From: Williamsia sp. 1138
GTDB taxonomy: Bacteria > Actinomycetota > Actinomycetes > Mycobacteriales > Mycobacteriaceae
Length of the DNA: 64,000 bases
Direction: 5' to 3'
Assembly (NCBI RefSeq): GCF_002095435.2
Contig: NZ_MJEJ02000054.1
Location: forward strand, 186,001-250,000
Position numbers and translations under genes: made by a program
Notes under the pieces: model-generated
What the model was told of the DNA's origin: nothing
What the model saw: only the letters and a program-made list of their open reading frames with translations
Database searches by the model: none
Part shown: positions 1 through 64,000 of the stretch, in pieces
Position numbering within the stretch: position 1 is the first letter of the stretch
How the letters are laid out: every line of letters begins with the position of its first letter

Positions 1-228
1 GGCAATGCGTCGGCACGCTCCGAGGTCGCGGCCATCAAGGTCTCGGCTATGGAGGTCGCGCACAACGTGGTCAACCGCGCCGTGCAGACCTTCGGCGCCG
101 CCGGCGTCAGCGACGACACGATCCTCGCCCGCCTGCACGCCATCACCCGCGCGCTCCAGATCGCGGATGGCCCCAATGAAGTGCACCTGCGTACGATCGC
201 CCGACTGGAATTGAAGAAATACAAATGA
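1..228 (+). CDS. Acyl-CoA dehydrogenase, C-terminal end (partial)
   Basis: Only the last 75 codons are in the window; the gene begins upstream. The residues end in the helix typical of the acyl-CoA dehydrogenase C-terminal domain, with the QIADGPNEVHLRTIARLEL stretch that closes many family members. The enzyme would put an alpha-beta double bond into an acyl-CoA using FAD. Its stop codon overlaps the start of the next SDR as ATGA, so it belongs to the same plus-strand operon as the two SDRs, the alcohol dehydrogenase and the acyl-CoA ligase that follow. The substrate cannot be read from this fragment. Confidence 0.85.
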   Translation, partial: GNASARSEVAAIKVSAMEVAHNVVNRAVQTFGAAGVSDDTILARLHAITRALQIADGPNEVHLRTIARLELKKYK

Positions 229-983
229 GCACAGCGTATTTGGATGGCAAGGTCGCACTGGTCACCGGCGCCAGCCGCGGTCTCGGACTGGCGATCGCCC
301 GCGGGCTGCGCGATGCCGGCGCCACCGTGATCGTCTCGAGCCGCAAACTCGAGGCCTGCGAGGCCGCTGTCCGGAGCCTCGGCGATACCGGGCCGGGCAG
401 CGCTCACCCGTTCGCACTGCACGTCGGCAAATGGGAGTCGATCGAACCGGCCGTCGACGAGATCATCGCCACGTACGGCAGCCTCGACGTCGTCGTCAAC
501 AACGCTGGTATCGCACCGCTGGCCGAGAATCTGGTGTCGGTGACAGAGTCTTTGTGGGACAAGACCATCGAGGTCAATCTCAAGGGGCCGTTCCGGCTGA
601 TGGCAGTCGCCGGTGCACGTATGGTGGCCGCCGGCGGCGGTTCCATCATCAACATCTCCAGCATCGGAGCGGTACGACCGAGTCCGCCGGAGGCGATGTA
701 CGCGGCGGCCAAGAACGGGCTCAACGCCCTGACGATGGCCTACGCGCAGGAGTACGGTCCGACGGTTCGCGTGAATTGCATCATGCCGGGCGGATTCGCC
801 ACCGACATGGCCGAGAACTGGGACGACGAGTTCATCGGCAAGATCGTCGACCGCCTGCCCGCCGGTCGTCTGGGCAATCCCGACGAGATCGCCGGCCTCG
901 TGACACACCTCGCGGGCGACGCCGCGGGATACACCACCGGCGCCATCATCCCGGTCGACGGCGGCCGGACCGCGGTCTACTGA
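225..983 (+). CDS. Short-chain dehydrogenase/reductase (SDR)
   Basis: A 252-residue classical SDR, the usual family length. The NAD(P) motif TGASRGLG is at residues 14-21, NNAG at 92-95, the catalytic serine near 145 and YxxxK at Y159/K163. These would oxidise a hydroxyl or reduce a ketone, probably on a CoA-linked or cyclic intermediate. The start ATG overlaps the preceding acyl-CoA dehydrogenase stop by four bases, which implies translational coupling. A second SDR follows after 16 bases. Substrate not identifiable; 3-oxoacyl reductase-like (FabG-like) is the general class. Confidence 0.88.
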   Translation: MSTAYLDGKVALVTGASRGLGLAIARGLRDAGATVIVSSRKLEACEAAVRSLGDTGPGSAHPFALHVGKWESIEPAVDEIIATYGSLDVVVNNAGIAPLAENLVSVTESLWDKTIEVNLKGPFRLMAVAGARMVAAGGGSIINISSIGAVRPSPPEAMYAAAKNGLNALTMAYAQEYGPTVRVNCIMPGGFATDMAENWDDEFIGKIVDRLPAGRLGNPDEIAGLVTHLAGDAAGYTTGAIIPVDGGRTAVY

Positions 984-999
984 GGACGAGGGGAAGACA

Positions 1000-1788
1000 T
1001 TGACAGACAACACTTCCGTCGCAGTATCGACGCCCGCAGAACTGTTCGATCTGAGCGGTCGGGTCGCCGTTGTCACGGGTGCATCCTCGGGTCTCGGCCT
1101 GGGATTCGCCCGCACACTCGCGGCAGCGGGCGCCACCGTGTACGCCGCTGCCCGGCGACTCGAACGACTCGAAGAACTGGCCGCAACCGACCCCCGCATC
1201 GTCCCGATTCGGTGCGACGTCACTGTGGACGCCGACCGTAGAGAACTCGTCGACCGCGCGCTACGCGAATCCGGGCGCCTCGACATCCTGGTCAACAACG
1301 CCGGCCGCCCCGGTCCCCCATTCGCCGAGGACGAGACCGTCGACGGCTTCAACTCCGTGATGGAGCTCAACCTGGTGGCGGGGTTCCACCTGGCCACCTA
1401 TGCCGCAACACAATTGCCCGAAGGGAGCGGTGCCTCGTTCATCAACATCTCCTCGGTCATCGGGCTGGTGTCCACGGCGCCGATCGGGGGCGCCAGCTAC
1501 GCGGCCTCGAAGGCCGGGACGCTGGGCCTGACGCGTGAACTCGCCGGCCAATGGGGCCGCCGTGGGATCCGGGTCAATGCGGTCGTTCCCGGATGGTTTG
1601 ATACCGAGATGACCGATGGTTTGTTCGAGAACGAGAAGTCCGCCGGCTGGGTGCGTCGTAACACCATGCTGGGCCGCGGCGGCGTCGACGGCGAGATCAA
1701 CGGCGCCGTCTTGTTTCTCGCGTCCGATGCATCGTCGTACATGACCGGCCAGACCCTCATCGTCGACGGCGGATGGACCGCCCGCTGA
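1000..1788 (+). CDS. Short-chain dehydrogenase/reductase (SDR)
   Basis: A 262-residue SDR starting at TTG, chosen because a purine-rich GAGGGGAAG stretch lies a few bases upstream and the reading frame begins there. TGASSGLG at 27-34, NNAG at 99-102, the catalytic serine at 151-152 and Y167/K171 are all present. It is only distantly similar to the SDR just before it, so it is not a fresh duplication. It lies in the same operon and its stop overlaps the alcohol dehydrogenase start. It probably acts on a second alcohol or ketone of the same pathway. Confidence 0.86.
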   Translation: MTDNTSVAVSTPAELFDLSGRVAVVTGASSGLGLGFARTLAAAGATVYAAARRLERLEELAATDPRIVPIRCDVTVDADRRELVDRALRESGRLDILVNNAGRPGPPFAEDETVDGFNSVMELNLVAGFHLATYAATQLPEGSGASFINISSVIGLVSTAPIGGASYAASKAGTLGLTRELAGQWGRRGIRVNAVVPGWFDTEMTDGLFENEKSAGWVRRNTMLGRGGVDGEINGAVLFLASDASSYMTGQTLIVDGGWTAR

Positions 1789-2873
1789 TGTTGGCGGTAC
1801 AGCTCATCGCGTGGGGCGAATCTCCGCAATTGCGGGAGATTTCGAAGCCGCAACCCACGGGCGATGAACTTCTGCTGGAGGTCGGCGCGGTCGGCCTGTG
1901 CCGCTCGGATCTCCACGTCATGGACGCCGACGCCGGCCGATTCGACTACCCCCTTCCCCTCACCCTCGGCCACGAGGTCGCGGGAACGGTGGTGGCGGTG
2001 GGTGATTCGGCCGACGAGGCCTGGGTCGGTGAATCGGCAGTTGTCCACGGCATCTGGTCGTGCAGGCGGTGCCGCAACTGTCTTCGGGGCCGCGAGAACT
2101 ACTGCCTGCGTCTGGCTCCGCATGCCGATGGCAGGCTCGCGCGCATCGGAAACGGCCTGGGCCACCCCGGCGGGCTCGCCGAGTTCATGCTCGTCCCCTC
2201 GGCCGACGTCCTGGTACCGATCGGTTCCCTGGGTCACGCCGAGGCAGCACCACTCGCGGACGCCGGATTGACCGCCTACCATGCGATCCGGACCAATGCC
2301 GACCTCGTCGACACGCGGACCGTCGCGGTGGTGATCGGTATCGGCGGGCTCGGCCACTTGGCGCTTCAGATCCTTCGTGAGCTGGGTGTCACCCGGATCA
2401 TCGCGGTGGACACCCGGGCCGAGTCTCTTGATCTTGCTCTGACGCTGGGCGCGCTCAGCTCCCATCCCACCCTCGACGACGCGACATCCGCCATACGCGC
2501 CCTCGGCGGTGCCGATCTCGTATTCGACTTCGCCGGCGCACCGACCACCGTCGAACCGGCCGCGCGCCTGCTCGCACCCGGTGGCCGAATGGTGATGGTC
2601 GGCAGTGGCGGCGGCCGGCTCACCATCGGCAAAGACGTCGGGCTGGTCAACGGCTGGCAGGTCAACGCCCCATTCTGGGGAACCAGGGCCGACCTCGAAG
2701 CCGTCGTCGACCTGGCGGCCCGGGGCCGCCTCCACGCCGAGACGGCGACCTACCCTTTGAGTGAGGCCGCCGACGTATACCGGCTACTGCGTACCGGCTC
2801 GATCGCCGGGCGCGCAGTGATCACTCCGTCGACTCCCCATCACCAACGCATCAGGAAAGAGACAGCGCAGTGA
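1788..2873 (+). CDS. Zinc-dependent medium-chain alcohol dehydrogenase
   Basis: A 361-residue MDR dehydrogenase. Catalytic zinc ligands are C38 and H62-E63, and a structural-zinc lobe is made by C92, C95, C98 and C106. The Rossmann motif GIGGLG is at 184-189. These fit an NAD(P)-dependent alcohol dehydrogenase. I chose ATG 1788, which overlaps the SDR stop as TGATG; an in-frame ATG at 1773 would add five residues inside the SDR gene. It is followed by a GTGA overlap to the acyl-CoA ligase, so the alcohol-to-acid-to-CoA logic of the operon is plausible. The actual alcohol is unknown. Confidence 0.88.
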   Translation: MLAVQLIAWGESPQLREISKPQPTGDELLLEVGAVGLCRSDLHVMDADAGRFDYPLPLTLGHEVAGTVVAVGDSADEAWVGESAVVHGIWSCRRCRNCLRGRENYCLRLAPHADGRLARIGNGLGHPGGLAEFMLVPSADVLVPIGSLGHAEAAPLADAGLTAYHAIRTNADLVDTRTVAVVIGIGGLGHLALQILRELGVTRIIAVDTRAESLDLALTLGALSSHPTLDDATSAIRALGGADLVFDFAGAPTTVEPAARLLAPGGRMVMVGSGGGRLTIGKDVGLVNGWQVNAPFWGTRADLEAVVDLAARGRLHAETATYPLSEAADVYRLLRTGSIAGRAVITPSTPHHQRIRKETAQ

Positions 2874-4384
2874 AGATTCTCGCCCAGGAGATGCTCGCAC
2901 GAGCCGCGTCGGCGCCCGATTCGATCGCCGTCGTCGATGATCTCGGGCGCCACAGCACCAGCAAGGTCGTCGCTGCGGCGCAGACGTTGGCCGACCGGAT
3001 CGCGAGTATCGACGCGGGCGCTCCCACGGTTCTGATCCAGGCCGACAACACCTGGCACACCGTGGCGGCGGCCTTGGCCGTGGGCCTCCGCGGTGGCGTG
3101 GTCGCGGTGTTCAGTCCACATGCAGCCGAGTCCGAGTTCGAGCTGGCGATCGAGGACATCGATCCGGACCTCGTTGTCGCCGAACCGAGATCGATGACCC
3201 ACTGGGCTGTCTCGGACACCGCCTTCCCGATACTCCACGATGCCTTCGAGACGCATCGTCTCCGCGCCCGCAGGTCCTTCCGAGACGTCGAACGGTGGGA
3301 CGGTGGCACAGCGATCGCGATGACGTCCGGATCGACCGGACGGCCCAAATGTGTTGTGCAGTCCGAGCAAGCGATCCGCTACGCCTGTCAGAGCACCATC
3401 GACACGGTCGGCCTGCAGCCCGGAGAACCGGTCGGCGCGTTCGTCCCACTGTCCTCGGTGGCCGCGTTCTGCTTCGGCATGTATCTGCCCGCCCACCTCG
3501 GCGGGACGATGGTCTCGGTCGGCAAATGGTCACCAAGCGTCGCTCTGGAGGTGATGGCTCGCGAACGCGTCGCGTGGACGATGCTCGTTCCGACCATGGC
3601 GCTGCAGCTGTCGGTGGTCGAAGGCGCCGAGGGCACGCTCTCATCGATGCGGGCGATGACGATCGGCGGTGGCCCGATGAACGAACGGACACTCCGCCAA
3701 GCCGAAACCCATCTCGGTACCACCTTTTTGCGCGTCTTCGGAATGTCCGAGTGCCTGGGCCACACGACCCCGCAACTCGATGATCCACCTGCGGTCCGAC
3801 TCGGCCGAGACGGTCGGCCCTTCCCCGGAACCATTGTTCGCGCGGTCGACGGGGTCGGCGTCCCGGTGCCTCCCGATGAGATCGGTGACGCTCAGGTCAA
3901 GGGTCCATCACTGTTCGTGGGATACGCCCGCGGCGGCACCCCCACACCACCGGAACTGACCGCAGACGGATTCTTGCCGACCGGAGACCTCGTCGAGGTT
4001 GCCGCCGACGGGTCGATCAGGGTGATGGGACGGCAGAAGCAGATCATCATCCGCGGTGGCCGCAACATCGACATCAACGAGCTCGAAGCGGCGATAGCTT
4101 CGATCCCTCAGGTGGTCCAGGTCTGTGTGGTGCCGGTGCCGGACGATCTGCTCGGGGAACGGGCAGCGGCGCTCGTGGTCACCGGGGGTCCACAGTTGAC
4201 CCTGCATGACGTCACAGAGCAGTTGGCGCAGTCAGACTTTCCCAAGTTCAAGTGGCCCGAATACTTGTTCACGGTGGAGGATCTGCCGCAGAATCGGGTC
4301 GGTAAGCTCTCCCGGCCGGACGCGGTGGGGCTGGCATCCCGGCTGGTGGCACTAACCGACCCGAGTTCAGCTCAAACGCGGTAG
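2870..4384 (+). CDS. AMP-dependent acyl-CoA synthetase/ligase
   Basis: A 504-residue ANL-superfamily enzyme that would activate a carboxylic acid with ATP and CoA. The P-loop TSGSTGRPK is at 152-160. Near the C terminus are the adenylate-binding PTGDL motif, the hinge region GRQKQIIIRGGRNIDINE and the catalytic-lysine context QNRVGKLSR. GTG 2870 overlaps the alcohol dehydrogenase stop. It is the last enzyme before the TetR gene and would make the CoA ester used by the acyl-CoA dehydrogenase at the window edge. Aromatic, alicyclic or fatty acid substrates are all possible. Confidence 0.88.
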   Translation: MKILAQEMLARAASAPDSIAVVDDLGRHSTSKVVAAAQTLADRIASIDAGAPTVLIQADNTWHTVAAALAVGLRGGVVAVFSPHAAESEFELAIEDIDPDLVVAEPRSMTHWAVSDTAFPILHDAFETHRLRARRSFRDVERWDGGTAIAMTSGSTGRPKCVVQSEQAIRYACQSTIDTVGLQPGEPVGAFVPLSSVAAFCFGMYLPAHLGGTMVSVGKWSPSVALEVMARERVAWTMLVPTMALQLSVVEGAEGTLSSMRAMTIGGGPMNERTLRQAETHLGTTFLRVFGMSECLGHTTPQLDDPPAVRLGRDGRPFPGTIVRAVDGVGVPVPPDEIGDAQVKGPSLFVGYARGGTPTPPELTADGFLPTGDLVEVAADGSIRVMGRQKQIIIRGGRNIDINELEAAIASIPQVVQVCVVPVPDDLLGERAAALVVTGGPQLTLHDVTEQLAQSDFPKFKWPEYLFTVEDLPQNRVGKLSRPDAVGLASRLVALTDPSSAQTR

Positions 4385-4425
4385 CGTGGGTGAAGACGTA
4401 CATGACGATATCCCGGGGGACCACA

Positions 4426-5049
4426 ATGACGGTTGATGCCACTGTGAAGCGCGAGAGCCCGCGCTCCAAGCGAACACGCATCCTCTCTGCTGCCATCGAC
4501 CAGTTCGGCAAGGTCGGTTACGAACACACCAAATGGGCATCGATCGCGGACGAGGTCGGCATCGGCCAGACCGCGCTGTATCACTACTTCGAATCGAAGG
4601 CGCATTGCCTTCTGACCATCATGCGTCTCGAATTGGCCGATTCCGTCGAGCGATTCGACGCGGCGACGGCCTCGCAGTCCGATCCCGAAGAAGCGCTGCG
4701 CGCCGCGGTCACGGCAGCGCTGGAGGCCTCCCCCACCGACGCCCTTCAGCGCCGGATCCTGCAGAACCACATGGACTTGCTGGCGACACCCCGACAGTCC
4801 GAGAAAGAAGAAGCCGAGCGGATCCGCTGCCGCGAGCTCGTCCAGGAGATCGAGGTGAAGTGGACCGCCCTCATCGCCTCCGGGATCAAGAGCGGCGCCT
4901 TCATCGACGACGATCCACGCATGCTGGGGCGACTCGTCCTACCCCTCATCATCAGCGTGTGGCGCTGGTATCGGCCGGAGGGGAAGCTGACCATCGACGA
5001 CATCAACGTCACGGTGACCAACGCGGCCTTGAGGATCGTCCGGCCCTAG
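4426..5049 (+). CDS. TetR-family transcriptional regulator
   Basis: A 207-residue TetR protein. The N-terminal helix-turn-helix spans about residues 15-60, with the typical sequences RTRILSAAIDQFGKVGYEHT and IGQTALYHYFESK. The C-terminal part is a divergent ligand-binding domain. I prefer ATG 4426, preceded by GGGGGA; in-frame GTG 4390 and ATG 4402 lack a clear ribosome site. It sits inside the catabolic operon, 41 bases after the ligase, so it is the best candidate for the repressor acting on the paired boxes found upstream of both solute-binding proteins. That link is inference. Confidence 0.88.
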   Translation: MTVDATVKRESPRSKRTRILSAAIDQFGKVGYEHTKWASIADEVGIGQTALYHYFESKAHCLLTIMRLELADSVERFDAATASQSDPEEALRAAVTAALEASPTDALQRRILQNHMDLLATPRQSEKEEAERIRCRELVQEIEVKWTALIASGIKSGAFIDDDPRMLGRLVLPLIISVWRWYRPEGKLTIDDINVTVTNAALRIVRP

Positions 5050-5120
5050 TCCGGTATTCGACGAATTCACTCGGCTTCCGCAGCGGCCCAGAATCGACCC
5101 AAATTCAGTTAGGAGAACCC

Positions 5121-5450
5121 ATGTACAACTTGATCGTTCTCGGCACGAAGCCGAGCGCCTGGACCCACGAACAGTTCATCGACTGGTGGCGCGGGGAGCA
5201 CGCCGAACCCACCTACAAGCTCCCCGGACTCCTGCGCTGGCAGCACACCGACCTCCAAGAGACCTTCGACGAGAAGTCGGCCGGCTGGGATGGACTGTCG
5301 GTACTGAGCTTCGAGTCTCCCGAGGCGCTCAAAGCCGCTCTGGCGAGCCCGGAATGGAAAGAGGCAGTCGCCAATGTCGGCGACATGGGTGGGAGGCGCA
5401 TGATCTGGTACGGCAGCGAGCAGACGATGGTTCCGCTCACCACCCCGTGA
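5121..5450 (+). CDS. EthD-like dimeric alpha-beta barrel protein
   Basis: A 109-residue protein with the EthD hallmarks: an N-terminal strand, then a helix reading HEQFIDWWRGEHAE, a hydrophobic core and a C-terminal strand. AGGAGAA lies just upstream of the ATG. EthD-type ferredoxin-like barrels are often encoded in catabolic operons and some act as cyclases, decarboxylases or accessory proteins; the function is seldom known. Its last codon overlaps the start of the metallo-beta-lactamase gene. A role as a small isomerase, cyclase or hydrolase partner in this pathway is inference. Confidence 0.78.
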   Translation: MYNLIVLGTKPSAWTHEQFIDWWRGEHAEPTYKLPGLLRWQHTDLQETFDEKSAGWDGLSVLSFESPEALKAALASPEWKEAVANVGDMGGRRMIWYGSEQTMVPLTTP

Positions 5451-6463
5451 CGATCACCTGGTCCGACCCCGGTTGCTTCACTGTCGCCGAGGGTGTCCAT
5501 CGGATTCCTCTGCAGATGCCCGGGGACGGCCTACGGGCGATCAATGTCTACGTCCTCGAGACCGACTCCGGCCTAGCGCTCATCGATGGCGGATGGCATC
5601 GCGAGACCACCTACGCGGAGATCACTGCCGCCCTGGCCCAGATCGGACGGACGGCCGACGCGATCCACGACATCTACGTCACCCACGTGCATCGTGACCA
5701 CTACACGTTCGCCGTCGAACTGCGTCGCCGGCACGGATGCCGGATCCACCTCGGCAGCGCTGAGGCCGCCGGCATCGACGCCATCGCCAGACTGGGCAGC
5801 AACGTACCCGAGAGCTCACTTCGCGAACTGAACCGGGCAGGTGCACATCTGATAGCTGAGCAGGCGTACAAGGACTCCGTCGGTGAGCCATTTGTCGCGG
5901 CGGATTGGGAGCCACCGGACAGTTGGCTGTCGGAGGGTCCCCTGGACCTGCCCGGTCACGATCTGTTCGCAGTCCATACCCCCGGACACACCAAGGGACA
6001 CATGGTCTTCCACGACCTGGATCGCACGGTGACCTTCACCGGCGACCACGTACTGCCGACGATCACCCCGTCCATCGGGTTCGAACTCGGGGACTGGGAC
6101 CTTCCGCTGGACAAGTACCTGCGATCACTGAACCTGATGCTCGACGACAGCGACCGCATGATGCTGCCGTCCCACGGCGACCCGGGCTCCGGGGTCCACG
6201 CCCGCGTTCGCGAACTGATCGCCCATCACGAGCGGCGGTTCGCGGCCACCATTGCCGCCGTGGAGGGGCTGAGCTCCGGTACCGGACTCTCGGTTGCGCA
6301 GGCACTCACCTGGACCCGCCGTGAGCGCCCGTTCGACACTCTCGACAACTTCAATCAGATGGTCGCCACCTGCGAGACGCTCGCACACCTCGATGTACTC
6401 GCTCACCGCGGCAAGCTCCTCGTCGAAAACCAGGACGGGGTGGATGTCTTCACAGTGCGATGA
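5447..6463 (+). CDS. Metallo-beta-lactamase-fold hydrolase
   Basis: A 338-residue hydrolase starting at GTG 5447, which overlaps the EthD gene stop as GTGA. The metal site is clear: HVHRDH at residues 80-85, a later histidine in HTPGHTKGH near 181 and aspartate in FTGDH near 200. The layout matches glyoxalase II-like and thioesterase or lactonase members. In this operon it could hydrolyse a lactone, thioester or ring-cleavage product. The last bases form the left arm of a perfect hairpin that ends the operon. Confidence 0.85.
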   Translation: MTITWSDPGCFTVAEGVHRIPLQMPGDGLRAINVYVLETDSGLALIDGGWHRETTYAEITAALAQIGRTADAIHDIYVTHVHRDHYTFAVELRRRHGCRIHLGSAEAAGIDAIARLGSNVPESSLRELNRAGAHLIAEQAYKDSVGEPFVAADWEPPDSWLSEGPLDLPGHDLFAVHTPGHTKGHMVFHDLDRTVTFTGDHVLPTITPSIGFELGDWDLPLDKYLRSLNLMLDDSDRMMLPSHGDPGSGVHARVRELIAHHERRFAATIAAVEGLSSGTGLSVAQALTWTRRERPFDTLDNFNQMVATCETLAHLDVLAHRGKLLVENQDGVDVFTVR

Positions 6464-6476
6464 AGACATCCACCCC
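6437..6476. terminator. Perfect 16-bp stem-loop between convergent genes
   Basis: Two 16-base arms, 6437-6452 and 6461-6476, are perfect inverted repeats around an 8-base loop. The arm core is GGTGGATGTCTTCA. The left arm includes the end of the metallo-beta-lactamase coding sequence, and the minus-strand SDR ends 21 bases beyond the right arm. There is no strong T-run on either side, so it may be a bidirectional, Actinobacteria-style terminator without a U-tract. Confidence 0.7.
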
Positions 6477-6496
6477 GAACCTGCGGTCGAACCCGC

Positions 6497-7261
6497 TCAG
6501 GCGGCGGTCCATCCCCCGTCGACGTTCAGCTCGATGCCGGTGATGAACGTGGCGTCGTCCCCGGCCAGAAATGCCACGGCAGCTGCCACTTCGGCGGCCT
6601 TGCCCAGTCGACCCATCGGGGTGTTCGCCAGCATCGCCTGATGGCGCTCGGTGCCTTCGTAGCGATCGAGCAGCTGCTGCGTCTCGATGAATCCGGGATG
6701 TATCGAGTTGACCCGCACGCCCTTCGTGGCCCAGTACAGGGCGGCGTTCTTGGTCATCGTCCGCACGGCGCCTTTCGCGGCCGCGTACGCAAAGCTGTTC
6801 CCCAACCCGCCGACGGTGCCGAGAATCGAGCAGATGTTGACGATCGACCCGCCCCCGGACCGCTCCACGAAGGCTCCGGCGTGTTTCATCCCGAGCCAGG
6901 TGCCTGTCTGGCTGACCTCGATGACGCGGTTGTAGCGATCCAGGTCTTCGTCGACCACCGATCCCAGACTGCCGATGGCACCGTTGTTGATCACCGCGTC
7001 GAGTCGTGAAAAGCGGTCCGACACCGAGGAGACGACCTCGGACCATTGCGGTTCCGACGCGATGTCCAGACCGAGGGCCAGGTGCCGATCCGGTTCGTCG
7101 AGTCCCGCGATCAGCGTCCCGCAACGTTCGGAGTCGAGATCTGTTGCCACCACGACTGCGCCCTCCGAGGCCAGCCGCCTGACTATCTCGACACCGATTC
7201 CCCCGGTCGCACCGGTGACCAGCACCACCTTGTCCTGCAGCCGCGATCGACCACCATGCAT
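6497..7261 (-). CDS. Short-chain dehydrogenase/reductase (SDR)
   Basis: A 254-residue SDR, last gene of the minus-strand ABC operon. TGATGGIG at about residues 16-23, NNGA near 90, and a serine and Y-x-x-x-K motif (SFAYAAAKGAV) are present. The NNAG motif reads NNGA, an uncommon variant. I chose ATG 7261, with GGAAAGG about ten bases upstream; longer forms would run into the permease gene. It ends WTAA, as many hydroxysteroid- or FabG-like SDRs do. It probably works on the imported compound. Confidence 0.85.
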   Translation of the reverse strand: MHGGRSRLQDKVVLVTGATGGIGVEIVRRLASEGAVVVATDLDSERCGTLIAGLDEPDRHLALGLDIASEPQWSEVVSSVSDRFSRLDAVINNGAIGSLGSVVDEDLDRYNRVIEVSQTGTWLGMKHAGAFVERSGGGSIVNICSILGTVGGLGNSFAYAAAKGAVRTMTKNAALYWATKGVRVNSIHPGFIETQQLLDRYEGTERHQAMLANTPMGRLGKAAEVAAAVAFLAGDDATFITGIELNVDGGWTAA

Positions 7262-7284
7262 TGCGTCGTAGCCCTTTCCGGATA

Positions 7285-9012
7285 TCACAGCTTGCTGAGC
7301 ACGTTTCGGCCGCCGACCAGCATGGCGATCGCCACCCCACCGGTGGTCACCGCGGTCATCAGCAGGGCCATCGCCGCCACCAACGGATACGTTCCGTTCT
7401 GCCACATGTCGAACAGCAGTGTGCCCATGACCTGGGTGGTGGACGCACGCACCAGCAGCGACGCCGCGAACTCGTGGGTGAGCAGGATGAACATCAGAGC
7501 CACCGCGCTGAGAATGGTCGGACGCATGAGCGGCAACATGATTCGGATGTTGGTCACGAATGGTGAGGCGCCGCTCGTAGCCGAGGCCTCGGTGTATGTG
7601 TTGCCGAGCGACAGCATCGCGGTCATCTGCATACGGGTCGCGAACGGCAGCATCAGCACGATGTAGACCAGGATGATCACCGTCCGGGTGCCGTAGAGGA
7701 TGAACGGCGGCTCGGTGTAGGTCAGCAGGAACCCGACACCGAAGATCACTGCCGGAATGCCCAGGGGCAGCGCGGTCATCAGATCGCCGATCAACGCCAA
7801 GATCTTGAACCGCCGACCCCGTACCAGGAGATTGGCCATCAGATATCCGATGGGCACGACGATGACGACAGCACCCAGCGAGGTGACGACGCTCGTGACG
7901 ACGGATTCGACGATCGCATCCGTGCGGAACAACTCACGAAAGTTGTCGAGGGTGAACAGACCCCACGACAGCGACCCTGACCAGTACGGGGTCAACGAGA
8001 CGATGACCAAGCCCACGAGCGGTATCACCAGTGCAAAGAGCGCGAACAACGAGATGGTGACCGTCGCCCAGGTGCCCTTGCCGGTCGGCGGCGCGAAAGC
8101 CTTCCCGCCGTGTGTGACGAAACGGGTCTGGTTGCCCAGCATCAGCTTCTGGACCAGCACCAGTGCGATACCGAAGATCACCAGCGGTGAGCCGGCGGCG
8201 GCGGCGGCCGCGAAGTCGGATGGCGATTCCGACACCCGGCGGTACATCTCGGTGGTCAGGACCTTCACACCACTGTTCTGACCCAGCAACAACGGTCCGG
8301 TGAACTGTCCCAGTCCGAGCAGGAACGCGATGCCGCCGCCGTAGATGAGGGACGGCCGCAACAGGGGAAGCACGACCTTGAAGAAGACACCGACGGTCGA
8401 CGACCCGCTGACCTGGGCGGCCTCCAAGTGCTCAGAACTGATGTTCTGCATCCCTGAGCTGACGAAGAGATAGACGAACGAGGTGAGCCCGAACCCGGTG
8501 AGGATGATGATCCACGGGACGGTGTACACGTCGATCGGTCCGCTGTCGGATCCACTCCACCAGGGCAACTTTCGGAGAAGCACGTTCAGGTACCCCGGGC
8601 CGGGCGAGAGCAGGAACGCCCAGCCCACGATGTTTGCGACCGCAGGCATGACGATGGGCAGAATGGGGATGATCCGCAGGAATCCCAGTTTCGCCGGCAG
8701 TCTGCTCGCGGCGAAGGCCAGGAGCGTGCCGAGCACCAGTGCGATGACGAGGGACCCCAGCGCCAAGGCGATGGTGGTCCAGATCGTCTCGGCGATGTCG
8801 AAGCGACCATAGGTGGTGCGATAACCCTGCCCGCCGTTCTCGAACGCCAGGAGCTGCAGTCGAATCATCGGCAGGAGAACGAGATAGGCGAGTATCGCCA
8901 TCAGCGCGCCGTACCAGATGCGGCTCCGCCAGTGCGCAGGTATCACTGCGCGTGGAGAACGCCCGCCAGGCGCCGTGGGTGGTGATTCGGGTTCTGCGGT
9001 GAGCGTTGCCAT
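7285..9012 (-). CDS. ABC transporter permease, two fused TM units (FbpB-like)
   Basis: A 575-residue integral membrane protein made of two homologous halves, each with about six transmembrane helices. Each half has a binding-protein-dependent permease EAA loop: EAAQVSGSS in the first and EASATSGAS in the second. This two-in-one layout is typical of the iron(III), thiamine and related importers. Its start overlaps the ATPase stop by one base (TGATG). With the solute-binding protein genes upstream it forms an importer; the adjacent catabolic genes suggest an organic rather than iron substrate, which is inference. Confidence 0.88.
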   Translation of the reverse strand: MATLTAEPESPPTAPGGRSPRAVIPAHWRSRIWYGALMAILAYLVLLPMIRLQLLAFENGGQGYRTTYGRFDIAETIWTTIALALGSLVIALVLGTLLAFAASRLPAKLGFLRIIPILPIVMPAVANIVGWAFLLSPGPGYLNVLLRKLPWWSGSDSGPIDVYTVPWIIILTGFGLTSFVYLFVSSGMQNISSEHLEAAQVSGSSTVGVFFKVVLPLLRPSLIYGGGIAFLLGLGQFTGPLLLGQNSGVKVLTTEMYRRVSESPSDFAAAAAAGSPLVIFGIALVLVQKLMLGNQTRFVTHGGKAFAPPTGKGTWATVTISLFALFALVIPLVGLVIVSLTPYWSGSLSWGLFTLDNFRELFRTDAIVESVVTSVVTSLGAVVIVVPIGYLMANLLVRGRRFKILALIGDLMTALPLGIPAVIFGVGFLLTYTEPPFILYGTRTVIILVYIVLMLPFATRMQMTAMLSLGNTYTEASATSGASPFVTNIRIMLPLMRPTILSAVALMFILLTHEFAASLLVRASTTQVMGTLLFDMWQNGTYPLVAAMALLMTAVTTGGVAIAMLVGGRNVLSKL

Positions 9013-10175
9013 CAGACCGTCTCCTTGGCACGCTTCGGCGCAAGCTCTGCTGCCGCCGAGCGATCGGCATCGTCGCCGGCGAACACCCGAAGCGCTGACG
9101 GGGAGAAGCTGACCACCATCGGCGCACCTGGTTTGCTCTTCCGCAGGGCCGCACTGTGTTCGGATGCCGCAGCGCGGAGGGTCAACTCCTCACTGCCGCT
9201 CTTGACCGTCACATCGAAATGCCGGCCGCCGTATTCGTAGGTCACCAGTTCGGCATGCAGGGCGACATTGCCGGCGGGCACCTCGGCCATCGATTGATGC
9301 AGAAGCAGGTCGTCCGGCCGGAAGCGCGCAACGGCCGATGTACCTTCGTCCGCCAGACCGCGGACCACGGAGTGCCGCAGATCGATCGGGTCGTCCGCCG
9401 AGGTGATCCAGCCGTCATGACCGCGCCGTAGCTCGAGCCGGTTCCCCATTCCGATGAATGCCGCGACGTACTCGGAGACCGGATTCTCGAAGACATGCTC
9501 GGGGGCGTCGTACTGTTCGATCTTGCCGGACTTCATGATCGCCAACCGATCGCCGAGCGCGAAGGCCTCGGCCTGATCATGTGTGACGAAAACCGCCGTG
9601 AAACCGAGGTTCTGATGCAGCTGATGGATCTGCGACCGCACCTGGTCCCGGAGCCGTGCATCGAGGTTGCTCAGTGGCTCATCGAACAGCACCAGATCAG
9701 GTTGTGCGACCAGCCCACGTGCCACCGCGACCCGTTGCTGTTGCCCTCCACTGAGCTGTGATGGGAACCGGTCGAGCAGTTGTCCGCAATCGACCATCCC
9801 GGCCGCCGCCTCGACTGCGCCGTCGGCGATGGCCTGCTTCATCTTCCGGACCTTGAGCGGGTACTGGATGTTCTTGCGCACCGTCATGTGCGGCCAGAGC
9901 GCGTAGGACTGGAACACCATGCCGATGTTCCGTTTGTGCGCGGGGACGTTGACGTGCTCCCCACCGTCGAACATGATCCGGTCCTTGAAGGCGATCGTGC
10001 CGTCCTGCGGTGTCTCCAGACCCGCAAGGCACCGTAGCGTCGTGGTCTTGCCGCAGCCGCTGGGACCGAGGAGGACCAAGAACTCGCCCTCCTCGATCGT
10101 CAGGTCGAGTTGGTCGACGACCACGTTCGATCCATAGGTCTTCGTCAGACCGGAAACTCTGAATTCTGAGGTCAT
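9012..10175 (-). CDS. ABC transporter ATPase with TOBE-type C-terminal domain
   Basis: A 387-residue importer ATPase. Walker A GPSGCGKT at 37-44, Q-loop near 89, signature LSGGQQQR at 141-148 and Walker B LVLFDEP at 161-167 are intact. A C-terminal domain of roughly 150 residues resembles the TOBE regulatory region of the PotA/FbpC group. It would energise the two-unit permease encoded next and use one of the two binding proteins in the neighbouring operons. Only one ATPase/permease set is present for two binding proteins. Confidence 0.9.
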   Translation of the reverse strand: MTSEFRVSGLTKTYGSNVVVDQLDLTIEEGEFLVLLGPSGCGKTTTLRCLAGLETPQDGTIAFKDRIMFDGGEHVNVPAHKRNIGMVFQSYALWPHMTVRKNIQYPLKVRKMKQAIADGAVEAAAGMVDCGQLLDRFPSQLSGGQQQRVAVARGLVAQPDLVLFDEPLSNLDARLRDQVRSQIHQLHQNLGFTAVFVTHDQAEAFALGDRLAIMKSGKIEQYDAPEHVFENPVSEYVAAFIGMGNRLELRRGHDGWITSADDPIDLRHSVVRGLADEGTSAVARFRPDDLLLHQSMAEVPAGNVALHAELVTYEYGGRHFDVTVKSGSEELTLRAAASEHSAALRKSKPGAPMVVSFSPSALRVFAGDDADRSAAAELAPKRAKETV

Positions 10176-10176
10176 C

Positions 10177-10956
10177 TCATACCTTCTGCGTTGATTTCTT
10201 AGGTGTGCGCACGCCGGCGGCGGTACCGCCGTCCACGAGCATGTCGGTGCCGGTGACGTAACTGCTGTCGTCGCCGGCCAGGAAGAGGATCACCTTCGCC
10301 ACCTCGGCCGGCGTACCGCGTCGCTGCATCGGGATGCTTCTCACGTACGCCTCGACGTCGTCGGCGGCGAAGCCGGCCGAGGCCGTGATCGCGGTGTCGA
10401 TACTGCCCGGGCAGACTGCGTTGACCCGGATCCCGCGATCCGCGAGCTCGAGCGCTGCGACCTTGGTGAGCGCGCGGACGCCGAACTTCGACGCACCGTA
10501 GGCGCCGAGTTCAGCGGTGGCCAGAACTCCCCGCAACGACGCGAGGTTGATTATGGAACCGCCCGCCGACATCGCACCGGCGGCTGCCTTGATCCCGAGA
10601 AATGTGCCGGTCAAGTTCAGGTCGACCATCGTTCGGAACTGATCGAGCGAAGTGCCTGTGAGCGGCGCCTTGATCGCTGCCCCGGCACTGTTGACGAGAA
10701 CGTGCAGGGGTCCATGGCCCGATATCTCCGCTGTCACGGTTGCCCAGTCGGATTCCGACGTGACGTCGAGATGACGATAGTGGACGCCTTCGCCCAGCGT
10801 GGCCGCGTGCATGCGCCCGGCCGCGTCGTCGACATCGGTCAGCCACACGTTCGCACCGTGCCGCGAGAAGGCCTGTGCGCACGCGCCCCCGATCCCCTTG
10901 GAAGCGCCCGTGATCAACACGTTGGTTCCGAGGAACTGTTGTGGCGTGCGGTCCAT
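10177..10956 (-). CDS. Short-chain dehydrogenase/reductase (SDR)
   Basis: A 259-residue SDR between the solute-binding protein and ABC ATPase genes. TGASKGIG near residues 15-22, NSAG near 88 and Y-G-A-S-K in the catalytic helix are visible. I prefer ATG 10956, preceded by AGAGAAG; in-frame ATG 10971 is possible, and a longer form from 11028 would overlap the solute-binding gene. Having an SDR inserted inside a transporter operon ties import to oxidation or reduction of the same compound. Confidence 0.85.
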   Translation of the reverse strand: MDRTPQQFLGTNVLITGASKGIGGACAQAFSRHGANVWLTDVDDAAGRMHAATLGEGVHYRHLDVTSESDWATVTAEISGHGPLHVLVNSAGAAIKAPLTGTSLDQFRTMVDLNLTGTFLGIKAAAGAMSAGGSIINLASLRGVLATAELGAYGASKFGVRALTKVAALELADRGIRVNAVCPGSIDTAITASAGFAADDVEAYVRSIPMQRRGTPAEVAKVILFLAGDDSSYVTGTDMLVDGGTAAGVRTPKKSTQKV

Positions 10957-11003
10957 GGCGTCTTCTCTCATCTCGGGGATCGGGGGGCTGATGCGGTGTT
11001 CGG

Positions 11004-12041
11004 TCAGCCCTGGAAAAGCTTCTGCCACTGCTCGGAGTACTGCTCGACCTTCTCGGGAGTCAGGTCGGCGACATCAGGCGACGCGATGTCCTGAGCTCGT
11101 GCGACCGCACCCGGGATGTCGGGCAGGGCAGCGGCATATCCCGAGTTGAGTGCCGTCTGGCCCTCTGCGGTGACCATGAAGTCGGCGAGAACCTGTGCGG
11201 CGTTGGGATGCGGAGCAACTCCGACGACCTGGCTGTACCAAGGCGTGCCCCACGGAGTCGGCGGGAGCTTCCAGTTCACGGGTGCGCCTGCCTCGACCTC
11301 GGTGACGAGTGGCTGCACCGACGGGGAGACAACCACTTCGCCCGACGTCAACGCCTGCGCCACACCGAGAGCGCTGGGATAGACGCGGGGTTCGAGCGCT
11401 GCCAACTTCTCCCAGTAATCCTCACCGTATGTCTTGGCGTAGTAACGGTACAGATCGACGTAGGAGGCGATCCCCGTCGGATTGACGATGCCGATCTTGC
11501 CCTTGTATGCGGGATTCAGGATGTCCTGCGGCGTGGTCAGGCCTCCGGGAACGGCAGTGGTGTTCCAGCCGAGCGCGAACACGGCCGCGCTGGACAGGAA
11601 GAACCGATCGTTGATGACGCTCTTGTCCGGTTCGTATGCCGGCGCTTCCAGCGCGGGGCCGAGCAGGTCGGCGGAGTACGCACCGGATTCGGCCGCGTTC
11701 TGGATCCACCCCGCGTCGGTCAGCATGTGAACGTCGGCGATGCCTTTACCGGTCTTGTTCTCGGTCTCGATCCGCGGATTGATCTCCGCGTCGGTGCCGC
11801 GGACGAAATCCATTGATATGTCGGGATATTTGGCGTTGAACGCCGCCTTCAGCGCGTCCAGGTTCGCCGGTTTCTGGCTGGAGTACAGCATCACGCTGCC
11901 CTCCTTGTTCGCGGCAGCGACGACGTCATCCCAGCTGCCATCTACCGGACCCGAGGAGGAAGAGCTGCCCCCGCATGCGGCGATACCGAACGCGGACGCG
12001 GCGATGGCGACTGTCGCAATCGCTTTCGTGAGTGATCTCAT
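11004..12041 (-). CDS. ABC transporter substrate-binding lipoprotein (paralogue 1)
   Basis: A 345-residue lipoprotein: a short basic N terminus, a hydrophobic segment and lipobox IAAC at about residues 20-23, then a serine-rich linker. The mature part is an extracellular solute-binding domain of the FbpA/thiamine/PotD-like type. It begins the operon SDR-ATPase-permease-SDR. It is a clear paralogue of the protein encoded at 14490-15524; the two share long matching blocks such as TGKGxADVHM, VYPSALGxAQAL and PHPNAAQVLADFMVT. It would catch the substrate outside the membrane and hand it to the permease. Confidence 0.9.
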   Translation of the reverse strand: MRSLTKAIATVAIAASAFGIAACGGSSSSSGPVDGSWDDVVAAANKEGSVMLYSSQKPANLDALKAAFNAKYPDISMDFVRGTDAEINPRIETENKTGKGIADVHMLTDAGWIQNAAESGAYSADLLGPALEAPAYEPDKSVINDRFFLSSAAVFALGWNTTAVPGGLTTPQDILNPAYKGKIGIVNPTGIASYVDLYRYYAKTYGEDYWEKLAALEPRVYPSALGVAQALTSGEVVVSPSVQPLVTEVEAGAPVNWKLPPTPWGTPWYSQVVGVAPHPNAAQVLADFMVTAEGQTALNSGYAAALPDIPGAVARAQDIASPDVADLTPEKVEQYSEQWQKLFQG

Positions 12042-12125
12042 TGTGCTTGAACTTTCTCTCCCGAACCCCGGGGTGAGGGTTCTCGTCGATTAGAGGTCGA
12101 ACGGTGGTACCGGCGAAACCGGCGA

Positions 12126-12173
12126 TCAGGCGATGTGATCCAGCGTCTCCGCACGTGTCGCCGGCAGGGGCAT
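12126..12173 (-). CDS. Possible 15-residue leader peptide
   Basis: A short open frame, MPLPATRAETLDHIA, lies in the leader of the paralogue-1 binding-protein operon. AAGGTGAG is a good ribosome site directly before the ATG. It begins just downstream of the conserved box at 12189-12209 and stops 84 bases before the lipoprotein start. It could be a regulatory upstream ORF, or the stub of a lost gene. No comparative evidence is available here, so confidence is low. Confidence 0.25.
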   Translation of the reverse strand: MPLPATRAETLDHIA

Positions 12174-12188
12174 TGCTCACCTTTCGCC

Positions 12189-12277
12189 AAACTGAACTGA
12201 TGTCAGTTTGAAACTTAACCGGGTTCGGTTGTGATGTCAATCACCGGGGACCACTAATTTGAACTGAATCCACTTCA
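12189..12277 (-). promoter_or_regulatory. Paired operator boxes upstream of the first SBP operon
   Basis: Box A at 12189-12209 is a perfect inverted repeat, AAACTGA and TCAGTTT around seven bases. Box B at 12231-12244 is GTGATGTCAATCAC, a five-base dyad (GTGAT/ATCAC). A third, weaker element at 12261-12277 reads GAACTGAATCCACTTCA and matches box A of the second promoter in form GAACTGAnnnnACTTCA. Boxes A and B recur at almost the same spacing at 15554-15610. I infer an operator pair for a TetR-like repressor. Confidence 0.6.
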
Positions 12278-12318
12278 TTTTTTCTTAGCGCGCTGATCAA
12301 CTCAGATGCCCTATCGGG

Positions 12319-13653
12319 TCAGGACCGCGACGCCTCCAGAGCCGTCTCAGCGGCCGCCAGCCCGAACACCAACGCGGTCGCGAGACCACCGGCGTAGGCG
12401 CGGTTCCACAGCCCGCCCGTGTCCGAACCCGCTGCCAGCAGGCCCGTGATCGGCGCGCCACCCGGGTCGAGCACCCGGGCCTGCGCATTGATTCGCACGC
12501 CGTAGAAGGGGAAGGTGATCGCCGGAGCCGCCTCGATCAGGTAATAGGGCGGTTCGTCCAGTGGCTGCCGGTCGAGCTCCCGGCCCGGTATCACTTCGGC
12601 ATGCGCGCCGGCCCGTCTGTTGAAGTCTGCGATCTGCTCGGCGATGGCCGGTCCGTCGTAGCCCCAGTCGTCGGGTAAGTACTCGAACTCCGACAAGTCT
12701 TGGGCGACACCTACCCGGCCACCTCTTTTGTCCGCCACCGTGAACTTGTCGACGGCGACCGCTCCTTCGACGTACGAGGCGAGCATCCAGTCGCGGTGGA
12801 CGCGCGCATCCGCTATCAGCAGTCCACGACTCTCCGGCTGGTCGAGCAGCGCCATCGTGGTGAGGTGGTCGCCCAGCGTCTCGTCGACGAAGCGGTGGCC
12901 GGCGGTGTTGAACAGCAATGCATGTTCGCTGTAATACAGCGACAGATCGACGAAATCGCCGGAGTCCGCGAATGCGACACCGGCGGGAATGAGGTGCCCA
13001 TAGAACCCCGCGTCGTCTACGCCGGCCGCGGCACCGGCACGCTGCGCGAGCCGAAGGCCGGCGCCGACACTGTTCGGGTTCGACCGCAATTGCATTGCTG
13101 CCGCGTCGGGATGAACGTACCGGGCCAGAAGGTCACTGTTGCCCTGAAATCCCCCGGTCGCAAGAAGTGTGTTCACCGCCGAGATGTCGGCCGCGCCGGC
13201 TTCCCCGGTCACCCGAGCCCCGACCACATCGCCGGCCTCGGTCAGCAGCGACTCGGTTGCGGTGTTCAGCAGAAGCTGTCCGCCGCTGTCGAGCACGATC
13301 CGCTTGCACGTGTCGACATAGTGGTTGGTGTCGAACTTGTGTCCCCGCCCGAAGCTCAGGATCGGTTGTGCCGGATCGACCGTGACACCGACGGATCGAA
13401 TCCAGTCGATGCCCACTGCGAACCCATCGACGAGTGCGTCCCGCAGGATCGGATCGCCGAGCGGATTGTGTCGCGCCATGACCGTTCGATCCGGCGCGGT
13501 CCAGGCGTAACCGGCAAACCTTGCTGATCCGCCGACCTCTGCAGCGACCTCGACGACGCACACCGACCTCCCCTCGGTGGCAGCTCTCGCCGCTGCGGTC
13601 AGACCGGCCATCCCGGCTCCGATCACCAGCAGGTCGTAAGAGTGTTCGGGCAT
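12319..13653 (-). CDS. FAD-dependent dehydrogenase (fumarate reductase/ketosteroid dehydrogenase family)
   Basis: A 444-residue flavoprotein. The N-terminal dinucleotide motif VIGAGMAGLTAAARAA is at residues 10-25, and the C-terminal FAD motif GLLAAGSDTGGLW is near 405-417. The layout is that of the family containing fumarate reductase, 3-ketosteroid delta-1-dehydrogenase and tricarballylate dehydrogenase, which introduce or reduce carbon-carbon double bonds. There is no signal peptide. A GGAAGGACG site precedes the ATG. It ends the second binding-protein operon and likely desaturates a ring or acid intermediate. Confidence 0.82.
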   Translation of the reverse strand: MPEHSYDLLVIGAGMAGLTAAARAATEGRSVCVVEVAAEVGGSARFAGYAWTAPDRTVMARHNPLGDPILRDALVDGFAVGIDWIRSVGVTVDPAQPILSFGRGHKFDTNHYVDTCKRIVLDSGGQLLLNTATESLLTEAGDVVGARVTGEAGAADISAVNTLLATGGFQGNSDLLARYVHPDAAAMQLRSNPNSVGAGLRLAQRAGAAAGVDDAGFYGHLIPAGVAFADSGDFVDLSLYYSEHALLFNTAGHRFVDETLGDHLTTMALLDQPESRGLLIADARVHRDWMLASYVEGAVAVDKFTVADKRGGRVGVAQDLSEFEYLPDDWGYDGPAIAEQIADFNRRAGAHAEVIPGRELDRQPLDEPPYYLIEAAPAITFPFYGVRINAQARVLDPGGAPITGLLAAGSDTGGLWNRAYAGGLATALVFGLAAAETALEASRS

Positions 13654-13698
13654 CGATCAGCGTCCTTCCGCAGTAGCTCACTTAACCGAAACGAGGTC

Positions 13699-14490
13699 TC
13701 AGACGGTGAACCGACCACCGTTGCTGAGCAGTACCGCACCCACCACATTCGAGGAGGCGGGTGAGGCGAGAAACAAGATGTTGGCGGCCAACTCCTCTGC
13801 GGAGGCGTAGCCGATCGCCCCCGAGGCGGCCATCTGCTTGCGCACCGAATCGGGTGTCCGCGCCGCCATGGGGGTGTCCACCGGTCCTGGCGCGATGACG
13901 TTGACCCGGATCCCCAGCCCCGCCACCTCTTTGGCGACCGACTGTGCCAGTGCATGTACCCCGGCTTTTGACGCCGCGTAGTGGCCGTACCCTGCCAAGG
14001 TGTCGAATGCCGCGGAGGAGCCGATCACCACGATCGCACCCGACCGCGCCGGGTGCATCGCCCGCACCGCGGCCTGCAGGACATGAAAGGTGCCATCGAG
14101 ATTGATGCGCATGACCCGACTCCACTGATCGTGGTCCAGGGTCCTGAAGATGTCGAGGGGCGCACCCGCTTCGCGTGCTTCGTGCATCGCAGCCTTGGCG
14201 CGCGGATCGTCTACGCCTGCCGCATGGACAACGATATCGATACGGCCCTCCGCGGCAAGCACATCCGCGAAGAAGCTGTCGACGGCGCCCGCATCACGGA
14301 CGTCCACCTCGGCGTAGTGGGCACGGGGGTTCGATACCGCAACGGCCGACGCCGAGACACCGTCGATGTCGGCGATGTAGACCGCGGTGCACCCCTCCGC
14401 CACGAGCTGCACTACGACTGCGGCCCCGATACCCGAGGCCCCGCCGACCACCACGGCAACTGTGTCACGGAAGCGTTCACCACCGGCCAC
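13699..14490 (-). CDS. Short-chain dehydrogenase/reductase (SDR)
   Basis: A 263-residue SDR. The N-terminal motif is GGASGIGAAV with an unusual V-G-G in place of T-G-x, then a catalytic serine followed by YAASKAG. I chose GTG 14490, which shares one base with the TAG stop of the binding-protein gene; longer frames reach into that gene. An inserted segment around residues 95-110 (DPRAKAAMHEAREAGAPLD) lengthens it relative to typical FabG. It is coupled to the second binding protein and precedes the FAD dehydrogenase. Confidence 0.83.
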   Translation of the reverse strand: MAGGERFRDTVAVVVGGASGIGAAVVVQLVAEGCTAVYIADIDGVSASAVAVSNPRAHYAEVDVRDAGAVDSFFADVLAAEGRIDIVVHAAGVDDPRAKAAMHEAREAGAPLDIFRTLDHDQWSRVMRINLDGTFHVLQAAVRAMHPARSGAIVVIGSSAAFDTLAGYGHYAASKAGVHALAQSVAKEVAGLGIRVNVIAPGPVDTPMAARTPDSVRKQMAASGAIGYASAEELAANILFLASPASSNVVGAVLLSNGGRFTV

Positions 14491-15524
14491 TAGCCGAGAA
14501 ATGACTTCTCCCACTGTTCTTGAAATTGTGAGATCTTCTCCGGCGTCAGAGTTTTGATGTCGGGTAATGGGATGTCCTGAGCGCGAGCCACTGAGTCGGG
14601 GATGCCGGGTAGGGCACTGCCGTATCCGAATGACAACGCGGTCTGCCCCTCGACGGTCACCATGAAGTCCGCCAGCACCTGGGCCGCGTTCGGGTGCGGC
14701 GCCGATGAGAGCACATGCGAGTACCAGGGCGTGCCCCACGCGGGGTCGGGTAGCGCCCAATCGACGGGCGCGCCGGCAGCCACCTCACGCAACAGTGGCT
14801 GGACCATCGGCGTCGCCGAGATCTCGCCTGAGCTCAGGGCCTGCGCGATACCGAGTGCGCTCGGGTAGACCCTTGGATCCATCGCCGCGAGCCTCTGGTT
14901 GAAATCATCTGATCCCCAATTGTTCTCGAAGAACTGGTATTCATCGACGACAGCGGCGAAGCCTGCCGGGTTGACCACGCCGACCTTGCCTTTCAGTGCA
15001 GGGTCGAAGAGATCGTCCGGGGTGGCGAGGCCGCCCGGAAGTGCGTTCGTGTTCCACCCGAGGGCGAAGACCGCCGCACTGGTCAGGAAGAAGCGATTGT
15101 TGATGACGCTGTCGGCTCGTTCGAAGGCCGGGTTGTCGAATGCCGGCCCCACGATCTCCGTTGAGTACGCTCCCGAGTCGGCCGCGTTCGTGATCCACGC
15201 CGGGTCCGACACCATGTGGACATCCGCAGTCCCCTTGCCTGTCCGGTTCTCGGTTTCGACCCTCGGGTTCATCTCCACATCGGTACCGCGGACAAACTCC
15301 AGGGCTATCTCCGGATACTTCTGCTGGAAAGCGACTTTCAGCTTCTCGAGGTTCTCCGGATGTTGTGTCGAATAGAGCACCACCGATCCCTCTTCGTTCG
15401 CCGCGGCGAGGACGTCGTCCCAGCTCCCTTCGACAGGTCCGGACGGGGATGAACCACCGCACCCACTCACGATCAGCGCCGCAGTCGCGATGAGCGCGAT
15501 TCCCGCCTTGTTCAACAGATGCAC
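14490..15524 (-). CDS. ABC transporter substrate-binding lipoprotein (paralogue 2)
   Basis: A 344-residue lipoprotein with a hydrophobic signal and lipobox VSGC near residues 18-22. The mature domain is co-linear with the binding protein at 11004-12041 and shares most motifs, but the two differ enough to bind different ligands. I chose GTG 15524, preceded by GAGGAAA; TTG 15551 would be a longer alternative. There is no permease or ATPase in its own operon, so it must use the transporter encoded at 7285-10175 or one outside the window. The promoter has the same paired boxes as paralogue 1. Confidence 0.88.
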   Translation of the reverse strand: MHLLNKAGIALIATAALIVSGCGGSSPSGPVEGSWDDVLAAANEEGSVVLYSTQHPENLEKLKVAFQQKYPEIALEFVRGTDVEMNPRVETENRTGKGTADVHMVSDPAWITNAADSGAYSTEIVGPAFDNPAFERADSVINNRFFLTSAAVFALGWNTNALPGGLATPDDLFDPALKGKVGVVNPAGFAAVVDEYQFFENNWGSDDFNQRLAAMDPRVYPSALGIAQALSSGEISATPMVQPLLREVAAGAPVDWALPDPAWGTPWYSHVLSSAPHPNAAQVLADFMVTVEGQTALSFGYGSALPGIPDSVARAQDIPLPDIKTLTPEKISQFQEQWEKSFLG

Positions 15525-15553
15525 GTCATCGGCTTTCCTCGACCCTCGCAACG

Positions 15554-15610
15554 AACTGAACTGATGTCACTTCAGTTACGATAGGTAGGCGGACGCGTGA
15601 TGTCAATCAC
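15554..15610 (-). promoter_or_regulatory. Paired operator boxes upstream of the second SBP operon
   Basis: Box A spans 15554-15577, with perfect arms AACTGAA and TTCAGTT around ten bases; its first 16 bases, AACTGAACTGATGTCA, are identical to box A at 12190-12205. Box B at 15597-15610, GTGATGTCAATCAC, is identical to the one at 12231-12244. The distance between the box starts is 43 bases here and 41 there. Box A lies about 30 bases upstream of the GTG start. Confidence 0.62.
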
Positions 15611-15697
15611 GTCGTCAGACGCCGGCGACCCCCGGCGACCCCCCGGCCCTAGCTGCTGCCGAACAGTCCCGACAGCGGATCGTCTGAACTCAGACCG

Positions 15698-15841
15698 CTA
15701 CTCGCTGTGGCCTTTGAACGTGTAGACATGGGAGCCCGAGGGGGCCGCGTTCGCACCGCCCGCGCCCACGGCCACGACCGCAGAGGCGAGGGCATCCGTC
15801 GCACCCAGCGACAGTGCACGTCTCATCGGTATACCTGCCAT
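15698..15841 (-). CDS. Small exported peptide, hypothetical
   Basis: A 47-codon frame starting at ATG with GAGGGGA as ribosome site, followed by a TAG stop. The N terminus has two arginines, an alanine/valine-rich stretch and a possible signal-peptidase site near ANA-A at residues 30-33, leaving a short tail PSGSHVYTFKGHSE. An aspartate inside the hydrophobic stretch is untypical. It lies 118 bases downstream of modC on the same strand. It could be a real secreted micropeptide or the remnant of a longer exported protein. A palindrome GTCTGAACTCAGAC at 15682-15695 follows it. Confidence 0.4.
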   Translation of the reverse strand: MAGIPMRRALSLGATDALASAVVAVGAGGANAAPSGSHVYTFKGHSE

Positions 15842-15959
15842 GACTTGTCCCCTCGAATCGGAGCGGTGTGGTCACCGAACCACCTGATAGAAGCGGCTTA
15901 CACGGGAAGTCGGGTTATGGTGTCGGGTTTTGACGATCGCGGATCACGGGTTGGCACGG

Positions 15960-17021
15960 CTATCTCGCCGCGTACACGGTGACCTCTGTCGCCTTGATGA
16001 CCAGAGCCACCTCGTCGTCGGCGACCAGTCCGAGTTCGCTCGCTGCAGCCCAGGTGATCGCCGCGGTGACCACACCGTCGCCGACCAGGCAGTCGACGCG
16101 CGCCAGATCTCCCTGCGGCACTACCTGCGCCACAACACCTTTGACGACGTTACGCGGACTCCCCGATGGAGGCGTCCGGTACACGGCCACCGCGCGTGGC
16201 GAGAATGCGGCCATCGCGGATGCGCCCGCGGCCGGCGTCTCATCCACCATCCCCGCGATGGCGAACCCGCCGGCCTCCACGACCCCACCCGACCAGCGAC
16301 CACTGATCAGATTGAGTCCGGCCAGTTGCGCGGCGAATTGGTTGGCAGGACTGGCCAGGAGCTCGCGCACAGGCCCCTGGGCAACGACTTTTCCCTCGCC
16401 GAGAATGATCGCCGAATCGGCGAGGGTGACCGCGTCGGCGACATCGTGGGTGACCAGCAGGGTGGTGCGGGTGCGATCCTGCAGGATGCGCCGAAGCATC
16501 GACCGGACCCTGTGCACCACATCGACATCAAGTGCACTGAAGGGTTCGTCGAGAAGCAGCAGATCGGGGTCCGCGGCCAGTGCCCGGGCCAAGGCGACCC
16601 GCTGCGATTGCCCGCCGGACAGTTGCCCGGGTTTACGGTCGGCCAGTTCGGCGGCGTCGACTGCATCCAGCCATCGTGTGGTCCGGGATCGCACTTCGGC
16701 GCGCGGAAGATGCGCTGCGGCCGGCGCGAAGGCCACGTTCTGCTTCACCGTCAGGTGCGGGAAGAGCATGCCTTGCTGCGACAGCATCGCGATCCCGCGT
16801 TTGTGCGGAGGTACGTAGGTTCTCGGACTGACCAATTCGCGGTCGCCCACGCGAATCGAACCAGACGTAGGCTGCAACAAGCCGGCCAGCATGTTCATCA
16901 GAGTGCTCTTACCGGCACCGTTGGGCCCCAGCACGGCGACCGTGTGACCGGCAGGGATGTGTAGCTTCACGTCGAGAAGCGGTAAGTCGCTGCGCAGTTC
17001 CGCGACCATATCGCCGGTCAC
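15960..17021 (-). CDS. modC: Molybdate ABC transporter ATPase
   Basis: A 353-residue ATPase. Walker A GPNGAGKS lies at 32-39, the signature is [15 protein letters not shown], Walker B LLLLDEP, followed by an H-loop LLVTHD. The last 70 residues form a Mop/TOBE-like domain ([10 protein letters not shown] to [10 protein letters not shown]), the molybdate-sensing fold of ModC. GTG 17021 overlaps the modB stop by four bases; ATG 17009 is a possible alternative. Together with ModA and ModB it imports molybdate for molybdopterin enzymes. Confidence 0.9.
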
Positions 17022-17824
17022 AGCGACATCGTCCTCGTGGAGTCGCGCAGATGAACCGCGACAACAACCAGCAGCGCCACCACCACGAGCACGATCGAGA
17101 GTGGTAGTGCCTGCTGCGGATCGCTGATCGACTCCACATAGATGGCCAGCGGCGCCGTCTGGGTCACGCCTTGGAGGTTGCCCGCGAAGGTGATCGTGGC
17201 ACCGAACTCGCCGAGCGCCCGGGCGAAGGCCAGCACCATGCCGGACAGCAGCGCCGGAAACACCAGCGGCATGGTGACTTTCCACAGAGTGCGCGTCGGT
17301 GACGCGCCCAGCGTGGCGGCGACCTGTTCATAACGACTGCCGATGCTGCGTAGCGCACCTTCGAGGCTGATCACCAGGAACGGCAACGCCACGAAGGTCT
17401 GGGCCAGAATGACGGCAGTCGTCGAGAAGGCGATGTCGATACCGATGGACGACAGCGGTTCACCGACCAGACCGAACTTGCCGAAGGCGTACAACAATCC
17501 GATGCCACCGACGACCGGGGGCAACACCAGCGGCAGCAGCACGACTGATCGCAAGACCCGGATCGGCATACCGCCGCGGCGGGCGAACACGATGGCCATC
17601 GGGACACCGAGCACAATGCAGAGCACCGTACTGACTGCGGCCGTCCGCAGGCTCAACGTCAGTGCATCAACGGATGATTCGGAGGTGATGTTGGCCCAGA
17701 AGTCATCCCACGGGGTGTTCACCGCCAGCGCGATCGGCGGCAGCATCACAAGCGCGACACCGATCGCGGCCGGCAGGTAGAGCCAGGCCGGAACCGCTTT
17801 CAGTGCGGATCCGGAGTTTTTCAC
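17018..17824 (-). CDS. modB: Molybdate ABC transporter permease
   Basis: A 268-residue membrane protein with about five to six transmembrane helices. The cytoplasmic EAA-type loop reads [21 protein letters not shown], as in ModB. It begins at GTG 17824, overlapping the modA stop as GTGA. It lies between the binding protein and the ATPase of the same operon, so the molybdate assignment rests on both sequence and context; tungstate is also possible. Confidence 0.9.
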
Positions 17825-18612
17825 TTCGCAGGCCCGAATCCCTGCGACTCGAGCAGCCCACTGCCCTTCGTTCCGAGCACCATGTCGACGAAAAGTTGTG
17901 CGGCTTCTCTGTTCTTGGTCGCCGCGACGACGCCGATCGGATACTTGTTGACCACCGCAGCAAAGGCGGGATCGGAGACGGAGGTGACGGTGTCGCCGGC
18001 ACCGGTGGCATCGGTGACGTACACGAGACCGGCGTCGGCCTGTTTGGTCTGCACCTTGGTGAGCACGCCGGTGACCGCGGTCTCCTCGCTGACCGGCTTG
18101 ATGTCGACCCCGGTGTTCTCCTCGATCTCGGCGGTGGCGTTGCCACACGGCACGTCGCCCGCACAGATCACCGTCGTGACATCGGGCTTGGACAGATCGG
18201 ACAGGCTCCGGATGTTCTTGGGGTTGCCCGGCTGGGTGACGATCGTCAGGACGTTGGTCGCGAAGACCTGGGGATCGGTGATCTTGCCGCCGAGCTTGTC
18301 CATGCTCTTCTCGTCGGCGGTGGCCAGGACATCGACCGGGGCACCCTGCTCGATCTGGGTGACCAACGCCTGGGAGCCGTCGAAGTTGAACTTCACCTCG
18401 ATGTCGGGGTGGTCCTCGGAGAACGCCGTCGCGAGGTCGGTGAAGCTCTTCTTCAGCGACGCCGCGGCGAATACGGTGAGCGTGACCTTCTCGGCGCCCG
18501 CACCCGTCGTGGCGCCCGAAGAGCCGTCGTTGTCACTGCTAGAGGAGCATCCGGCCAACAATCCCGCGCTCATCACCGATGCCGCGACCACGGCAAGTAT
18601 CTTGCTTCTCAT
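17821..18612 (-). CDS. modA: Molybdate ABC transporter substrate-binding lipoprotein
   Basis: A 263-residue lipoprotein with lipobox LAGC near residues 18-21 and a Ser-rich linker. The mature sequence starts [19 protein letters not shown], the classical ModA beginning, with the oxyanion-binding serines in AAASL and in FDGSQAL. It probably binds molybdate or tungstate outside the membrane. ATG 18612 overlaps the regulator stop by four bases. Confidence 0.92.
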
Positions 18613-19043
18613 TCTCCGGTTCTCGTTTCTACGATGACGTTCGTGGCCTTGATGACGGCCGTCGCCACCGAGCCGGGTTTGAGATCGAGTTCGCGGACGG
18701 CATCGGTACTCATCAGCGATGTCACTTCGAACGGTCCGCATTGCAGGGTCACCTGGCTCATCACCGGATCCGACTTCACCTCCGTGACAAGTCCGACGAA
18801 ACGGTTGCGGGCCGAACGCACCACCGGTGCGTCGGCGCTCGAGAGCGCAGGCGCGCGTTCACTGGCCAGTCGCGCCAGATCTGCCCCGTCGACGACCTGT
18901 CTGCCGCTGTCATCGGTGTATGAACGCAGCTGACCCCCCGCGATCAACCGGCGAACGGTGTCGTCGCTGATCCCCAGGAGTTCGGCCGCCTGCCGAATTC
19001 GTACTTCACTCACCTGTTGAGGTTCGACCGCTATTGCGACCAT
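18609..19043 (-). CDS. HTH-TOBE molybdate-responsive regulator
   Basis: A 144-residue protein. Residues about 14-45 are an excisionase/MerR-like helix-turn-helix (RIRQAAELLGISDDTVRRLIAGG). Residues about 78-140 are one Mop/TOBE molybdate-binding domain. This is a compact alternative to the larger ModE regulator, common in Actinobacteria. It heads the modABC operon and is co-translated with modA, so it probably auto-regulates uptake. It has one Mop domain where ModE has two, so it likely acts as an oligomer. Confidence 0.85.
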   Translation of the reverse strand: MVAIAVEPQQVSEVRIRQAAELLGISDDTVRRLIAGGQLRSYTDDSGRQVVDGADLARLASERAPALSSADAPVVRSARNRFVGLVTEVKSDPVMSQVTLQCGPFEVTSLMSTDAVRELDLKPGSVATAVIKATNVIVETRTGE

Positions 19044-19162
19044 GTCAAGCCGAAACGTCCGCAGATGCGGAGCTGACGACGCGACAGGCTGCTTGCGATG
19101 AGTTCCGGCACCGGCCCCGGTCTATGCCTGTGACGACCTTCGAACCTCACAAGGAGCCCGCC

Positions 19163-19978
19163 ATGCCAGCCATCGACTCACATCCGGACGGCGTCGCCGT
19201 CTGGATCGATTTGTCCAGCACCGAGCCGGATCGCGCCGCCACGTTCTACGGCGACCTGTTCGGGTGGGACCGGACCGAACCGGATCAGCAGATGGGCGGT
19301 TACTCGCAGTTCACCTACCAGGGCAAACTCGTCGCGGGCCTGGGACCGAAACAGAGCCCGGACATGCCCGACTTCTGGTGCACGTACTTCCAGACACCGG
19401 ACATCGAGGCGACCGTCAAGCAGGTCTCGACCTCAGGTGGCAGCGTCTTCGTCGAACCGATGGAGATCCCCGGGCAGGGGACGATGGCGATCGTGATGGA
19501 TCCGGGCAGCGATTCGGGATCCAACGGCGGCCGGAACGGTCACGGCGCAGTCTTCGGACTCTGGGAACCTCTTGAGCACAAAGGCTTTCAGCTCTACATG
19601 GAGGCCAATGCACCCTGCTACTTCGAGCTGCTGAGCACCGACTTCGCGAAGGCGGTCGAGTTCTACCCGGCGGTCACCGGGCGACAGACCATCACCCTCA
19701 GCGACACCGACGAGTTCCGTTACGCCCAGTTGAGTCTGCCCGACACCAAGCCGGGCGAGGGGTACGCCGGGATCATGGACGGTCGCGGCTTCTTACCCGC
19801 CGAAGTGCCGTCACACTGGTCGATCTACATCGGTGTCGCCGACGCCGATGCCACGGCCGCACGAGTCGGGGAACTCGGCGGCACCGTCGTCGCCGCCCCG
19901 ATGGACACCCCGTATGGACGACTCGCGACCATCAGTGATCCATGGGGCGCACAGATCAAACTGCAACAGGTGCCCTGA
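19163..19978 (+). CDS. VOC-family protein with two glyoxalase-like domains
   Basis: A 271-residue protein made of two tandem vicinal-oxygen-chelate modules, about residues 8-130 and 140-270, each beginning with a pattern like WIDLSS...AxxFYGDLFGW or CYFELLSTDFAKAVEFY. AAGGAG lies before ATG 19163; an in-frame ATG at 19125 lacks such a site. Members act as dioxygenases, isomerases or antibiotic-binding proteins, but none is identified here. It is divergent from the molybdate operon and followed by the exporter genes after 187 bases. Confidence 0.82.
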   Translation: MPAIDSHPDGVAVWIDLSSTEPDRAATFYGDLFGWDRTEPDQQMGGYSQFTYQGKLVAGLGPKQSPDMPDFWCTYFQTPDIEATVKQVSTSGGSVFVEPMEIPGQGTMAIVMDPGSDSGSNGGRNGHGAVFGLWEPLEHKGFQLYMEANAPCYFELLSTDFAKAVEFYPAVTGRQTITLSDTDEFRYAQLSLPDTKPGEGYAGIMDGRGFLPAEVPSHWSIYIGVADADATAARVGELGGTVVAAPMDTPYGRLATISDPWGAQIKLQQVP

Positions 19979-20165
19979 TCCCGACTCCGCCCCGTCGGGT
20001 TTCCGATGCCGGGGACGATGAACACCGAGTGGACCCGCTACAGCTCTTGACTTCAAGTTCGCTTCAACTCGGAGGATGACAGAACCGATCTCGAGATGAA
20101 CAGCCGACAACATTTCCGCGACGGATCCGATGCGATCTGACTCGACAAGCAACTAGGAGAACAAC

Positions 20166-21218
20166 GTGTCAACGATCAGCAAGAAAACTGCTGGCCCGAT
20201 GTCCGACTCGGTCGCTACGGTAAGCCCCATGACTTCCACAGCAGTCACCACCGAATACGCCATCGAGGCCATCGACCTGGTCAAAGAGTTCGACGGCGTC
20301 CGAGCCGTCGACGGAGTGAGTTTCAAGGTCCCGCCGGGCTCGGTACTGGGTCTGCTCGGCCCCAACGGCGCAGGCAAGACCACCATCGTCCGGATGATGA
20401 CCACGCTGAGCCTGCCCACCTCGGGTACCGCCCGCATCGCGGGCTACGACGTGACGGAAAATCCGGATCTGGTCCGCAGCAGCATGGGCCTGACCGGGCA
20501 GGCCGCCACCGTCGACGAATTACTCACCGGCCGCGAGAATCTTTGGATGATCGGCAGCCTCTACGGCCTGCCCCGCAAGGAGGTCCGCGCAGCTGGTGAT
20601 CGACTGCTCGAGCAATTCTCTCTCACCGATGCTGCCGACCGGGTGGTCAAGACCTACTCGGGCGGTATGCGGCGCCGACTCGATCTCGCCGTCAGCCTGC
20701 TGGCCTCACCGCCGGTGCTGTTTCTCGACGAACCGACGACAGGTCTCGACCCGAGAAGCCGTCAGGAACTCTGGGACGTGCTCAAGTCGCTCGTCAGCCA
20801 TGGCACGACCCTGCTGCTGACCACCCAATATCTCGAAGAGGCCGACCAACTGGCCGACGACATCGTCGTCATCGACAAAGGCAAGATCATCGCAGCCGGT
20901 ACCCCGTTACAGCTCAAGGAACAGGCGGGCAAGGCCAGTCTGGTCCTGACGGTCTCCGCTGCCGAAGACCTACCCGAGGCGACCCGGCTCCTGCGGGAGA
21001 ACAGCGGAGAGGTCTTCGTCGACGAGTCGCAGCGACAGCTGACCGCAAGCGCTGACGGCATCGCCGATCTCACCAAGATCGCCGGCATCTTCGAACGCAG
21101 CGAGATCGCTGTCGACGACATCGGACTCACCCGCCCAAGCCTTGACGACGTCTTCCTCTCCCTCACCGGACACCGCGCTGAAGACGCCGACGCAGACGCC
21201 GAGGAGAACAAGTCATGA
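20166..21218 (+). CDS. DrrA-like multidrug ABC transporter ATPase
   Basis: A 350-residue ATPase of the daunorubicin-resistance family. Walker A GPNGAGKT is at 65-72, the signature reads YSGGMRRRLDLA, Walker B LFLDEPTTGLD, and a C-terminal DrrA-type extension is present. The start GTG 20166 has AGGAGA immediately upstream; ATG 20229 is a weaker alternative. It is translationally coupled (ATGA) to a membrane partner. The pair would export a hydrophobic compound; the substrate is not identifiable. Confidence 0.9.
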   Translation: MSTISKKTAGPMSDSVATVSPMTSTAVTTEYAIEAIDLVKEFDGVRAVDGVSFKVPPGSVLGLLGPNGAGKTTIVRMMTTLSLPTSGTARIAGYDVTENPDLVRSSMGLTGQAATVDELLTGRENLWMIGSLYGLPRKEVRAAGDRLLEQFSLTDAADRVVKTYSGGMRRRLDLAVSLLASPPVLFLDEPTTGLDPRSRQELWDVLKSLVSHGTTLLLTTQYLEEADQLADDIVVIDKGKIIAAGTPLQLKEQAGKASLVLTVSAAEDLPEATRLLRENSGEVFVDESQRQLTASADGIADLTKIAGIFERSEIAVDDIGLTRPSLDDVFLSLTGHRAEDADADAEENKS

Positions 21219-22069
21219 CCACCACAACCAGCAACGCCGGAGCGACAAAGGCAACGCCGCGATCGGCGATCGGCAAACCAGACATCGTGCGCGAGTCACT
21301 GGTGATGGTGCGCCGCAACCTGATTCACACCAAACGTCAGCCCGAGATGCTCTCGGACGTGACGGTGCAGCCGATCATGTTCGTGCTGCTGTTCGCATAC
21401 GTCTTCGGCGCGTCCATCAGCCCCGGCGACGGCTTCGACTACAAGGAATGGCTGCTCCCCGGGATCATGGGACAGACCATCGCGTTCTCTGCCTTCATCG
21501 TCGCGCTCGGTCTGACCAACGATCTCGAGAAGGGCATCATCGACCGATTCCGGTCACTGCCGATGGCGCGCTCATCGGTACTCGTCGGACGATCCGTGGC
21601 AGCGCTGATCCACTCGTCCATCGGTATCGTCGTCATGGCTCTCACCGGACTGCTCATCGGGTGGCGGATCAACGAGGGTTTTGCGAAAGCGGTCCTCGCC
21701 TTCGCCCTGGTGCTGCTCTTCGGCTTCGCCATGATCTGGTTCGGCATTCTCATCGGTTCGGTGATGCGGTCGCCGGAGGCTGTGAACGGGGTGATGTTCA
21801 CCCTGCTGTTCCCGATCACGTTCCTGTCCAACGCCTTCGTGCCCACGGAGCCGATGCCCAGTTGGCTGCGCACGATCGCGGAGTGGAACCCGATATCATC
21901 GCTCGTCCAGTCGATGCGTGAACTATGGGGCAACGGACCGGCAGCGCCCCCGGAAGCCCCGTGGCCGCTGCAGAATCCTGAGCTCTCGACGGTTCTCTGG
22001 TCGATAGCGCTGACCTTGATCTTCGCGCCATTTGCCTTGCGCGCGTACCACAAGCGCACCACTGATTAA
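21215..22069 (+). CDS. DrrB-like ABC-2 permease
   Basis: A 284-residue ABC-2-type membrane protein with about six hydrophobic segments. The N-terminal ESLVMVRRNLIHTKRQPE and the following LSDVTVQPIMFVLLFAYVFG match DrrB-type permeases. The ATG overlaps the ATPase stop. It forms the membrane part of the exporter. A GC-rich hairpin at 22100-22114 lies 30 bases beyond its stop and may end the operon. Confidence 0.88.
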   Translation: MTTTTSNAGATKATPRSAIGKPDIVRESLVMVRRNLIHTKRQPEMLSDVTVQPIMFVLLFAYVFGASISPGDGFDYKEWLLPGIMGQTIAFSAFIVALGLTNDLEKGIIDRFRSLPMARSSVLVGRSVAALIHSSIGIVVMALTGLLIGWRINEGFAKAVLAFALVLLFGFAMIWFGILIGSVMRSPEAVNGVMFTLLFPITFLSNAFVPTEPMPSWLRTIAEWNPISSLVQSMRELWGNGPAAPPEAPWPLQNPELSTVLWSIALTLIFAPFALRAYHKRTTD

Positions 22070-22099
22070 ATGCGCTTAGCTTCCTCATCCGAACCGGCA

Positions 22100-22114
22100 C
22101 CGCCCGGCGGGCGG
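22100..22114. terminator. Short GC hairpin between convergent genes
   Basis: CCGCCC and GGGCGG arms are separated by three bases, between the DrrB-like gene and the convergent ROK gene. There is no T-run, so terminator function is only plausible. The rest of 22070-22217 shows no gene; a stretch around 22135-22175 is rich in GCGAGCGCAGCGATGCGAAG-like repeats common as low-complexity spacer in GC-rich genomes. Confidence 0.4.
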
Positions 22115-22217
22115 CCCGCGTTGTCTGGACTAAGGATGAGCGAGCGCAGCGATGCGAAGACGCGGGAAGACGACGCGCTCAGGCCGCCCGCCACGCGAGC
22201 GTCAGCGAGCCAAAGGC

Positions 22218-23540
22218 TCAAGTTCGGGAGAGGGCTTCCACCGGATCGCTGTAGATCGCATCGAGGGACACCGCACCGGCGGCTTGTTGCTGGACAGTGG
22301 CGCCTGAGCGTGACACCCGCACGTCGCGGCGCTCGGCGACCGAGGTGTCGCGAACGGCCTGGGCGACGATCGGGAGGGTCGACGGTGCATCGGTGAACGC
22401 CTGCCCACCGAGGACCACGTGGTCCGGGTTGAAGATATCGGCGATGAGGCCGACTGCCTTGCCGAGCAGCTGTGCGCGCTCGTCCAGGATGGCTCGGGAG
22501 ATCTCGTTGCCCTCCGCAGCCAACTGGTGCACGTCTTCCACCGACTCGATCGTCAGGCCGGCGGCGATCGCGGCGTCCACGATGCCGGTATCGCTGACGG
22601 TCGGTTCGAGCCGGCCGGTGCCGTGCGGGTCGAGAAGTTCGGTACGCCCGACCGGGAAGTGCCCGATCTCCGGCGGGCCGGCCGTGGGGGTGTAGACGCT
22701 GCCGCCGACGGTGAAGGCGATGCCGACTGTCTCGCGGGCGTAGAAGTACACGAAGCTGCCGCCCTCCTGACCCGGATCGACCAACAATTCGGCCTGTGGG
22801 TTCAGCAGGAGTTCGGCTGCGGCCATCGCCTCGACATGGGAGGCAACCGAGATCGGCAGTCCGATGACCGAGGCGAGGACTTCACCCACAGGTGCGGACT
22901 GCCATCCGAGACGAGGGTGGGTGACGCGTCCTGCCTTGTCGACCCGTCCGGCCAGCGCGACGCCGGCCCACAGCACCTTCTTGTTCTGCCACCGCGACAG
23001 GAAACGCTTCGCGCTCAGGCCGATGGCCGTCAGTGTCTGCTCGGGGCTGTCGGCGATCGGGGTCGGGATCTGGATGGCACCGACAACGCGGTGAAACAGG
23101 TCGTGGGTGGTGATGGAGGTGACCTTGAGGCCGATATGGATTCCGACCGTCAGAAACTCGGCCGTGTTCAGCTCGAAAGGCAGTCGCGGGCGACCGATGG
23201 CTCCGGCAGGCGCTAGGTCTGCGCGCTCGCGCAGCAAGCCGACCTTCAGAAGAGCGCTGACCTGACGGTTCACGGTGGAGATGCTCAAGCCGGAAGCGCC
23301 GGACGCCGCATCGCGGAACACCGGGCCGTGCAGGCGTGCAGCCCGCAACACCACTGCCGCCGGCTTGGTCGACAGATGTAGTTGCGGGGTGGCGATGTGA
23401 ATCTTGGCTGCCTTTTTCGGGCTGGGTACTCCCAGTGGACGAGGAGGACGAGCAGGCGCGGCGACTCGGGAACCGGTTGGTCGGGTCGCAGACGGGCGGG
23501 TGGTGGTCGTGGCTATGCGGTGATCAAGTGTGGCAGTCAT
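22218..23540 (-). CDS. ROK-family transcriptional regulator
   Basis: A 440-residue protein. A proline- and alanine-rich N terminus leads to a winged-helix region at about residues 55-105 (SGLSISTVNRQVSALLKVGLL). A ROK sugar-kinase-like fold follows, with GVALAGRV and PPEIGHFPVG. The ROK zinc cysteines are absent: the expected region reads DPHGTGRLEP, so sugar-kinase activity is unlikely. It resembles mycobacterial Rv0485-type regulators in length and layout. I chose ATG 23540 with GAGGAC upstream. It is convergent with the DrrAB genes. Its target is unknown. Confidence 0.8.
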   Translation of the reverse strand: MTATLDHRIATTTTRPSATRPTGSRVAAPARPPRPLGVPSPKKAAKIHIATPQLHLSTKPAAVVLRAARLHGPVFRDAASGASGLSISTVNRQVSALLKVGLLRERADLAPAGAIGRPRLPFELNTAEFLTVGIHIGLKVTSITTHDLFHRVVGAIQIPTPIADSPEQTLTAIGLSAKRFLSRWQNKKVLWAGVALAGRVDKAGRVTHPRLGWQSAPVGEVLASVIGLPISVASHVEAMAAAELLLNPQAELLVDPGQEGGSFVYFYARETVGIAFTVGGSVYTPTAGPPEIGHFPVGRTELLDPHGTGRLEPTVSDTGIVDAAIAAGLTIESVEDVHQLAAEGNEISRAILDERAQLLGKAVGLIADIFNPDHVVLGGQAFTDAPSTLPIVAQAVRDTSVAERRDVRVSRSGATVQQQAAGAVSLDAIYSDPVEALSRT

Positions 23541-24055
23541 CGAGGGTCCTCGTGGTGTTGTCGCGCCCAGAACCACGAAAATGGCCGAGCGGGAGATGTC
23601 AGAACGGAATGCCGCGAGCGCGGCGGATTCGGATCAGGACATTCGACAACAGAGAACGCGAGCGAACGGCAGACGACACCCCAGAGCGGTGGTCATATAG
23701 GTGACCTCCGGGATGTAGTGGCCTGTGCTCGTCATGAACGTCAACCTAGCAGCGCTTGCGGATTCCGTGCAACGCAGCGAGGGCGATCTCGACGTGAACC
23801 CCGTGAGCGTGACGTGCATTTTATCTCACCTTGCCAGCCAAAGTCGTCCAAACGTGTGAATTTAAATCACTTTGGATGCAAATTCCCCCATGTCAGCACG
23901 ACTGTGTCGCCATACTGACTGTGAGATTTGGGGATACCGAATATTTCCCCAGCCCTTGAAACAAGGACGTGCGACATGCAAATACTCCGTTCAGCAGAGA
24001 ACCGAGTGACAGCCCCACAGAGGGCAAGTTTTATCGGATTCTTTTGGTGAAGCGC
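23541..24055. other. Gene-free, AT-richer intergenic region
   Basis: This 515-base stretch between divergent genes has no convincing reading frame. From about 23820 it is clearly richer in A and T than its surroundings. It contains GTGAATTTAAATCAC at 23856-23870 (near-palindromic) and outer arms CCAAAGT at 23838-23844 and ACTTTGG at 23869-23875. It probably holds the promoters of the ROK gene and of the PP-loop gene. A possible GTG start at 23969 for the latter has no properly spaced ribosome site. Confidence 0.4.
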
Positions 24056-25300
24056 ATGAGTTGGGTTCGCAGGAAGACCGAACAACGGCTCGATGCATCG
24101 GTGTCGACGAGGCGTGTTGCCGGCCGCAGCTCAGTCGATCTGCGTCTCGATGGCCGTGCGTTCACTGCGTGGACGGAGTGCAGTCACAACGTCGATACGA
24201 CAGCCACACCGTGGCTCCCGCCACTCCGTGTAGCCGCCATGACCAAAGGACACCATCTAGAGTTCGATACGGCTGTCGACGCGGTTGCGTTGGGCGGCAG
24301 CGCGGCTGCACACGACCTACTCTTACGGTGGTACCCGGAAGAGCTTCACTTCTCGGAGAATTCGACAGAGTCGACTGATCCACCGGCGCCTCCACCAGGC
24401 AGGGGCGTCGGCTGCTTCTTCTCTGGCGGAGTGGACTCCTTCTACACGGCACTGAAACACATCGACGAGATCACCCACCTCATCATCATCCACGGCCTCG
24501 ATGTCAGCCTGAGCAACGGATCGATGTGGGACGAGCTGGTAGACAGGGCTCGAACAGCCGCCGAACTGCTGGGAAAAGACCTTATCGAAGTCCGCTCAAA
24601 CGTCCGGTACCTACACGCCAAGCATGGTCCCCATTGGCAACGGCAGGCGCACGGCGCGTTCCTCGCACACGTGGCGCTGCTGCTTTCACCACACCTGCGC
24701 CGTGTCTACGTTCCAGCGTCCGACGATGACGCTCACGTGATCGAACCGCTTGGGACACATCCCGACCTCGATCCGCTGTGGTCGAGCCGTGACCTCGAGA
24801 TCGTTCATGATGGTGTTGATGCCGATCGGGTGACGAAACTTGCATACATCCAGCACTCAGCGGTCGCCATGGCACACCTACGGGTCTGCTGGTCGAATCT
24901 CGCGGGAATGTATAACTGCGGAACCTGCGAGAAGTGCTTGCGGACGATGATCGGCCTCCACCTTGTCGGCGCCACAAATCGATGTACGACTCTGCCGAAG
25001 ACCATTTCGATAGACGCCGTTCGGTGGATTTATCTCGACGCCGCCGGTGATGAAGGCGGCCTCGCTGCGTACATCGACTTCCTTGGCCAGGTCATCACCT
25101 TGGAAGGACCTCGCACTGACCTGGCGGTGGCCCTTCAGGATGTCGTGTCCCGCTCGCGGTCACGGCAACTCGGTGTGACCATGCGATTCTACGTCGTAGA
25201 CGTCGGCCTGCAATTGGTGAGATATCGCTTGCGACAGGCCCTGCGTCATCGAACACCGCAGGTTCATGAAGAGCGCGCTGTCACTGAACAAGCTGCGTAG
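24056..25300 (+). CDS. Uncharacterised PP-loop ATPase (adenine nucleotide alpha hydrolase fold)
   Basis: A 414-residue protein from ATG 24056; GTG 23969 and GTG 24047 are in-frame alternatives. At about residues 120-130 it has FFSGGVDSFYTAL, the PP-loop SGGxDS motif of ATP pyrophosphatases (QueC, ThiI, NMN/GMP synthetase fold). Later come HGLDVSL, a conserved PLGTHPDLDPLWSS and a CGTCEKCLR double-cysteine motif that could bind zinc. ATP-dependent adenylation of a carboxylate, amide or base is expected; the substrate is unknown. I know the family only as conserved proteins of unassigned role. It stands alone, between a regulator and a sulfur operon. Confidence 0.7.
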   Translation: MSWVRRKTEQRLDASVSTRRVAGRSSVDLRLDGRAFTAWTECSHNVDTTATPWLPPLRVAAMTKGHHLEFDTAVDAVALGGSAAAHDLLLRWYPEELHFSENSTESTDPPAPPPGRGVGCFFSGGVDSFYTALKHIDEITHLIIIHGLDVSLSNGSMWDELVDRARTAAELLGKDLIEVRSNVRYLHAKHGPHWQRQAHGAFLAHVALLLSPHLRRVYVPASDDDAHVIEPLGTHPDLDPLWSSRDLEIVHDGVDADRVTKLAYIQHSAVAMAHLRVCWSNLAGMYNCGTCEKCLRTMIGLHLVGATNRCTTLPKTISIDAVRWIYLDAAGDEGGLAAYIDFLGQVITLEGPRTDLAVALQDVVSRSRSRQLGVTMRFYVVDVGLQLVRYRLRQALRHRTPQVHEERAVTEQAA

Positions 25301-25390
25301 CACTTGGCCGATTCGCACCAGCGCGTCGCCCGCGGTGAGTGTGACTGTAGTGATCGAACTGCACCGCCTGCCGACTTGAAATCACACAGA

Positions 25391-25409
25391 TCTGAACCCT
25401 GGGGTCAGA
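25391..25409 (+). promoter_or_regulatory. Dyad-symmetric site upstream of the organosulfur operon
   Basis: TCTGAACCCTGGGGTCAGA has eight-base arms with one mismatch and lies 54 bases upstream of the monooxygenase start. It may be an operator for sulfur-limitation control. No known sulfur-regulator consensus is recognised, so the role is inference. Confidence 0.35.
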
Positions 25410-25462
25410 CAGCAAGAGCGATTCACACTGTCGTGAACTTCTGTCAACCGAAAGGCTCGCCT

Positions 25463-26641
25463 GTGTCACTGCATTTCCACTGGTTCCTGCCGACGTACGG
25501 CGACTCACGGAACCTGATGGCTGGTGGTCACGGATCGAACATGTCCGGTGATCGCCCCGCTGACCTTCGATATCTGAACCAGTTGGCCGGTGCCGCCGAG
25601 GTCAACGGCTTCGAGGCCGTCCTCACCCCGACCGGGCTCTGGTGCGAAGACGCCTGGCTCTCGACCGCGATGCTTCTCGAGACCACCGACACCCTGAAGT
25701 TCTTGGTGGCGCTGCGTCCGGGACTGACCAGCCCGACTCTCGCGGCGCAGATGGCCTCGACCTATCAGTGGCAGTCGAAAGGTCGTCTGCTCCTCAACGT
25801 GGTCACCGGCGGCGAATCGTCCGAGCAACGGGCGTTCGGCGACTTCTTGTCCAAGGAGGCGCGATACGAGCGCTGTGGCGAGTTCCTCGACATCATCCGG
25901 CAGCTCTGGACCCGGGACGATGCCGTCGACTTCGTCGGTCGCCATCTCCGCGTCGAGGGTGCGCAGTTGGCCCGCAAACCGGATCCGCTGCCTCCGGTGT
26001 TCTTCGGCGGGTCATCGCCCGCAGCCGGCACCGTTGCCTCGAAGTACGCCGACACCTATCTGACATGGGGCGAAAGGCCCGACGCCGTTGCCGAGAAGTT
26101 CACCTGGATCCGCGGTTTGGCAGCCGCCGAGGGCCGTGACCTGACGTACGGCATCCGACTGCACGTCATCTCGCGCGACACTTCCGAGCAGGCCTGGGCC
26201 GAAGCCGACCGGCTCATCGGGGCCCTGGACCCGCAGTTGGTGGCGAATGCTCAGCAGAACCTGGCCAAGTCGGAGTCGGAGGGACAGCGCCGGATGCGCG
26301 AACTCCACGGCGGCGGAGCCGCTTTCAGCGCCGACACCGATGCCCGGTCACTCGAGATCTATCCGAACCTGTGGACGGGTGTCGGATTGGTCCGCGGTGG
26401 CGCCGGGACCGCGCTCGTCGGATCGCATGACGAGGTCGCCGATCGGATTGCGGAGTACGCCGCGCTCGGACTCGACCACTTCATCCTGTCCGGTTACCCA
26501 CACGTCGAGGAGGCCTATCACTTCGGGGAGGGAGTGCGGCCACGACTGATCCAGCGTGGACTCCTCGACGCCGACGACCGGGCCACCGAGCCCGTCCGCG
26601 GCGCATTCCTGCCCTCACTCAAACCCGCCAGCGCTTCCTGA
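25463..26641 (+). CDS. ssuD: FMNH2-dependent alkanesulfonate monooxygenase (SsuD type)
   Basis: A 392-residue luciferase-like monooxygenase beginning SLHFHWFLPTYGDSR, the characteristic SsuD start, and carrying LLLNVVTGG, ERCGEFLDIIRQLW and GGGAAFSADTDAR motifs. It would cleave alkanesulfonates to aldehyde and sulfite with reduced FMN from a separate reductase, supplying sulfur. I chose GTG 25463 with AAAGG upstream; the frame is open to 25304 but lacks support there. Downstream sfnG- and sfnB-type genes suggest methanesulfonate or related substrates. No flavin reductase gene is in the operon. Confidence 0.85.
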   Translation: MSLHFHWFLPTYGDSRNLMAGGHGSNMSGDRPADLRYLNQLAGAAEVNGFEAVLTPTGLWCEDAWLSTAMLLETTDTLKFLVALRPGLTSPTLAAQMASTYQWQSKGRLLLNVVTGGESSEQRAFGDFLSKEARYERCGEFLDIIRQLWTRDDAVDFVGRHLRVEGAQLARKPDPLPPVFFGGSSPAAGTVASKYADTYLTWGERPDAVAEKFTWIRGLAAAEGRDLTYGIRLHVISRDTSEQAWAEADRLIGALDPQLVANAQQNLAKSESEGQRRMRELHGGGAAFSADTDARSLEIYPNLWTGVGLVRGGAGTALVGSHDEVADRIAEYAALGLDHFILSGYPHVEEAYHFGEGVRPRLIQRGLLDADDRATEPVRGAFLPSLKPASAS

Positions 26642-26669
26642 TCAGCGCCGAACACTCTGGAGCACAACC

Positions 26670-27788
26670 ATGACCACTGAAAAGATCTCCGACGAGATCA
26701 AGTTCGCCTACTGGGTACCCAACGTCAGCGGCGGGCTGGTGACCAGCGAGATCGAGCAGCGCACCAGCTGGGACTTCGAGTACAACAAGAAGCTCGCCCA
26801 GACCGCAGAGAGGGTCGGCTTCGAGTACGCCCTCTCCCAGGTCCGTTACATGGCGTCCTACGGCGCCGAATTCCAGCACGAGTCGACGTCGTTCAGTCTG
26901 GCCCTGCTCGGTGCGACCGAGAAGTTGAAGGTCATCGCTGCGATCCATCCGGGTCTGTGGCATCCGGCGGTACTCGCCAAGTTCGGCGCCACCGCAGACC
27001 ACCTGTCGAACGGTCGATTCGCCATCAACGTGGTGTCGGGCTGGTTCTCCGGTGAGTTCAAGGCACTCGGTGAGCCGTGGCTCGAGCACGAAGAAAGGTA
27101 CCGTCGGAGTGCAGAGTTCATCGATGTCATCCGGAAGATCTGGACCGAGGACAACGTCGAGTTCGCCGGCGACTTCTATCGAATCCGCGACTTCACCCTC
27201 AAGCCCAAGCCGCTGAACACCGCTGAGCGCCCCAATCCGGAGATCTTCCAGGGCGGCAACTCGACGGCCGCCCGCAACAACGGCGGCCGGTTCTCCGACT
27301 GGTACTTCTCCAACGGCAAGGACTTCGACGGGGTCACCGAGCAGGTCGACGACCTGCGGGCGGTCGCTCGAGCACATAATCGCGAGGTCAAGTTCGGCCT
27401 GAATGGTTTCATCATCGCGCGCGACACCGAGACCGAGGCCCGCGACACCCTCCGGGAGATCATCGCGAAGGCGAACCGGCCGGCAGTGGAGGGCTTCCGG
27501 GACTCTGTCCAGCAGGCCGGCGCCTCCACATCCGACCGCAAGGGCATGTGGGCGGACTCGAAGTTCGAAGATCTCGTCCAGTACAACGACGGCTTCAAGA
27601 CCCAGTTGATCGGCACCCCTGAGCAGATCGCAGAACGCATCGTCGCCTACAAACGCCTCGGCGTCGACCTCATCCTCGGCGGCTTCCTGCACTTCCAGGA
27701 AGAGATCGAGTACTTCGGCGCCAAGGTTCTTCCGCTGGTTCGCGAACTGGAGGCGGCCGATACCGCAGCCGGCGTCGGGGCACCATGA
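26670..27788 (+). CDS. sfnG: FMNH2-dependent dimethylsulfone monooxygenase
   Basis: A 372-residue luciferase-like enzyme whose sequence KFAYWVPNVSGGLVTSEIEQRTSW, NVVSGWFSGEFKALGEPW and EIFQGGNSTAARNNGG are SfnG hallmarks. SfnG oxidises dimethylsulfone to methanesulfinate and formaldehyde. GGAG lies before ATG 26670, and its stop overlaps the next start by four bases. In sequence with the SsuD-type enzyme before it, dimethylsulfone could be stripped to sulfite in two oxygenation steps. Assignment is by family motifs and context. Confidence 0.88.
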   Translation: MTTEKISDEIKFAYWVPNVSGGLVTSEIEQRTSWDFEYNKKLAQTAERVGFEYALSQVRYMASYGAEFQHESTSFSLALLGATEKLKVIAAIHPGLWHPAVLAKFGATADHLSNGRFAINVVSGWFSGEFKALGEPWLEHEERYRRSAEFIDVIRKIWTEDNVEFAGDFYRIRDFTLKPKPLNTAERPNPEIFQGGNSTAARNNGGRFSDWYFSNGKDFDGVTEQVDDLRAVARAHNREVKFGLNGFIIARDTETEARDTLREIIAKANRPAVEGFRDSVQQAGASTSDRKGMWADSKFEDLVQYNDGFKTQLIGTPEQIAERIVAYKRLGVDLILGGFLHFQEEIEYFGAKVLPLVRELEAADTAAGVGAP

Positions 27789-29008
27789 GCACTGCGATCG
27801 CGGCCAGGATCGACACCGCGGAGCAGGCGCTTTCGGTTGCCCGTGACCTCGCGCAGCACTTCGCCACCGGGGCCGCGGCCCGTGACCGGGATCGCAAGCT
27901 CCCGTACAAGGAGATCGATCAGCTCTCGGCCAGCGGCCTGCTGGCGATCACGGTGCCCGCCCAGTTCGGCGGTGCCGATCTGGCTCCGAGTGTGGTCGCC
28001 GAGGTCGTACGGATCCTGGCGACCGCCGACCCCAACATCGCACAGATCCCACACAGCCATTTCGTGTACCTGAATCTGCTCCGGCTGGCCGCCGATCCGC
28101 CCCAACAGCGCGAACTCTTCGAAGATGTGCTCGGCGGCAGCCGAATTGCCAACGCCCAGTCCGAACGCGGCGGCAAAACCGTTGCCGACATCGCGACCAC
28201 GATCCGTCCCTACAGCGGCGGCCTGCGCCTGGACGGTTCGAAGTTCTACTGCACGGGTTCGCTGTACGCACACACGCTCGCGGTGTTGACCCGGCTGGAC
28301 GATCCGGAGGGCAAAACCGGCCTGCCCGACGGTGAATACGTCGCGTTCATCCCAGCGGATGCAGCCGGTGTCCGCATCGTCGACGACTGGAATGGCATCG
28401 GCCAGCGCACCACCGGCAGTGGCACCATCACGTTCGAGGGCGTATCGATCCGCGGTGATCAACTGGTGGCCCGGGCCAAAGCCGTTGGCGCGCCCAGCGG
28501 TTACGGCGCCTTCGCCCAGCTGCTCCACGTCGCGATCGATGCGGGTATCGCCCGCGGGGCCCTTTCTGCCGCAGTGGAGTTCGCCCGTACCAAGAGCCGG
28601 GCGTGGTTCGAGGCAGGCGTCGACAAGGCCATAGACGACCCGCTGCTGATCCAGCGTTTCGGCGAACTCGCGGTCGAGGTGACCACCGCCGAGGCAACCC
28701 TGACCGCAGCGGGAACTGCGGTCGATGCCACGTTCACCACCTCGGCCCGCGGCGCCGCACAGGCCGCCGCCGCAGCGTCGATCGCCGTGGCCACCGCCAA
28801 GATCGTCGCCGACCGCGCAGCGAACGACGTCGCCTCGGCACTGTTCGAGGTGTCGGGAACCCGAAGCGCGGGAGCAGATCTCGGGCTCGATCATTTCTGG
28901 CGCAACGCGCGCACCCACACCCTGCACGATCCGGTGCGATGGAAGTACCAGCACATCGGTCGCGCTCTGCTTCACAAGTCGGCGCCGCCCACGCACGGCG
29001 TCATCTGA
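27785..29008 (+). CDS. sfnB: SfnB-family sulfur-acquisition flavoprotein (acyl-CoA dehydrogenase-like)
   Basis: A 407-residue protein of the acyl-CoA dehydrogenase fold, close to the SfnB/DszC group. Visible motifs are VPAQFGGADL, IAQIPHSHFVYL and DGSKFYCTGSLYAH. Members act as flavin-dependent monooxygenases or dehydrogenases in organosulfur use rather than on CoA esters; the usual acyl-CoA dehydrogenase catalytic glutamate context is not obvious. The start overlaps the sfnG stop, so it belongs to the operon. The exact reaction of SfnB remains poorly defined. Confidence 0.82.
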   Translation: MSTAIAARIDTAEQALSVARDLAQHFATGAAARDRDRKLPYKEIDQLSASGLLAITVPAQFGGADLAPSVVAEVVRILATADPNIAQIPHSHFVYLNLLRLAADPPQQRELFEDVLGGSRIANAQSERGGKTVADIATTIRPYSGGLRLDGSKFYCTGSLYAHTLAVLTRLDDPEGKTGLPDGEYVAFIPADAAGVRIVDDWNGIGQRTTGSGTITFEGVSIRGDQLVARAKAVGAPSGYGAFAQLLHVAIDAGIARGALSAAVEFARTKSRAWFEAGVDKAIDDPLLIQRFGELAVEVTTAEATLTAAGTAVDATFTTSARGAAQAAAAASIAVATAKIVADRAANDVASALFEVSGTRSAGADLGLDHFWRNARTHTLHDPVRWKYQHIGRALLHKSAPPTHGVI

Positions 29009-29037
29009 GAACGGTTGATCGTACGACCCGGCCGGCA

Positions 29038-30021
29038 CTAGCTCGGCTCGTCGGGTTTCTTCGCCTTCTCGAAGGTCACTGTCACCTGCTCGAAACCCTT
29101 GGCCCGCTGAGCCTTGGCCTGCCGGGTGTAGGCCGTGCGGTCGCCCTGCGTCAGTTCGACCTCGTCGGTGAACGGCGTCAGCAGCGCGCGTGGATAGAGC
29201 CGGTGCACCCGGACGGCATTGATCTCGGCAGTGAGGACCACGGCGGCCGCCGCGAGGTAGAAGTACGCGAGCAGACCGAGAACCACCGCGAAGACACTGT
29301 TGGTGGTGCTGGCGTTCTTGACTACCTGCGTCACGTAGAATGTTCCGAAGGTCTGGAGCAACTGCCACAGGATCGCCATCACGATGGCCCCGGGCAGGAC
29401 GTCGCGGTAGGTCACCGCGTTGGTGGTGCTGAGCTTGTAGGCGACCATGAAGATCGCGGAGTTCACGATTACCGCCGTGATCCCGATTGCCCAGGTGTCC
29501 CAGCTGCCCAGGAGCCCCCAGAATCCACCGTAGGTCGACAGCACCGTCGTACCCACCAGCGTCAGGGCGAGGACCGTCAGCAGGAGCAGACTGCGCAACC
29601 GGGAGAAGATCGGGTTGGGGCGCTTGTTGCGTGGGACGGCCCACACCGTGTTCATCGCGTTCTGAGCGGCCTGACCTGCACCGGATGCACCGTAGAGTGC
29701 GCCGAGGACACCGATGACCACGCCCCAGATCCCGCCGCTCAGCTCTTGTGGCTGGCCGAGCTGATCGCCGATGACCGGGAACTGACTCAACGTCGAGTTC
29801 AGCACGCGGTCCTGCAGTCCGGGATTACCGTCCAGCACGATGCCGACGCCGGTGGTCAGCAGCAGCAGCAACGGGAACAGCGCGAGAAATGCGTAGTACG
29901 TCATCAGGACCGCGAGATAGCCGCCCTGATCGTCGGCGTACTTGTAGATCACGGCGATACCGAACCCGAGGACAGGGTGCTTGCGCTGCAGCTTGTCCAA
30001 ACGTTCGATCATCGATGGCAC
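29038..30021 (-). CDS. YihY/BrkB-family inner membrane protein
   Basis: A 327-residue membrane protein with six predicted hydrophobic spans. YYAFLALFPLLLLLTTG near residues 45-60 and the central ALYGASGAGQAAQNAMNTVW are diagnostic of the YihY/BrkB family. The C-terminal tail is charged and cytoplasmic. The family has been linked to envelope integrity and once, wrongly, to RNase BN; its molecular role is unclear. It is convergent with the sulfur operon and shares a direction with the DUF72 gene upstream. Confidence 0.85.
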   Translation of the reverse strand: MPSMIERLDKLQRKHPVLGFGIAVIYKYADDQGGYLAVLMTYYAFLALFPLLLLLTTGVGIVLDGNPGLQDRVLNSTLSQFPVIGDQLGQPQELSGGIWGVVIGVLGALYGASGAGQAAQNAMNTVWAVPRNKRPNPIFSRLRSLLLLTVLALTLVGTTVLSTYGGFWGLLGSWDTWAIGITAVIVNSAIFMVAYKLSTTNAVTYRDVLPGAIVMAILWQLLQTFGTFYVTQVVKNASTTNSVFAVVLGLLAYFYLAAAAVVLTAEINAVRVHRLYPRALLTPFTDEVELTQGDRTAYTRQAKAQRAKGFEQVTVTFEKAKKPDEPS

Positions 30022-30070
30022 CCCAGTCGTCCGGTGGGCGCCGTCACTGGTTGAGCGCTGGGCGATAACG

Positions 30071-30889
30071 CTACCCGAGCCCGCCGGGATTCAGCCGATC
30101 GAGCAGTCCTCGGGCATCGTAGGGCGCTCGTACCTTCGCGTCGTTGTCGAAGTAGACGTACACGTCGCGCCCCTGCGCGCGTTCCCGAAATCGGACCGCC
30201 CAGGCGTCGAGCGCCTCATCTGTGTAGCCGCTGGTGTAGAGCTCCTGATCGCCGTGCAGCCGCGCATAGAAGAAGTCCGTGGTCACCTCGTCGATGACCG
30301 GGAACTTACCGGCCGAATCAGCGAGCACCAGCGCAATATCGAGCTCTCGCAACAACTCCGGCAATGTCGGGTCCATGAAGCTGGGGTGGCGGACCTCGAG
30401 GGCATGCCGGAGCGGGCGGTCTGCGTCGGTGGTCGTCCAGGCCCGACCCGCAATGTGGTCGCTGTGCCCCTCGGACATGCTCGCCGCTGCGGCAGTCGTC
30501 CGGGGAAGCAGCTTCGCGAAGTCCGCCAACGCGGCGGCGTCGAACGGCAGGTTGGGCGGGAGCTGCCAGAGGATGGGGCCCAGTTTCGGACCGAGGGCCA
30601 GAACGCCGGAGGCGAGGAACGTCGCGAGGGGCTCAGCGACGCCGACCAGTCGTTTCATGTGGGTGATGAACCGTGGCCCCTTCACCGAGAACACGAAGTC
30701 GTCGGGTGTCTGCTCTGCCCACTTGAGGTAGCTCGCCGGTTTCTGCAACGCATAGAACGACCCGTTGAGCTCCACTGAATTGAGGTGCCGCGAGAGGTAC
30801 TCCAGTTCGCGCCGCTGCGCGAGACCCTCCGGATAGAAGGTCTTACGCCATGGCGGGTAGACCCATCCCGACGTACCGACTCGAATCAC
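30071..30889 (-). CDS. DUF72 domain protein
   Basis: A 272-residue protein with the DUF72 signature: IRVGTSGWVYPPWRKTFYP at the N terminus, then LNSVELNGSFYALQ, FVFSVKGPRFITHMKRL and VYFDNDAK near the end. DUF72 proteins have a TIM-barrel fold and are widespread, with no confirmed activity. It is divergent from the deaminase gene with only 33 bases between them, so both promoters must be very compact. Confidence 0.87.
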   Translation of the reverse strand: MIRVGTSGWVYPPWRKTFYPEGLAQRRELEYLSRHLNSVELNGSFYALQKPASYLKWAEQTPDDFVFSVKGPRFITHMKRLVGVAEPLATFLASGVLALGPKLGPILWQLPPNLPFDAAALADFAKLLPRTTAAAASMSEGHSDHIAGRAWTTTDADRPLRHALEVRHPSFMDPTLPELLRELDIALVLADSAGKFPVIDEVTTDFFYARLHGDQELYTSGYTDEALDAWAVRFRERAQGRDVYVYFDNDAKVRAPYDARGLLDRLNPGGLG

Positions 30890-30922
30890 ACCTCAACCTC
30901 TACACCACGACACAATGGCCCA

Positions 30923-31402
30923 ATGACCGAACACGACGACCTCTCGCTACTGCGCCGAGCCGTGGCACTGGCCCGGTCGTCGAGAGACGCCGGCAACCAC
31001 CCGTTCGGTGCTCTGCTCGTCACAGCGGACGGGGACGTAGCGCTCGAGGCCCAGAACACCGTCGTCACCGAATCCGATGCCACCGGCCACGCCGAGACCA
31101 ACCTCGTGCGCCTGGCCTCCTCGACGTTCGGACGTGGCGAACTCGCCGATATGACCCTGTACACCTCTACCGAGCCGTGCGCGATGTGCTCGGGCGCGAT
31201 CTACTGGTCCGGGATCGGCACCGTCGTCTACGCCTTCGCCGAGGCCGACCTGGCCGCGCTGACCGGGTCAGACGACGAAAACCCCACGATGACCCTGCCC
31301 TGCCGAGACGTCTTCGCCGCAGGTCAGCGACCCACCACAGTGCGGGGCCCGGTCCATCTCGCCGAGGCCGCGGCGGTTCACGACGGATTTTGGAACGCAT
31401 GA
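30923..31402 (+). CDS. Nucleoside deaminase (cytidine/deoxycytidylate deaminase fold)
   Basis: A 159-residue zinc deaminase. The zinc motifs are HAETN near residue 53 and EPCAMCSGA near 83, matching the HxE...PCxxC signature. It is closer to guanine deaminase or TadA-like enzymes than to CDA. ATG 30923 is the most reasonable start; the frame is open upstream into the divergent DUF72 gene. It would hydrolyse an amino group of a base such as guanine or of tRNA adenosine; sequence alone does not decide. Confidence 0.82.
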   Translation: MTEHDDLSLLRRAVALARSSRDAGNHPFGALLVTADGDVALEAQNTVVTESDATGHAETNLVRLASSTFGRGELADMTLYTSTEPCAMCSGAIYWSGIGTVVYAFAEADLAALTGSDDENPTMTLPCRDVFAAGQRPTTVRGPVHLAEAAAVHDGFWNA

Positions 31403-31482
31403 GGCGGCCGCTGCCCGGCAGTCCCCGGACACAGAGCCGCTTTTCTCTCGCTGTTGTCATACCGCGGGAGTAATCTTTCCCC

Positions 31483-32517
31483 ATGACTGTAGAGGCATCG
31501 GTCGATCCTGACTTCCTGGAAGTGACCGAACCGTACCGCCGAGAACTGCTGGCCCACTGTTACCGGATGATGGGCTCCCATCACGACGCCGAAGACCTTT
31601 TGCAGGAGACCTACATCCGGGCGTGGCGCGGGTACGCACGATTCGACGGCCGCGCCTCGGTCCGCACATGGCTGTACAAGATCGCGACGAATACCTGTCT
31701 GACCGCACTGGGGTCGAAGCAACGTCGCCCGCTACCGTCCGGCCTCGGCGGCGATTCCTATGACCCCGAGGCGCCGCTTCTGCAAGACCACGAGGTCCCC
31801 TGGCTCGAGCCGTTCGCCGACTCCGAGGAGTCACTGGCCGAGACGTCCGACCCGGCTACGATTGTCGGGTCCCGTGAATCGATCCGTCTTGCGTTCATCG
31901 CCGCCCTGCAGCATCTACCTGAACGTCAGCGCGCAGTGCTCATTCTCCGAGATGTGCTGCAGTGGCGTGCAAATGAGGTCGCCGACACCCTCGGCCTGAC
32001 CACCGCCACCGTCAACAGCCTACTGCAACGGGCGCGGGCGCAGCTCAAAGAAGTTGCTCCCGAACGCGATTCGGTGTCCGAACCACAAGACGCAGCGCAG
32101 AAAGAGTTGCTGCAGAAGTGGGTTGAGGCCTTCCAGTCCTACGACATCGACGCGATCGTGCAGCTGTTCACCGACAAGGCCATCTGGGAGATGCCGCCGT
32201 TCACCGGTTGGTACCAGGGAGGCGACGCCATCGGGCGCCTCATCCGCGGCAACTGCCCGGCGGAGAAGGCGGACGACATGTTGCTGTTGCCTGCCACTGC
32301 GAACGGCCAGCCGGCGTTCGGGCTGTACATGCGTGAGCCCGACGGGGTGCACCGGCCGTTCCAGCTGCAGGTCCTCGATATCACCGGAGACGGTGTTGCC
32401 CATGTGGTGGCGTTCTTCTCCGACACCATGGTCGAAGATTTCGCCCGGTTCGGGTTGCCGGCGACCGCGACCCTGCCGGCAACCGGCGAACCGGTTCAGC
32501 CGGCGATGGCCGACTGA
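31483..32517 (+). CDS. ECF RNA polymerase sigma factor with SnoaL-like C-terminal domain
   Basis: A 344-residue sigma factor. Region 2 lies at about 20-85 (HCYRMMGSHHDAEDLLQETYIRAWRGY), region 4 at about 140-190 (LPERQRAVLILRDVLQWRANEVADTLGLTTATVNSLL). A C-terminal extension of about 120 residues has a SnoaL-like fold (WVEAFQSYDIDAIVQLFTDKAIWEMPP). This is the SigG/SigJ-like group, whose extra domain probably regulates activity in place of an anti-sigma factor. The 3' end overlaps the convergent VOC gene by 22 bases. No anti-sigma gene is adjacent. Confidence 0.88.
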   Translation: MTVEASVDPDFLEVTEPYRRELLAHCYRMMGSHHDAEDLLQETYIRAWRGYARFDGRASVRTWLYKIATNTCLTALGSKQRRPLPSGLGGDSYDPEAPLLQDHEVPWLEPFADSEESLAETSDPATIVGSRESIRLAFIAALQHLPERQRAVLILRDVLQWRANEVADTLGLTTATVNSLLQRARAQLKEVAPERDSVSEPQDAAQKELLQKWVEAFQSYDIDAIVQLFTDKAIWEMPPFTGWYQGGDAIGRLIRGNCPAEKADDMLLLPATANGQPAFGLYMREPDGVHRPFQLQVLDITGDGVAHVVAFFSDTMVEDFARFGLPATATLPATGEPVQPAMAD

Positions 32518-32900
32518 TCCATCCAGGTGACCTCCCAAACGTGACCGTCGAGGTCGCGGAAGCTCCGGCCGTACATGAATCCGTGGTCCTGAGGGTCCTG
32601 CCAGGCCGACCCACCGATCTCGAGGGCCTTGTCAGCGATCTTGTCGACCTCCTCGCGGGAGTTCGCCGAGACAGCGATCAGCACCTCGCGCTCCTTGCTC
32701 GTGTCGGTGATGCCGCCGGTGATGAAGTCCTGGAAGCGTGCCGGCGTCATCAACATCGCGAAGGTCTGGTCGTTGATGATGAGGCACAGCGTGTTCTCGT
32801 CGCTGAACGTCTCGTTGAACTCGAAGCCCAGCTCGGCGAAGAACGTCCGGGTAGCGGGGATGTCGGAGGCGGTGGTGTTCAGGAACATCATGCGGGACAT
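32496..32900 (-). CDS. VOC-family (glyoxalase-like) protein
   Basis: A 134-residue VOC protein of the short type related to PhnB-like and glyoxalase-like families (MFLNTTASDIPATRTFFAELGFEFNE at the start, DLDGHVWEVTWMD at the end). I chose ATG 32900 with GGAG upstream; a longer frame would extend to 32978. It is tail-to-tail with the sigma factor gene. VOC proteins of this size are often coupled to SigG-like sigma loci, perhaps in carbonyl or oxidative stress; that role is inference. Confidence 0.82.
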   Translation of the reverse strand: MSRMMFLNTTASDIPATRTFFAELGFEFNETFSDENTLCLIINDQTFAMLMTPARFQDFITGGITDTSKEREVLIAVSANSREEVDKIADKALEIGGSAWQDPQDHGFMYGRSFRDLDGHVWEVTWMDQSAIAG

Positions 32901-33034
32901 GGCAGTAACTCCATTTCGTGGTGCTGTTCGTATTGTCACCCTTTCAGACCGGGGTGGCCACCGAAAGTAATCGGACATCGAAGTTCACACTTTCGCCCGA
33001 TGCCGGAAGCCTCCACGTCACGGATCATCGCGGT
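32901..33034. promoter_or_regulatory. Divergent promoter region with inverted repeat
   Basis: The 134 bases between the VOC gene and the histidine kinase gene contain CGAAAGT at 32962-32968 and ACTTTCG at 32989-32995, seven-base arms spaced by twenty bases. They could be a response-regulator or other operator. No clear -10/-35 pair was identified. Confidence 0.3.
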
Positions 33035-34297
33035 ATGAGTTCTGCAGGTGTGCCGGGTCAGACCTCGGGCTGGGAGTCTCTGTCCGCGCGCCGCGCCTGG
33101 ATGCCCGGTGCCGTGCGCGAGACCCTCGAGGCCGACCCGCATCCGCTGACCGGCAAGCGCACCAAGCGCGACGTCACGATCGATGTACTGATGGTCGCCC
33201 TGTCATTGACGATCGGCATCGTCGCCGTCTGGGGGCGCTTCGGCAACTGGGGCCCACTGCTCGCAGCCGACATCGTGGTGGGAGTCCTGGGCTGCGGGGC
33301 CCTGATCTGGCGGCGCCGCTGGCCGCTCGCCATCGCCCTGATCCTGACCCTGCTCTCCGGTGTCGCGTCATTCATCGGTGGTGCCGCATTCCTGGCGTTG
33401 TTCTCGCTGGCCGTGCACAAGCCGCCGCGTTACTCGATCTCGATCGGTGCGCTCGGTATCTGCGCCGCGATGTCGAACTTCTACCTCTACCCCGACGCCC
33501 AGACCGATGTCTGGTACGCGGTGTTGCTGTACTCGATCCTCGTCACGGCGGTGGCCGTCGGCTGGGGAACGATGGTCCGCAATCGTCGCCAGTTGTTGAT
33601 CTCACTCGCCGAATTGGCACGCAATGTGGAATCGGAACAGCGTGAGCGGATCGCTGCCGCCAGGGCGACCGAGCGGGAGCGGCTGGCCCGTGAGATGCAC
33701 GACGTGCTCGCCCATCGCATGAGTCTGTTGTCGGTGCACGCCGGCGCTCTCGAGTTCCGCGAGGACGCATCCGACGACGAGGTCCGCCGGGCGGCCGGGG
33801 TGATCCGGGCAGGTGTGCACCAGATGCTCGTCGACCTGCGCGATGTCATAGGCATGCTGCGGGAGGAGACCGACGACCTCGCCTCCCCGATGCGAACATT
33901 GGCGTTCGTCGACGAACTGTTCGCCGAGACCGAGCTCGCGGGCAGCCCGATCCGGGCCACCATCGAGATCGACGACCTCGAGGAGGTGCCCGGGGTCATC
34001 AGCCGCGCCGCGTACCGCATCGTCCAGGAAGGGCTGACCAACGCGCGCAAGCACGCGGGCGAGGTGACCATCACCGTGATCATCAGCGGCGCCCCGGGAC
34101 AAGGACTGACCATCTGTATCCGGCAGCCGCTCAACCCTGTTGCAGCCATGCAGAATTCCATACCAGGCACCGGATCGGGGCTGGTCGGATTGGAAGAACG
34201 CGTCACCCTCGCGGGCGGCGAGATGGAGCACGGTGTGAAGGAACGAAACTTCGTGTTGACGGCACGACTGCCCTGGGAGGCCGAGTGTCCGCGGTGA
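33035..34297 (+). CDS. Sensor histidine kinase (NarL/LuxR-partner type)
   Basis: A 420-residue kinase. The N-terminal part has about five or six membrane spans (residues 45-180), followed by a coiled, charged linker. The dimerisation and phosphoacceptor box reads ERLAREMHDVLAHR with H222, then the N-box EGLTNARKHA and a C-terminal GTGSGLVGLEERV G-box. The typical D-x-G-x-G box is degenerate. It is followed by its response regulator with overlapping genes. The input signal is not known. Confidence 0.87.
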   Translation: MSSAGVPGQTSGWESLSARRAWMPGAVRETLEADPHPLTGKRTKRDVTIDVLMVALSLTIGIVAVWGRFGNWGPLLAADIVVGVLGCGALIWRRRWPLAIALILTLLSGVASFIGGAAFLALFSLAVHKPPRYSISIGALGICAAMSNFYLYPDAQTDVWYAVLLYSILVTAVAVGWGTMVRNRRQLLISLAELARNVESEQRERIAAARATERERLAREMHDVLAHRMSLLSVHAGALEFREDASDDEVRRAAGVIRAGVHQMLVDLRDVIGMLREETDDLASPMRTLAFVDELFAETELAGSPIRATIEIDDLEEVPGVISRAAYRIVQEGLTNARKHAGEVTITVIISGAPGQGLTICIRQPLNPVAAMQNSIPGTGSGLVGLEERVTLAGGEMEHGVKERNFVLTARLPWEAECPR

Positions 34298-34956
34298 CCT
34301 CAGATATTCGGCTGCTGCTGGTCGACGACGAGTGGCTCGTGCGGGCGGGTCTTCGCACGATGCTGACCGGCCAGCCCGACATCGACATCGTGGGTGAGGC
34401 GTCCGACGGCTCGGCGGTGCGCGAGAAGGTCGCCGAGACGGGGGCCAACCTGGTCCTGATGGACATCAGGATGCCGAAGGTCAACGGCCTTGTCGCCACC
34501 GAGGCGCTGCGAGCCCTGCCCGACCCCCCGCATGTGGTCATGCTCACCACGTTCGACACGGACGATCTGGTGTTGCGTTCGCTACAGGCCGGGGCCAGCG
34601 GGTTCCTGCTCAAGGACACTCCGCCCGCCGATCTGATCGCGGCGTTACGCAAGGTGGTGGCGGGCGAGCCGATCCTGTCCCCGGCCATCACCCGCAAACT
34701 CATCGTCCGTTTCACCGAACCGGGCGAACGGGAGTCGAAGGCAGACAACCAGTTCGCGCAGCTCACCCCAGGCGAGCAGCGCGTGGCTGTCGCCGTTGCC
34801 CGAGGCGGCTCCAACGCGGCCATCGCCGAGGAATTGTTCGTGTCGGTGGCGACGGTCAAGAGCCACATCTCCCACATCCTCGACAAGCTCGGGTTCAACA
34901 ACCGGGTGCAGATCGCCCTCCTGGTCCACGACGCCCGGCCCGGCGAGGTGCTCTGA
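34285..34956 (+). CDS. LuxR/NarL-family response regulator
   Basis: A 223-residue response regulator. The receiver domain has acidic residues D14-D15, the phosphoacceptor D60 (LVLMDIRMP) and K110-type lysine in FLLKDTPP. The C terminus is a LuxR-type helix-turn-helix (LTPGEQRVAVAVARGGSNAAIAEELFVSVATVKSHISHIL). GTG 34285 overlaps the kinase gene; GTG 34294 is an equally possible start. It works with the kinase at 33035-34297. Confidence 0.9.
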   Translation: MSAVTSDIRLLLVDDEWLVRAGLRTMLTGQPDIDIVGEASDGSAVREKVAETGANLVLMDIRMPKVNGLVATEALRALPDPPHVVMLTTFDTDDLVLRSLQAGASGFLLKDTPPADLIAALRKVVAGEPILSPAITRKLIVRFTEPGERESKADNQFAQLTPGEQRVAVAVARGGSNAAIAEELFVSVATVKSHISHILDKLGFNNRVQIALLVHDARPGEVL

Positions 34957-35044
34957 CCTCGATCATCCGGGACCGGGGAATGAACTCCCGGCCGGATGAG
35001 TTGCGCGGAGAAGTGTGTTTTCCACGACGTAAGGGGTCACCAGA

Positions 35045-35704
35045 GTGAAGATCGGAATCATCGGAGCAGGATTCATCGGTGGAACGCTGACGCGTCGACT
35101 GACCCAGTTGGGGCATGAAGTGCGGGTGTCCAACTCCCGCGATCCCCAGACGCTTGCCGAGCTGGCCACCGAGACCGGCGCCCAGGCTGTGTGGGCCAAA
35201 GACGCCGCAGAAGACGCCAACCTGGTCATCGTCAGCATTCCGCAGAAGAACACCCCGGATCTGGCGAAGGGAATCCTGTCCGCGCGCAAGCCCGGCGCGC
35301 CGGTGATCGAGACCAACAATTACTACCCGCAGCAGCGCGACGGCAAGATTGCCGCGATCGAAGATGGCCAGCCCGAAAGCGCTTGGGTGTCCGAGCTTCT
35401 CGATGTCCCCGTGTACAAGGTGTTCAACGGCATCTACTGGAAGCACTTGCTCGAGAAGGGGTCCGAAGCCGGGACCGACGGCCGTATCGCGCTGCCCATC
35501 GCAGGTGACGACGAGGATGGCAAGAAGATCGTCTCGGCCCTCGTCGACGAACTCGGATTCGACCCGGTGGATGCGGGCACCATCGCCGACTCGTGGCGCC
35601 AGCAGCCCGGAACCCCCTCGTACGGAAAAGATTACAACGCAGCGAAACTCACCGACGCCCTTGCGGAGGCAACTCCTGAGCGCACCGCGGAGTGGAAGGC
35701 CTGA
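35045..35704 (+). CDS. NADPH-dependent F420 reductase-like protein
   Basis: A 219-residue protein starting with a Rossmann motif, GIIGAGFIGGTLTRRL, and conserving SNSRDP after the second strand, as in the F420-dependent NADP oxidoreductase family. The C-terminal part lacks the full F420 signature I can recognise, so NADP-dependent reduction without F420 is possible. GTG 35045 is the start. It sits 88 bases after the response regulator gene and ends before a strong hairpin. Confidence 0.75.
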   Translation: MKIGIIGAGFIGGTLTRRLTQLGHEVRVSNSRDPQTLAELATETGAQAVWAKDAAEDANLVIVSIPQKNTPDLAKGILSARKPGAPVIETNNYYPQQRDGKIAAIEDGQPESAWVSELLDVPVYKVFNGIYWKHLLEKGSEAGTDGRIALPIAGDDEDGKKIVSALVDELGFDPVDAGTIADSWRQQPGTPSYGKDYNAAKLTDALAEATPERTAEWKA

Positions 35705-35716
35705 CTGTTCGCAGAT

Positions 35717-35774
35717 GCACATCGTTGCGTCATGAGCACACGTTTGAACGTGTGTTTTTGACGCAACGGTGTGC
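35717..35774. terminator. Nested stem-loop terminator
   Basis: Outer arms 35717-35732 and 35759-35774 pair over 16 bases with one mismatch (core TTGCGTCA/TGACGCAA). Inside it, CACACGTT and AACGTGTG at 35737-35754 form a second hairpin followed by five T bases. It separates the plus-strand reductase gene from the minus-strand TetR gene, which ends at 35783, and likely stops transcription in both directions. Confidence 0.75.
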
Positions 35775-35782
35775 TTTTGTCG

Positions 35783-36397
35783 TCAGGTGAGGACGAGCGC
35801 AATGCTCTCGACGAGTACCCCGACGAGGTCGTCGAGGGAATCGCTCCCCAGCGCACCCACCATCTCGTCGGAGCGCATGCTGATGACCGATTCCACCAGC
35901 CGGAACGGAACGTGCCGACGGGGGTCGGACTGATCACCGAGGACCTCACCGGCCAGCTGCGCGTAGATGCGTGCCAGATCGGTGCGCGCCTGCCGGAACT
36001 CTGCGAATCGCTGCGTGCGCAGTTCGGGCAGTAGATAGAGCGCGCCGAGGTTCCAGCGCGATGCGGCGAGTTGGCCGGCATCGAAGCCTGCCAATTCCTG
36101 AAGTCGGGCAAGCGTCGGACCGTCGGCCGCCGCGACCTCCCGCGCCTTCTCGAGCGGCGCCACGACGGTGTCCTTGAGCAGGGACTCGAGGATGTCGTCT
36201 TTCGTCTTGAAGTGGTGATAGAGCGAGGCCTGCCGGATCCCCACCGCCTCGGCGATCATCCTGGTGGACGTACCGGCGTAGCCACGCGTGGTGAACAGTT
36301 CGGCCGCGGCGTCCCTGATCTCCTCGCGAGCGGTGGCACCACGACGTCGTTGTTCCACCAACCGAGGGCGCCCTGGGCCTGCCGCAACATGAGTCAC
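35783..36397 (-). CDS. TetR-family regulator of the guanidine/urea-type operon
   Basis: A 204-residue TetR protein from GTG 36397 (a longer frame to 36490 is open). The HTH region is REEIRDAAAELFTTRGYAGTSTRMIAEAVGIRQASLYHHFKTK. It is divergent from the permease gene, and the intervening 212 bases hold at least two pairs of inverted repeats. It is the obvious candidate repressor for the permease-DUF1989-carboxylase-hydrolase operon, though the effector is unknown. Confidence 0.85.
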   Translation of the reverse strand: MTHVAAGPGRPRLVEQRRRGATAREEIRDAAAELFTTRGYAGTSTRMIAEAVGIRQASLYHHFKTKDDILESLLKDTVVAPLEKAREVAAADGPTLARLQELAGFDAGQLAASRWNLGALYLLPELRTQRFAEFRQARTDLARIYAQLAGEVLGDQSDPRRHVPFRLVESVISMRSDEMVGALGSDSLDDLVGVLVESIALVLT

Positions 36398-36482
36398 AAG
36401 TGCTGACCATACTGTGATCTGCGCACCCTTGATGGCGTCCGCGCCGGTCAACGAGCCCCTGACCTGCACCGAGTGCGTTCTC

Positions 36483-36573
36483 GGAAACATACTTGTTTCA
36501 CGCGTTTGCGAGCCGGAAACAAACCTGTCACTCGACAGAAATAGCTGCGCGGTTATCTGTCACCTGACAGATA
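36483..36573 (+). promoter_or_regulatory. Tandem operator candidates in the divergent TetR/permease promoter
   Basis: There are two repeat types. GGAAACATACTTGTTTC at 36483-36499 and the related GGAAACAAACCTGTCAC at 36515-36531 share GGAAACAnAC-TGT. CTGTCACTCGACAG at 36525-36538 and TATCTGTCACCTGACAGATA at 36554-36573 share CTGTCAC-GACAG; the latter has perfect eight-base arms. The sites overlap the expected core promoter. They look like TetR operators; no riboswitch-like fold was recognised. Confidence 0.6.
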
Positions 36574-36609
36574 CCAGGGCTCATGGGCCCCTTAGCAGGA
36601 AGATCTCCC

Positions 36610-38178
36610 ATGACCGCAACCGCGCAACCTCCCAGTGCCCCAGTGAGCGGCGGTGCCGGACGAACGCCCGACGCCGACGATCTTTCCGAGTTCGGCTACA
36701 CCCAGCAGCTCCATCGCTCGCTGGGAACCTTCGCGTCGTTTGCGGCGGGATTCTCGTTCGTATCCATCCTGACCACGATCTTCCAGCTGTTCGGTCTCGG
36801 CTTCTCGTTCGGCGGTCCGGCGTTCTTCTGGACCTGGCCCATCGTCTACGTCGGCCAGTTCCTCGTCGCGCTCTGTTTTGCCGAGATCGCCGCTCGTTAC
36901 CCGATTTCCGGTGCGATCTACCAGTGGTCGCGCCGCATGGGCGGAGAGGTCATCGGCTGGTTCGGTGGCTGGTTCATGATGCTTGCCCAGATCGTCACCG
37001 CCTCTGCTGCCGCGATCGCCCTACAGGTGGTCATGCCCTCGATCTGGGACGGCTTCCAGATCATCGGCGACGACGCAGCACTGACCACCACCAGCGGCGC
37101 CGCGAACGCAGTCCTGCTCGGGTCGGTCCTGCTGGTGATCACCACGTTCATCAACTGCATCGGCGTCAACTGGATGAGCCGGATCAACAACATCGGCGTC
37201 ACCTGTGAGATCGTCGGCGTCACCGCGGTGATCCTGGCGCTGTTCACCCACGCCGAGCGCGGCCCCGACGTCGTGTTCGACACCGGATTGCCCGGCCAGC
37301 AGCCCGGTTACATCTGGGCCTTCATCGTCTCCGGACTCATGGCGGCCTACGTGATGGTCGGCTTCGGCTCCGCAGGTGAACTGGCCGAGGAGACGAAGAA
37401 CCCTCGTCGGGTGGCACCGCGGACGATTCGACTGGCACTGACGGTGTCGGCGATCGGTGGCGGGCTCATGCTCCTGGGCGCCCTCATGGCCGCGCCCAGC
37501 CTCGGTGAGGAACTGGCGGTCGGCGGCCTGCCCTACGTCCTCGATTCGGTACTCGGCTCCTTCTGGGGCAAGGTGCTGCTCTGCGACGTCGTCGTCGCGA
37601 TCTTCATCTGTACCTTGGCCATTCAGACCGCCTGCTCACGGCTGATGTTCTCGATGGCTCGCGACGACCGGCTGCCCGCATCGAAACTCCTGAGCCACGT
37701 GAACGCACGCACCGGAACCCCCATCGCTCCGTCCGTGCTCATCGGCGTCCTGTGCATCGGCGTCCTCGTCGTCAACATCGGCAACTCCGCGATCTTCGCG
37801 ACCCTGGCCAGCGTCTGCATCATCCTGATCTACCTCGCCTACCTCTCGGTCACCGGGCCGATGCTCTGGCGCAGACTGAAGGGCTGGCCTGGCAACACCA
37901 CCAGCGCCGTCGACGCCGAGGGCAAGAAACTATTTACGTTGGGCCGCTTGGGAATCCCGTTGAACCTGCTGGCAGTTGTCTACGGACTGCTGATGGTGAT
38001 CAATCTTGCCTGGCCACGTGCCGAGATCTTCGACCCTGCCGGCGAGATGCCCATCCTCAAGTGGGCGGGCCCGATCTGCATCGTGGCGTCGATCCTGATC
38101 GGCATCGCCTGCTTCCCCCATGGCAAGAAGCACCCGATGCCCGTGAAGGTGTTCACCCCCGCAGTAGACGGCAAGTAG
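36610..38178 (+). CDS. APC-superfamily amino acid/amine permease
   Basis: A 522-residue membrane transporter with about 12 hydrophobic spans and the APC amino-acid permease pattern (FGYTQQLHRSLGTFASFAAGFSFVSI near the N terminus; GSAGELAEETKNPRRVAPRTI in the middle). I chose ATG 36610, preceded by AGGAAGA; ATG 36583 is in frame. It lies first in the operon, so it probably imports the nitrogen compound used by the downstream enzymes, such as guanidine, urea or an amine. Confidence 0.85.
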   Translation: MTATAQPPSAPVSGGAGRTPDADDLSEFGYTQQLHRSLGTFASFAAGFSFVSILTTIFQLFGLGFSFGGPAFFWTWPIVYVGQFLVALCFAEIAARYPISGAIYQWSRRMGGEVIGWFGGWFMMLAQIVTASAAAIALQVVMPSIWDGFQIIGDDAALTTTSGAANAVLLGSVLLVITTFINCIGVNWMSRINNIGVTCEIVGVTAVILALFTHAERGPDVVFDTGLPGQQPGYIWAFIVSGLMAAYVMVGFGSAGELAEETKNPRRVAPRTIRLALTVSAIGGGLMLLGALMAAPSLGEELAVGGLPYVLDSVLGSFWGKVLLCDVVVAIFICTLAIQTACSRLMFSMARDDRLPASKLLSHVNARTGTPIAPSVLIGVLCIGVLVVNIGNSAIFATLASVCIILIYLAYLSVTGPMLWRRLKGWPGNTTSAVDAEGKKLFTLGRLGIPLNLLAVVYGLLMVINLAWPRAEIFDPAGEMPILKWAGPICIVASILIGIACFPHGKKHPMPVKVFTPAVDGK

Positions 38179-38209
38179 CAGTCCCCGATACCGAAAGGAC
38201 ACAACGGAT

Positions 38210-39064
38210 ATGACGATGACGTCCACCGGAACCACCGCCGGAGCTCGCGAGCACGCTCGCGCCCAAGCCGCCGCGATCACAGACACCATGCCCGTCGTGC
38301 CGGCATCGTCCTGGCCTGATCTGCCCGACAATGTTGCGGGGCAGGACATGACGTGGGCCGAGACAGTGCCTGGTGGGCGGTACACCGTCAAGGTGCTCGC
38401 GCGCGGCACCAGGCTCCGTCTGCGCGACGTGGCGGGGACAGGCTGTGCCAACGTGCTGCTCTGGCGCGCCGATGCACCCTGGGAGCGGCTCAACGTCGCT
38501 GACACCGTCAAGGTGCCCTGGCAGGCTTACCTGGGCACCGGCCATCCCCTGCTCAGTGACCAGGGCCGGGTCCTGGCCACCATCGTCGACGATGACTCCG
38601 GTCATCACGACGCACTGTGCGGCACCAGTACGCTGGCCGGGAACACCGCCAAATACGGTGCCGGTGAGGTCTACTCGCAGACTCCGGCCGGGCGTGAGCT
38701 GTTCTTGCTGGCCGCCGCGAAACACGGATTGCACGCCGCTGACGTGGCGCCGTCGCTGTCGTTCTTCCACGGCATCGTCGTCGAGTCCGACGGATCCCTG
38801 ACTTCGAAGGGTTCCGCGGGGTTGGACAAGCACGTCGACGTGTTGCTCCATCTGCCGTGCACGGTCGCGATCGTCAACACCGCGCACCCACTCGACCCCT
38901 CACCCGGGTTCGACGTGGGTCCGGTGGAGGTGCTCGCGTGGCGGGCTCCCGGTGATCTGGAAACCCTGCTCGCCGAGTTGCCCGACACCGACCCGGAATA
39001 CCAGCGTGCCGCCCTGAACTCCGAGGACGTCTGGGCCGCAGCACACTTCGAGAGGAACGCGTGA
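38210..39064 (+). CDS. DUF1989 protein, urea amidolyase-associated (carboxyguanidine deiminase subunit-like)
   Basis: A 284-residue DUF1989 protein, named in many genomes urea amidolyase-associated protein 1. Motifs include VKVLARGTRLRLRDVAGTGCANVLLW and SFFHGIVVESDGSL. In characterised bacteria a DUF1989 pair acts as carboxyguanidine deiminase, converting carboxyguanidine into allophanate. It is directly followed by its likely partner subunit with a one-base or four-base overlap. The assignment to guanidine over urea is based on this family knowledge, not on direct evidence here. Confidence 0.85.
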   Translation: MTMTSTGTTAGAREHARAQAAAITDTMPVVPASSWPDLPDNVAGQDMTWAETVPGGRYTVKVLARGTRLRLRDVAGTGCANVLLWRADAPWERLNVADTVKVPWQAYLGTGHPLLSDQGRVLATIVDDDSGHHDALCGTSTLAGNTAKYGAGEVYSQTPAGRELFLLAAAKHGLHAADVAPSLSFFHGIVVESDGSLTSKGSAGLDKHVDVLLHLPCTVAIVNTAHPLDPSPGFDVGPVEVLAWRAPGDLETLLAELPDTDPEYQRAALNSEDVWAAAHFERNA

Positions 39065-39732
39065 TGAGCACCGCCACCACATCATCGGCAGCAGAGTTGG
39101 CCCTGGTGCCCGGGACGGTGATCGGAGATCACGAGATCGGGCCCCGCGCGCCCTGGTCGGGGATCGTCGCGGCCGGCGACGTGCTCACGATCGTCGATCT
39201 GTACGGCAACCAGGCCGTCGACACCCTGTTCTTCGGCGGTCACGACCACTCCATCCGCTATTCGGCACAGGCGACCATCGCAGCCCAGGGCAACATCTTC
39301 CTGACCACCGGATCGGTGATCCGAGATCAGGATTCGGCACCGCTGATGACGATCGTGGCCGACGAGGTCGGCAATCACGACACGCTCGGCGGTGCCTGCT
39401 CGCAGGAGTCGAACACACTGCGGTACGGCCACCACACGAAACACCAGCACGCCTGCGTGGAGAACTTTCTCATCGGTGGTGCGCCCCACGGCCTGGGCAA
39501 GGCCGACATGGTGGGCAACGTCAACTTCTTCATGAACGTGCCCGTCGATCCCGATGGTTCCCTCGGCATCGTCGACGGACTGTCCGCACCCGGCAAGCGT
39601 CTTGCGCTGCGCGCCGAGGTGGACACGCTGGTCCTGATCTCCAACTGCCCGCAGATCAACAACCCCTGCAACGGGTTCGACCCCACCGCCGTCCGTGTCA
39701 TCGTGACCCGGCCCGGCGTGAGCGAGGCCTGA
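39064..39732 (+). CDS. DUF1989 protein, urea amidolyase-associated, second subunit-like
   Basis: A 222-residue DUF1989 protein related to the preceding one; WSGIVAAGDVLTIVDLYGNQAVDTLFF and NHDTLGGACSQESNT are typical. I chose ATG 39064, which forms TGATG with the previous stop; GTG 39061 adds one residue. The two DUF1989 proteins probably form a heteromer and together deiminate carboxyguanidine to allophanate. Next comes the carboxyltransferase gene after five bases. Confidence 0.85.
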   Translation: MSTATTSSAAELALVPGTVIGDHEIGPRAPWSGIVAAGDVLTIVDLYGNQAVDTLFFGGHDHSIRYSAQATIAAQGNIFLTTGSVIRDQDSAPLMTIVADEVGNHDTLGGACSQESNTLRYGHHTKHQHACVENFLIGGAPHGLGKADMVGNVNFFMNVPVDPDGSLGIVDGLSAPGKRLALRAEVDTLVLISNCPQINNPCNGFDPTAVRVIVTRPGVSEA

Positions 39733-39737
39733 CCACC

Positions 39738-41741
39738 ATGGCGAGCATCTCGATCCTGCGGGCAGGACCGCAGACCACCATCCAGGATTGGCCCGGGCGG
39801 ATCCGCTACTGGCACGTCGGCGTTCCGCCGTCGGGGCCGATGGACGACCTGTCGTTCCGGCTGGCGAATATCGCGGTCGGCAACGCCGAGGGTGCGCCCG
39901 GACTGGAGTGCACCCTGATGGGTCCGCAATTGCAATTCGACACCGACACCATCGTCGCCGTCACCGGCGCCCCCGTCACGCTGACCGTATCCGGCCAAGC
40001 TGTCCCACAGTGGGTTCCGATCACCCTCAAAGCCGGCGAGATCCTCGACATCGGTGCGGTCGGCTTCGTGGGGATGCGCGTCTATGTCGCTGTCGCGGGC
40101 GGAATCGACGCCGAGCTCTACCTCGAGAGCCGATCGACGTTCACCCTCGGCAAGTTCGGTGGCAAGGACGGCCGCGCCCTGGCCGACGGCGACACGCTTG
40201 CCACCGCCGCGACAGCTCCGTCCGGGGTGGCCCGACGCATCCTGGGCGACGAGAAGCCTGCGCTGACCAACAACTGGCATCTCGCTGTCACCGTGGGCCC
40301 GCACAGTGCCCCCGAGTTCTTCACGCCCGAGGACATCGACGATCTCTACAACACACCGTATGAGGTCCACTTCAACTCCGACCGCACCGGCGTTCGCCTG
40401 GTGGGCCCGCAACCCCGATGGGCACGCACCGACGGCGGCGAGGCGGGCCTGCATCCGTCGAACATCCACGACACCGCGTATTCAGTGGGGGCACTGGACT
40501 TCACCGGCGACACCCCGATCCTGCTCGGTCCGGACGGGCCGAGTCTCGGCGGGTTCGTCTGCCCGGTGACCGTGACCACCGCCGAGCGGTGGAAGCTCGG
40601 ACAGCTCAAGCCCGGTGACACCGTGCAGTTCGTCCCGGTCCGCGCGGCCGAGGTGGCCAGCGTCGCGAGTTTCGGCGAAGACCGGCGTGCGGGGTTCAGC
40701 ACTGTCATCTCCGCGGGCACCGACCTCGACAACGGGGTGCTCGGTGGATCGATGACGGCCGACGGCACCACCACGGTGACCTACCGCCGCAGCGGCGACG
40801 ACAACATCCTCGTCGAATACGGCGACATGAGCCTCGATCTCGCGCTTCGTGCCCGGGTACACGCGCTTGCCGAACGGATCGACGCCGAACGGCCTCCCGG
40901 GCTGATCACCCTCACCCCCGGCATCCGATCGCTGCAGATCAAGGTCGACCCCACCGTGATGCGGCAGTCGACGCTGCTCGACTGGCTGACCGAGTGCGAG
41001 GCCCAGCTGCCGTCGGCATCAGAGCTGGTCGTACCGAGCCGAACGGTGCATCTGCCGTTGTCCTGGGACGATCCGGCCACCCGCGAGGCGATCGAGCGCT
41101 ACATGCTCGGTGTCCGCTCGGATGCACCCTGGTGTCCCTGGAACATCGAATTCATCCGGCGGATGAACGGTCTCGACTCGGTCGATGACGTGCACCGGAT
41201 CGTCTACGACGCCGAATATCTGGTGCTCGGCCTCGGCGACGTGTATCTCGGCGCGCCCGTTGCGGTCCCGCTCGACCCTCGCCATCGGCTGATCACCACC
41301 AAATACAACCCCGCCCGCACGTGGACGCCGGAGAACGCAGTCGGTATCGGCGGCGCCTACATGTGCATCTACGGAATGGAAGGTCCGGGCGGATACCAGT
41401 TCGTCGGTCGCACCACCCAGGTCTGGAACCATCGGCATCCACTGCGGGCCGCCGGTTTCGAACCCGAACATCCCTGGCTGCTGCGCTTCTTCGACAAGAT
41501 CAGCTGGTACCCGGTCAGCGCCGATGAACTGCTCGACCTGCGGGCCGACATGGCCGCGGGGCGTGGCACAGTGGAGATCAGCGACGGCACGTTCTCGCTC
41601 GCCGAACACCAGCGGTTCCTCGACGACAACGCCGGCGCCATCACCGCGGATCGCTCCGCGATGGAGGCCGCCAGGGCAATCGAACGGCAACGTTGGTCCG
41701 ATGGTGGCGAGTTCGCCACCAAGACAGGAAAAGTGGCATGA
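39738..41741 (+). CDS. Carboxyltransferase-only urea/guanidine carboxylase (AHS2-AHS1)
   Basis: A 667-residue protein containing only the carboxyltransferase part of urea/guanidine carboxylase: an AHS2 domain (about 5-330; GPQTTIQDWPGRIRYWHVG, GPMDDLSFRLAN) and an AHS1 domain (about 360-590; YGDMSLDLALRARVH, LTPGIRSLQIKVDP). Family members are normally about 1200 residues with an N-terminal biotin carboxylase and a C-terminal biotin carrier. Neither is here, and no AMKM biotin motif exists in the protein. The missing partners are not elsewhere in this window, so they must be supplied in trans or the protein has another role. Confidence 0.85.
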   Translation: MASISILRAGPQTTIQDWPGRIRYWHVGVPPSGPMDDLSFRLANIAVGNAEGAPGLECTLMGPQLQFDTDTIVAVTGAPVTLTVSGQAVPQWVPITLKAGEILDIGAVGFVGMRVYVAVAGGIDAELYLESRSTFTLGKFGGKDGRALADGDTLATAATAPSGVARRILGDEKPALTNNWHLAVTVGPHSAPEFFTPEDIDDLYNTPYEVHFNSDRTGVRLVGPQPRWARTDGGEAGLHPSNIHDTAYSVGALDFTGDTPILLGPDGPSLGGFVCPVTVTTAERWKLGQLKPGDTVQFVPVRAAEVASVASFGEDRRAGFSTVISAGTDLDNGVLGGSMTADGTTTVTYRRSGDDNILVEYGDMSLDLALRARVHALAERIDAERPPGLITLTPGIRSLQIKVDPTVMRQSTLLDWLTECEAQLPSASELVVPSRTVHLPLSWDDPATREAIERYMLGVRSDAPWCPWNIEFIRRMNGLDSVDDVHRIVYDAEYLVLGLGDVYLGAPVAVPLDPRHRLITTKYNPARTWTPENAVGIGGAYMCIYGMEGPGGYQFVGRTTQVWNHRHPLRAAGFEPEHPWLLRFFDKISWYPVSADELLDLRADMAAGRGTVEISDGTFSLAEHQRFLDDNAGAITADRSAMEAARAIERQRWSDGGEFATKTGKVA

Positions 41742-43399
41742 GCAGGATCGCTGACATCTACGACCTCATCGACGCGGCCGATCGACCCGAGGTGTTCATC
41801 AGCTTGCGCGAGCGGGCCGACGTCGAGCGGGACTACGAGTCCTCCCTTGCCGGAGGCGGCGCGCTGGCAGGGGTGGTGCTCGCGGTCAAGGACAACGTCG
41901 ACGTCGCAGGGCTGCCGACGACGGCCGCCTGCCCCGGCTTCGAATACGTGCCGGAGAGAGACGCCGCAGCAGTGGCCGCACTGCGGTCGGCGGGCGCAGT
42001 CGTCATCGGCAAGACGAACCTCGATCAGTTCGCGACCGGGCTCGTCGGCACCCGCAGTCCCTACGGCGCAGTCCGTGATTCGCGACGTCCCGAACGCATC
42101 TCCGGCGGTTCGAGTTCGGGTTCCGCGGTCGCCGTCGCATTGGGATTCGCCGACATCGCCATCGGCACCGACACCGCCGGGTCCGGGCGGGTACCCGCGG
42201 GGCTGCAGGGCATCGTCGGCATCAAACCCACGCTGGGCGTGGTCAGTACGGCAGGCGTCGTCCCGGCGTGCGCCAGCTACGACTGCGTCACCGTCCTCGC
42301 TCGCGACCTCGACCTCGCCAACCGCGCGATGGGATCGATGGCGGGGACCGACAACTGGGGCACCGCAGTGCGCTTCGCCGCGCCGGACAGTCCGGTTGTC
42401 GCCGTACCCGCCCAGTTGCCCGGCTTGGACGAGAGGTGGCAGGACGCGTTCGAGGCCGCCATCGAGCGGGCCGAGACAGCCGGCGTCCGCGTCAAACGCA
42501 TCGACATCTCGGACTTCCTGGCCGCGGCGAAGCTGCTGTACGAGGGCGCCCTCGTCGCCGAACGTTACGAGGCGGTCGGCGAGTTCATCTCGACCGCAAG
42601 CGAATCCGCCGCGCTCGATCCGACTGTCGCGGCGATCATCGGCGCGGCCGACCGGTTCACCGCGGTCGAATTGCTCGCCGACCGGCGCCGGGTGGAACAG
42701 TTACGCGTGCGAGCACTGGCCACCCTCGGCGACGCCGACGCCCTGCTCGTCCCCACTGCACCCATGCATCCGACCCTTGATCAGGTCGCCGCCGACCCGA
42801 TCGGCGTCAACGCAGCGATGGGGACGTACACCAACTTCTGCAACCTCTTCGACATGTGCGCTGTGGCGGTCCCGGCCGGGACCGTCGACGACACCGACGG
42901 CACTGCGGCCCAATTCGGGGTGACGGTCATCTGCCGCGACCACGACGACGCCATCGCACTCGACATCGCAGGCCGCATCGGGACGCTGCCGGCAGGCGAA
43001 GGCCCTTCCTGGCCCGAACTCGCCGGCGCCGCCACCGCTGAGGTCTTCGTCGTCGGCGCCCACCTACGAGGGCAACCACTGATGCACCAGCTGACCGACC
43101 GCGGCGCCCGGTGGAACGGGGAGGCCGCCACCGCGGCGTCCTATCGGCTCGTCGCACTCGACACCCAACCGGAGAAACCCGGGTTGGTCCGCGACACCGC
43201 CGCCGGGACCTCGATCAGGGGCGAGCTGTGGACTCTCTCACCCGCCGCTCTCGGGGATTTCCTCACGGCCCTACCGACCCCGATGACCCTCGGCGCGGTG
43301 GAACTAGAGGGCGGTCGATGGACGGTCGGGTTCGCGTGCGATCACGAAGCGGTCGCCACCGCCGAACCACTGAGCGTGACGCACTGGCTCGAGCGCTGA
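41738..43399 (+). CDS. atzF: Allophanate hydrolase
   Basis: A 553-residue amidase-signature enzyme. The catalytic region contains AVKDNVDVAG with the lysine, GGSSSGSAVAVA with the serines and GTDTAGSGRVPAG. After about residue 430 comes the C-terminal allophanate-hydrolase domain (EVFVVGAHLRGQPLMHQL). It splits allophanate into ammonia and carbon dioxide. ATG 41738 overlaps the carboxyltransferase stop by four bases. It is the last gene of the nitrogen operon. Confidence 0.9.
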   Translation: MSRIADIYDLIDAADRPEVFISLRERADVERDYESSLAGGGALAGVVLAVKDNVDVAGLPTTAACPGFEYVPERDAAAVAALRSAGAVVIGKTNLDQFATGLVGTRSPYGAVRDSRRPERISGGSSSGSAVAVALGFADIAIGTDTAGSGRVPAGLQGIVGIKPTLGVVSTAGVVPACASYDCVTVLARDLDLANRAMGSMAGTDNWGTAVRFAAPDSPVVAVPAQLPGLDERWQDAFEAAIERAETAGVRVKRIDISDFLAAAKLLYEGALVAERYEAVGEFISTASESAALDPTVAAIIGAADRFTAVELLADRRRVEQLRVRALATLGDADALLVPTAPMHPTLDQVAADPIGVNAAMGTYTNFCNLFDMCAVAVPAGTVDDTDGTAAQFGVTVICRDHDDAIALDIAGRIGTLPAGEGPSWPELAGAATAEVFVVGAHLRGQPLMHQLTDRGARWNGEAATAASYRLVALDTQPEKPGLVRDTAAGTSIRGELWTLSPAALGDFLTALPTPMTLGAVELEGGRWTVGFACDHEAVATAEPLSVTHWLER

Positions 43400-43454
43400 C
43401 GCCGCCGTACCCACCTGACGTCCGTGCTCGACCCACCTGTAGCAGGATGGCGGT

Positions 43455-45314
43455 ATGAACGAACGCGCCGAGACCGCCGCGCAACCCACCTCAGGTGACA
43501 CACCGTTGAACCTGCAGCGGGTGCTGTTCGCCGGACCGACGCCGGACACCGACGCCGACCTCTATGCCACCATCGCCGGAGGCCACGCCGATCGCACCCG
43601 CACCTCGCTACATGCGGGCCCCGGGACCACCATCGACACCGACACCTACTTCGGGCGCGTACCTGCCGCCTACTTCGGCCGCTGGACGACCCTGACGAGC
43701 ATCGATCTCGGGTTCACGTTCGAGACCACCGGCCGCGCGCATGCCGTGATCAGGGGCTCCGACAGCAACGGGCAGGTCCACGACGTGGCTCGTCTGGAGT
43801 TGGAGGGCGCCGGTGCGGCGACCTCGACGGTCCAGCTCGACGCCTACTCCGCCGGTGGTTCGGTGTGGGTGGGATTCGTCGCCGACGACGGCGAGCTGAC
43901 GATCCGCGATGTCGTATGGTCGACGACCGCCCCGCGACGGATGCGTGCAGCCGCGGTGGCGATCTGTACCTTCAACCGGCCCGCCGATTGTGTCGCAACC
44001 CTGACGGCGCTGGCGTCAGATCAACCGACGCGCGAGCGGCTGAGCGCGGTGTACGTCGTCGATCAGGGCACCGATCCGGTATGCGACCAGCCCGGCTTCG
44101 AGCGGGTGTCCGGCACACTCGACGAAACCCTTGCCTACATCCGGCAACCGAATCTCGGTGGCGCAGGCGGCTTCACCCGCGGGATCTCCGAGGCCATCGC
44201 ACGCGAGGAGGATATCGATCTCATCCTGATGGACGACGACATCCGCTGCGAGCCCGAAACCGTGTTGCGGCTCACTGCTTTTGCCGCGGTGACCCCCGAA
44301 CCGATGATCGTCGGCGCCCAGATGCTCTACCTGATGAATCCGACCAGGCTGCACGTCGGCGCCGAGTACGCGGATCTGCGCACGCTGAGGGCCGGCCGAT
44401 GGGCGAAGAATGCCCTGCACGACGCGGACATGCTGACCGAGCGCCAGGACCGGCCTGCCGACGCCGGATACAACGGGTGGTGGACGTGCCTGCTGCCGTC
44501 CGAGGTCATCACCGGACTCGACCTGCCGTTGCCGATGTTCTTTCAGTGGGACGATATCGAATACGGCATCCGCGCAGCGCAAGTCGACGACGTACGTACC
44601 GTCACCCTGCCGGGAGCCGCCGTATGGCATATGGACTTCTCCCGCAAGGACAACGACGATCCGGCGATGTACTTCAGCATCCGGAACTCGCTGATCACCG
44701 CAGCGTTGCACAGTGACCTCGACGTGAAGTCGTTGAGCACGCGGATGTTCCGTGAGATCTCGCAGTACATCGTGGCGATGCAGTACGGGCTCGCGCACAC
44801 GATGCTCCGCGGTATCGAGGACTTCCTCGCCGGACCCGACATCCTCGGCGATGGTGGTCGTGCGGCAGTCACCGAGATCCGCCGTGAACGCGCACCGTTC
44901 CCAGAGACAGTGGTGCATCCCGAGTCCGACGTCCCCGGCGTGACCTACCGCGAGTTGCCCGTTCGGCCTGCCGGATTCGAACCCGCCAAAGATCGGTTCG
45001 ACGTGGTGCTCGCCAAACGCGCAGCGGTCCAACTCGCCGGGCGGGTGGAGCGAGGGTGCGTGGCCATTCCCCCGACGGATGCCCACTGGTGGCATGTGTC
45101 GCTGTTCGATCAGGTGGTGGTGGCCGACGCATCCGGCGCGGGCGTGCGACTGCGCACCCGCGACACCAGGGCCGCCAGGGCACTCGGCGCGCGAAACATC
45201 AGACTACGCAGACGCTTTCGATCCGAGGCGAAACAGGCACAACAGGCCTACCGGGCAGCAACGCCTACCCTGACCAGCCGAGAGAACTGGCAGCGCCTGT
45301 TCACCACCGAGTGA
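43455..45314 (+). CDS. Galactofuranosyltransferase, GlfT2-like
   Basis: A 619-residue glycosyltransferase. The N-terminal half (to about 160) is a beta-sandwich, then a GT-A domain with CTFNRPADCVATLTAL, the metal-binding DDD at 260-262 (LILMDDDIRCEPE), NGWWTCLLP near 340, WDD at 365-367 and WH at 391-392. These match GlfT2, which polymerises the galactan of the mycolyl-arabinogalactan wall from UDP-galactofuranose. The C terminus ends TLTSRENWQRLF, as in GlfT2. It lacks a neighbouring glf gene, so it may be a paralogue or a relocated copy. The substrate is thus inferred. Confidence 0.82.
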   Translation: MNERAETAAQPTSGDTPLNLQRVLFAGPTPDTDADLYATIAGGHADRTRTSLHAGPGTTIDTDTYFGRVPAAYFGRWTTLTSIDLGFTFETTGRAHAVIRGSDSNGQVHDVARLELEGAGAATSTVQLDAYSAGGSVWVGFVADDGELTIRDVVWSTTAPRRMRAAAVAICTFNRPADCVATLTALASDQPTRERLSAVYVVDQGTDPVCDQPGFERVSGTLDETLAYIRQPNLGGAGGFTRGISEAIAREEDIDLILMDDDIRCEPETVLRLTAFAAVTPEPMIVGAQMLYLMNPTRLHVGAEYADLRTLRAGRWAKNALHDADMLTERQDRPADAGYNGWWTCLLPSEVITGLDLPLPMFFQWDDIEYGIRAAQVDDVRTVTLPGAAVWHMDFSRKDNDDPAMYFSIRNSLITAALHSDLDVKSLSTRMFREISQYIVAMQYGLAHTMLRGIEDFLAGPDILGDGGRAAVTEIRRERAPFPETVVHPESDVPGVTYRELPVRPAGFEPAKDRFDVVLAKRAAVQLAGRVERGCVAIPPTDAHWWHVSLFDQVVVADASGAGVRLRTRDTRAARALGARNIRLRRRFRSEAKQAQQAYRAATPTLTSRENWQRLFTTE

Positions 45315-45317
45315 GAC

Positions 45318-46376
45318 CTACCGCCGGACCCTGCCGCGTAGACCCCGCACCTTTCGAGCGGCCTTGCGCGCGGCCCGGCCCCCCAGGTTCCGGAGCGAGA
45401 TCGGCGGATTCGCCCGCAGGGCTTCGAGTTCGTGCTGGTGGACTCGGATGAGCCGGTCGTTCTCGTCACGCTGCTGCTGCAGTTCGGCGCTCAACTGTCC
45501 GACCCGATACGCCAGATCATCGCGATCGATCGCGCCTGCCGCCATCTCGTACTGCATGGCGAGCACCCGCGTGTACAGCGCGACCCGATTGTTCTCCATG
45601 GCCGCCAGCAACGGCGATCCGTTGTACGGCTCGAGCACGGTGCGCAGTCTTTCCGCCTTGTCCACATCGGTGGTCGGGTAGATCACCCCGAGGCCGAAAA
45701 CTGCCGGAACCAGCGCCAATTCATGCCGCCGCGCCGGGTCCGCGGCCAGTGCGTCCTCGATGGCTGTCAGCACCCCGTTGCGTTCCCCACCGGCGTCCAC
45801 CGCGGCGGTGAACTGTCCGAGGCCGACGAACCCGGCAGCGGTGACGTCGTCGTGCCAGATGGTCGGGCCCTCGGCACCATGGTCATGGACATCTGCGGCG
45901 TCGAGTCCTGCGGCGTTGTAGTACAGGTCTCGCCGTCCCCACGGCCACAGCAGATCGTGCAAGATCACGATGGCATCCGGCGCGTTCGCCAGGATCCAGT
46001 CGAGCTCGCCGCGAACGGTCGCGTAGTTGTGATCACCATCGACGACGTAGACGTCGCCGGACGGGATCTCGGCGAGTACGGCCGGCGAAAACCCTTCGAC
46101 CAGGTGCAGATCGGGATTGTTCCCCAACGTCTCACGCATCTCGTCTGTCGGGACGGGCTCGACACAGTAGACGGACTCTGCTCCGTGATCGAGGTAGATC
46201 GAACTCGCACCACCCGACTCGACCCCGACCTCGACAACGGTCCGGGGCTGCGCCGCGCCGAAGATCCGGCCGATCACCTCGGAGAACAATGTCAAGGAAT
46301 GGAGGAGCAACGGCGCCTGCCGTGCCGCCCGGGCTTGCACGTGCGGGTCGTTCCGGTCCCCGAACTCAGTCTTCAT
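45318..46376 (-). CDS. Class I SAM-dependent methyltransferase (Methyltransf_24-like)
   Basis: A 352-residue protein. VVEVGVESGGASSIYL (about 45-60) resembles the SAM-binding glycine loop and VYVVDGDHNYATVRGELDW is typical of the Methyltransf_24/cephalosporin-hydroxylase-like families. A coiled, charged C-terminal extension (QLSAELQQQRDENDRLIRVHQHELEAL) follows, ending in a very basic tail. ATG 46376 overlaps the HAD gene stop by 11 bases; ATG 46394 is also possible. It probably modifies a cell-envelope glycan with the HAD protein, as inference. Confidence 0.75.
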   Translation of the reverse strand: MKTEFGDRNDPHVQARAARQAPLLLHSLTLFSEVIGRIFGAAQPRTVVEVGVESGGASSIYLDHGAESVYCVEPVPTDEMRETLGNNPDLHLVEGFSPAVLAEIPSGDVYVVDGDHNYATVRGELDWILANAPDAIVILHDLLWPWGRRDLYYNAAGLDAADVHDHGAEGPTIWHDDVTAAGFVGLGQFTAAVDAGGERNGVLTAIEDALAADPARRHELALVPAVFGLGVIYPTTDVDKAERLRTVLEPYNGSPLLAAMENNRVALYTRVLAMQYEMAAGAIDRDDLAYRVGQLSAELQQQRDENDRLIRVHQHELEALRANPPISLRNLGGRAARKAARKVRGLRGRVRR

Positions 46377-49125
46377 CTTTGTCTTTCTTCTCATCGTCGT
46401 CCGGAGGAGTGGCCGGGGCACCGGCCCGTCCGACGATGCGCGCCACACCGGCCGCCAGGGCCAGTGGGCCACCCGACCGATACTCGGCCTTGGCGCGCGC
46501 AGTCAGTCTCGTGAGTCTAGGGGCTGCGGGCGCCCGATGTGAGAGTCCCGACAACGACTGCGGCAGCACCGCGAACGCGATGGTGATCTGGGCCGAGCTC
46601 ACCGGAGCGCCCGCCCGATCGACGAGGGACAGCCACAGCGCCGAATGCGGCGCATGGAACTCGACGAGATTGCCACCGAGCCAGGCCGATTCGGCGTATA
46701 CGAGTCCCGCGAAGTCCTGGGGGTGCTCCCAGCGCAACGGAGTCGGGTGCCGATGCCCGCCTGCGGTCACCGTCGCCTCGATCCAGTCGAGTCGCACGAG
46801 GGCGGGCCGACCGGGAATGGCGAGCGAGATGTCCGTCGCGTCGAACGCCTCGAAGTTCAAGCGCGCGAACGACAATCCGTTCCGGTTGATCCGCAGGGGC
46901 ACCTTGGGGCCATCGTGCCATTTCCCGTCGCCGGTCCGGAAGCGCAAGACCGTTTCGCTCTTCGGCTCGTCGGGTTCGAACACCGATGCCGGTACGGCGC
47001 CCGTACGAACGGCGTCGGCGGCCGACGCGAGCCGCGGGTCGGCGGCGGCCAGCACCTGGGGCCAGAAGGCGTCGCGCATGCCGAGGTCATCGAGATCGCC
47101 GGGCGACATGTAGCGGACTGCCGGCAGCAATTCGACCGGGATCACGTGACTGACGAGGTCGGAACCGAAGTTGTCCTCGTGTTCCCAGGCGCCGAACACG
47201 GCGGCCTCGTCGGGGGTCGGAGCGGTGATGGACGAGGCGACGATGTTGCCCAGCAGCGGCACCTCGCCACCGTTGAACGCCGGCCACAGGTCGGAGTCGC
47301 CCGCGTAGCGAAGCCATTCGTCTTGGAATGCGTGCACACCCTGGTGGAGCGCTCGACGTGCGTGGTTCTGTTCGGCGGAACCCGCGATCGGTCCCAGGAT
47401 CGGATCTCCCTCGGGGGTGAAGTCCAGCAGCGATCCGCACAGGCTGCTCACACCCTGCTCCAGGATCTCCGGACTCCGGGTCACGGCCCCGACCACTCCG
47501 ACGGGTTCGCCTGCCGATCCGAGGTAACCCTCGACGCGCAGCCCCCGCAGCATCACCTTCGTGCTGCGCTTGTCCGTGGCGAGGTACAGACCGGCCGGTT
47601 TGATCGGCACCCCGGCGAGACCGAGGGCGGTCGACAGCTGGCTCTGAATGGTCGCGCCCCATCCGAGGTCGACGATCGTCAGGTCGTCGCTGTCGAGGGC
47701 GCCGGCGTTGCGCAGGTGCGCGAGCAGACGTTCGCGCGTCGCGGTCGCGGTCGTCGCGATCCGGTTACGCAGGTGCGGTGTCTCGACCAACGCCGTCGCG
47801 ACGTCGTCGGCGATGACGCCGTTGTCGAGAACCACTCCGAGCCGGTCGGTCAGTGCCGGGACATCGCCCGGGCGCAGCTGCAGGATCGCCAGCAGGCCGC
47901 CGATGGTCATGCCGTGTCGGCGGCGCATGAACGTGTGGATGCTGTCCTGGTCCAGCACGCCCAACGCGGCGACAGAGGTCAGGTGTCGAGAAAGCCAGAT
48001 CGGTTTCGCAACCACATCCAGGCCTGCGCTGCGGGCAGCGTTGTTGATGAGGTCTGCCAGCATCTCCCCTTCGCGCATCGGGCACCACAGCACCTTCGTG
48101 CCACGTTCTGCCGCCCGATGGGCCGCCCAATCGGCGAATCCGGTCAGTACCGGGCCGAGAACGGCGGCGCCGTACCTCCAGGAGCACGCCACGTCGGGCG
48201 CGACGGCGTCGAGGTTCGCGTTCTCGATGAGCTTCGCCCGCAAACTCGTGATGCCGAAGTCACCCTCGGTCACGTCGAGGTGCGGTGCGCTCACCCCGAA
48301 CGGCTCCAGCGGCGCACCCTCGCGACGCAGGATCGCTTCGTAGTCGTCGGTGATCCGTGTGAAATGCACGGTGCGCACGCCCAGCTTGCCGGGTGCAGTG
48401 ACGTCCGGCCGCTTGTTGTCGCCGATGTGGACGATCTGGCCGGGCCGCACGCCGAGACCCTTGAGCACGACCTTCCACAATCCGTGCGCCTTGTCGACGC
48501 CGTGCTCGTGGGAACGGAAGAATCGCGCTGATTTGAGCGGCTCGAGATGCGGCCGGTCGAGGAAGCGGTCGAGATGTTCCTGCAGAAAATACGTGTCGGA
48601 CACCACCACGATGGGCACCGAGTGCGCGTGCGCGGTGTTCACCAGCTCGGCGATGTCGAAGTCCGGGACCAGGATGCGGCGCTCTTCGGCGACCTCTGCC
48701 TCGACGTAGTACTCGATGTCGTCGCGGAGCAGGATCTCGGCGGGCATCTCGCGCCAGATGTCGTAGATCGACACCTCGGGACCGAGTTTGCCGCGACGCT
48801 CCCGAGATTCGATCTCGGCGGTGATCCGCATCGTCCGCAGCGCGTGGGGTTCCACCCAATCGGGGATCGCGCCCTCGCGACGGAGCCGCTCACCGAGCAA
48901 CACGAACAGATCGGTCGGCCGCGGGACCCGCCGCCACAGGATGGTGTCGAAGATGTCCAGCGAGAGCACCGAGCAGGATCCGTCCCGCAGCATCTGGTGA
49001 ACGTCCTCGAGGGTCGTGCGGCCTCGGCGGACGATCTGGGCGTTGGGTTCCGTCACGTCGGTGATCAGGGCTTTTTCCAATCCGGTCGGTTGTCGAGCTG
49101 GTCTCGGGCAGGCGCCTGGACCCAT
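46366..49125 (-). CDS. Large multi-domain protein with N-terminal HAD domain
   Basis: A 919-residue protein. Near residue 55 it has SLDIFDTILWRR, the HAD nucleophile motif with two aspartates, and later VVVSDTYFL and VHIGDNKRPDV as HAD motifs II and IV. About 300 more residues form a region with KVLWCPMREGEML, IVDLGWGATIQ and PAGLYLATDK that recurs with HAD proteins in glycan loci. A C-terminal part of about 250 residues resembles a carbohydrate-binding beta-sandwich, and the tail is DDDEKKDKDED. I chose ATG 49125 with GGAGG ten bases upstream; GTG 49053 is an alternative. Phosphate removal in envelope glycan assembly is inferred. Confidence 0.72.
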   Translation of the reverse strand: MGPGACPRPARQPTGLEKALITDVTEPNAQIVRRGRTTLEDVHQMLRDGSCSVLSLDIFDTILWRRVPRPTDLFVLLGERLRREGAIPDWVEPHALRTMRITAEIESRERRGKLGPEVSIYDIWREMPAEILLRDDIEYYVEAEVAEERRILVPDFDIAELVNTAHAHSVPIVVVSDTYFLQEHLDRFLDRPHLEPLKSARFFRSHEHGVDKAHGLWKVVLKGLGVRPGQIVHIGDNKRPDVTAPGKLGVRTVHFTRITDDYEAILRREGAPLEPFGVSAPHLDVTEGDFGITSLRAKLIENANLDAVAPDVACSWRYGAAVLGPVLTGFADWAAHRAAERGTKVLWCPMREGEMLADLINNAARSAGLDVVAKPIWLSRHLTSVAALGVLDQDSIHTFMRRRHGMTIGGLLAILQLRPGDVPALTDRLGVVLDNGVIADDVATALVETPHLRNRIATTATATRERLLAHLRNAGALDSDDLTIVDLGWGATIQSQLSTALGLAGVPIKPAGLYLATDKRSTKVMLRGLRVEGYLGSAGEPVGVVGAVTRSPEILEQGVSSLCGSLLDFTPEGDPILGPIAGSAEQNHARRALHQGVHAFQDEWLRYAGDSDLWPAFNGGEVPLLGNIVASSITAPTPDEAAVFGAWEHEDNFGSDLVSHVIPVELLPAVRYMSPGDLDDLGMRDAFWPQVLAAADPRLASAADAVRTGAVPASVFEPDEPKSETVLRFRTGDGKWHDGPKVPLRINRNGLSFARLNFEAFDATDISLAIPGRPALVRLDWIEATVTAGGHRHPTPLRWEHPQDFAGLVYAESAWLGGNLVEFHAPHSALWLSLVDRAGAPVSSAQITIAFAVLPQSLSGLSHRAPAAPRLTRLTARAKAEYRSGGPLALAAGVARIVGRAGAPATPPDDDEKKDKDED

Positions 49126-49165
49126 CGTAGTGATGCCTCCGGCCGGGGTCCGGCGAACGCCGCGC

Positions 49166-50026
49166 TCAGGTTCCGCTTCGCAGTTCGCCGATGACTCGGC
49201 CATAGGCATCGAGGTCGGCGGCAGACGGCTCGATCGGCGTGAGGTAGGTGACACCGAAGGTGTCACGGAGCTCCCGGATGCGCGCCACCACCTCATCGTG
49301 GGTGCCGTGCAGGGCATTGGGCAAACGCAGCAGTGCACTGTCCGAAACGTCGGGCCGGTGACTGCGCAGGGTCTGCAGGTCCGGTTCCCGATCGATCGCG
49401 AGGTCGGCGATGATCAGGTTGATCTCCAGCTGATCGAACCGCTCGCCCGCCTGCTTCCGGAGGAAGTCGACGCGTTCTGCGAGCGCCTCGTCGTCGGCGA
49501 GGACCGCGAGAGCGACGATGTCGGCGTGCTGGGCCGCCAAGGTCAGCACCTTGTTCCCGGTTCCCGCGATCATGATCGGCGGCGGAGACTGGATTGTCGG
49601 CGGTACGAACCCGGGATCCGACAGCAGCGCCTTGAGCTGCAGCACCGTGTCCTTCAGGTGGTCGACCCGTCGGCCGGCGCTCTCGAAGGGCAGGCCCACG
49701 GCCTCGAATTCCGCCTCCACGTACCCGGCGCCGAGCCCGATCTCGAACCGCCCTCCGGTGAGCTGATCGACACTTGCGATGTCACGCGCCAGCAGGGCCG
49801 GCCGGTAGAACCCGGCGTTGAGGACGAAGTTGCCCACCCGGACGGTCGGCGCCGCTGCCGCTGCTGCCGCCAGCATCGGGAAAGGCGCACCCAGTTTCAG
49901 ATGATCGGGGAGCAGGACGACGTCTATTCCGCAACGCTCTGCGTGTCTGACCTGCTCCAAGAACTCGCTCGCGCTGCCGCGGCCCAACAGGTTGACCCCG
50001 AATCGAAAGTCCCGCCTCGCCTCCAT
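49166..50026 (-). CDS. F420-type luciferase-like monooxygenase (LLM class)
   Basis: A 286-residue luciferase-like protein of the F420-dependent group (family typified by MSMEG_2516-like proteins): FRFGVNLLGRGSASEFLEQVRHAERCGID at the start, NAGFYRPALLARDIASVDQLTGGRFEIGLGAGY later. It probably uses reduced F420 or FMN to reduce or oxidise an unknown compound. It lies 40 bases upstream of the HAD gene on the same strand, so shared transcription is possible. Confidence 0.82.
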   Translation of the reverse strand: MEARRDFRFGVNLLGRGSASEFLEQVRHAERCGIDVVLLPDHLKLGAPFPMLAAAAAAAPTVRVGNFVLNAGFYRPALLARDIASVDQLTGGRFEIGLGAGYVEAEFEAVGLPFESAGRRVDHLKDTVLQLKALLSDPGFVPPTIQSPPPIMIAGTGNKVLTLAAQHADIVALAVLADDEALAERVDFLRKQAGERFDQLEINLIIADLAIDREPDLQTLRSHRPDVSDSALLRLPNALHGTHDEVVARIRELRDTFGVTYLTPIEPSAADLDAYGRVIGELRSGT

Positions 50027-50062
50027 GAGGGTCAGCCTAATCGTGGGTCCGGGGTTCGCCGG

Positions 50063-50299
50063 TCAGCGCGCGAGCCACAACCGTCGGCGGATGACCGCGC
50101 GCATGACGGCCAACTCCTCGGGGGCGATCTCGCCGAACTTCGCGCCGTCGGACATCAGGTCGTTCAGCTCCGTGAAGAAGGTGCGATCAGACATCCCGAA
50201 CCTGTCGTGGATCTCGTCGGAGGGCCCGCCACCCAGGCGATACCACTTCGCCTCGAAGTCGACCATCTCGTCCAGCTTCGATCCTGCGTGTGTGTCCAT
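50063..50299 (-). CDS. Small DUF3263-like protein
   Basis: A 78-residue protein. VDFEAKWYRLGGGPSDEIHDRFGMSDRTFFTELNDL resembles DUF3263 proteins, which look like a short helix-turn-helix region of a sigma factor. ATG 50299 has GGGAGG upstream; GTG 50308 falls within this ribosome site. The sequence suggests a small DNA-binding or sigma-like protein; no partner is evident. It is 36 bases upstream of the F420 gene on the same strand. Confidence 0.65.
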   Translation of the reverse strand: MDTHAGSKLDEMVDFEAKWYRLGGGPSDEIHDRFGMSDRTFFTELNDLMSDGAKFGEIAPEELAVMRAVIRRRLWLAR

Positions 50300-50438
50300 G
50301 CGAACCACCTCCCGACTGCCTGTGTTGTCCTCAGTTGTACCCAGACGGACTGAACACCAGGCGACATCGAGGCAACCATGCGGGGCCAGGGCAAACCTTG
50401 ATGACGCGACCGGACCGGGCTACCGGCAAGATGAGCGC

Positions 50439-51125
50439 ATGGGTGTCATCTATCTGGTTCGCCACGGCCAGGCCGGAACAGACGAGAACGGCTATGGAAG
50501 TCTCACCGAGCTCGGGCGGCAGCAGGCCCGCAATGTGGGTGCGAAGTTGGCTGCACGCATCCCGAAGGTGGACTTCACCGTCTCGGGAAACCTTGCGCGC
50601 CAACTGGAGACGATCGAGGAGATTGTCGGGCAGTTCCCGGATTCGAACGCCCCGGCCCCGGTGGTGAACGCCGGTTGGAACGAGTACGACCTGACCCGGC
50701 TCGCGCACACCGACGTGCCGCCCACAGGAACCTCCGAAGAGGCGGCGCAGGCACAGCGAAGTTTTCAGCGCCGCCTCGATGCGTCGCTGCTGACCTGGGC
50801 CGCGGACGAGGAGACCACCGGTCCCGGTTCGTACGTCGACTATCGAGAGTCGATGCTGCAAGCGCTCGAGGAGATCGCCGCACACGCCGGACCCGGACAG
50901 GTGGCCATCGCCGCATCGTCTGCGGGCACCATCGGCGCGGTCGTCGCCCATCTGTGGGGTATCAGCTCGGAGAACTGGCCCAGCGTCTCGCGAACGATGG
51001 TCAATGCCTCCATCACCAAACTCATCGTGGGAAAGTCCGGGATCAACGTGATGTCCGTGAACGATCATGCGCACGCCGATGTCGATGACGACGACGGCCG
51101 TCGTCTGATGATGACGATGAGGTGA
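50439..51125 (+). CDS. Histidine phosphatase (phosphoglycerate mutase-like)
   Basis: A 228-residue protein with the RHG motif at the N terminus (YLVRHGQAG, residues 5-13), a later conserved arginine in VSGNLARQLET and a second histidine-poor region. It would remove or transfer phosphate through a phosphohistidine. The C terminus is unusual: AHADVDDDDGRRLMMTMR. ATG 50439 is the only start with sensible position. The substrate is unknown. Confidence 0.83.
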   Translation: MGVIYLVRHGQAGTDENGYGSLTELGRQQARNVGAKLAARIPKVDFTVSGNLARQLETIEEIVGQFPDSNAPAPVVNAGWNEYDLTRLAHTDVPPTGTSEEAAQAQRSFQRRLDASLLTWAADEETTGPGSYVDYRESMLQALEEIAAHAGPGQVAIAASSAGTIGAVVAHLWGISSENWPSVSRTMVNASITKLIVGKSGINVMSVNDHAHADVDDDDGRRLMMTMR

Positions 51126-51182
51126 GACCTCAAACGGCGGTCAGATCAAGCGCACGCAACAGGCGTCGAATCACGGTTTAGC

Positions 51183-51205
51183 AGAGCACTGCTCTCGGGT
51201 ATAGG
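51183..51205 (+). promoter_or_regulatory. Palindrome and -10-like element upstream of the epimerase-like gene
   Basis: AGAGCACTGCTCT (51183-51195) is a 13-base dyad with six-base arms, followed by TATAGG at 51200-51205, a possible -10 hexamer. The ATG of the next gene is 51 bases downstream. This suggests a repressor site close to the core promoter, but there is no independent support. Confidence 0.3.
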
Positions 51206-51255
51206 GGTGTCAGGCACGTAGCCTCGAATCAAAGCCCTCAACAATCGGAGCGCTC

Positions 51256-52737
51256 ATGCAGTCCCCCACGTCGCCTACCCCCAGCGCACTGGTCACCGGT
51301 GCCACCGGATACATCGGCGGCAGACTCGCTCCGCGGTTGATCGAACGTGGCCACGACGTGCGAGTCCTGGCCCGGACCCCCGACAAGCTCACCGGCGCCC
51401 CCTGGGCCGACGACGCCAAGGTGATCAAGGGCGACCTCGGGGATCTCGCTTCTCTGGAAGACGCCTTCACAGGCGTCGACGTGGTCTACCACCTGGTGCA
51501 TTCGATGGGCACCACCAAGGACTTCGGCGCCGAGGAGCGGCGGTCGGCGCTCAACGTCGTGAAGGCCGCCCGCAAGGCCGGTGTCTCCCGGATCGTCTAT
51601 CTCAGCGGTCTGCATCCCTCCGACGTGAAGCTGTCGCAGCATCTGAGTTCGCGCACCGAGGTCGGCGAGATCCTGATGGCCTCGGGGATCGAGACGATCG
51701 TTCTGCAGGCCGGTGTCGTGATCGGTTCCGGGTCGGCGTCCTTCGAGATGATCCGGCACCTCACGGAACGACTTCCCGTGATGACCACCCCCAAGTGGGT
51801 GCACAACAAGATCCAGCCCATCTCGGTGCGCGACGTGCTGCACTATCTGATCGAGGCCGCAACGGCACCCGTTCCCGAGTCCAGGACCTGGGACATCGGC
51901 GGTCCCGACGTCCTCGAATACGGCGACATGATGCAGATCTATGCCGAAGTGGCCGGCCTCAGCAGACGTCGCATCCTCGTCTTGCCGCTGCTCACGCCCA
52001 CTCTCGCCAGCCTCTGGGTGGGTAGCGTCACCCCTATCCCCGGCGGGCTGGCCAGGCCGTTGGTCGAATCACTGGAACACGACGCCATCGCGTCCGAAGA
52101 CGACATCAACTCCGTCATCAAACCGCCGCCAGACGGACTCACCGGCTACCGCACGTCCGTCGAGCTGGCCCTCGCCCGCATCGAACGCGGCGAGGTGGAA
52201 ACCGCGTGGTCGAATGCATCCCCGGGATACGCGCCGTCCGAACCCATCCCGTCCGATCCACAGTGGGCAGGCGAGGAGACCTATACCGATTCGGCAAGTG
52301 CCGATTCCTCGGCCGATCCGGACACGCTCTGGAAGGTCATCGAGAGCATCGGCGGCAAGAACGGTTGGTACGGATACTCGTCCGTGTGGAAGCTTCGGTC
52401 GTGGGCCGACGGACTGCTCGGCGGTCCGGGGGCATCGCGGGGCCGGCGAGACCTTCGGCACCTGCAGACCGGCGACGCGCTCGATTGGTGGCGGGTCGAG
52501 ACCGTCGAGCCCGGAAAGCTACTGCGCCTGAGGTCCGAGATGCTCACGCCCGGAACCGCTTGGCTCGAGTTCTCGGTCAGTGCCACCGAGAACGGCAGTC
52601 GACTCGACCAGCGGACGGTGTTCTACCCGCGTGGCATCGTCGGCCGGCTGTACTGGTTCGCCAATCTGCCTGCCCACAAGACCGTGTTCGCGGCGATGAC
52701 GAAGAACATCGTCGCGGCCGCGGAATCGCTTCGCTGA
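51256..52737 (+). CDS. NAD(P)-binding epimerase-like protein with C-terminal DUF2867 domain
   Basis: A 493-residue protein. The N-terminal atypical SDR region begins SALVTGATGYIGGRLAPRL. At about 335-490 the C-terminal DUF2867 domain shows LWKVIESIGGKNGWYGYSSVWKLRSWADGLLGG. Such two-domain proteins are widespread in Actinobacteria; the reaction is unknown. GGAG precedes ATG 51256. It is tail-to-tail with the SDR gene, with six bases between the stop codons. Confidence 0.83.
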   Translation: MQSPTSPTPSALVTGATGYIGGRLAPRLIERGHDVRVLARTPDKLTGAPWADDAKVIKGDLGDLASLEDAFTGVDVVYHLVHSMGTTKDFGAEERRSALNVVKAARKAGVSRIVYLSGLHPSDVKLSQHLSSRTEVGEILMASGIETIVLQAGVVIGSGSASFEMIRHLTERLPVMTTPKWVHNKIQPISVRDVLHYLIEAATAPVPESRTWDIGGPDVLEYGDMMQIYAEVAGLSRRRILVLPLLTPTLASLWVGSVTPIPGGLARPLVESLEHDAIASEDDINSVIKPPPDGLTGYRTSVELALARIERGEVETAWSNASPGYAPSEPIPSDPQWAGEETYTDSASADSSADPDTLWKVIESIGGKNGWYGYSSVWKLRSWADGLLGGPGASRGRRDLRHLQTGDALDWWRVETVEPGKLLRLRSEMLTPGTAWLEFSVSATENGSRLDQRTVFYPRGIVGRLYWFANLPAHKTVFAAMTKNIVAAAESLR

Positions 52738-52743
52738 CTGCGG

Positions 52744-53511
52744 TCAGGCCCGACCCAGATTCGTTCCGGGACGAGTCAGCACCACACCTGGCAGCACCGC
52801 GTACCGGGAGAGTCGGCTCACCGCTTCGACCATCGTTGCGACGTCGCCGACGGTGATCATCTCGTCGGGCGAGATCTTGTCCTTGAGCCAGTCCGACATG
52901 TCGGTGTTCACGTAGCCCGGTGAGATCGTTGTCGCTGAGACCCCGTTGTCCGACTCTTCGAAATTGAACGTCTCGCACAGCGAGATCAGCGCGGCCTTGG
53001 TTGCGCCGTAGGCGGCCAGCTCGGGCTCGGGGTGGACGCCGGTGATCGAGGCGATGGCAACGACTTTGGCGGAACCTACCGTCTTCGCCGTGCTGCGCAG
53101 GGTCGGCAGCAACGCCTGCAGGAGGACGTACGCCGATCGCACGTTCACCTGATAAAGCTTGTCGAATCTGCGCACAGGCAGTTCCGCGATCAGCCCCTTC
53201 TGTCCCATTCCGGCGTTGAGCACCAACAGGTCCAGTCGGCCGAACGCCTCGATGTGTGCCGTAGCCAGTGCCTCCAGCTGCTCCGCGTCGGCCATGTCTG
53301 CGACCGCGACCACGACCCGCACCCCGAACTTCTCACCGAGCAGACGGGCCAGCTCGTCGAGGGGCTCCCGGCTGCGGGCGCTGATCGTCAGATCCCATCC
53401 TGCCTCGGCGAATCGGGTCGCGACCTCGGCCCCGATTCCCCGGGACGCGCCCGTCACCAGTGCTGCTTTGCGCTCGCCGGTCACACTGCCTCCCACTGTC
53501 GTATCCCCCAT
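52744..53511 (-). CDS. Short-chain dehydrogenase/reductase (SDR)
   Basis: A 255-residue SDR. TGASRGIG at about 20-27, NAGMG near 98 and the catalytic serine plus YGATKAAL motif are present. The region around VVAIASITGVHPEPELAAYGATKAAL is typical. It is three bases after the phosphotransferase gene on the same strand, so it is probably co-transcribed with the phosphotransferase and acyl-CoA dehydrogenase. It may oxidise the product of that pair. Confidence 0.85.
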   Translation of the reverse strand: MGDTTVGGSVTGERKAALVTGASRGIGAEVATRFAEAGWDLTISARSREPLDELARLLGEKFGVRVVVAVADMADAEQLEALATAHIEAFGRLDLLVLNAGMGQKGLIAELPVRRFDKLYQVNVRSAYVLLQALLPTLRSTAKTVGSAKVVAIASITGVHPEPELAAYGATKAALISLCETFNFEESDNGVSATTISPGYVNTDMSDWLKDKISPDEMITVGDVATMVEAVSRLSRYAVLPGVVLTRPGTNLGRA

Positions 53512-53514
53512 CGC

Positions 53515-54540
53515 TCAGCCGTTCTTTCCCTTGATGGCGCGCAGCCCGGCCGCCATGAACTCTCCGGTCACCGCGGCGGCCTGGTCTGCACCGGCGCCCG
53601 CCGAGGACCCGCTCCGCGCCCGGTGCGTGATTCCTTCGCCGATCACCCCGAGTTTGAAATTGGCCAACGCGAGATAGAAGTTCCAGTCGGACAACTCGCG
53701 TCCCGACACGGCGGCATACCGCTGGGCGATGTCCGCGCCGGACGGGTAACGGTCACTGGTCCACGCCGCCTTCATCCCCAGGATCTCGTCGAAAATCGGT
53801 TCCCGATACGTGCACATCAGCGCGACATCGGTCAGCGGATCGCCGAGGGTCGACATCTCCCAGTCGACGACAGCCTTCACGACGCCTGGATCATCCGCGG
53901 AGAGAATGGTGTTGTCCACTCGGAAGTCGCCGTGCACGATCGAATTCTCCGACCGCGCCGGGATGGATTCGCTCAGTGCGGCGTGCAGGGTGGCCACATC
54001 GTCGAGCTCCTGGGTCTTCACGTGTTCCCACTGCCGAGCCCAGAGCTTGACCTGCCGGGCCACGAATCCGTCCGGCCTGCCGAACTCACCGAGGCCCACT
54101 GCCTGATGGTCGACGGCGTGTAGATTCGCCAGCGCCTGCACCAGTCCGTCGAGGTTGCGGTCGACGTCGGCGTCGCTCAACGCCTTGAGTTCGTCGGCGC
54201 TGCGAACCACGAGTCCGTCCACGAACTCCACGACAGTGCAAGGGGCGCCCAGGATCTCGCCTTCTTTGTCGAAGGCCACGGTGCCGGCGACGGGTACGTC
54301 GGTACCCTGAAGCGCGTTGGTGACCGTCCACTCCCGGTTCATGTCGTGTGCCGACGGGGTCAGGCCACCGGTCGGCGGACGCCGGACCACCCATCGTGAG
54401 TTGTCATCGTGCGCAGAGAAGGTCAGGTTCGAACGGCCACCGCTGATCAGCTCCACGACCAGTTCACCGGCGACTTCCACGCCACTGTCGATGAGGAACT
54501 GACGCAGTTTCGCGGTGTCCATACCGGGTAGTTCGCTCAT
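53515..54540 (-). CDS. Aminoglycoside-phosphotransferase-like kinase, acyl-CoA dehydrogenase-associated
   Basis: A 341-residue protein with the APH/choline kinase fold: catalytic-loop HGDFRVDNTIL near residue 201 and the DWE metal site in VVDWEMSTLGDPLTDVA. An N-terminal GGRSNLTF segment is the glycine-rich nucleotide loop. ATG 54540 overlaps the acyl-CoA dehydrogenase stop (ATGA). This neighbour pair mirrors the fused kinase and dehydrogenase of mammalian ACAD10/11, which process 4-hydroxyacyl-CoAs. A phosphorylation of a hydroxyacyl-CoA is therefore a reasonable hypothesis. Confidence 0.85.
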   Translation of the reverse strand: MSELPGMDTAKLRQFLIDSGVEVAGELVVELISGGRSNLTFSAHDDNSRWVVRRPPTGGLTPSAHDMNREWTVTNALQGTDVPVAGTVAFDKEGEILGAPCTVVEFVDGLVVRSADELKALSDADVDRNLDGLVQALANLHAVDHQAVGLGEFGRPDGFVARQVKLWARQWEHVKTQELDDVATLHAALSESIPARSENSIVHGDFRVDNTILSADDPGVVKAVVDWEMSTLGDPLTDVALMCTYREPIFDEILGMKAAWTSDRYPSGADIAQRYAAVSGRELSDWNFYLALANFKLGVIGEGITHRARSGSSAGAGADQAAAVTGEFMAAGLRAIKGKNG

Positions 54541-55751
54541 GACCCACCACCGGCAGCAGCGGCTTTCTTGGCCTTGCCGACTGCACGCTTGGCGAGAGCC
54601 CAGCGATGGACCTCGGACGGTCCGTCGTAGATCTGGAAGGGACGCAGTTCCCGCTGCAGCCGGGCCAACGGCAGGTCGTCGGAAACACCCATGCCACCGC
54701 ACATCTGGATCGACCGATCCACCACGCGCGAGAAAGCCTCCGCGGCAAAGGTCTTGGCGATCGAGGTCTCGTCTCCACCGTGCGCACCCTGATCGAGTTC
54801 CCAGCACGCCTTGACCAGCAGCGAACGCGCAGCGGCCAAGTCTATCTCGTTGTCGGCCACCATCTGCTGGATCATGCCGAGGTCACCGAGTCTGCCGCCG
54901 AACGCTTCTCGCCGTGCGACGTAATCGAGGGCGATGTCGCGGGCCCGGTTGGCGCTGCCCATCCACCGCATCACGTGGGTCATCCGGGCGGGTCCGAGTC
55001 GCACCTGTGCGTAGCGGTAGCCTTCGTCGACCTCGCCGAGGACGTCCTCGTCGGGCACGAAGACGTCGCGGAACGCCACCTCGCAGTGCCCGCCGATCAT
55101 CGCGCGGTCGATGGTGTTGATGTGCCGCCCGACGGTGATGCCCGGGGTGTCGGCCGGAGCGAGGAACATCGTCGCTCCGCCACGGTCACCGGGCTCGCCG
55201 GTGGTGCGGGCCATGATGATGAAGAATCCCGCGCCGTCGGCACCGGTGATGAACCATTTGTCGCCGTTGATCTTCCAGCCACCGTCGACCTTGACGGCTG
55301 CGGTACGCAGCGCTGCGGGATCGGAGCCCGCACCGGGAGCCGGCTCGGTCATCGCGAACGCGGAGCGCACGTCGCCGCGTGCCAGCGGGGCCAGGTACTT
55401 CTCCTTCTGGTCAGCACTGGCGACGTGGGCGAGCATGTGGACGTTGCCCTCGTCAGGAGCGCCGATGTGCAGGGCAATGGGACCGAAGACGGAGTATCCG
55501 GCCGCTTCGAACACCGGTGCCCGGTCGGACATGTTGAAGCCGAGGCCGCCGTATTCGACCGGCGCGTGCGGTGCCAGGATTCCGAGGTCGCGGGCGCGAT
55601 CACGGAGCTCGAGACGCAGCTCGTCACCGCCCGCCGCGGCGATGTCGCCTGCGAACTTCTCTTCGATCGGCAGAACGTGACTGCGAACGAAGTCACTGGT
55701 CTTGTCGATCACGTCCTGGACAACTGGACCGTAGGAAAGGTCAATCGCCAT
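54537..55751 (-). CDS. Acyl-CoA dehydrogenase (ACAD10/11-like)
   Basis: A 404-residue acyl-CoA dehydrogenase: an N-terminal helical domain, a central beta domain with SAFAMTEPAPGAGSDPAALRT and a C-terminal domain ending GGMGVSDDLPLARLQRELRPFQIYDGPSEVHRWALAK. It is coupled by ATGA to the kinase-like gene. GAGG lies upstream of ATG 55751. A dyad operator candidate lies at 55796-55813. It probably dehydrogenates or dephosphorylates-and-dehydrogenates acyl-CoAs prepared by the kinase, by analogy only. Confidence 0.9.
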   Translation of the reverse strand: MAIDLSYGPVVQDVIDKTSDFVRSHVLPIEEKFAGDIAAAGGDELRLELRDRARDLGILAPHAPVEYGGLGFNMSDRAPVFEAAGYSVFGPIALHIGAPDEGNVHMLAHVASADQKEKYLAPLARGDVRSAFAMTEPAPGAGSDPAALRTAAVKVDGGWKINGDKWFITGADGAGFFIIMARTTGEPGDRGGATMFLAPADTPGITVGRHINTIDRAMIGGHCEVAFRDVFVPDEDVLGEVDEGYRYAQVRLGPARMTHVMRWMGSANRARDIALDYVARREAFGGRLGDLGMIQQMVADNEIDLAAARSLLVKACWELDQGAHGGDETSIAKTFAAEAFSRVVDRSIQMCGGMGVSDDLPLARLQRELRPFQIYDGPSEVHRWALAKRAVGKAKKAAAAGGGS

Positions 55752-55795
55752 GGGGCACCTCCTTGTGTGCGGCGCCCGGCAGGTCGGCTGTCCCG

Positions 55796-55813
55796 ACCGA
55801 GCGATCGTTCGGT
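55796..55813 (-). promoter_or_regulatory. Operator candidate upstream of the ACAD operon
   Basis: ACCGAGCGATCGTTCGGT is an 18-base near-palindrome, with arms ACCGA/TCGGT and a CGATCG core (one mismatched base pair). It lies 45 bases upstream of the dehydrogenase start and is a plausible binding site for the TetR regulator encoded immediately upstream. Confidence 0.5.
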
Positions 55814-55865
55814 TTCGGGTAACAGACTGTCACGACCGCCCACGGCCAGTCAACCCCGGCCGGGG

Positions 55866-56510
55866 CTAGGACGGCGCGGAGAAGTATCCGACCATCTGCC
55901 GCGCGATGAGGAGGTATCGCGACACCAGTTCGTCCGGGCCGAGTCGGCCGGACGGTCGGTACCAGGTGGACACCCCGACGCACATCGTCGTCACCGCGCG
56001 ACCGGCATCCACGGGGTGCGGGGTGCGGAAATCCCCTGACTCGACGCCTGCCTGCACGATGGCGTCGACCATGCGCTGCTGCTCGTCCCGGGTGGCGATG
56101 TACTCCGTCCTGAACACCGGCTCGAGGCTGCGGATCTCGGTCGACCCGACGAACGCCTGCGCCCTCCGGTACATGTGAAACCTCAGCAGCGATTCGACCA
56201 CCGCGTCGAACCGCTCGACGGGCGAGTCGCCCGCCTGCTCGAGGGCCGCACGAGAACGTCCGAGCAGGTCGCTCATCGTCAGCTCGAGCAGCCCCTGCAA
56301 CAGCGACTGTTTCGACGGGTAGTGGTGATAGAGCCCCGGGACGCTCAACCCCGCTCGTGCGGCGATGTCGCGGACCGAGGTGCCGTGATAGCCGTGCTCG
56401 GCGAATGCAGAGAGCGCAGCGGCCAACGGTATCGGCAGATCTTCTTCCCCATACTGACGCCAGAGTCCCTCGCCGTACTCGCGCGGCGCTGGCCGAGCCC
56501 CGGTATCCAT
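55866..56510 (-). CDS. TetR-family regulator
   Basis: A 214-residue TetR protein. The HTH region is ALSAFAEHGYHGTSVRDIAARAGLSVPGLYHHYPSKQSLL. It is on the same strand as, and directly upstream of, the acyl-CoA dehydrogenase operon with 114 bases between them, and divergent from the MFS gene. It probably controls that operon through the palindrome at 55796-55813; regulation of the MFS gene is also possible. ATG 56510 is a clear start. Confidence 0.87.
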   Translation of the reverse strand: MDTGARPAPREYGEGLWRQYGEEDLPIPLAAALSAFAEHGYHGTSVRDIAARAGLSVPGLYHHYPSKQSLLQGLLELTMSDLLGRSRAALEQAGDSPVERFDAVVESLLRFHMYRRAQAFVGSTEIRSLEPVFRTEYIATRDEQQRMVDAIVQAGVESGDFRTPHPVDAGRAVTTMCVGVSTWYRPSGRLGPDELVSRYLLIARQMVGYFSAPS

Positions 56511-56618
56511 ACCCGTAAACCTACTGTGCCGCCGCGGCCGCGCCGGGCAATACCACCCGCCCCCGTTCGACGAGTTGTCCGATTCGATCGCGCGGCGCAG
56601 ATCCGGCAGGCTGAAACC

Positions 56619-57857
56619 GTGCCCTTTGACCCTCCCGGTCCCGACGGCTCGCCTCCTCCGTCCGCCGCCACCGGCATCAGCAGCCGTCTGGTGCTGCTGT
56701 TCGCTCTCACCTGTGGCGTCTCGGTGTCGTCGCTGTACGTGTTGCAACCCGTTCTCGAGGAGATCCGCGCCGACTTCTCCATCTCCACCTCCACCGCGGC
56801 GCTGGTGGTGACCGCAGCCCAATTCGGATACGCGATGGGTCTGCTGCTGCTCGTCCCACTGGGTGACTTGTGGAACCGAAAAGTTCTGGCGCCCAGCATG
56901 ATGGCTGCTTCAGCGGTGGCGCTACTCCTGTCCGCACTCGCCCCGGGGTTCGGCGCCCTGTTCGCCGCCTCGCTGCTCGTCGGGGTCAGCGCTGCCACCG
57001 CACAGATCGTCGTCCCGTGGTCATCGTCACTGGCTCTGCCCTCGGACCGCGGACGTGTGGTCGGGGTGGTGATGAGCGGCCTGCTACTCGGCATCCTGCT
57101 GGCCCGGGTCGTCAGCGGAGCGATCGCAGAAGTCGGCGGCTGGCGGGCGGTGCTGTTCGTCGGCGCAGCCCTCATGGCGATCCTGGCGGTGGTCGTCTAC
57201 CTCCTCGTGCCTGCGGACCGGGCCCGCCCTCCTCAGGCGTACGGGACACTGCTCGCCTCGGTCGGACGGATGATCGCCACCGAAACGATGTTGCGGCAAC
57301 GGATGATGCTGGGCTTCTTGACGATGTTCGGCTTCAGCGCGATGTGGACATCGATCGCGTTCCTCCTCTCCGGCAGCAGAGGTGAACGCTTCTCGTATTC
57401 CGAGGCGATGATCGGGGCATTCGCCCTCGCGGGTGTGGCAGGTGCGCTCGCAGCGCCGATGTTCGGAAAGCTGGCCGACCGCGGACATCTACGAGGGGCG
57501 ACCACGGGCGCGTGGGTGATCACGATCGCCGGATGGTTGTTGCTGGCCTGGCCCGGGACACCGCTCGCGGCCCTGCTCGTCGGTCTGGTCGTCTTCGACT
57601 TCGGTGTGCAGGCCTCGCAGTTGTCGAACCAGTCCGCGATCTACTCACTGTCGCCGGATGCGCGGAGCCGCGTGACCACCGCCTATATGGTCACCTACTT
57701 CGCAGGTGCGGTGGCCGGGTCCGTCGCCTCCGGGTACGCCTACGACGCCGGCGGGTGGAACCTGTTGTGCCTCATAGGGATCGGTTCGGCAGTAGCAGGT
57801 TTGCTGCTGTGGGCCGGCATCGACCGATGGAACAGCCGCCTCACTCGACCCCGGTGA
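56619..57857 (+). CDS. MFS transporter
   Basis: A 412-residue major-facilitator protein with about 12 transmembrane segments and a loop GDLWNRKVLAPS between helices 2 and 3, the MFS signature position. GTG 56619 is the chosen start, after a GGCAGG site; ATG alternatives are not near. The last 17 bases overlap the convergent TetR gene. Drug or metabolite efflux is likely, but the substrate is unknown. Confidence 0.85.
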   Translation: MPFDPPGPDGSPPPSAATGISSRLVLLFALTCGVSVSSLYVLQPVLEEIRADFSISTSTAALVVTAAQFGYAMGLLLLVPLGDLWNRKVLAPSMMAASAVALLLSALAPGFGALFAASLLVGVSAATAQIVVPWSSSLALPSDRGRVVGVVMSGLLLGILLARVVSGAIAEVGGWRAVLFVGAALMAILAVVVYLLVPADRARPPQAYGTLLASVGRMIATETMLRQRMMLGFLTMFGFSAMWTSIAFLLSGSRGERFSYSEAMIGAFALAGVAGALAAPMFGKLADRGHLRGATTGAWVITIAGWLLLAWPGTPLAALLVGLVVFDFGVQASQLSNQSAIYSLSPDARSRVTTAYMVTYFAGAVAGSVASGYAYDAGGWNLLCLIGIGSAVAGLLLWAGIDRWNSRLTRPR

Positions 57858-58485
57858 CATTTTGCGGGAGCAGTTCGACGACCGCGCCGTACATCATCGT
57901 CACACACAGATCGATGAGTTCGTCGTCGCTGCAATCGATCCGGCCGTCGATCCAGGCGCTCAGAACCTGCCCGAGGCCACCGACGTAGAAGTGGGCCGCA
58001 CCCTGCACCGCCGCTCCCTCGAAGTGAGTGCCCGAGGTCTGCACGGTCAGTGCGGCGAACATCATTGCCGCATCCATGCGTTTGGACGCGAGTCGTCCAC
58101 TGAGCAGGGTCTGCGAGAACAGGATCCTGCCGCGGCGCCGATCGGAGTCGATTCGGCGCACGATGGCGCCGACAGCCGAGCGGATCTGATCCTTGGGTGA
58201 ACTGCCACCTGCGGCAACGGCGGCCTGCGCCGACTCTGCGATATCGAGCACCACGACGTCGTAAGTCGTACCGACCAGGTCGTCGACATCGGTGAAACTC
58301 TCATAGAAGTAGCGCGCGGTGAGGCCGGCCTGCCGGCATACCCCACGAACGCTGATCGCACCGCCGTCAGGTGAACCCATGATGTCCAGCGCGGCGTCCA
58401 CCAGGGCCGCCCGGCGACGTTTCACCCGGTCAGCTCCGTTTTCGCCGCCGTACGGGCGCATTGGGTCAGGCATGGGATCCATCAT
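57841..58485 (-). CDS. TetR-family regulator
   Basis: A 214-residue TetR protein with the HTH RRAALVDAALDIMGSPDGGAISVRGVCRQAGLTARYFYESF. The recognition helix ends ARYFYESF rather than the common YYHF, a variant seen in some actinobacterial repressors. It is divergent from the DUF2236 gene with 99 bases between them, and a palindrome AACACGTGTT lies there. It probably controls the DUF2236 gene and itself. Confidence 0.85.
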   Translation of the reverse strand: MMDPMPDPMRPYGGENGADRVKRRRAALVDAALDIMGSPDGGAISVRGVCRQAGLTARYFYESFTDVDDLVGTTYDVVVLDIAESAQAAVAAGGSSPKDQIRSAVGAIVRRIDSDRRRGRILFSQTLLSGRLASKRMDAAMMFAALTVQTSGTHFEGAAVQGAAHFYVGGLGQVLSAWIDGRIDCSDDELIDLCVTMMYGAVVELLPQNVTGVE

Positions 58486-58545
58486 CCCACCTTCGGTTGT
58501 CCGCGATTGACAATCACCGCAAACGCGACTTCAATCGAAAGCGAC

Positions 58546-58555
58546 AACACGTGTT
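58546..58555. promoter_or_regulatory. Palindrome in the TetR/DUF2236 divergent promoter
   Basis: AACACGTGTT is a perfect ten-base palindrome inside the wider GAnAACACGTGTTnTC dyad (58543-58558). It lies 30 bases before the DUF2236 start and 61 bases from the TetR start. It is similar in form to AAC-GTT sites of KstR-type TetR regulators, but spacing differs, so identity is unproven. Confidence 0.45.
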
Positions 58556-58584
58556 CTCACAATATTTTGGCAGGAAGGCAGACA

Positions 58585-59484
58585 ATGACGTCTGGGACCG
58601 TTGAAGGCAGCAGCGCGCTCTCTGGAGCTGCACCACTTTCCCGCCCATCCCCCCGTCCGATGTGGACCCGCGAACAGGCGGACAGCGCCAGTGGCGACCT
58701 CCTGGACATGCCGGGGATCTCCGCCGTCGCCGGCGCCGCCAACGTGATCATGCAACTCGCCCTCCCCGCTGTCGGCTACGGCGTCGCCGAGAGCAAGGTC
58801 GACAGCGGAAATCTGTTCAAACACCCACTCAAACGCGGCCGGACGACGCTCGCGTATCTGGCGGTGGCCGTCAACGGATCACCCGAAGATCGCAAGGCCT
58901 ACCGCCGCGCCGTCGGTCATTCGCATGCACGGGTGCGGTCCACGGAGTCGAGCCCGGTCGAGTACAACGCCTTCGATCCCACCCTGCAGCTCTGGGTCGC
59001 AGCGTGCCTCTACAAGGGGTGGGAGGACATGCAGGTTCTCTTCGGCGATCCGGCCGCGGTCACCGAAGAGGCTTACCAGCAGGGCGCGCTGATGGGCACC
59101 ACTCTGCAGATGCCCCGAGACATGTGGCCCGCCACGCGCGCCGACTTCAAGCAGTACTGGGATTCGACCGTCGCCGAACTGGAGATAGACGACACCATCC
59201 GCGAGTTGCTCGTCAGCATCGCGAGGTTCGAGTTCCTGCCCAAGCCGGTGTCGCTGCTGATCGGCGACTTCGGCCTGTTCCTCACCACCGGTTTCCTGCC
59301 GCCTGAGTTCCGCGAGAAGATGAACTTGACGTGGACCCCACGTCAACAGCGCCTCTTCGACCTGCACAACCGGATCGCCCGCAACGTGGTGCAGCGGTTG
59401 CCGGAACCAATGCGCGCATTTCCGTTCAACGCCTACCTCTGGGACACCAGACGGCGCATCAAGGCCGGCAAACGCCTCACCTGA
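58585..59484 (+). CDS. DUF2236 (MpaB-like) protein
   Basis: A 299-residue protein of the DUF2236 family. It carries RRAVGHSHARVR and EYNAFDPTLQLWVAACLYKG, the conserved histidine-rich region of this family, related to MpaB and latex-clearing-protein-like haem oxygenases. ATG 58585 follows GGAAGG; upstream in-frame starts have no such site. It might be a haem-dependent oxygenase with a lipid or terpenoid substrate, but no substrate is known. Confidence 0.8.
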   Translation: MTSGTVEGSSALSGAAPLSRPSPRPMWTREQADSASGDLLDMPGISAVAGAANVIMQLALPAVGYGVAESKVDSGNLFKHPLKRGRTTLAYLAVAVNGSPEDRKAYRRAVGHSHARVRSTESSPVEYNAFDPTLQLWVAACLYKGWEDMQVLFGDPAAVTEEAYQQGALMGTTLQMPRDMWPATRADFKQYWDSTVAELEIDDTIRELLVSIARFEFLPKPVSLLIGDFGLFLTTGFLPPEFREKMNLTWTPRQQRLFDLHNRIARNVVQRLPEPMRAFPFNAYLWDTRRRIKAGKRLT

Positions 59485-59493
59485 GTTCCGATA

Positions 59494-59546
59494 ATGGGTC
59501 GTTCTGGCGAACAAAACGCCAGGTCGGCGCCGCCAGAACAACCCAT
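59494..59546. repeat. Repeated stem-loop element, copy 1
   Basis: Arms 59494-59509 and 59531-59546 pair over 16 bases with one mismatch (GTTCTGGCG/CGCCAGAAC core). The loop strand reads AACAAAACGCCAGGTCG. It lies between the DUF2236 gene and the convergent SDR and touches the latter's stop codon. A copy with the same TTCTGGCGAnCAAAAC-CAGGTCG pattern lies at 62803-62853. Likely a transcription terminator that belongs to a family. Confidence 0.65.
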
Positions 59547-60253
59547 CATCGGGACGGCGCGAACTGCGGGTACAACGCCTCGACGGGCGCAGCCAGACCG
59601 GCTTTGACCTGGATGCTCACGTCGTCGGCGAGAACTTCCAACTGGCCGGCCTCGAGGCCGTCGTAGGCGTCGCGGATGACGTCTGCCGGGTCGTTCTTCT
59701 CGGCTGTGACGCCCGCGGTCATCGGGGTGTCGGTGTAGCCGAGATGCAGGCCGAGGACCTGGGTCCCCTGCGACGCCAACTCGAGTCGCAGCACGTTGGT
59801 CGCCATCCACAGTGCGGCCTTCGACACGCTGTACGAGCTACCGATACCGATCCAGCTCAGCACCGAGTGGACGTTGATGACGGCGCCGCCGCCGTTCGCT
59901 GCGAGGACCGGGGCAAAGGCCTTGGTCACCGCGATCGGCCCGTAGAGGTTGGTGTCCATCAACGCTTTCAGTTCGCCGACCGGCTGATCGAGTAGCCGGC
60001 CGGCAGTCGTCTGACCTGCGTTGTTGATCACGATGTCGACGTCGGCAGCCGATGTTGCCGCGGCTTCGATCGACGCGGCATCCGTGACGTCCAGACGGAT
60101 CGGCACGACCCGGTCGTCGTCCCATTCCCGGGGGTTGCGTGCCGCCGCATAGACCTTGGCGGCACCGCGCGCGAGCGCCTGCGTGACGAACTCGGTACCG
60201 AGCCCACCGTTGGCGCCGGTGACCAGGACGGTGGCGTTGTTCAGCGTGACCAT
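59546..60253 (-). CDS. Short-chain dehydrogenase/reductase (SDR)
   Basis: A 235-residue SDR. TGANGGLG near residue 12-19, NNAG near 76, a serine in VHSVLSW and YSVSKAAL in the catalytic helix are present. ATG 60253 has GGGAGA upstream; ATG 60265 is an alternative four codons earlier. A 24-base near-perfect palindrome at 60316-60339 lies 63 bases upstream. It is probably induced separately from its neighbours. Confidence 0.85.
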   Translation of the reverse strand: MVTLNNATVLVTGANGGLGTEFVTQALARGAAKVYAAARNPREWDDDRVVPIRLDVTDAASIEAAATSAADVDIVINNAGQTTAGRLLDQPVGELKALMDTNLYGPIAVTKAFAPVLAANGGGAVINVHSVLSWIGIGSSYSVSKAALWMATNVLRLELASQGTQVLGLHLGYTDTPMTAGVTAEKNDPADVIRDAYDGLEAGQLEVLADDVSIQVKAGLAAPVEALYPQFAPSR

Positions 60254-60315
60254 TGTGTCTCCCATCGAGCCGCGCCGAGATCGGTCGATCCCGGGCGTCG
60301 ACACCACGGTACCCT

Positions 60316-60339
60316 CTGACTTCTGTTAACCGAAGTCAG
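60316..60339 (-). promoter_or_regulatory. 24-bp palindromic operator upstream of an SDR gene
   Basis: Arms CTGACTTC (60316-60323) and GAAGTCAG (60332-60339) flank tGTTAACc; the dyad holds across all 24 bases except one pair. It lies upstream of the SDR and overlaps the end of the FMN oxidase gene. It has the length and symmetry of a TetR-family operator; the cognate regulator is not evident nearby. Confidence 0.65.
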
Positions 60340-61643
60340 GTGATCTTCTTCAGCGCGGCAGGCGTGAGATCAGCCGTACTGGTGTGCCCAGACAGGCCGA
60401 GGGTGAGGTCGAGTTCGGCGATGATGTTGGCGACCACATCGCGCGCACCATCAGCACCATCGAGCGCCAATCCGTACATGTGCGGCCGTCCGATGCACAC
60501 CGCGTCGGCTCCGAGTGCGAGCGCCTTGAAGACGTCGGCGCCACCACGGATACCGGAGTCCAACAGCACCTTCGATCTTCCGTCGACAGCTTTGGCGACG
60601 TCGACGAGGGCATCGATCGAACTGATCGCGCCGTCGACCTGCCTACCCCCGTGGTTGGAGACGAGGATGCCGTCGACGCCGTGGTCCACCGCCTGCAACG
60701 CGTCGTCCGGGTGCAAGATGCCTTTGAGGACGATCGGCAGCGAGGTCCGATCCCGGAGTCCGGCTATGTCCGTCCAGTTCAGCGACGGGCGGGAGTAGAT
60801 CTCGAGGAAGGTCTGCACCGATTCCCGCGGAATGGGCGAAACCAGATTGCGCACAGCACTTCCCGGAGTGTTCCGCGCCATCGAGATCAGGGATTTGATC
60901 GCGCCCACCGTGATCGCCGGCTTCTCCTGCGGGAGCGCTGCCGCGATCCGATCTCGGACGATCGAGAGGAACCGGTCGTCCGAGGTGTACTGATCGATGC
61001 CCAGCCCCTGCGCGAACGGCAGCGACCCCAGGTTCAGATCCTGCGGTCGCCAGCCGAGCATGGTGGTGTCGAGTGTGACGACTATGGCTGCAGCACCGGA
61101 CCTTTCGGCCCGGTCGAGAAAACTGTCGACGAGGTCTTCGTCGGTGGACCAGTACAGCTGATACCAACGAGGCGCCCCCGGCGACACCGCGTCCATCGCG
61201 GCCGCCGTGCGCTCCATCGGAGCGCTGCCCTGACTCGAGAAGATGTAAGGGACCCCGAGTTGGGCTGCGGCTCTTCCTATGTGGACGTCTGCATCCGGAA
61301 AGGCGAGCGCGCCCGCACCTACCGGGGAGAACAGAACAGGCGCAGGCAGATGCTGTCCGAACAGTTCGGTAACCAGACTGCGCTGCGACACGTCGCGGAG
61401 CATCCGCGGAACGATCGCCCACCGCTCGAGCGCCGTCCGGTTTGCCCGCATCGTCCCACCGTCGCCCGCACCACCGGCCACATATGCCCACGCCTTGGCC
61501 GACATCCTGCGTCGCGCAGCACGTTCCAACGCCTCGAAGTTAGTCGGTACCTTTGGTTTTCGACCGAACACCCCGGCGGTGTAGATCTCATTCTGGCGGG
61601 CACGACCGGGAGACTGCAGTGGTTCGGTGGCGTCGCTGCTCAT
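60336..61643 (-). CDS. FMN-dependent alpha-hydroxyacid oxidase/dehydrogenase
   Basis: A 435-residue enzyme of the lactate oxidase/glycolate oxidase family. The FMN and active-site motif SNHGGRQVDGAISSIDAL and DSGIRGGADVFKALALGADAVCIGRP are intact, including the catalytic histidine. Residues 70-90 extend the N terminus beyond FMN domains, as in lactate 2-monooxygenase-like proteins. It would oxidise an L-2-hydroxyacid such as lactate or mandelate. It stands alone, divergent from the reductase gene. Confidence 0.87.
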   Translation of the reverse strand: MSSDATEPLQSPGRARQNEIYTAGVFGRKPKVPTNFEALERAARRRMSAKAWAYVAGGAGDGGTMRANRTALERWAIVPRMLRDVSQRSLVTELFGQHLPAPVLFSPVGAGALAFPDADVHIGRAAAQLGVPYIFSSQGSAPMERTAAAMDAVSPGAPRWYQLYWSTDEDLVDSFLDRAERSGAAAIVVTLDTTMLGWRPQDLNLGSLPFAQGLGIDQYTSDDRFLSIVRDRIAAALPQEKPAITVGAIKSLISMARNTPGSAVRNLVSPIPRESVQTFLEIYSRPSLNWTDIAGLRDRTSLPIVLKGILHPDDALQAVDHGVDGILVSNHGGRQVDGAISSIDALVDVAKAVDGRSKVLLDSGIRGGADVFKALALGADAVCIGRPHMYGLALDGADGARDVVANIIAELDLTLGLSGHTSTADLTPAALKKIT

Positions 61644-61684
61644 CGGCCCACACTATCGACCACCGGTTCGCCGAACAACGACTT

Positions 61685-61713
61685 GAGGTACCTCACATTC
61701 GCCTACGGTGAGG
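61685..61713. promoter_or_regulatory. Inverted repeats in a divergent promoter
   Basis: GAGGTACCTC (61685-61694) is a perfect palindrome, and CCTCAC (61691-61696) also pairs with GTGAGG (61708-61713). The region lies between the oxidase and reductase genes. A redox- or acid-responsive regulator may bind here, but none is nearby. Confidence 0.3.
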
Positions 61714-61774
61714 AACATCGGCCCGGGCCGGGATCGTTGCAGCTGGGGTAATCAGTGTCTCGACAAGGAGAAGA

Positions 61775-62794
61775 ATGACAAACACCACCCGCGTAGTGCT
61801 CGCATCCCGACCACATGGAGAGCCGAAGGATTCGGACTTCCGATTCGAGGACGTGGCATTACCCGAGCCCACATCCGGCGAGGTGGTGTTGCAGACGTTG
61901 TACCTCTCGCTCGACCCGTACATGCGTGGCCGTATGAGCGCTGCCAAGTCATATGCCGCTCCGGTGGAGATCGGCGACACGATGGTCGGCGCTACCGTCT
62001 CGCGCGTCCTGCAGTCGACGGTCGACGATTTCTCCGAAGGCGACATCGTCCTCGGTTACGGCGGCTGGCAGACCCATTCGGTCGAGAAGGCCAAGTATCT
62101 ACGCAAGCTCGACCCCGAGACCAACCCTCCGTCGACAGCACTCGGTGTGCTGGGGATGCCGGGATTCACCGCCTACTCCGGCCTCCTCACCATCGGAAAC
62201 CCGCAGCCCGGGGAGACCGTCGTGGTGGCCGCGGCGGCCGGCCCCGTCGGCTCCGCTGTCGGGCAGATCGCAAAACTCAAGGGCGCACGAGCTGTTGGCA
62301 TCGCAGGTGGACCGGACAAGGTCAAGTACCTCATCGATGAACTCGGCTTCGACGCTGCGGTCGACCACCGGGCCGACGATTTCGCCGAGCAGCTCGCGGC
62401 CGCGACGCCGGACGGCATCGACGTCTACTTCGAGAACGTCGGCGGCAACGTCTTCGACCAGGTGATCCGCCGGATGAACCTCTACGGCCGCATCTCCGTA
62501 TGCGGACTGGTGGCCAACTACAACCTGACGTCGCTCCCGGAAGGACCTGACCGCACCGGCCAGCTCATGAACGCGGTGCTGGTCAAGAGCCTGACCATCC
62601 GCGGTTTCATCCAGACCGAATTCGCGGGCGAGCAGATGCCACGATTCCTCGACGAGGCATCGGGTTGGGTTGCGGACGGGTCGCTGAAGTACCGCGAGGA
62701 CATCACCGAGGGCCTCGACAACGTCCTCGACGCCTTCCGCGGACTCCTCGCAGGCCGCAACTTCGGCAAAGCCGTGGTGAAGATCGCCGACTAG
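61775..62794 (+). CDS. NADP-dependent oxidoreductase (MDR, prostaglandin reductase-like)
   Basis: A 339-residue medium-chain reductase without zinc ligands. LYLSLDPYMRGRMS near residues 45-60 and VAAAAGPVGSAVGQIAKLKGARAVGIAGGPDK around 150-180 are hallmarks of the LTB4 12-hydroxydehydrogenase/prostaglandin reductase family. Such enzymes reduce alpha,beta-unsaturated carbonyls with NADPH. AAGGAG lies right before ATG 61775. It is divergent from the oxidase and ends at the second repeated stem-loop. Confidence 0.9.
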   Translation: MTNTTRVVLASRPHGEPKDSDFRFEDVALPEPTSGEVVLQTLYLSLDPYMRGRMSAAKSYAAPVEIGDTMVGATVSRVLQSTVDDFSEGDIVLGYGGWQTHSVEKAKYLRKLDPETNPPSTALGVLGMPGFTAYSGLLTIGNPQPGETVVVAAAAGPVGSAVGQIAKLKGARAVGIAGGPDKVKYLIDELGFDAAVDHRADDFAEQLAAATPDGIDVYFENVGGNVFDQVIRRMNLYGRISVCGLVANYNLTSLPEGPDRTGQLMNAVLVKSLTIRGFIQTEFAGEQMPRFLDEASGWVADGSLKYREDITEGLDNVLDAFRGLLAGRNFGKAVVKIAD

Positions 62795-62802
62795 CCCGAA
62801 AG

Positions 62803-62853
62803 TGGTGGGTTCTGGCGAGCAAAACCGCAGGTCGCGCTAGCCGAAACCCACCA
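62803..62853. repeat. Repeated stem-loop element, copy 2
   Basis: Arms from 62803 and to 62853 pair as TGGTGGGTT and AACCCACCA, with a GGC/GCC extension after a short mismatch. The loop side reads TTCTGGCGAGCAAAACCGCAGG. It shares this pattern with copy 1 at 59494-59546. It lies between the convergent reductase and siderophore-interacting protein genes and probably ends both transcripts. Confidence 0.65.
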
Positions 62854-62866
62854 AGATCGGGTGTTG

Positions 62867-63676
62867 CTAGTCATCGTCGTGATCGGCTGAACCGCGTTTC
62901 CAGTATCCGGTGATCAGCCGGTCGGTCCCGCGGTGGCGGAGTGGGCGGATGTCGTCAGCCTCGCCTGCCCCGAAGTAGAAGACCCGGCCGGCCGGAATCT
63001 CGAGAGCGTCGACCGCGTCGACGAGCAGCGAACGGCCCGCGGGACGGATGAGCCACTGAATGCGGACACCGGCCCGTTCGGCCACCGGGTAGCGGGTCTC
63101 CTCCTCATGGGAGACCTCGACGATCACATCCGCGGACACGTCGGCAGGCGATTCATCCAGCCATCGGGCCACCGCCGGGAGCGCTGTTGTGTCGACGGCA
63201 AAGACGTAGTGGTCGAAGTTGTGCGCGAACGCATGCGCCCCCGGCGGTCCCGCGATCACCACGGTGTCACCCGGTTGCGCGTTCGCCGCCCAGGTCGACG
63301 CCACACCGCCCTCGTGGAGGACGAAGTCGAGATCCAGTTCGAGCGAATCCGGATCGTATCGCCGGATCGTGTACTTGCGCCCGGGCGGTAGCGGCCGCGG
63401 CCAGTCGAGCTCTTGCTTCTCGTTCGGAACCGGCGCCCGGACAGTGCCGTCGTCATCGGGGAAGACGATCATCACGTGATCGTCGGCCTGGTACGTGTGA
63501 AACCCCTTCAGCTCCGGTCCTGCCAGCGTGAGCCTGATCATCCGCGGCGAGACGAGTTCACGGCGCACGACCGCGACTGCGCGCACCCCGATCGGATAGC
63601 CGATCCGAGCCGTGCCGTCACCCGACCGATGGTGGGTGGCGACACGGCCGCGTGGATCGTCGCGAGTGATCTTCAC
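62867..63676 (-). CDS. Siderophore-interacting protein (ferric-siderophore reductase)
   Basis: A 269-residue flavoprotein of the ViuB/SIP family. The flavin-binding motif RKYTIRRYDP near residue 100, GDTVVIAGPPG near 137 and a C-terminal NAD(P)H-binding region with YWKRG are present. It would reduce iron in imported ferric siderophores in the cytoplasm. GTG 63676 overlaps the stop of the binding-protein gene (GTGA), so it is the second gene of an iron operon that continues beyond the window. Confidence 0.87.
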   Translation of the reverse strand: MKITRDDPRGRVATHHRSGDGTARIGYPIGVRAVAVVRRELVSPRMIRLTLAGPELKGFHTYQADDHVMIVFPDDDGTVRAPVPNEKQELDWPRPLPPGRKYTIRRYDPDSLELDLDFVLHEGGVASTWAANAQPGDTVVIAGPPGAHAFAHNFDHYVFAVDTTALPAVARWLDESPADVSADVIVEVSHEEETRYPVAERAGVRIQWLIRPAGRSLLVDAVDALEIPAGRVFYFGAGEADDIRPLRHRGTDRLITGYWKRGSADHDDD

Positions 63677-64000
63677 GACCCGCTGGAGGTCGAGGATGCC
63701 GGTGCCGAGCTACTCGGTCCGGCTGATTCGGTCAGCAATGGAGCCAGCGCCTCGTCGATCGCGTCGAGGGTCTGCAGCGCCGAGGTGTAGGTCGCGGCTT
63801 CGGTGTACTTGAGGCCGTAGACCTTGCCGGCCCGGACTGCGGGCAGGGTCTTGAACAGCTCCGAATCCAGGACGTACTGGACCTCGGGCCCAACCGATCC
63901 GTCGGCGTCGACGGTGTAGGTGATCACGTCGGCGTCGGCGAAGCTCTCCGGGATGCTCTCGATGGACGGGTACTCCGAACTGTCCTGCGAGCCACCAAGC
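63673..64000 (-). CDS. Iron-siderophore ABC transporter binding protein (C-terminal part)
   Basis: The gene enters the window at 64000 and only its last 108 codons are present. ADVITYTVDADGSVG and FKTLPAVRAGKVYGLKYTEAATYTSALQTLDAIDEAL are typical of the C-terminal lobe of FecB/FhuD-type binding proteins. The tail is serine-rich. It is coupled to the siderophore-interacting protein gene, which fits an iron-siderophore system. Confidence 0.82.
   Translation of the reverse strand, partial: LGGSQDSSEYPSIESIPESFADADVITYTVDADGSVGPEVQYVLDSELFKTLPAVRAGKVYGLKYTEAATYTSALQTLDAIDEALAPLLTESAGPSSSAPASSTSSGS

Follow-up and report, generated by a model that had tools for sequence, protein, structure and literature searches.

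The window analysed here, a stretch of 64,000 nucleotides from Williamsia sp. 1138, contains a gene for a guanidine/urea carboxylase that is reduced to its carboxyltransferase (CT) half and has neither the biotin carboxylase (BC) domain nor the biotin carrier (BCCP) domain of the fused enzyme. On balance, we favour the reading that this CT-only protein, after the loss of BC and BCCP, serves in trans as the carboxyltransferase component of a guanidine carboxylase. The CT-only architecture and its conservation, the descent of the protein, the content of its operon, the retained active site and the lack of an extra BC gene are seen in the sequences themselves, whereas guanidine as the substrate, carboxybiotin in trans and the identity of its donor are inferred.

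The open reading frame at 39738–41741 on the plus strand begins with ATG and encodes 667 aa. The Pfam scan of the protein detected CT_A_B at residues 27–300 (E = 2e-91) and CT_C_D at residues 348–566 (E = 6e-40), and no other domain. The urea carboxylase model TIGR02712 was matched over positions 448–1115 of 1201 with 976 bits, which does not reach the curated cut-off of 1303.85, and a six-frame, stop-reading genome search with the same model matched positions 446–1119 of 1201 at 39738–41741. The N-terminal BC domain is missing, as the match begins at position 446–448, and so is the C-terminal BCCP with its biotinyl lysine, as the match ends at 1115–1119 of 1201 and no Biotin_lipoyl domain was found in the protein; both ends of the protein are domain borders. 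The initial annotation had described the CT half of a urea/guanidine carboxylase, made of AHS2 and AHS1 (CT_A_B and CT_C_D) only and cut at domain boundaries on both sides; the identity and the split were right, and Pfam and TIGR02712 bear out the borders. Its statement that BC and carrier are absent from protein and window also holds: no BC or biotinyl domain was found in the window, and all 8 Biotin_carb_C and 13 Biotin_lipoyl matches of the genome are located on other contigs. The structure model of the protein has a mean pLDDT of 65.8, with residues 489–615 below 50, and no claim made here rests on it.

A redundant full-length gene and a frameshift hiding a longer gene could both give the appearance of a half enzyme. 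Pfam domain searches and the six-frame TIGR02712 search found no full-length urea/guanidine carboxylase elsewhere in the genome: apart from this gene, CT_A_B and CT_C_D each match only once more, in a PxpC-PxpB pair on contig C26, and the other match listed in the six-frame search covers one BC only. A frameshift or assembly error was rejected as well, because 73 of 80 related loci are likewise CT-only, while 7 are fused.

The gene lies in an operon with a compact order. A divergent repressor gene (35783–36490, minus strand) encodes a TetR family protein whose best match among 36 solved structures is AmtR (5e57, E = 8e-56); the alignment runs from residue 47 on, and the real start codon probably lies further inside the ORF. 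On the plus strand follow an APC-family permease of the urea carboxylase system (36583–38178; TIGR03428, 859 bits, cut-off 740), which is presumed to be the guanidine importer, a UAAP1 or CgdA-type DUF1989 protein (38210–39064; TIGR03425, 275 bits, cut-off 206), a UAAP2 or CgdB-type DUF1989 protein (39061–39732; TIGR03424, 316 bits, cut-off 285), the CT gene, and an allophanate hydrolase (AH) with amidase and AH_C parts (41738–43399; TIGR02713, 615 bits, cut-off 511, scanned from 41741; 4gyr, E = 1e-112). UAAP1, UAAP2 and AH all score above the curated cut-offs, that is, the gene set of the guanidine carboxylase pathway is present. UAAP1 and UAAP2 overlap by 4 nt, and the UAAP2 stop lies 5 nt before the CT start. 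The CT stop codon and the AH start overlap in ATGA, so translational coupling from CT to AH is likely. The ORF list places the AH start at 41693 (TTG), which we rate less likely than the ATG at 41738.

Two AmtR-box-like palindromes are present together with the AmtR gene in front of the operon, one (CTGTC-N4-GACAG) at 36525–36538 and a second at 36557–36570, neither with a strand assigned. The pattern was derived here from conservation among the related loci, and AmtR binding there is predicted. Exact sites number 29 in the 80 loci; 28 of them, spread over 26 loci, precede the CT gene by 1.5–6.5 kb. In M. smegmatis, AmtR is reported to repress the corresponding operon, whose genes are induced on nitrogen starvation, while nitrogen control itself is exerted via GlnR, and the available text of that report names no AmtR targets outside the operon (PMC4222082).

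The 80 loci are the best of 552 relatives from a scan of named genomes. The 73 CT-only loci come from genera of the Mycobacterium-Rhodococcus-Gordonia-Williamsia group, including that of Prescottella equi DSM 20307 (661 aa), and the 7 fused ones from the Micrococcaceae (Sinomonas, Pseudarthrobacter, Arthrobacter and Paenarthrobacter). Generally, the neighbourhood of the CT-only gene is conserved: UAAP1 and UAAP2 directly precede it in all 73 loci, 70 have a permease, 59 an AmtR-like gene in divergent orientation at most 7 kb away, and 60 AH after the CT gene. The 13 loci without AH belong to Rhodococcus, Rhodococcoides and Prescottella, and some of them lie on contigs that break off shortly after the gene. 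The flanks of the 73 CT-only loci (up to 10 kb; full 10 kb upstream in 67, about 10 kb downstream in 61) contain no match to BC or BCCP, and BC queries on the 80 loci matched the 7 fused loci only. In a wider sample, drawn from the order and comprising 200 genomes, 30 of those listed are from the same family; 12 of these have a match and 18 none. By frame length, 11 of these 12 have a CT-only copy, one of them (G050) together with a fused copy, and G235 has a fused copy only. The CT-only form is widespread in the family of Williamsia and not universal.

A tree of 81 CT sequences was built by a quick method with SH-aLRT support. CT-only sequences including the window protein form a single branch (clade 1; SH-aLRT 99) inside the fused actinobacterial enzymes, next to which the tree places fused enzymes of Micrococcaceae, G476 and Nonomuraea as sisters. 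Because clade 1 is nested within fused enzymes, the tree indicates that its ancestor was fused and that the BC and BCCP domains dropped out later. The initial annotation was unaware that the CT-only form is common to many genera and derived from fused ancestors. A second group of 10 CT-only sequences (clade 2; SH-aLRT 100) represents five further families of the order (in the GTDB sense). All 10 loci contain two UAAP-like genes, CT and AH in that order, 8 contain a permease, and 8 have a guanidine-I riboswitch just upstream; at locus L184 no guanidine-I riboswitch reaches the gathering score, and at L192 the contig starts too close for an upstream riboswitch. Moreover, genome G121 from a further family of the phylum has a CT-only copy with all five pathway genes. 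Clade 2 and G121 sit on long branches and their position in the tree is unsure, so two or more separate losses of BC and BCCP are likely but not proven.

The active site is retained in the window protein and its clade. Positions were mapped by aligning the window protein with KlUC and KlUA (E = 1e-173 against KlUC over CT), which places K522 at KlUA K1605, D501 at D1584 and D254 at position 1330. K1605 is described as the general base of KlUA (PMC5770610), and Asp 1584 plus Asp (guanidine) or Asn (urea) at 1330 are described as defining the carboxylases (PMC11410670, PMC12186494). K522, D501 and D254 are all present in 81 of 81 clade-1 sequences. The catalytic Lys and D501 are also found in all 10 clade-2 sequences, each of which has Met at 254, and the fused enzymes have Asp (30 of 34) or Asn (4 of 34) at this position. 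The comparison covered 34 fused rows with BC and BCCP, the other 93 being counted as CT-only. The 34 fused enzymes share 172 invariant residues, of which clade 1 retains 98.2% on average and clade 2 retains 92.1%. When groups of fused enzymes were left out, they kept 88.3–100% of the residues invariant in the rest, and clade 1 kept 97.6–98.2% of the same sets. The biotin-free paralogues of the same genome keep far fewer of the fused-invariant residues (42 of 79 in PxpC, 15 of 82 in PxpB). The dN/dS values are 0.03–0.13 in 9 CT-only pairs and 0.08–0.09 in 3 fused pairs. Residue conservation, the contrast with PxpB and PxpC and the low dN/dS all say that the CT-only protein would still do the carboxyltransferase chemistry of the fused family. 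The option of a different reaction, left open by the initial annotation, is disfavoured by the three active-site positions and by the share of fused-invariant residues kept in clade 1.

The substrate is likely to be guanidine, in view of D254, UAAP1/2, the separate urease and the riboswitches of clade 2. A split urea carboxylase that feeds allophanate hydrolase is the main alternative for the substrate and seems unlikely to us. It agrees with the name of TIGR02712 and with published names (urea amidolyase for msmeg_2187; PMC4222082, PMC4617892), and Rfam scans of the window and of 7 further clade-1 loci detected no guanidine riboswitch. However, D254 is the residue of guanidine enzymes, and the accompanying UAAP1 and UAAP2 genes are not needed by the urea pathway. 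The genome also encodes a urease, and in total 12 of the 14 CT-only genomes gave a match for the urease alpha subunit (weakly in G434; none in G278 and G481). Two of the four Asn-254 fused copies, those of G050 and G235, had their surroundings read, and neither has a UAAP gene there, as expected for urea enzymes. Since clade 2 has Met at position 254, its substrate is less sure.

For guanidine, the pathway may proceed as follows. The permease would import guanidine; the BC of a housekeeping enzyme, with ATP and bicarbonate, would load the biotin of a separate carrier; the CT-only protein would form carboxyguanidine by passing the carboxyl group on to guanidine; UAAP1/UAAP2, whose presumed function is that of CgdAB of the guanidine pathway (PMC11410670, PMC12186494), would deiminate carboxyguanidine to allophanate; and allophanate hydrolase would split allophanate into ammonia and CO2, with the operon under predicted repression by AmtR.

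Carboxybiotin is probably supplied to the CT-only enzyme in trans. Alternatively, the enzyme might be biotin-free, using free CO2/bicarbonate or another activated donor, with the reaction pulled by the next two enzymes. CT relatives without biotin do exist (PxpBC), CT-only forms occur in at least two separate tree groups, and no consistent BC or BCCP partner is seen across CT-only genomes. We nevertheless consider a biotin-free enzyme improbable, as the CT-only proteins still carry almost every residue that is invariant in the fused, biotin-dependent family, the catalytic Lys among them, and 19 of 20 CT-only genomes examined have BC genes. The exception is G103 (94% complete), which has no Biotin_carb_C match; its CT-only homologue has E501 and R522 in place of the catalytic Asp and Lys, adjoins rpoB-rpoC and has, in the fetched sequence around it, no match to UAAP, permease or AH, which places it outside the pathway.

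For supply in trans, the question is which BC gene serves. The genome has 8 BC genes, namely four pyruvate carboxylases and four alpha subunits of acyl-CoA carboxylase type (BC + BCCP). The BC proteins of 1130–1160 aa were considered as hidden urea/guanidine carboxylases and rejected, since their HMGL-like and PYC_OADA domains make them pyruvate carboxylases. A dedicated BC-BCCP partner encoded elsewhere in each genome might be sought among the four alphas, and the urea carboxylase model is the top NCBIfam match of one alpha, L112 (599 bits over the BC part). This alpha, however, adjoins its own beta, and in the six-frame TIGR02712 search the BCs of G096 (570 bits) and G150 (568 bits), two family members without the CT gene, scored similarly to L112 (560 bits). 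The BCs of the genome are 41–50% identical to the fused BC of Pseudarthrobacter, against 60–72% for fused BCs of other genomes and 78–92% for those of other Micrococcaceae. BC numbers are also alike with and without the CT gene: 10 CT-only genomes of the family have 8, 4, 5, 7, 7, 5, 5, 4, 5 and 4, and 18 family genomes without the gene have 4–6; in genus g2, 22 BCs were counted in 5 genomes with the CT-only gene and 72 in 16 without it. An extra BC accompanying the CT-only gene was thus rejected by these counts.

Co-regulation gave no link to a BC gene either. The exact palindrome occurs 11 times in the genome, two of them in the CT operon, against 12 for a control pattern, that is, at chance level. 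The surroundings were read for 3 of the 9 palindromes outside the CT operon, and the palindrome closest to any BC gene is found some 1.9 kb beyond the end of a gene for pyruvate carboxylase and has GC-rich flanks. No BC or BCCP gene of the genome was linked to an exact AmtR-box-like site near it, and no such site lies just upstream of a BC gene; this is a weak test confined to exact sites, because 54 of the 80 related loci also have no exact site before the operon. With no extra BC, L112 paired with its own beta and no BC directly behind an exact AmtR-box-like site, a dedicated partner is very unlikely, which leaves a housekeeping donor as the simplest explanation.

Since the working core is nearly intact without BC and BCCP, the activated CO2 probably comes from the lipid-making machinery of the cell. 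The 4 alphas stand against 7 betas, 3 of which lie beside an alpha and 4 do not, so sharing of alphas is already needed. Three alphas adjoin a beta; L108, the remaining one, has no beta as a neighbour, and we take it to be AccA3 from its size and this setting. In M. tuberculosis, AccA3 is reported to serve AccD4, D5 and D6 (PMC5407890). An AccA3-type alpha, acting through its own BCCP or by charging a TB7.3-like BCCP, is the most plausible donor, although we do not yet call it probable. Borrowing of an acyl-CoA carboxylase alpha, as the initial annotation proposed, stands as the best reading for Williamsia and is narrowed elsewhere: G341 of clade 2, a genome 100% complete on a single contig, encodes no BC other than that of a single-chain ACC (1828 aa) and a stand-alone one within a PxpABC cluster, so borrowing of an AccA-type alpha cannot hold there. 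Among the BC and carrier genes that the initial annotation suggested looking for, the genome has the four alphas and a free 74-aa BCCP, and the weak palindrome test showed no sign of their shared control with the operon.

The free 74-aa BCCP, a donor candidate absent from the initial annotation, is a biotinyl-domain protein with an ESMKM motif on contig C7 and scored 118 bits on NF004547 (NCBIfam, biotin/lipoyl-binding carrier protein; cut-off 75). By eye, its gene adjoins genes resembling a sigma factor and an anti-sigma protein. We read it as the counterpart of TB7.3/Rv3221c from size, type and what we take to be a matching neighbourhood, rather than from an alignment. TB7.3/Rv3221c has been called a putative BCCP subunit (PMC3048393). 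Six further CT-only genomes were searched for biotinyl domains. Four of them (G341, G121, G433 and G321) encode a short BCCP of 70–99 aa that is 42–63% identical to that of Williamsia, and no such frame was found in G423 (92% complete) or G103. We know of no partner for the TB7.3-like carrier and, to our knowledge, M. tuberculosis has TB7.3 without the CT operon, so the carrier cannot be operon-specific. A three-part trans carboxylase, in which the BC of a fatty-acid enzyme would load a diffusing TB7.3-like BCCP that feeds the CT-only enzyme, is a tentative proposal that we would not expect to hold.

A decaying remnant without catalytic function, as the loss of two of three essential domains might suggest, is scarcely credible given the low dN/dS, the invariant active site, the conserved neighbours and the reported nitrogen-starvation induction of the M. 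smegmatis operon genes (PMC4222082).

Several known systems resemble parts of this arrangement. The fused guanidine/urea carboxylases (TIGR02712; KlUC 3va7, KlUA 5i8i) have the same CT_A_B-CT_C_D order and catalytic Lys and Asp, and share an operon with UAAP1/2 and allophanate hydrolase as in the CT-only loci, whereas the CT-only protein is without BC and BCCP and scores 976 bits against a cut-off of 1304. Acyl-CoA carboxylase betas with a shared AccA3 are likewise described as stand-alone CTs fed by a separate BC-BCCP (PMC5407890, PMC11001197), but they belong to another CT family (no Carboxyl_trans PF01039 was found in the CT-only protein) and act on acyl-CoA instead of guanidine/urea. The 5-oxoprolinase PxpBC (KipI/KipA) also combines CT_A_B and CT_C_D without biotin parts; however, it consists of separate genes with a PxpA partner and has no catalytic Lys. 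The CT-only protein reached only 130 bits on the 5-oxoprolinase model NF045499 (cut-off 500), and PxpA is absent from the scanned neighbours of its gene (permease, UAAP1/2, AH and TetR).

The operon, its AmtR control and the urea carboxylase annotation are already known. The AmtR regulon msmeg_2184–2189 of M. smegmatis contains a permease, two unknown frames, a 'urea carboxylase' and an amidase, as here; the available text of that report calls the gene, which is outside the loci compared here, a putative urea carboxylase and does not remark on missing domains (PMC4222082). R. equi has been credited with an ATP-dependent urea carboxylase (PMC6852188). The Mycolicibacterium and Prescottella equi loci are without the ATP-using half, and therefore the protein alone cannot do the annotated reaction. 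Titles and abstract openings of the open-licence literature, a scope outside which most subscription papers fall, gave no description of a CT-only urea/guanidine carboxylase, and no assay of any CT-only member was found in the open-licence literature; within it, the loss of BC and BCCP across the group, and again in a second clade, appears to be new.

If the CT works without biotin, it would represent a new carboxylation chemistry. Activity in trans would mean that a single carboxybiotin pool serves both nitrogen scavenging and lipid synthesis. Should the three-part arrangement be true, the orphan TB7.3-like carrier would gain a job, guanidine use would draw on the carboxybiotin pool of lipid synthesis, and a fused enzyme would have been dismantled, perhaps more than once.

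Homologues of the urea/guanidine carboxylase that carry the carboxyltransferase domains only fall partly into a second clade of 10 sequences (L182-L193). Methionine occupies the guanidine/urea specificity position (254; aspartate in guanidine-type and asparagine in urea-type enzymes) in all 10 of them, while a guanidine-I riboswitch is found at 8 of the 10 loci. Among the 73 carboxyltransferase-only loci most similar to the window gene, no match to allophanate hydrolase was found 3' of the carboxyltransferase gene in 13 (L066, L070, L072, L074 and nine more, from Rhodococcus, Rhodococcoides and Prescottella), the contig ending early in some of them.

A divergent carboxyltransferase-only homologue in G103, a 94% complete genome, adjoins rpoB-rpoC (L146, 8491-10446) and has R522 and E501 in place of the catalytic lysine and aspartate. 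A profile search of this genome gave no match to biotin carboxylase.

The Williamsia sp. 1138 genome contains four pyruvate carboxylase genes on contigs C24, C34 and C35 (L106, L107, L109, L110), one pair being 96% identical and the remaining pairs 73-77%. Contig C7 also encodes a 74-aa stand-alone biotin carrier protein (L115, 5578-5802), adjoining sigma-factor-like and anti-sigma-like genes; we know of no partner for this carrier.

As for the database records, the stretch L030, from a record titled Kitasatospora arboriphila, shares 94-95% DNA identity with Williamsia muralis over ~12.5 kb; its assembly is probably mislabelled or contaminated. Two entries of the plasmid collection, L203 and L204, measure 3.97 and 11.85 Mb and are chromosome-like in size.

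In G341, a single-contig genome of the second clade, an allantoicase gene precedes a PxpA-PxpB-PxpC (5-oxoprolinase) set with a stand-alone biotin carboxylase gene immediately behind it; this arrangement (L196, 3969-7679) suggests a Pxp-like enzyme linked to biotin. For the clade itself, methionine despite the guanidine-I riboswitch may mean that the substrate has shifted, or that it is recognized by another mode.
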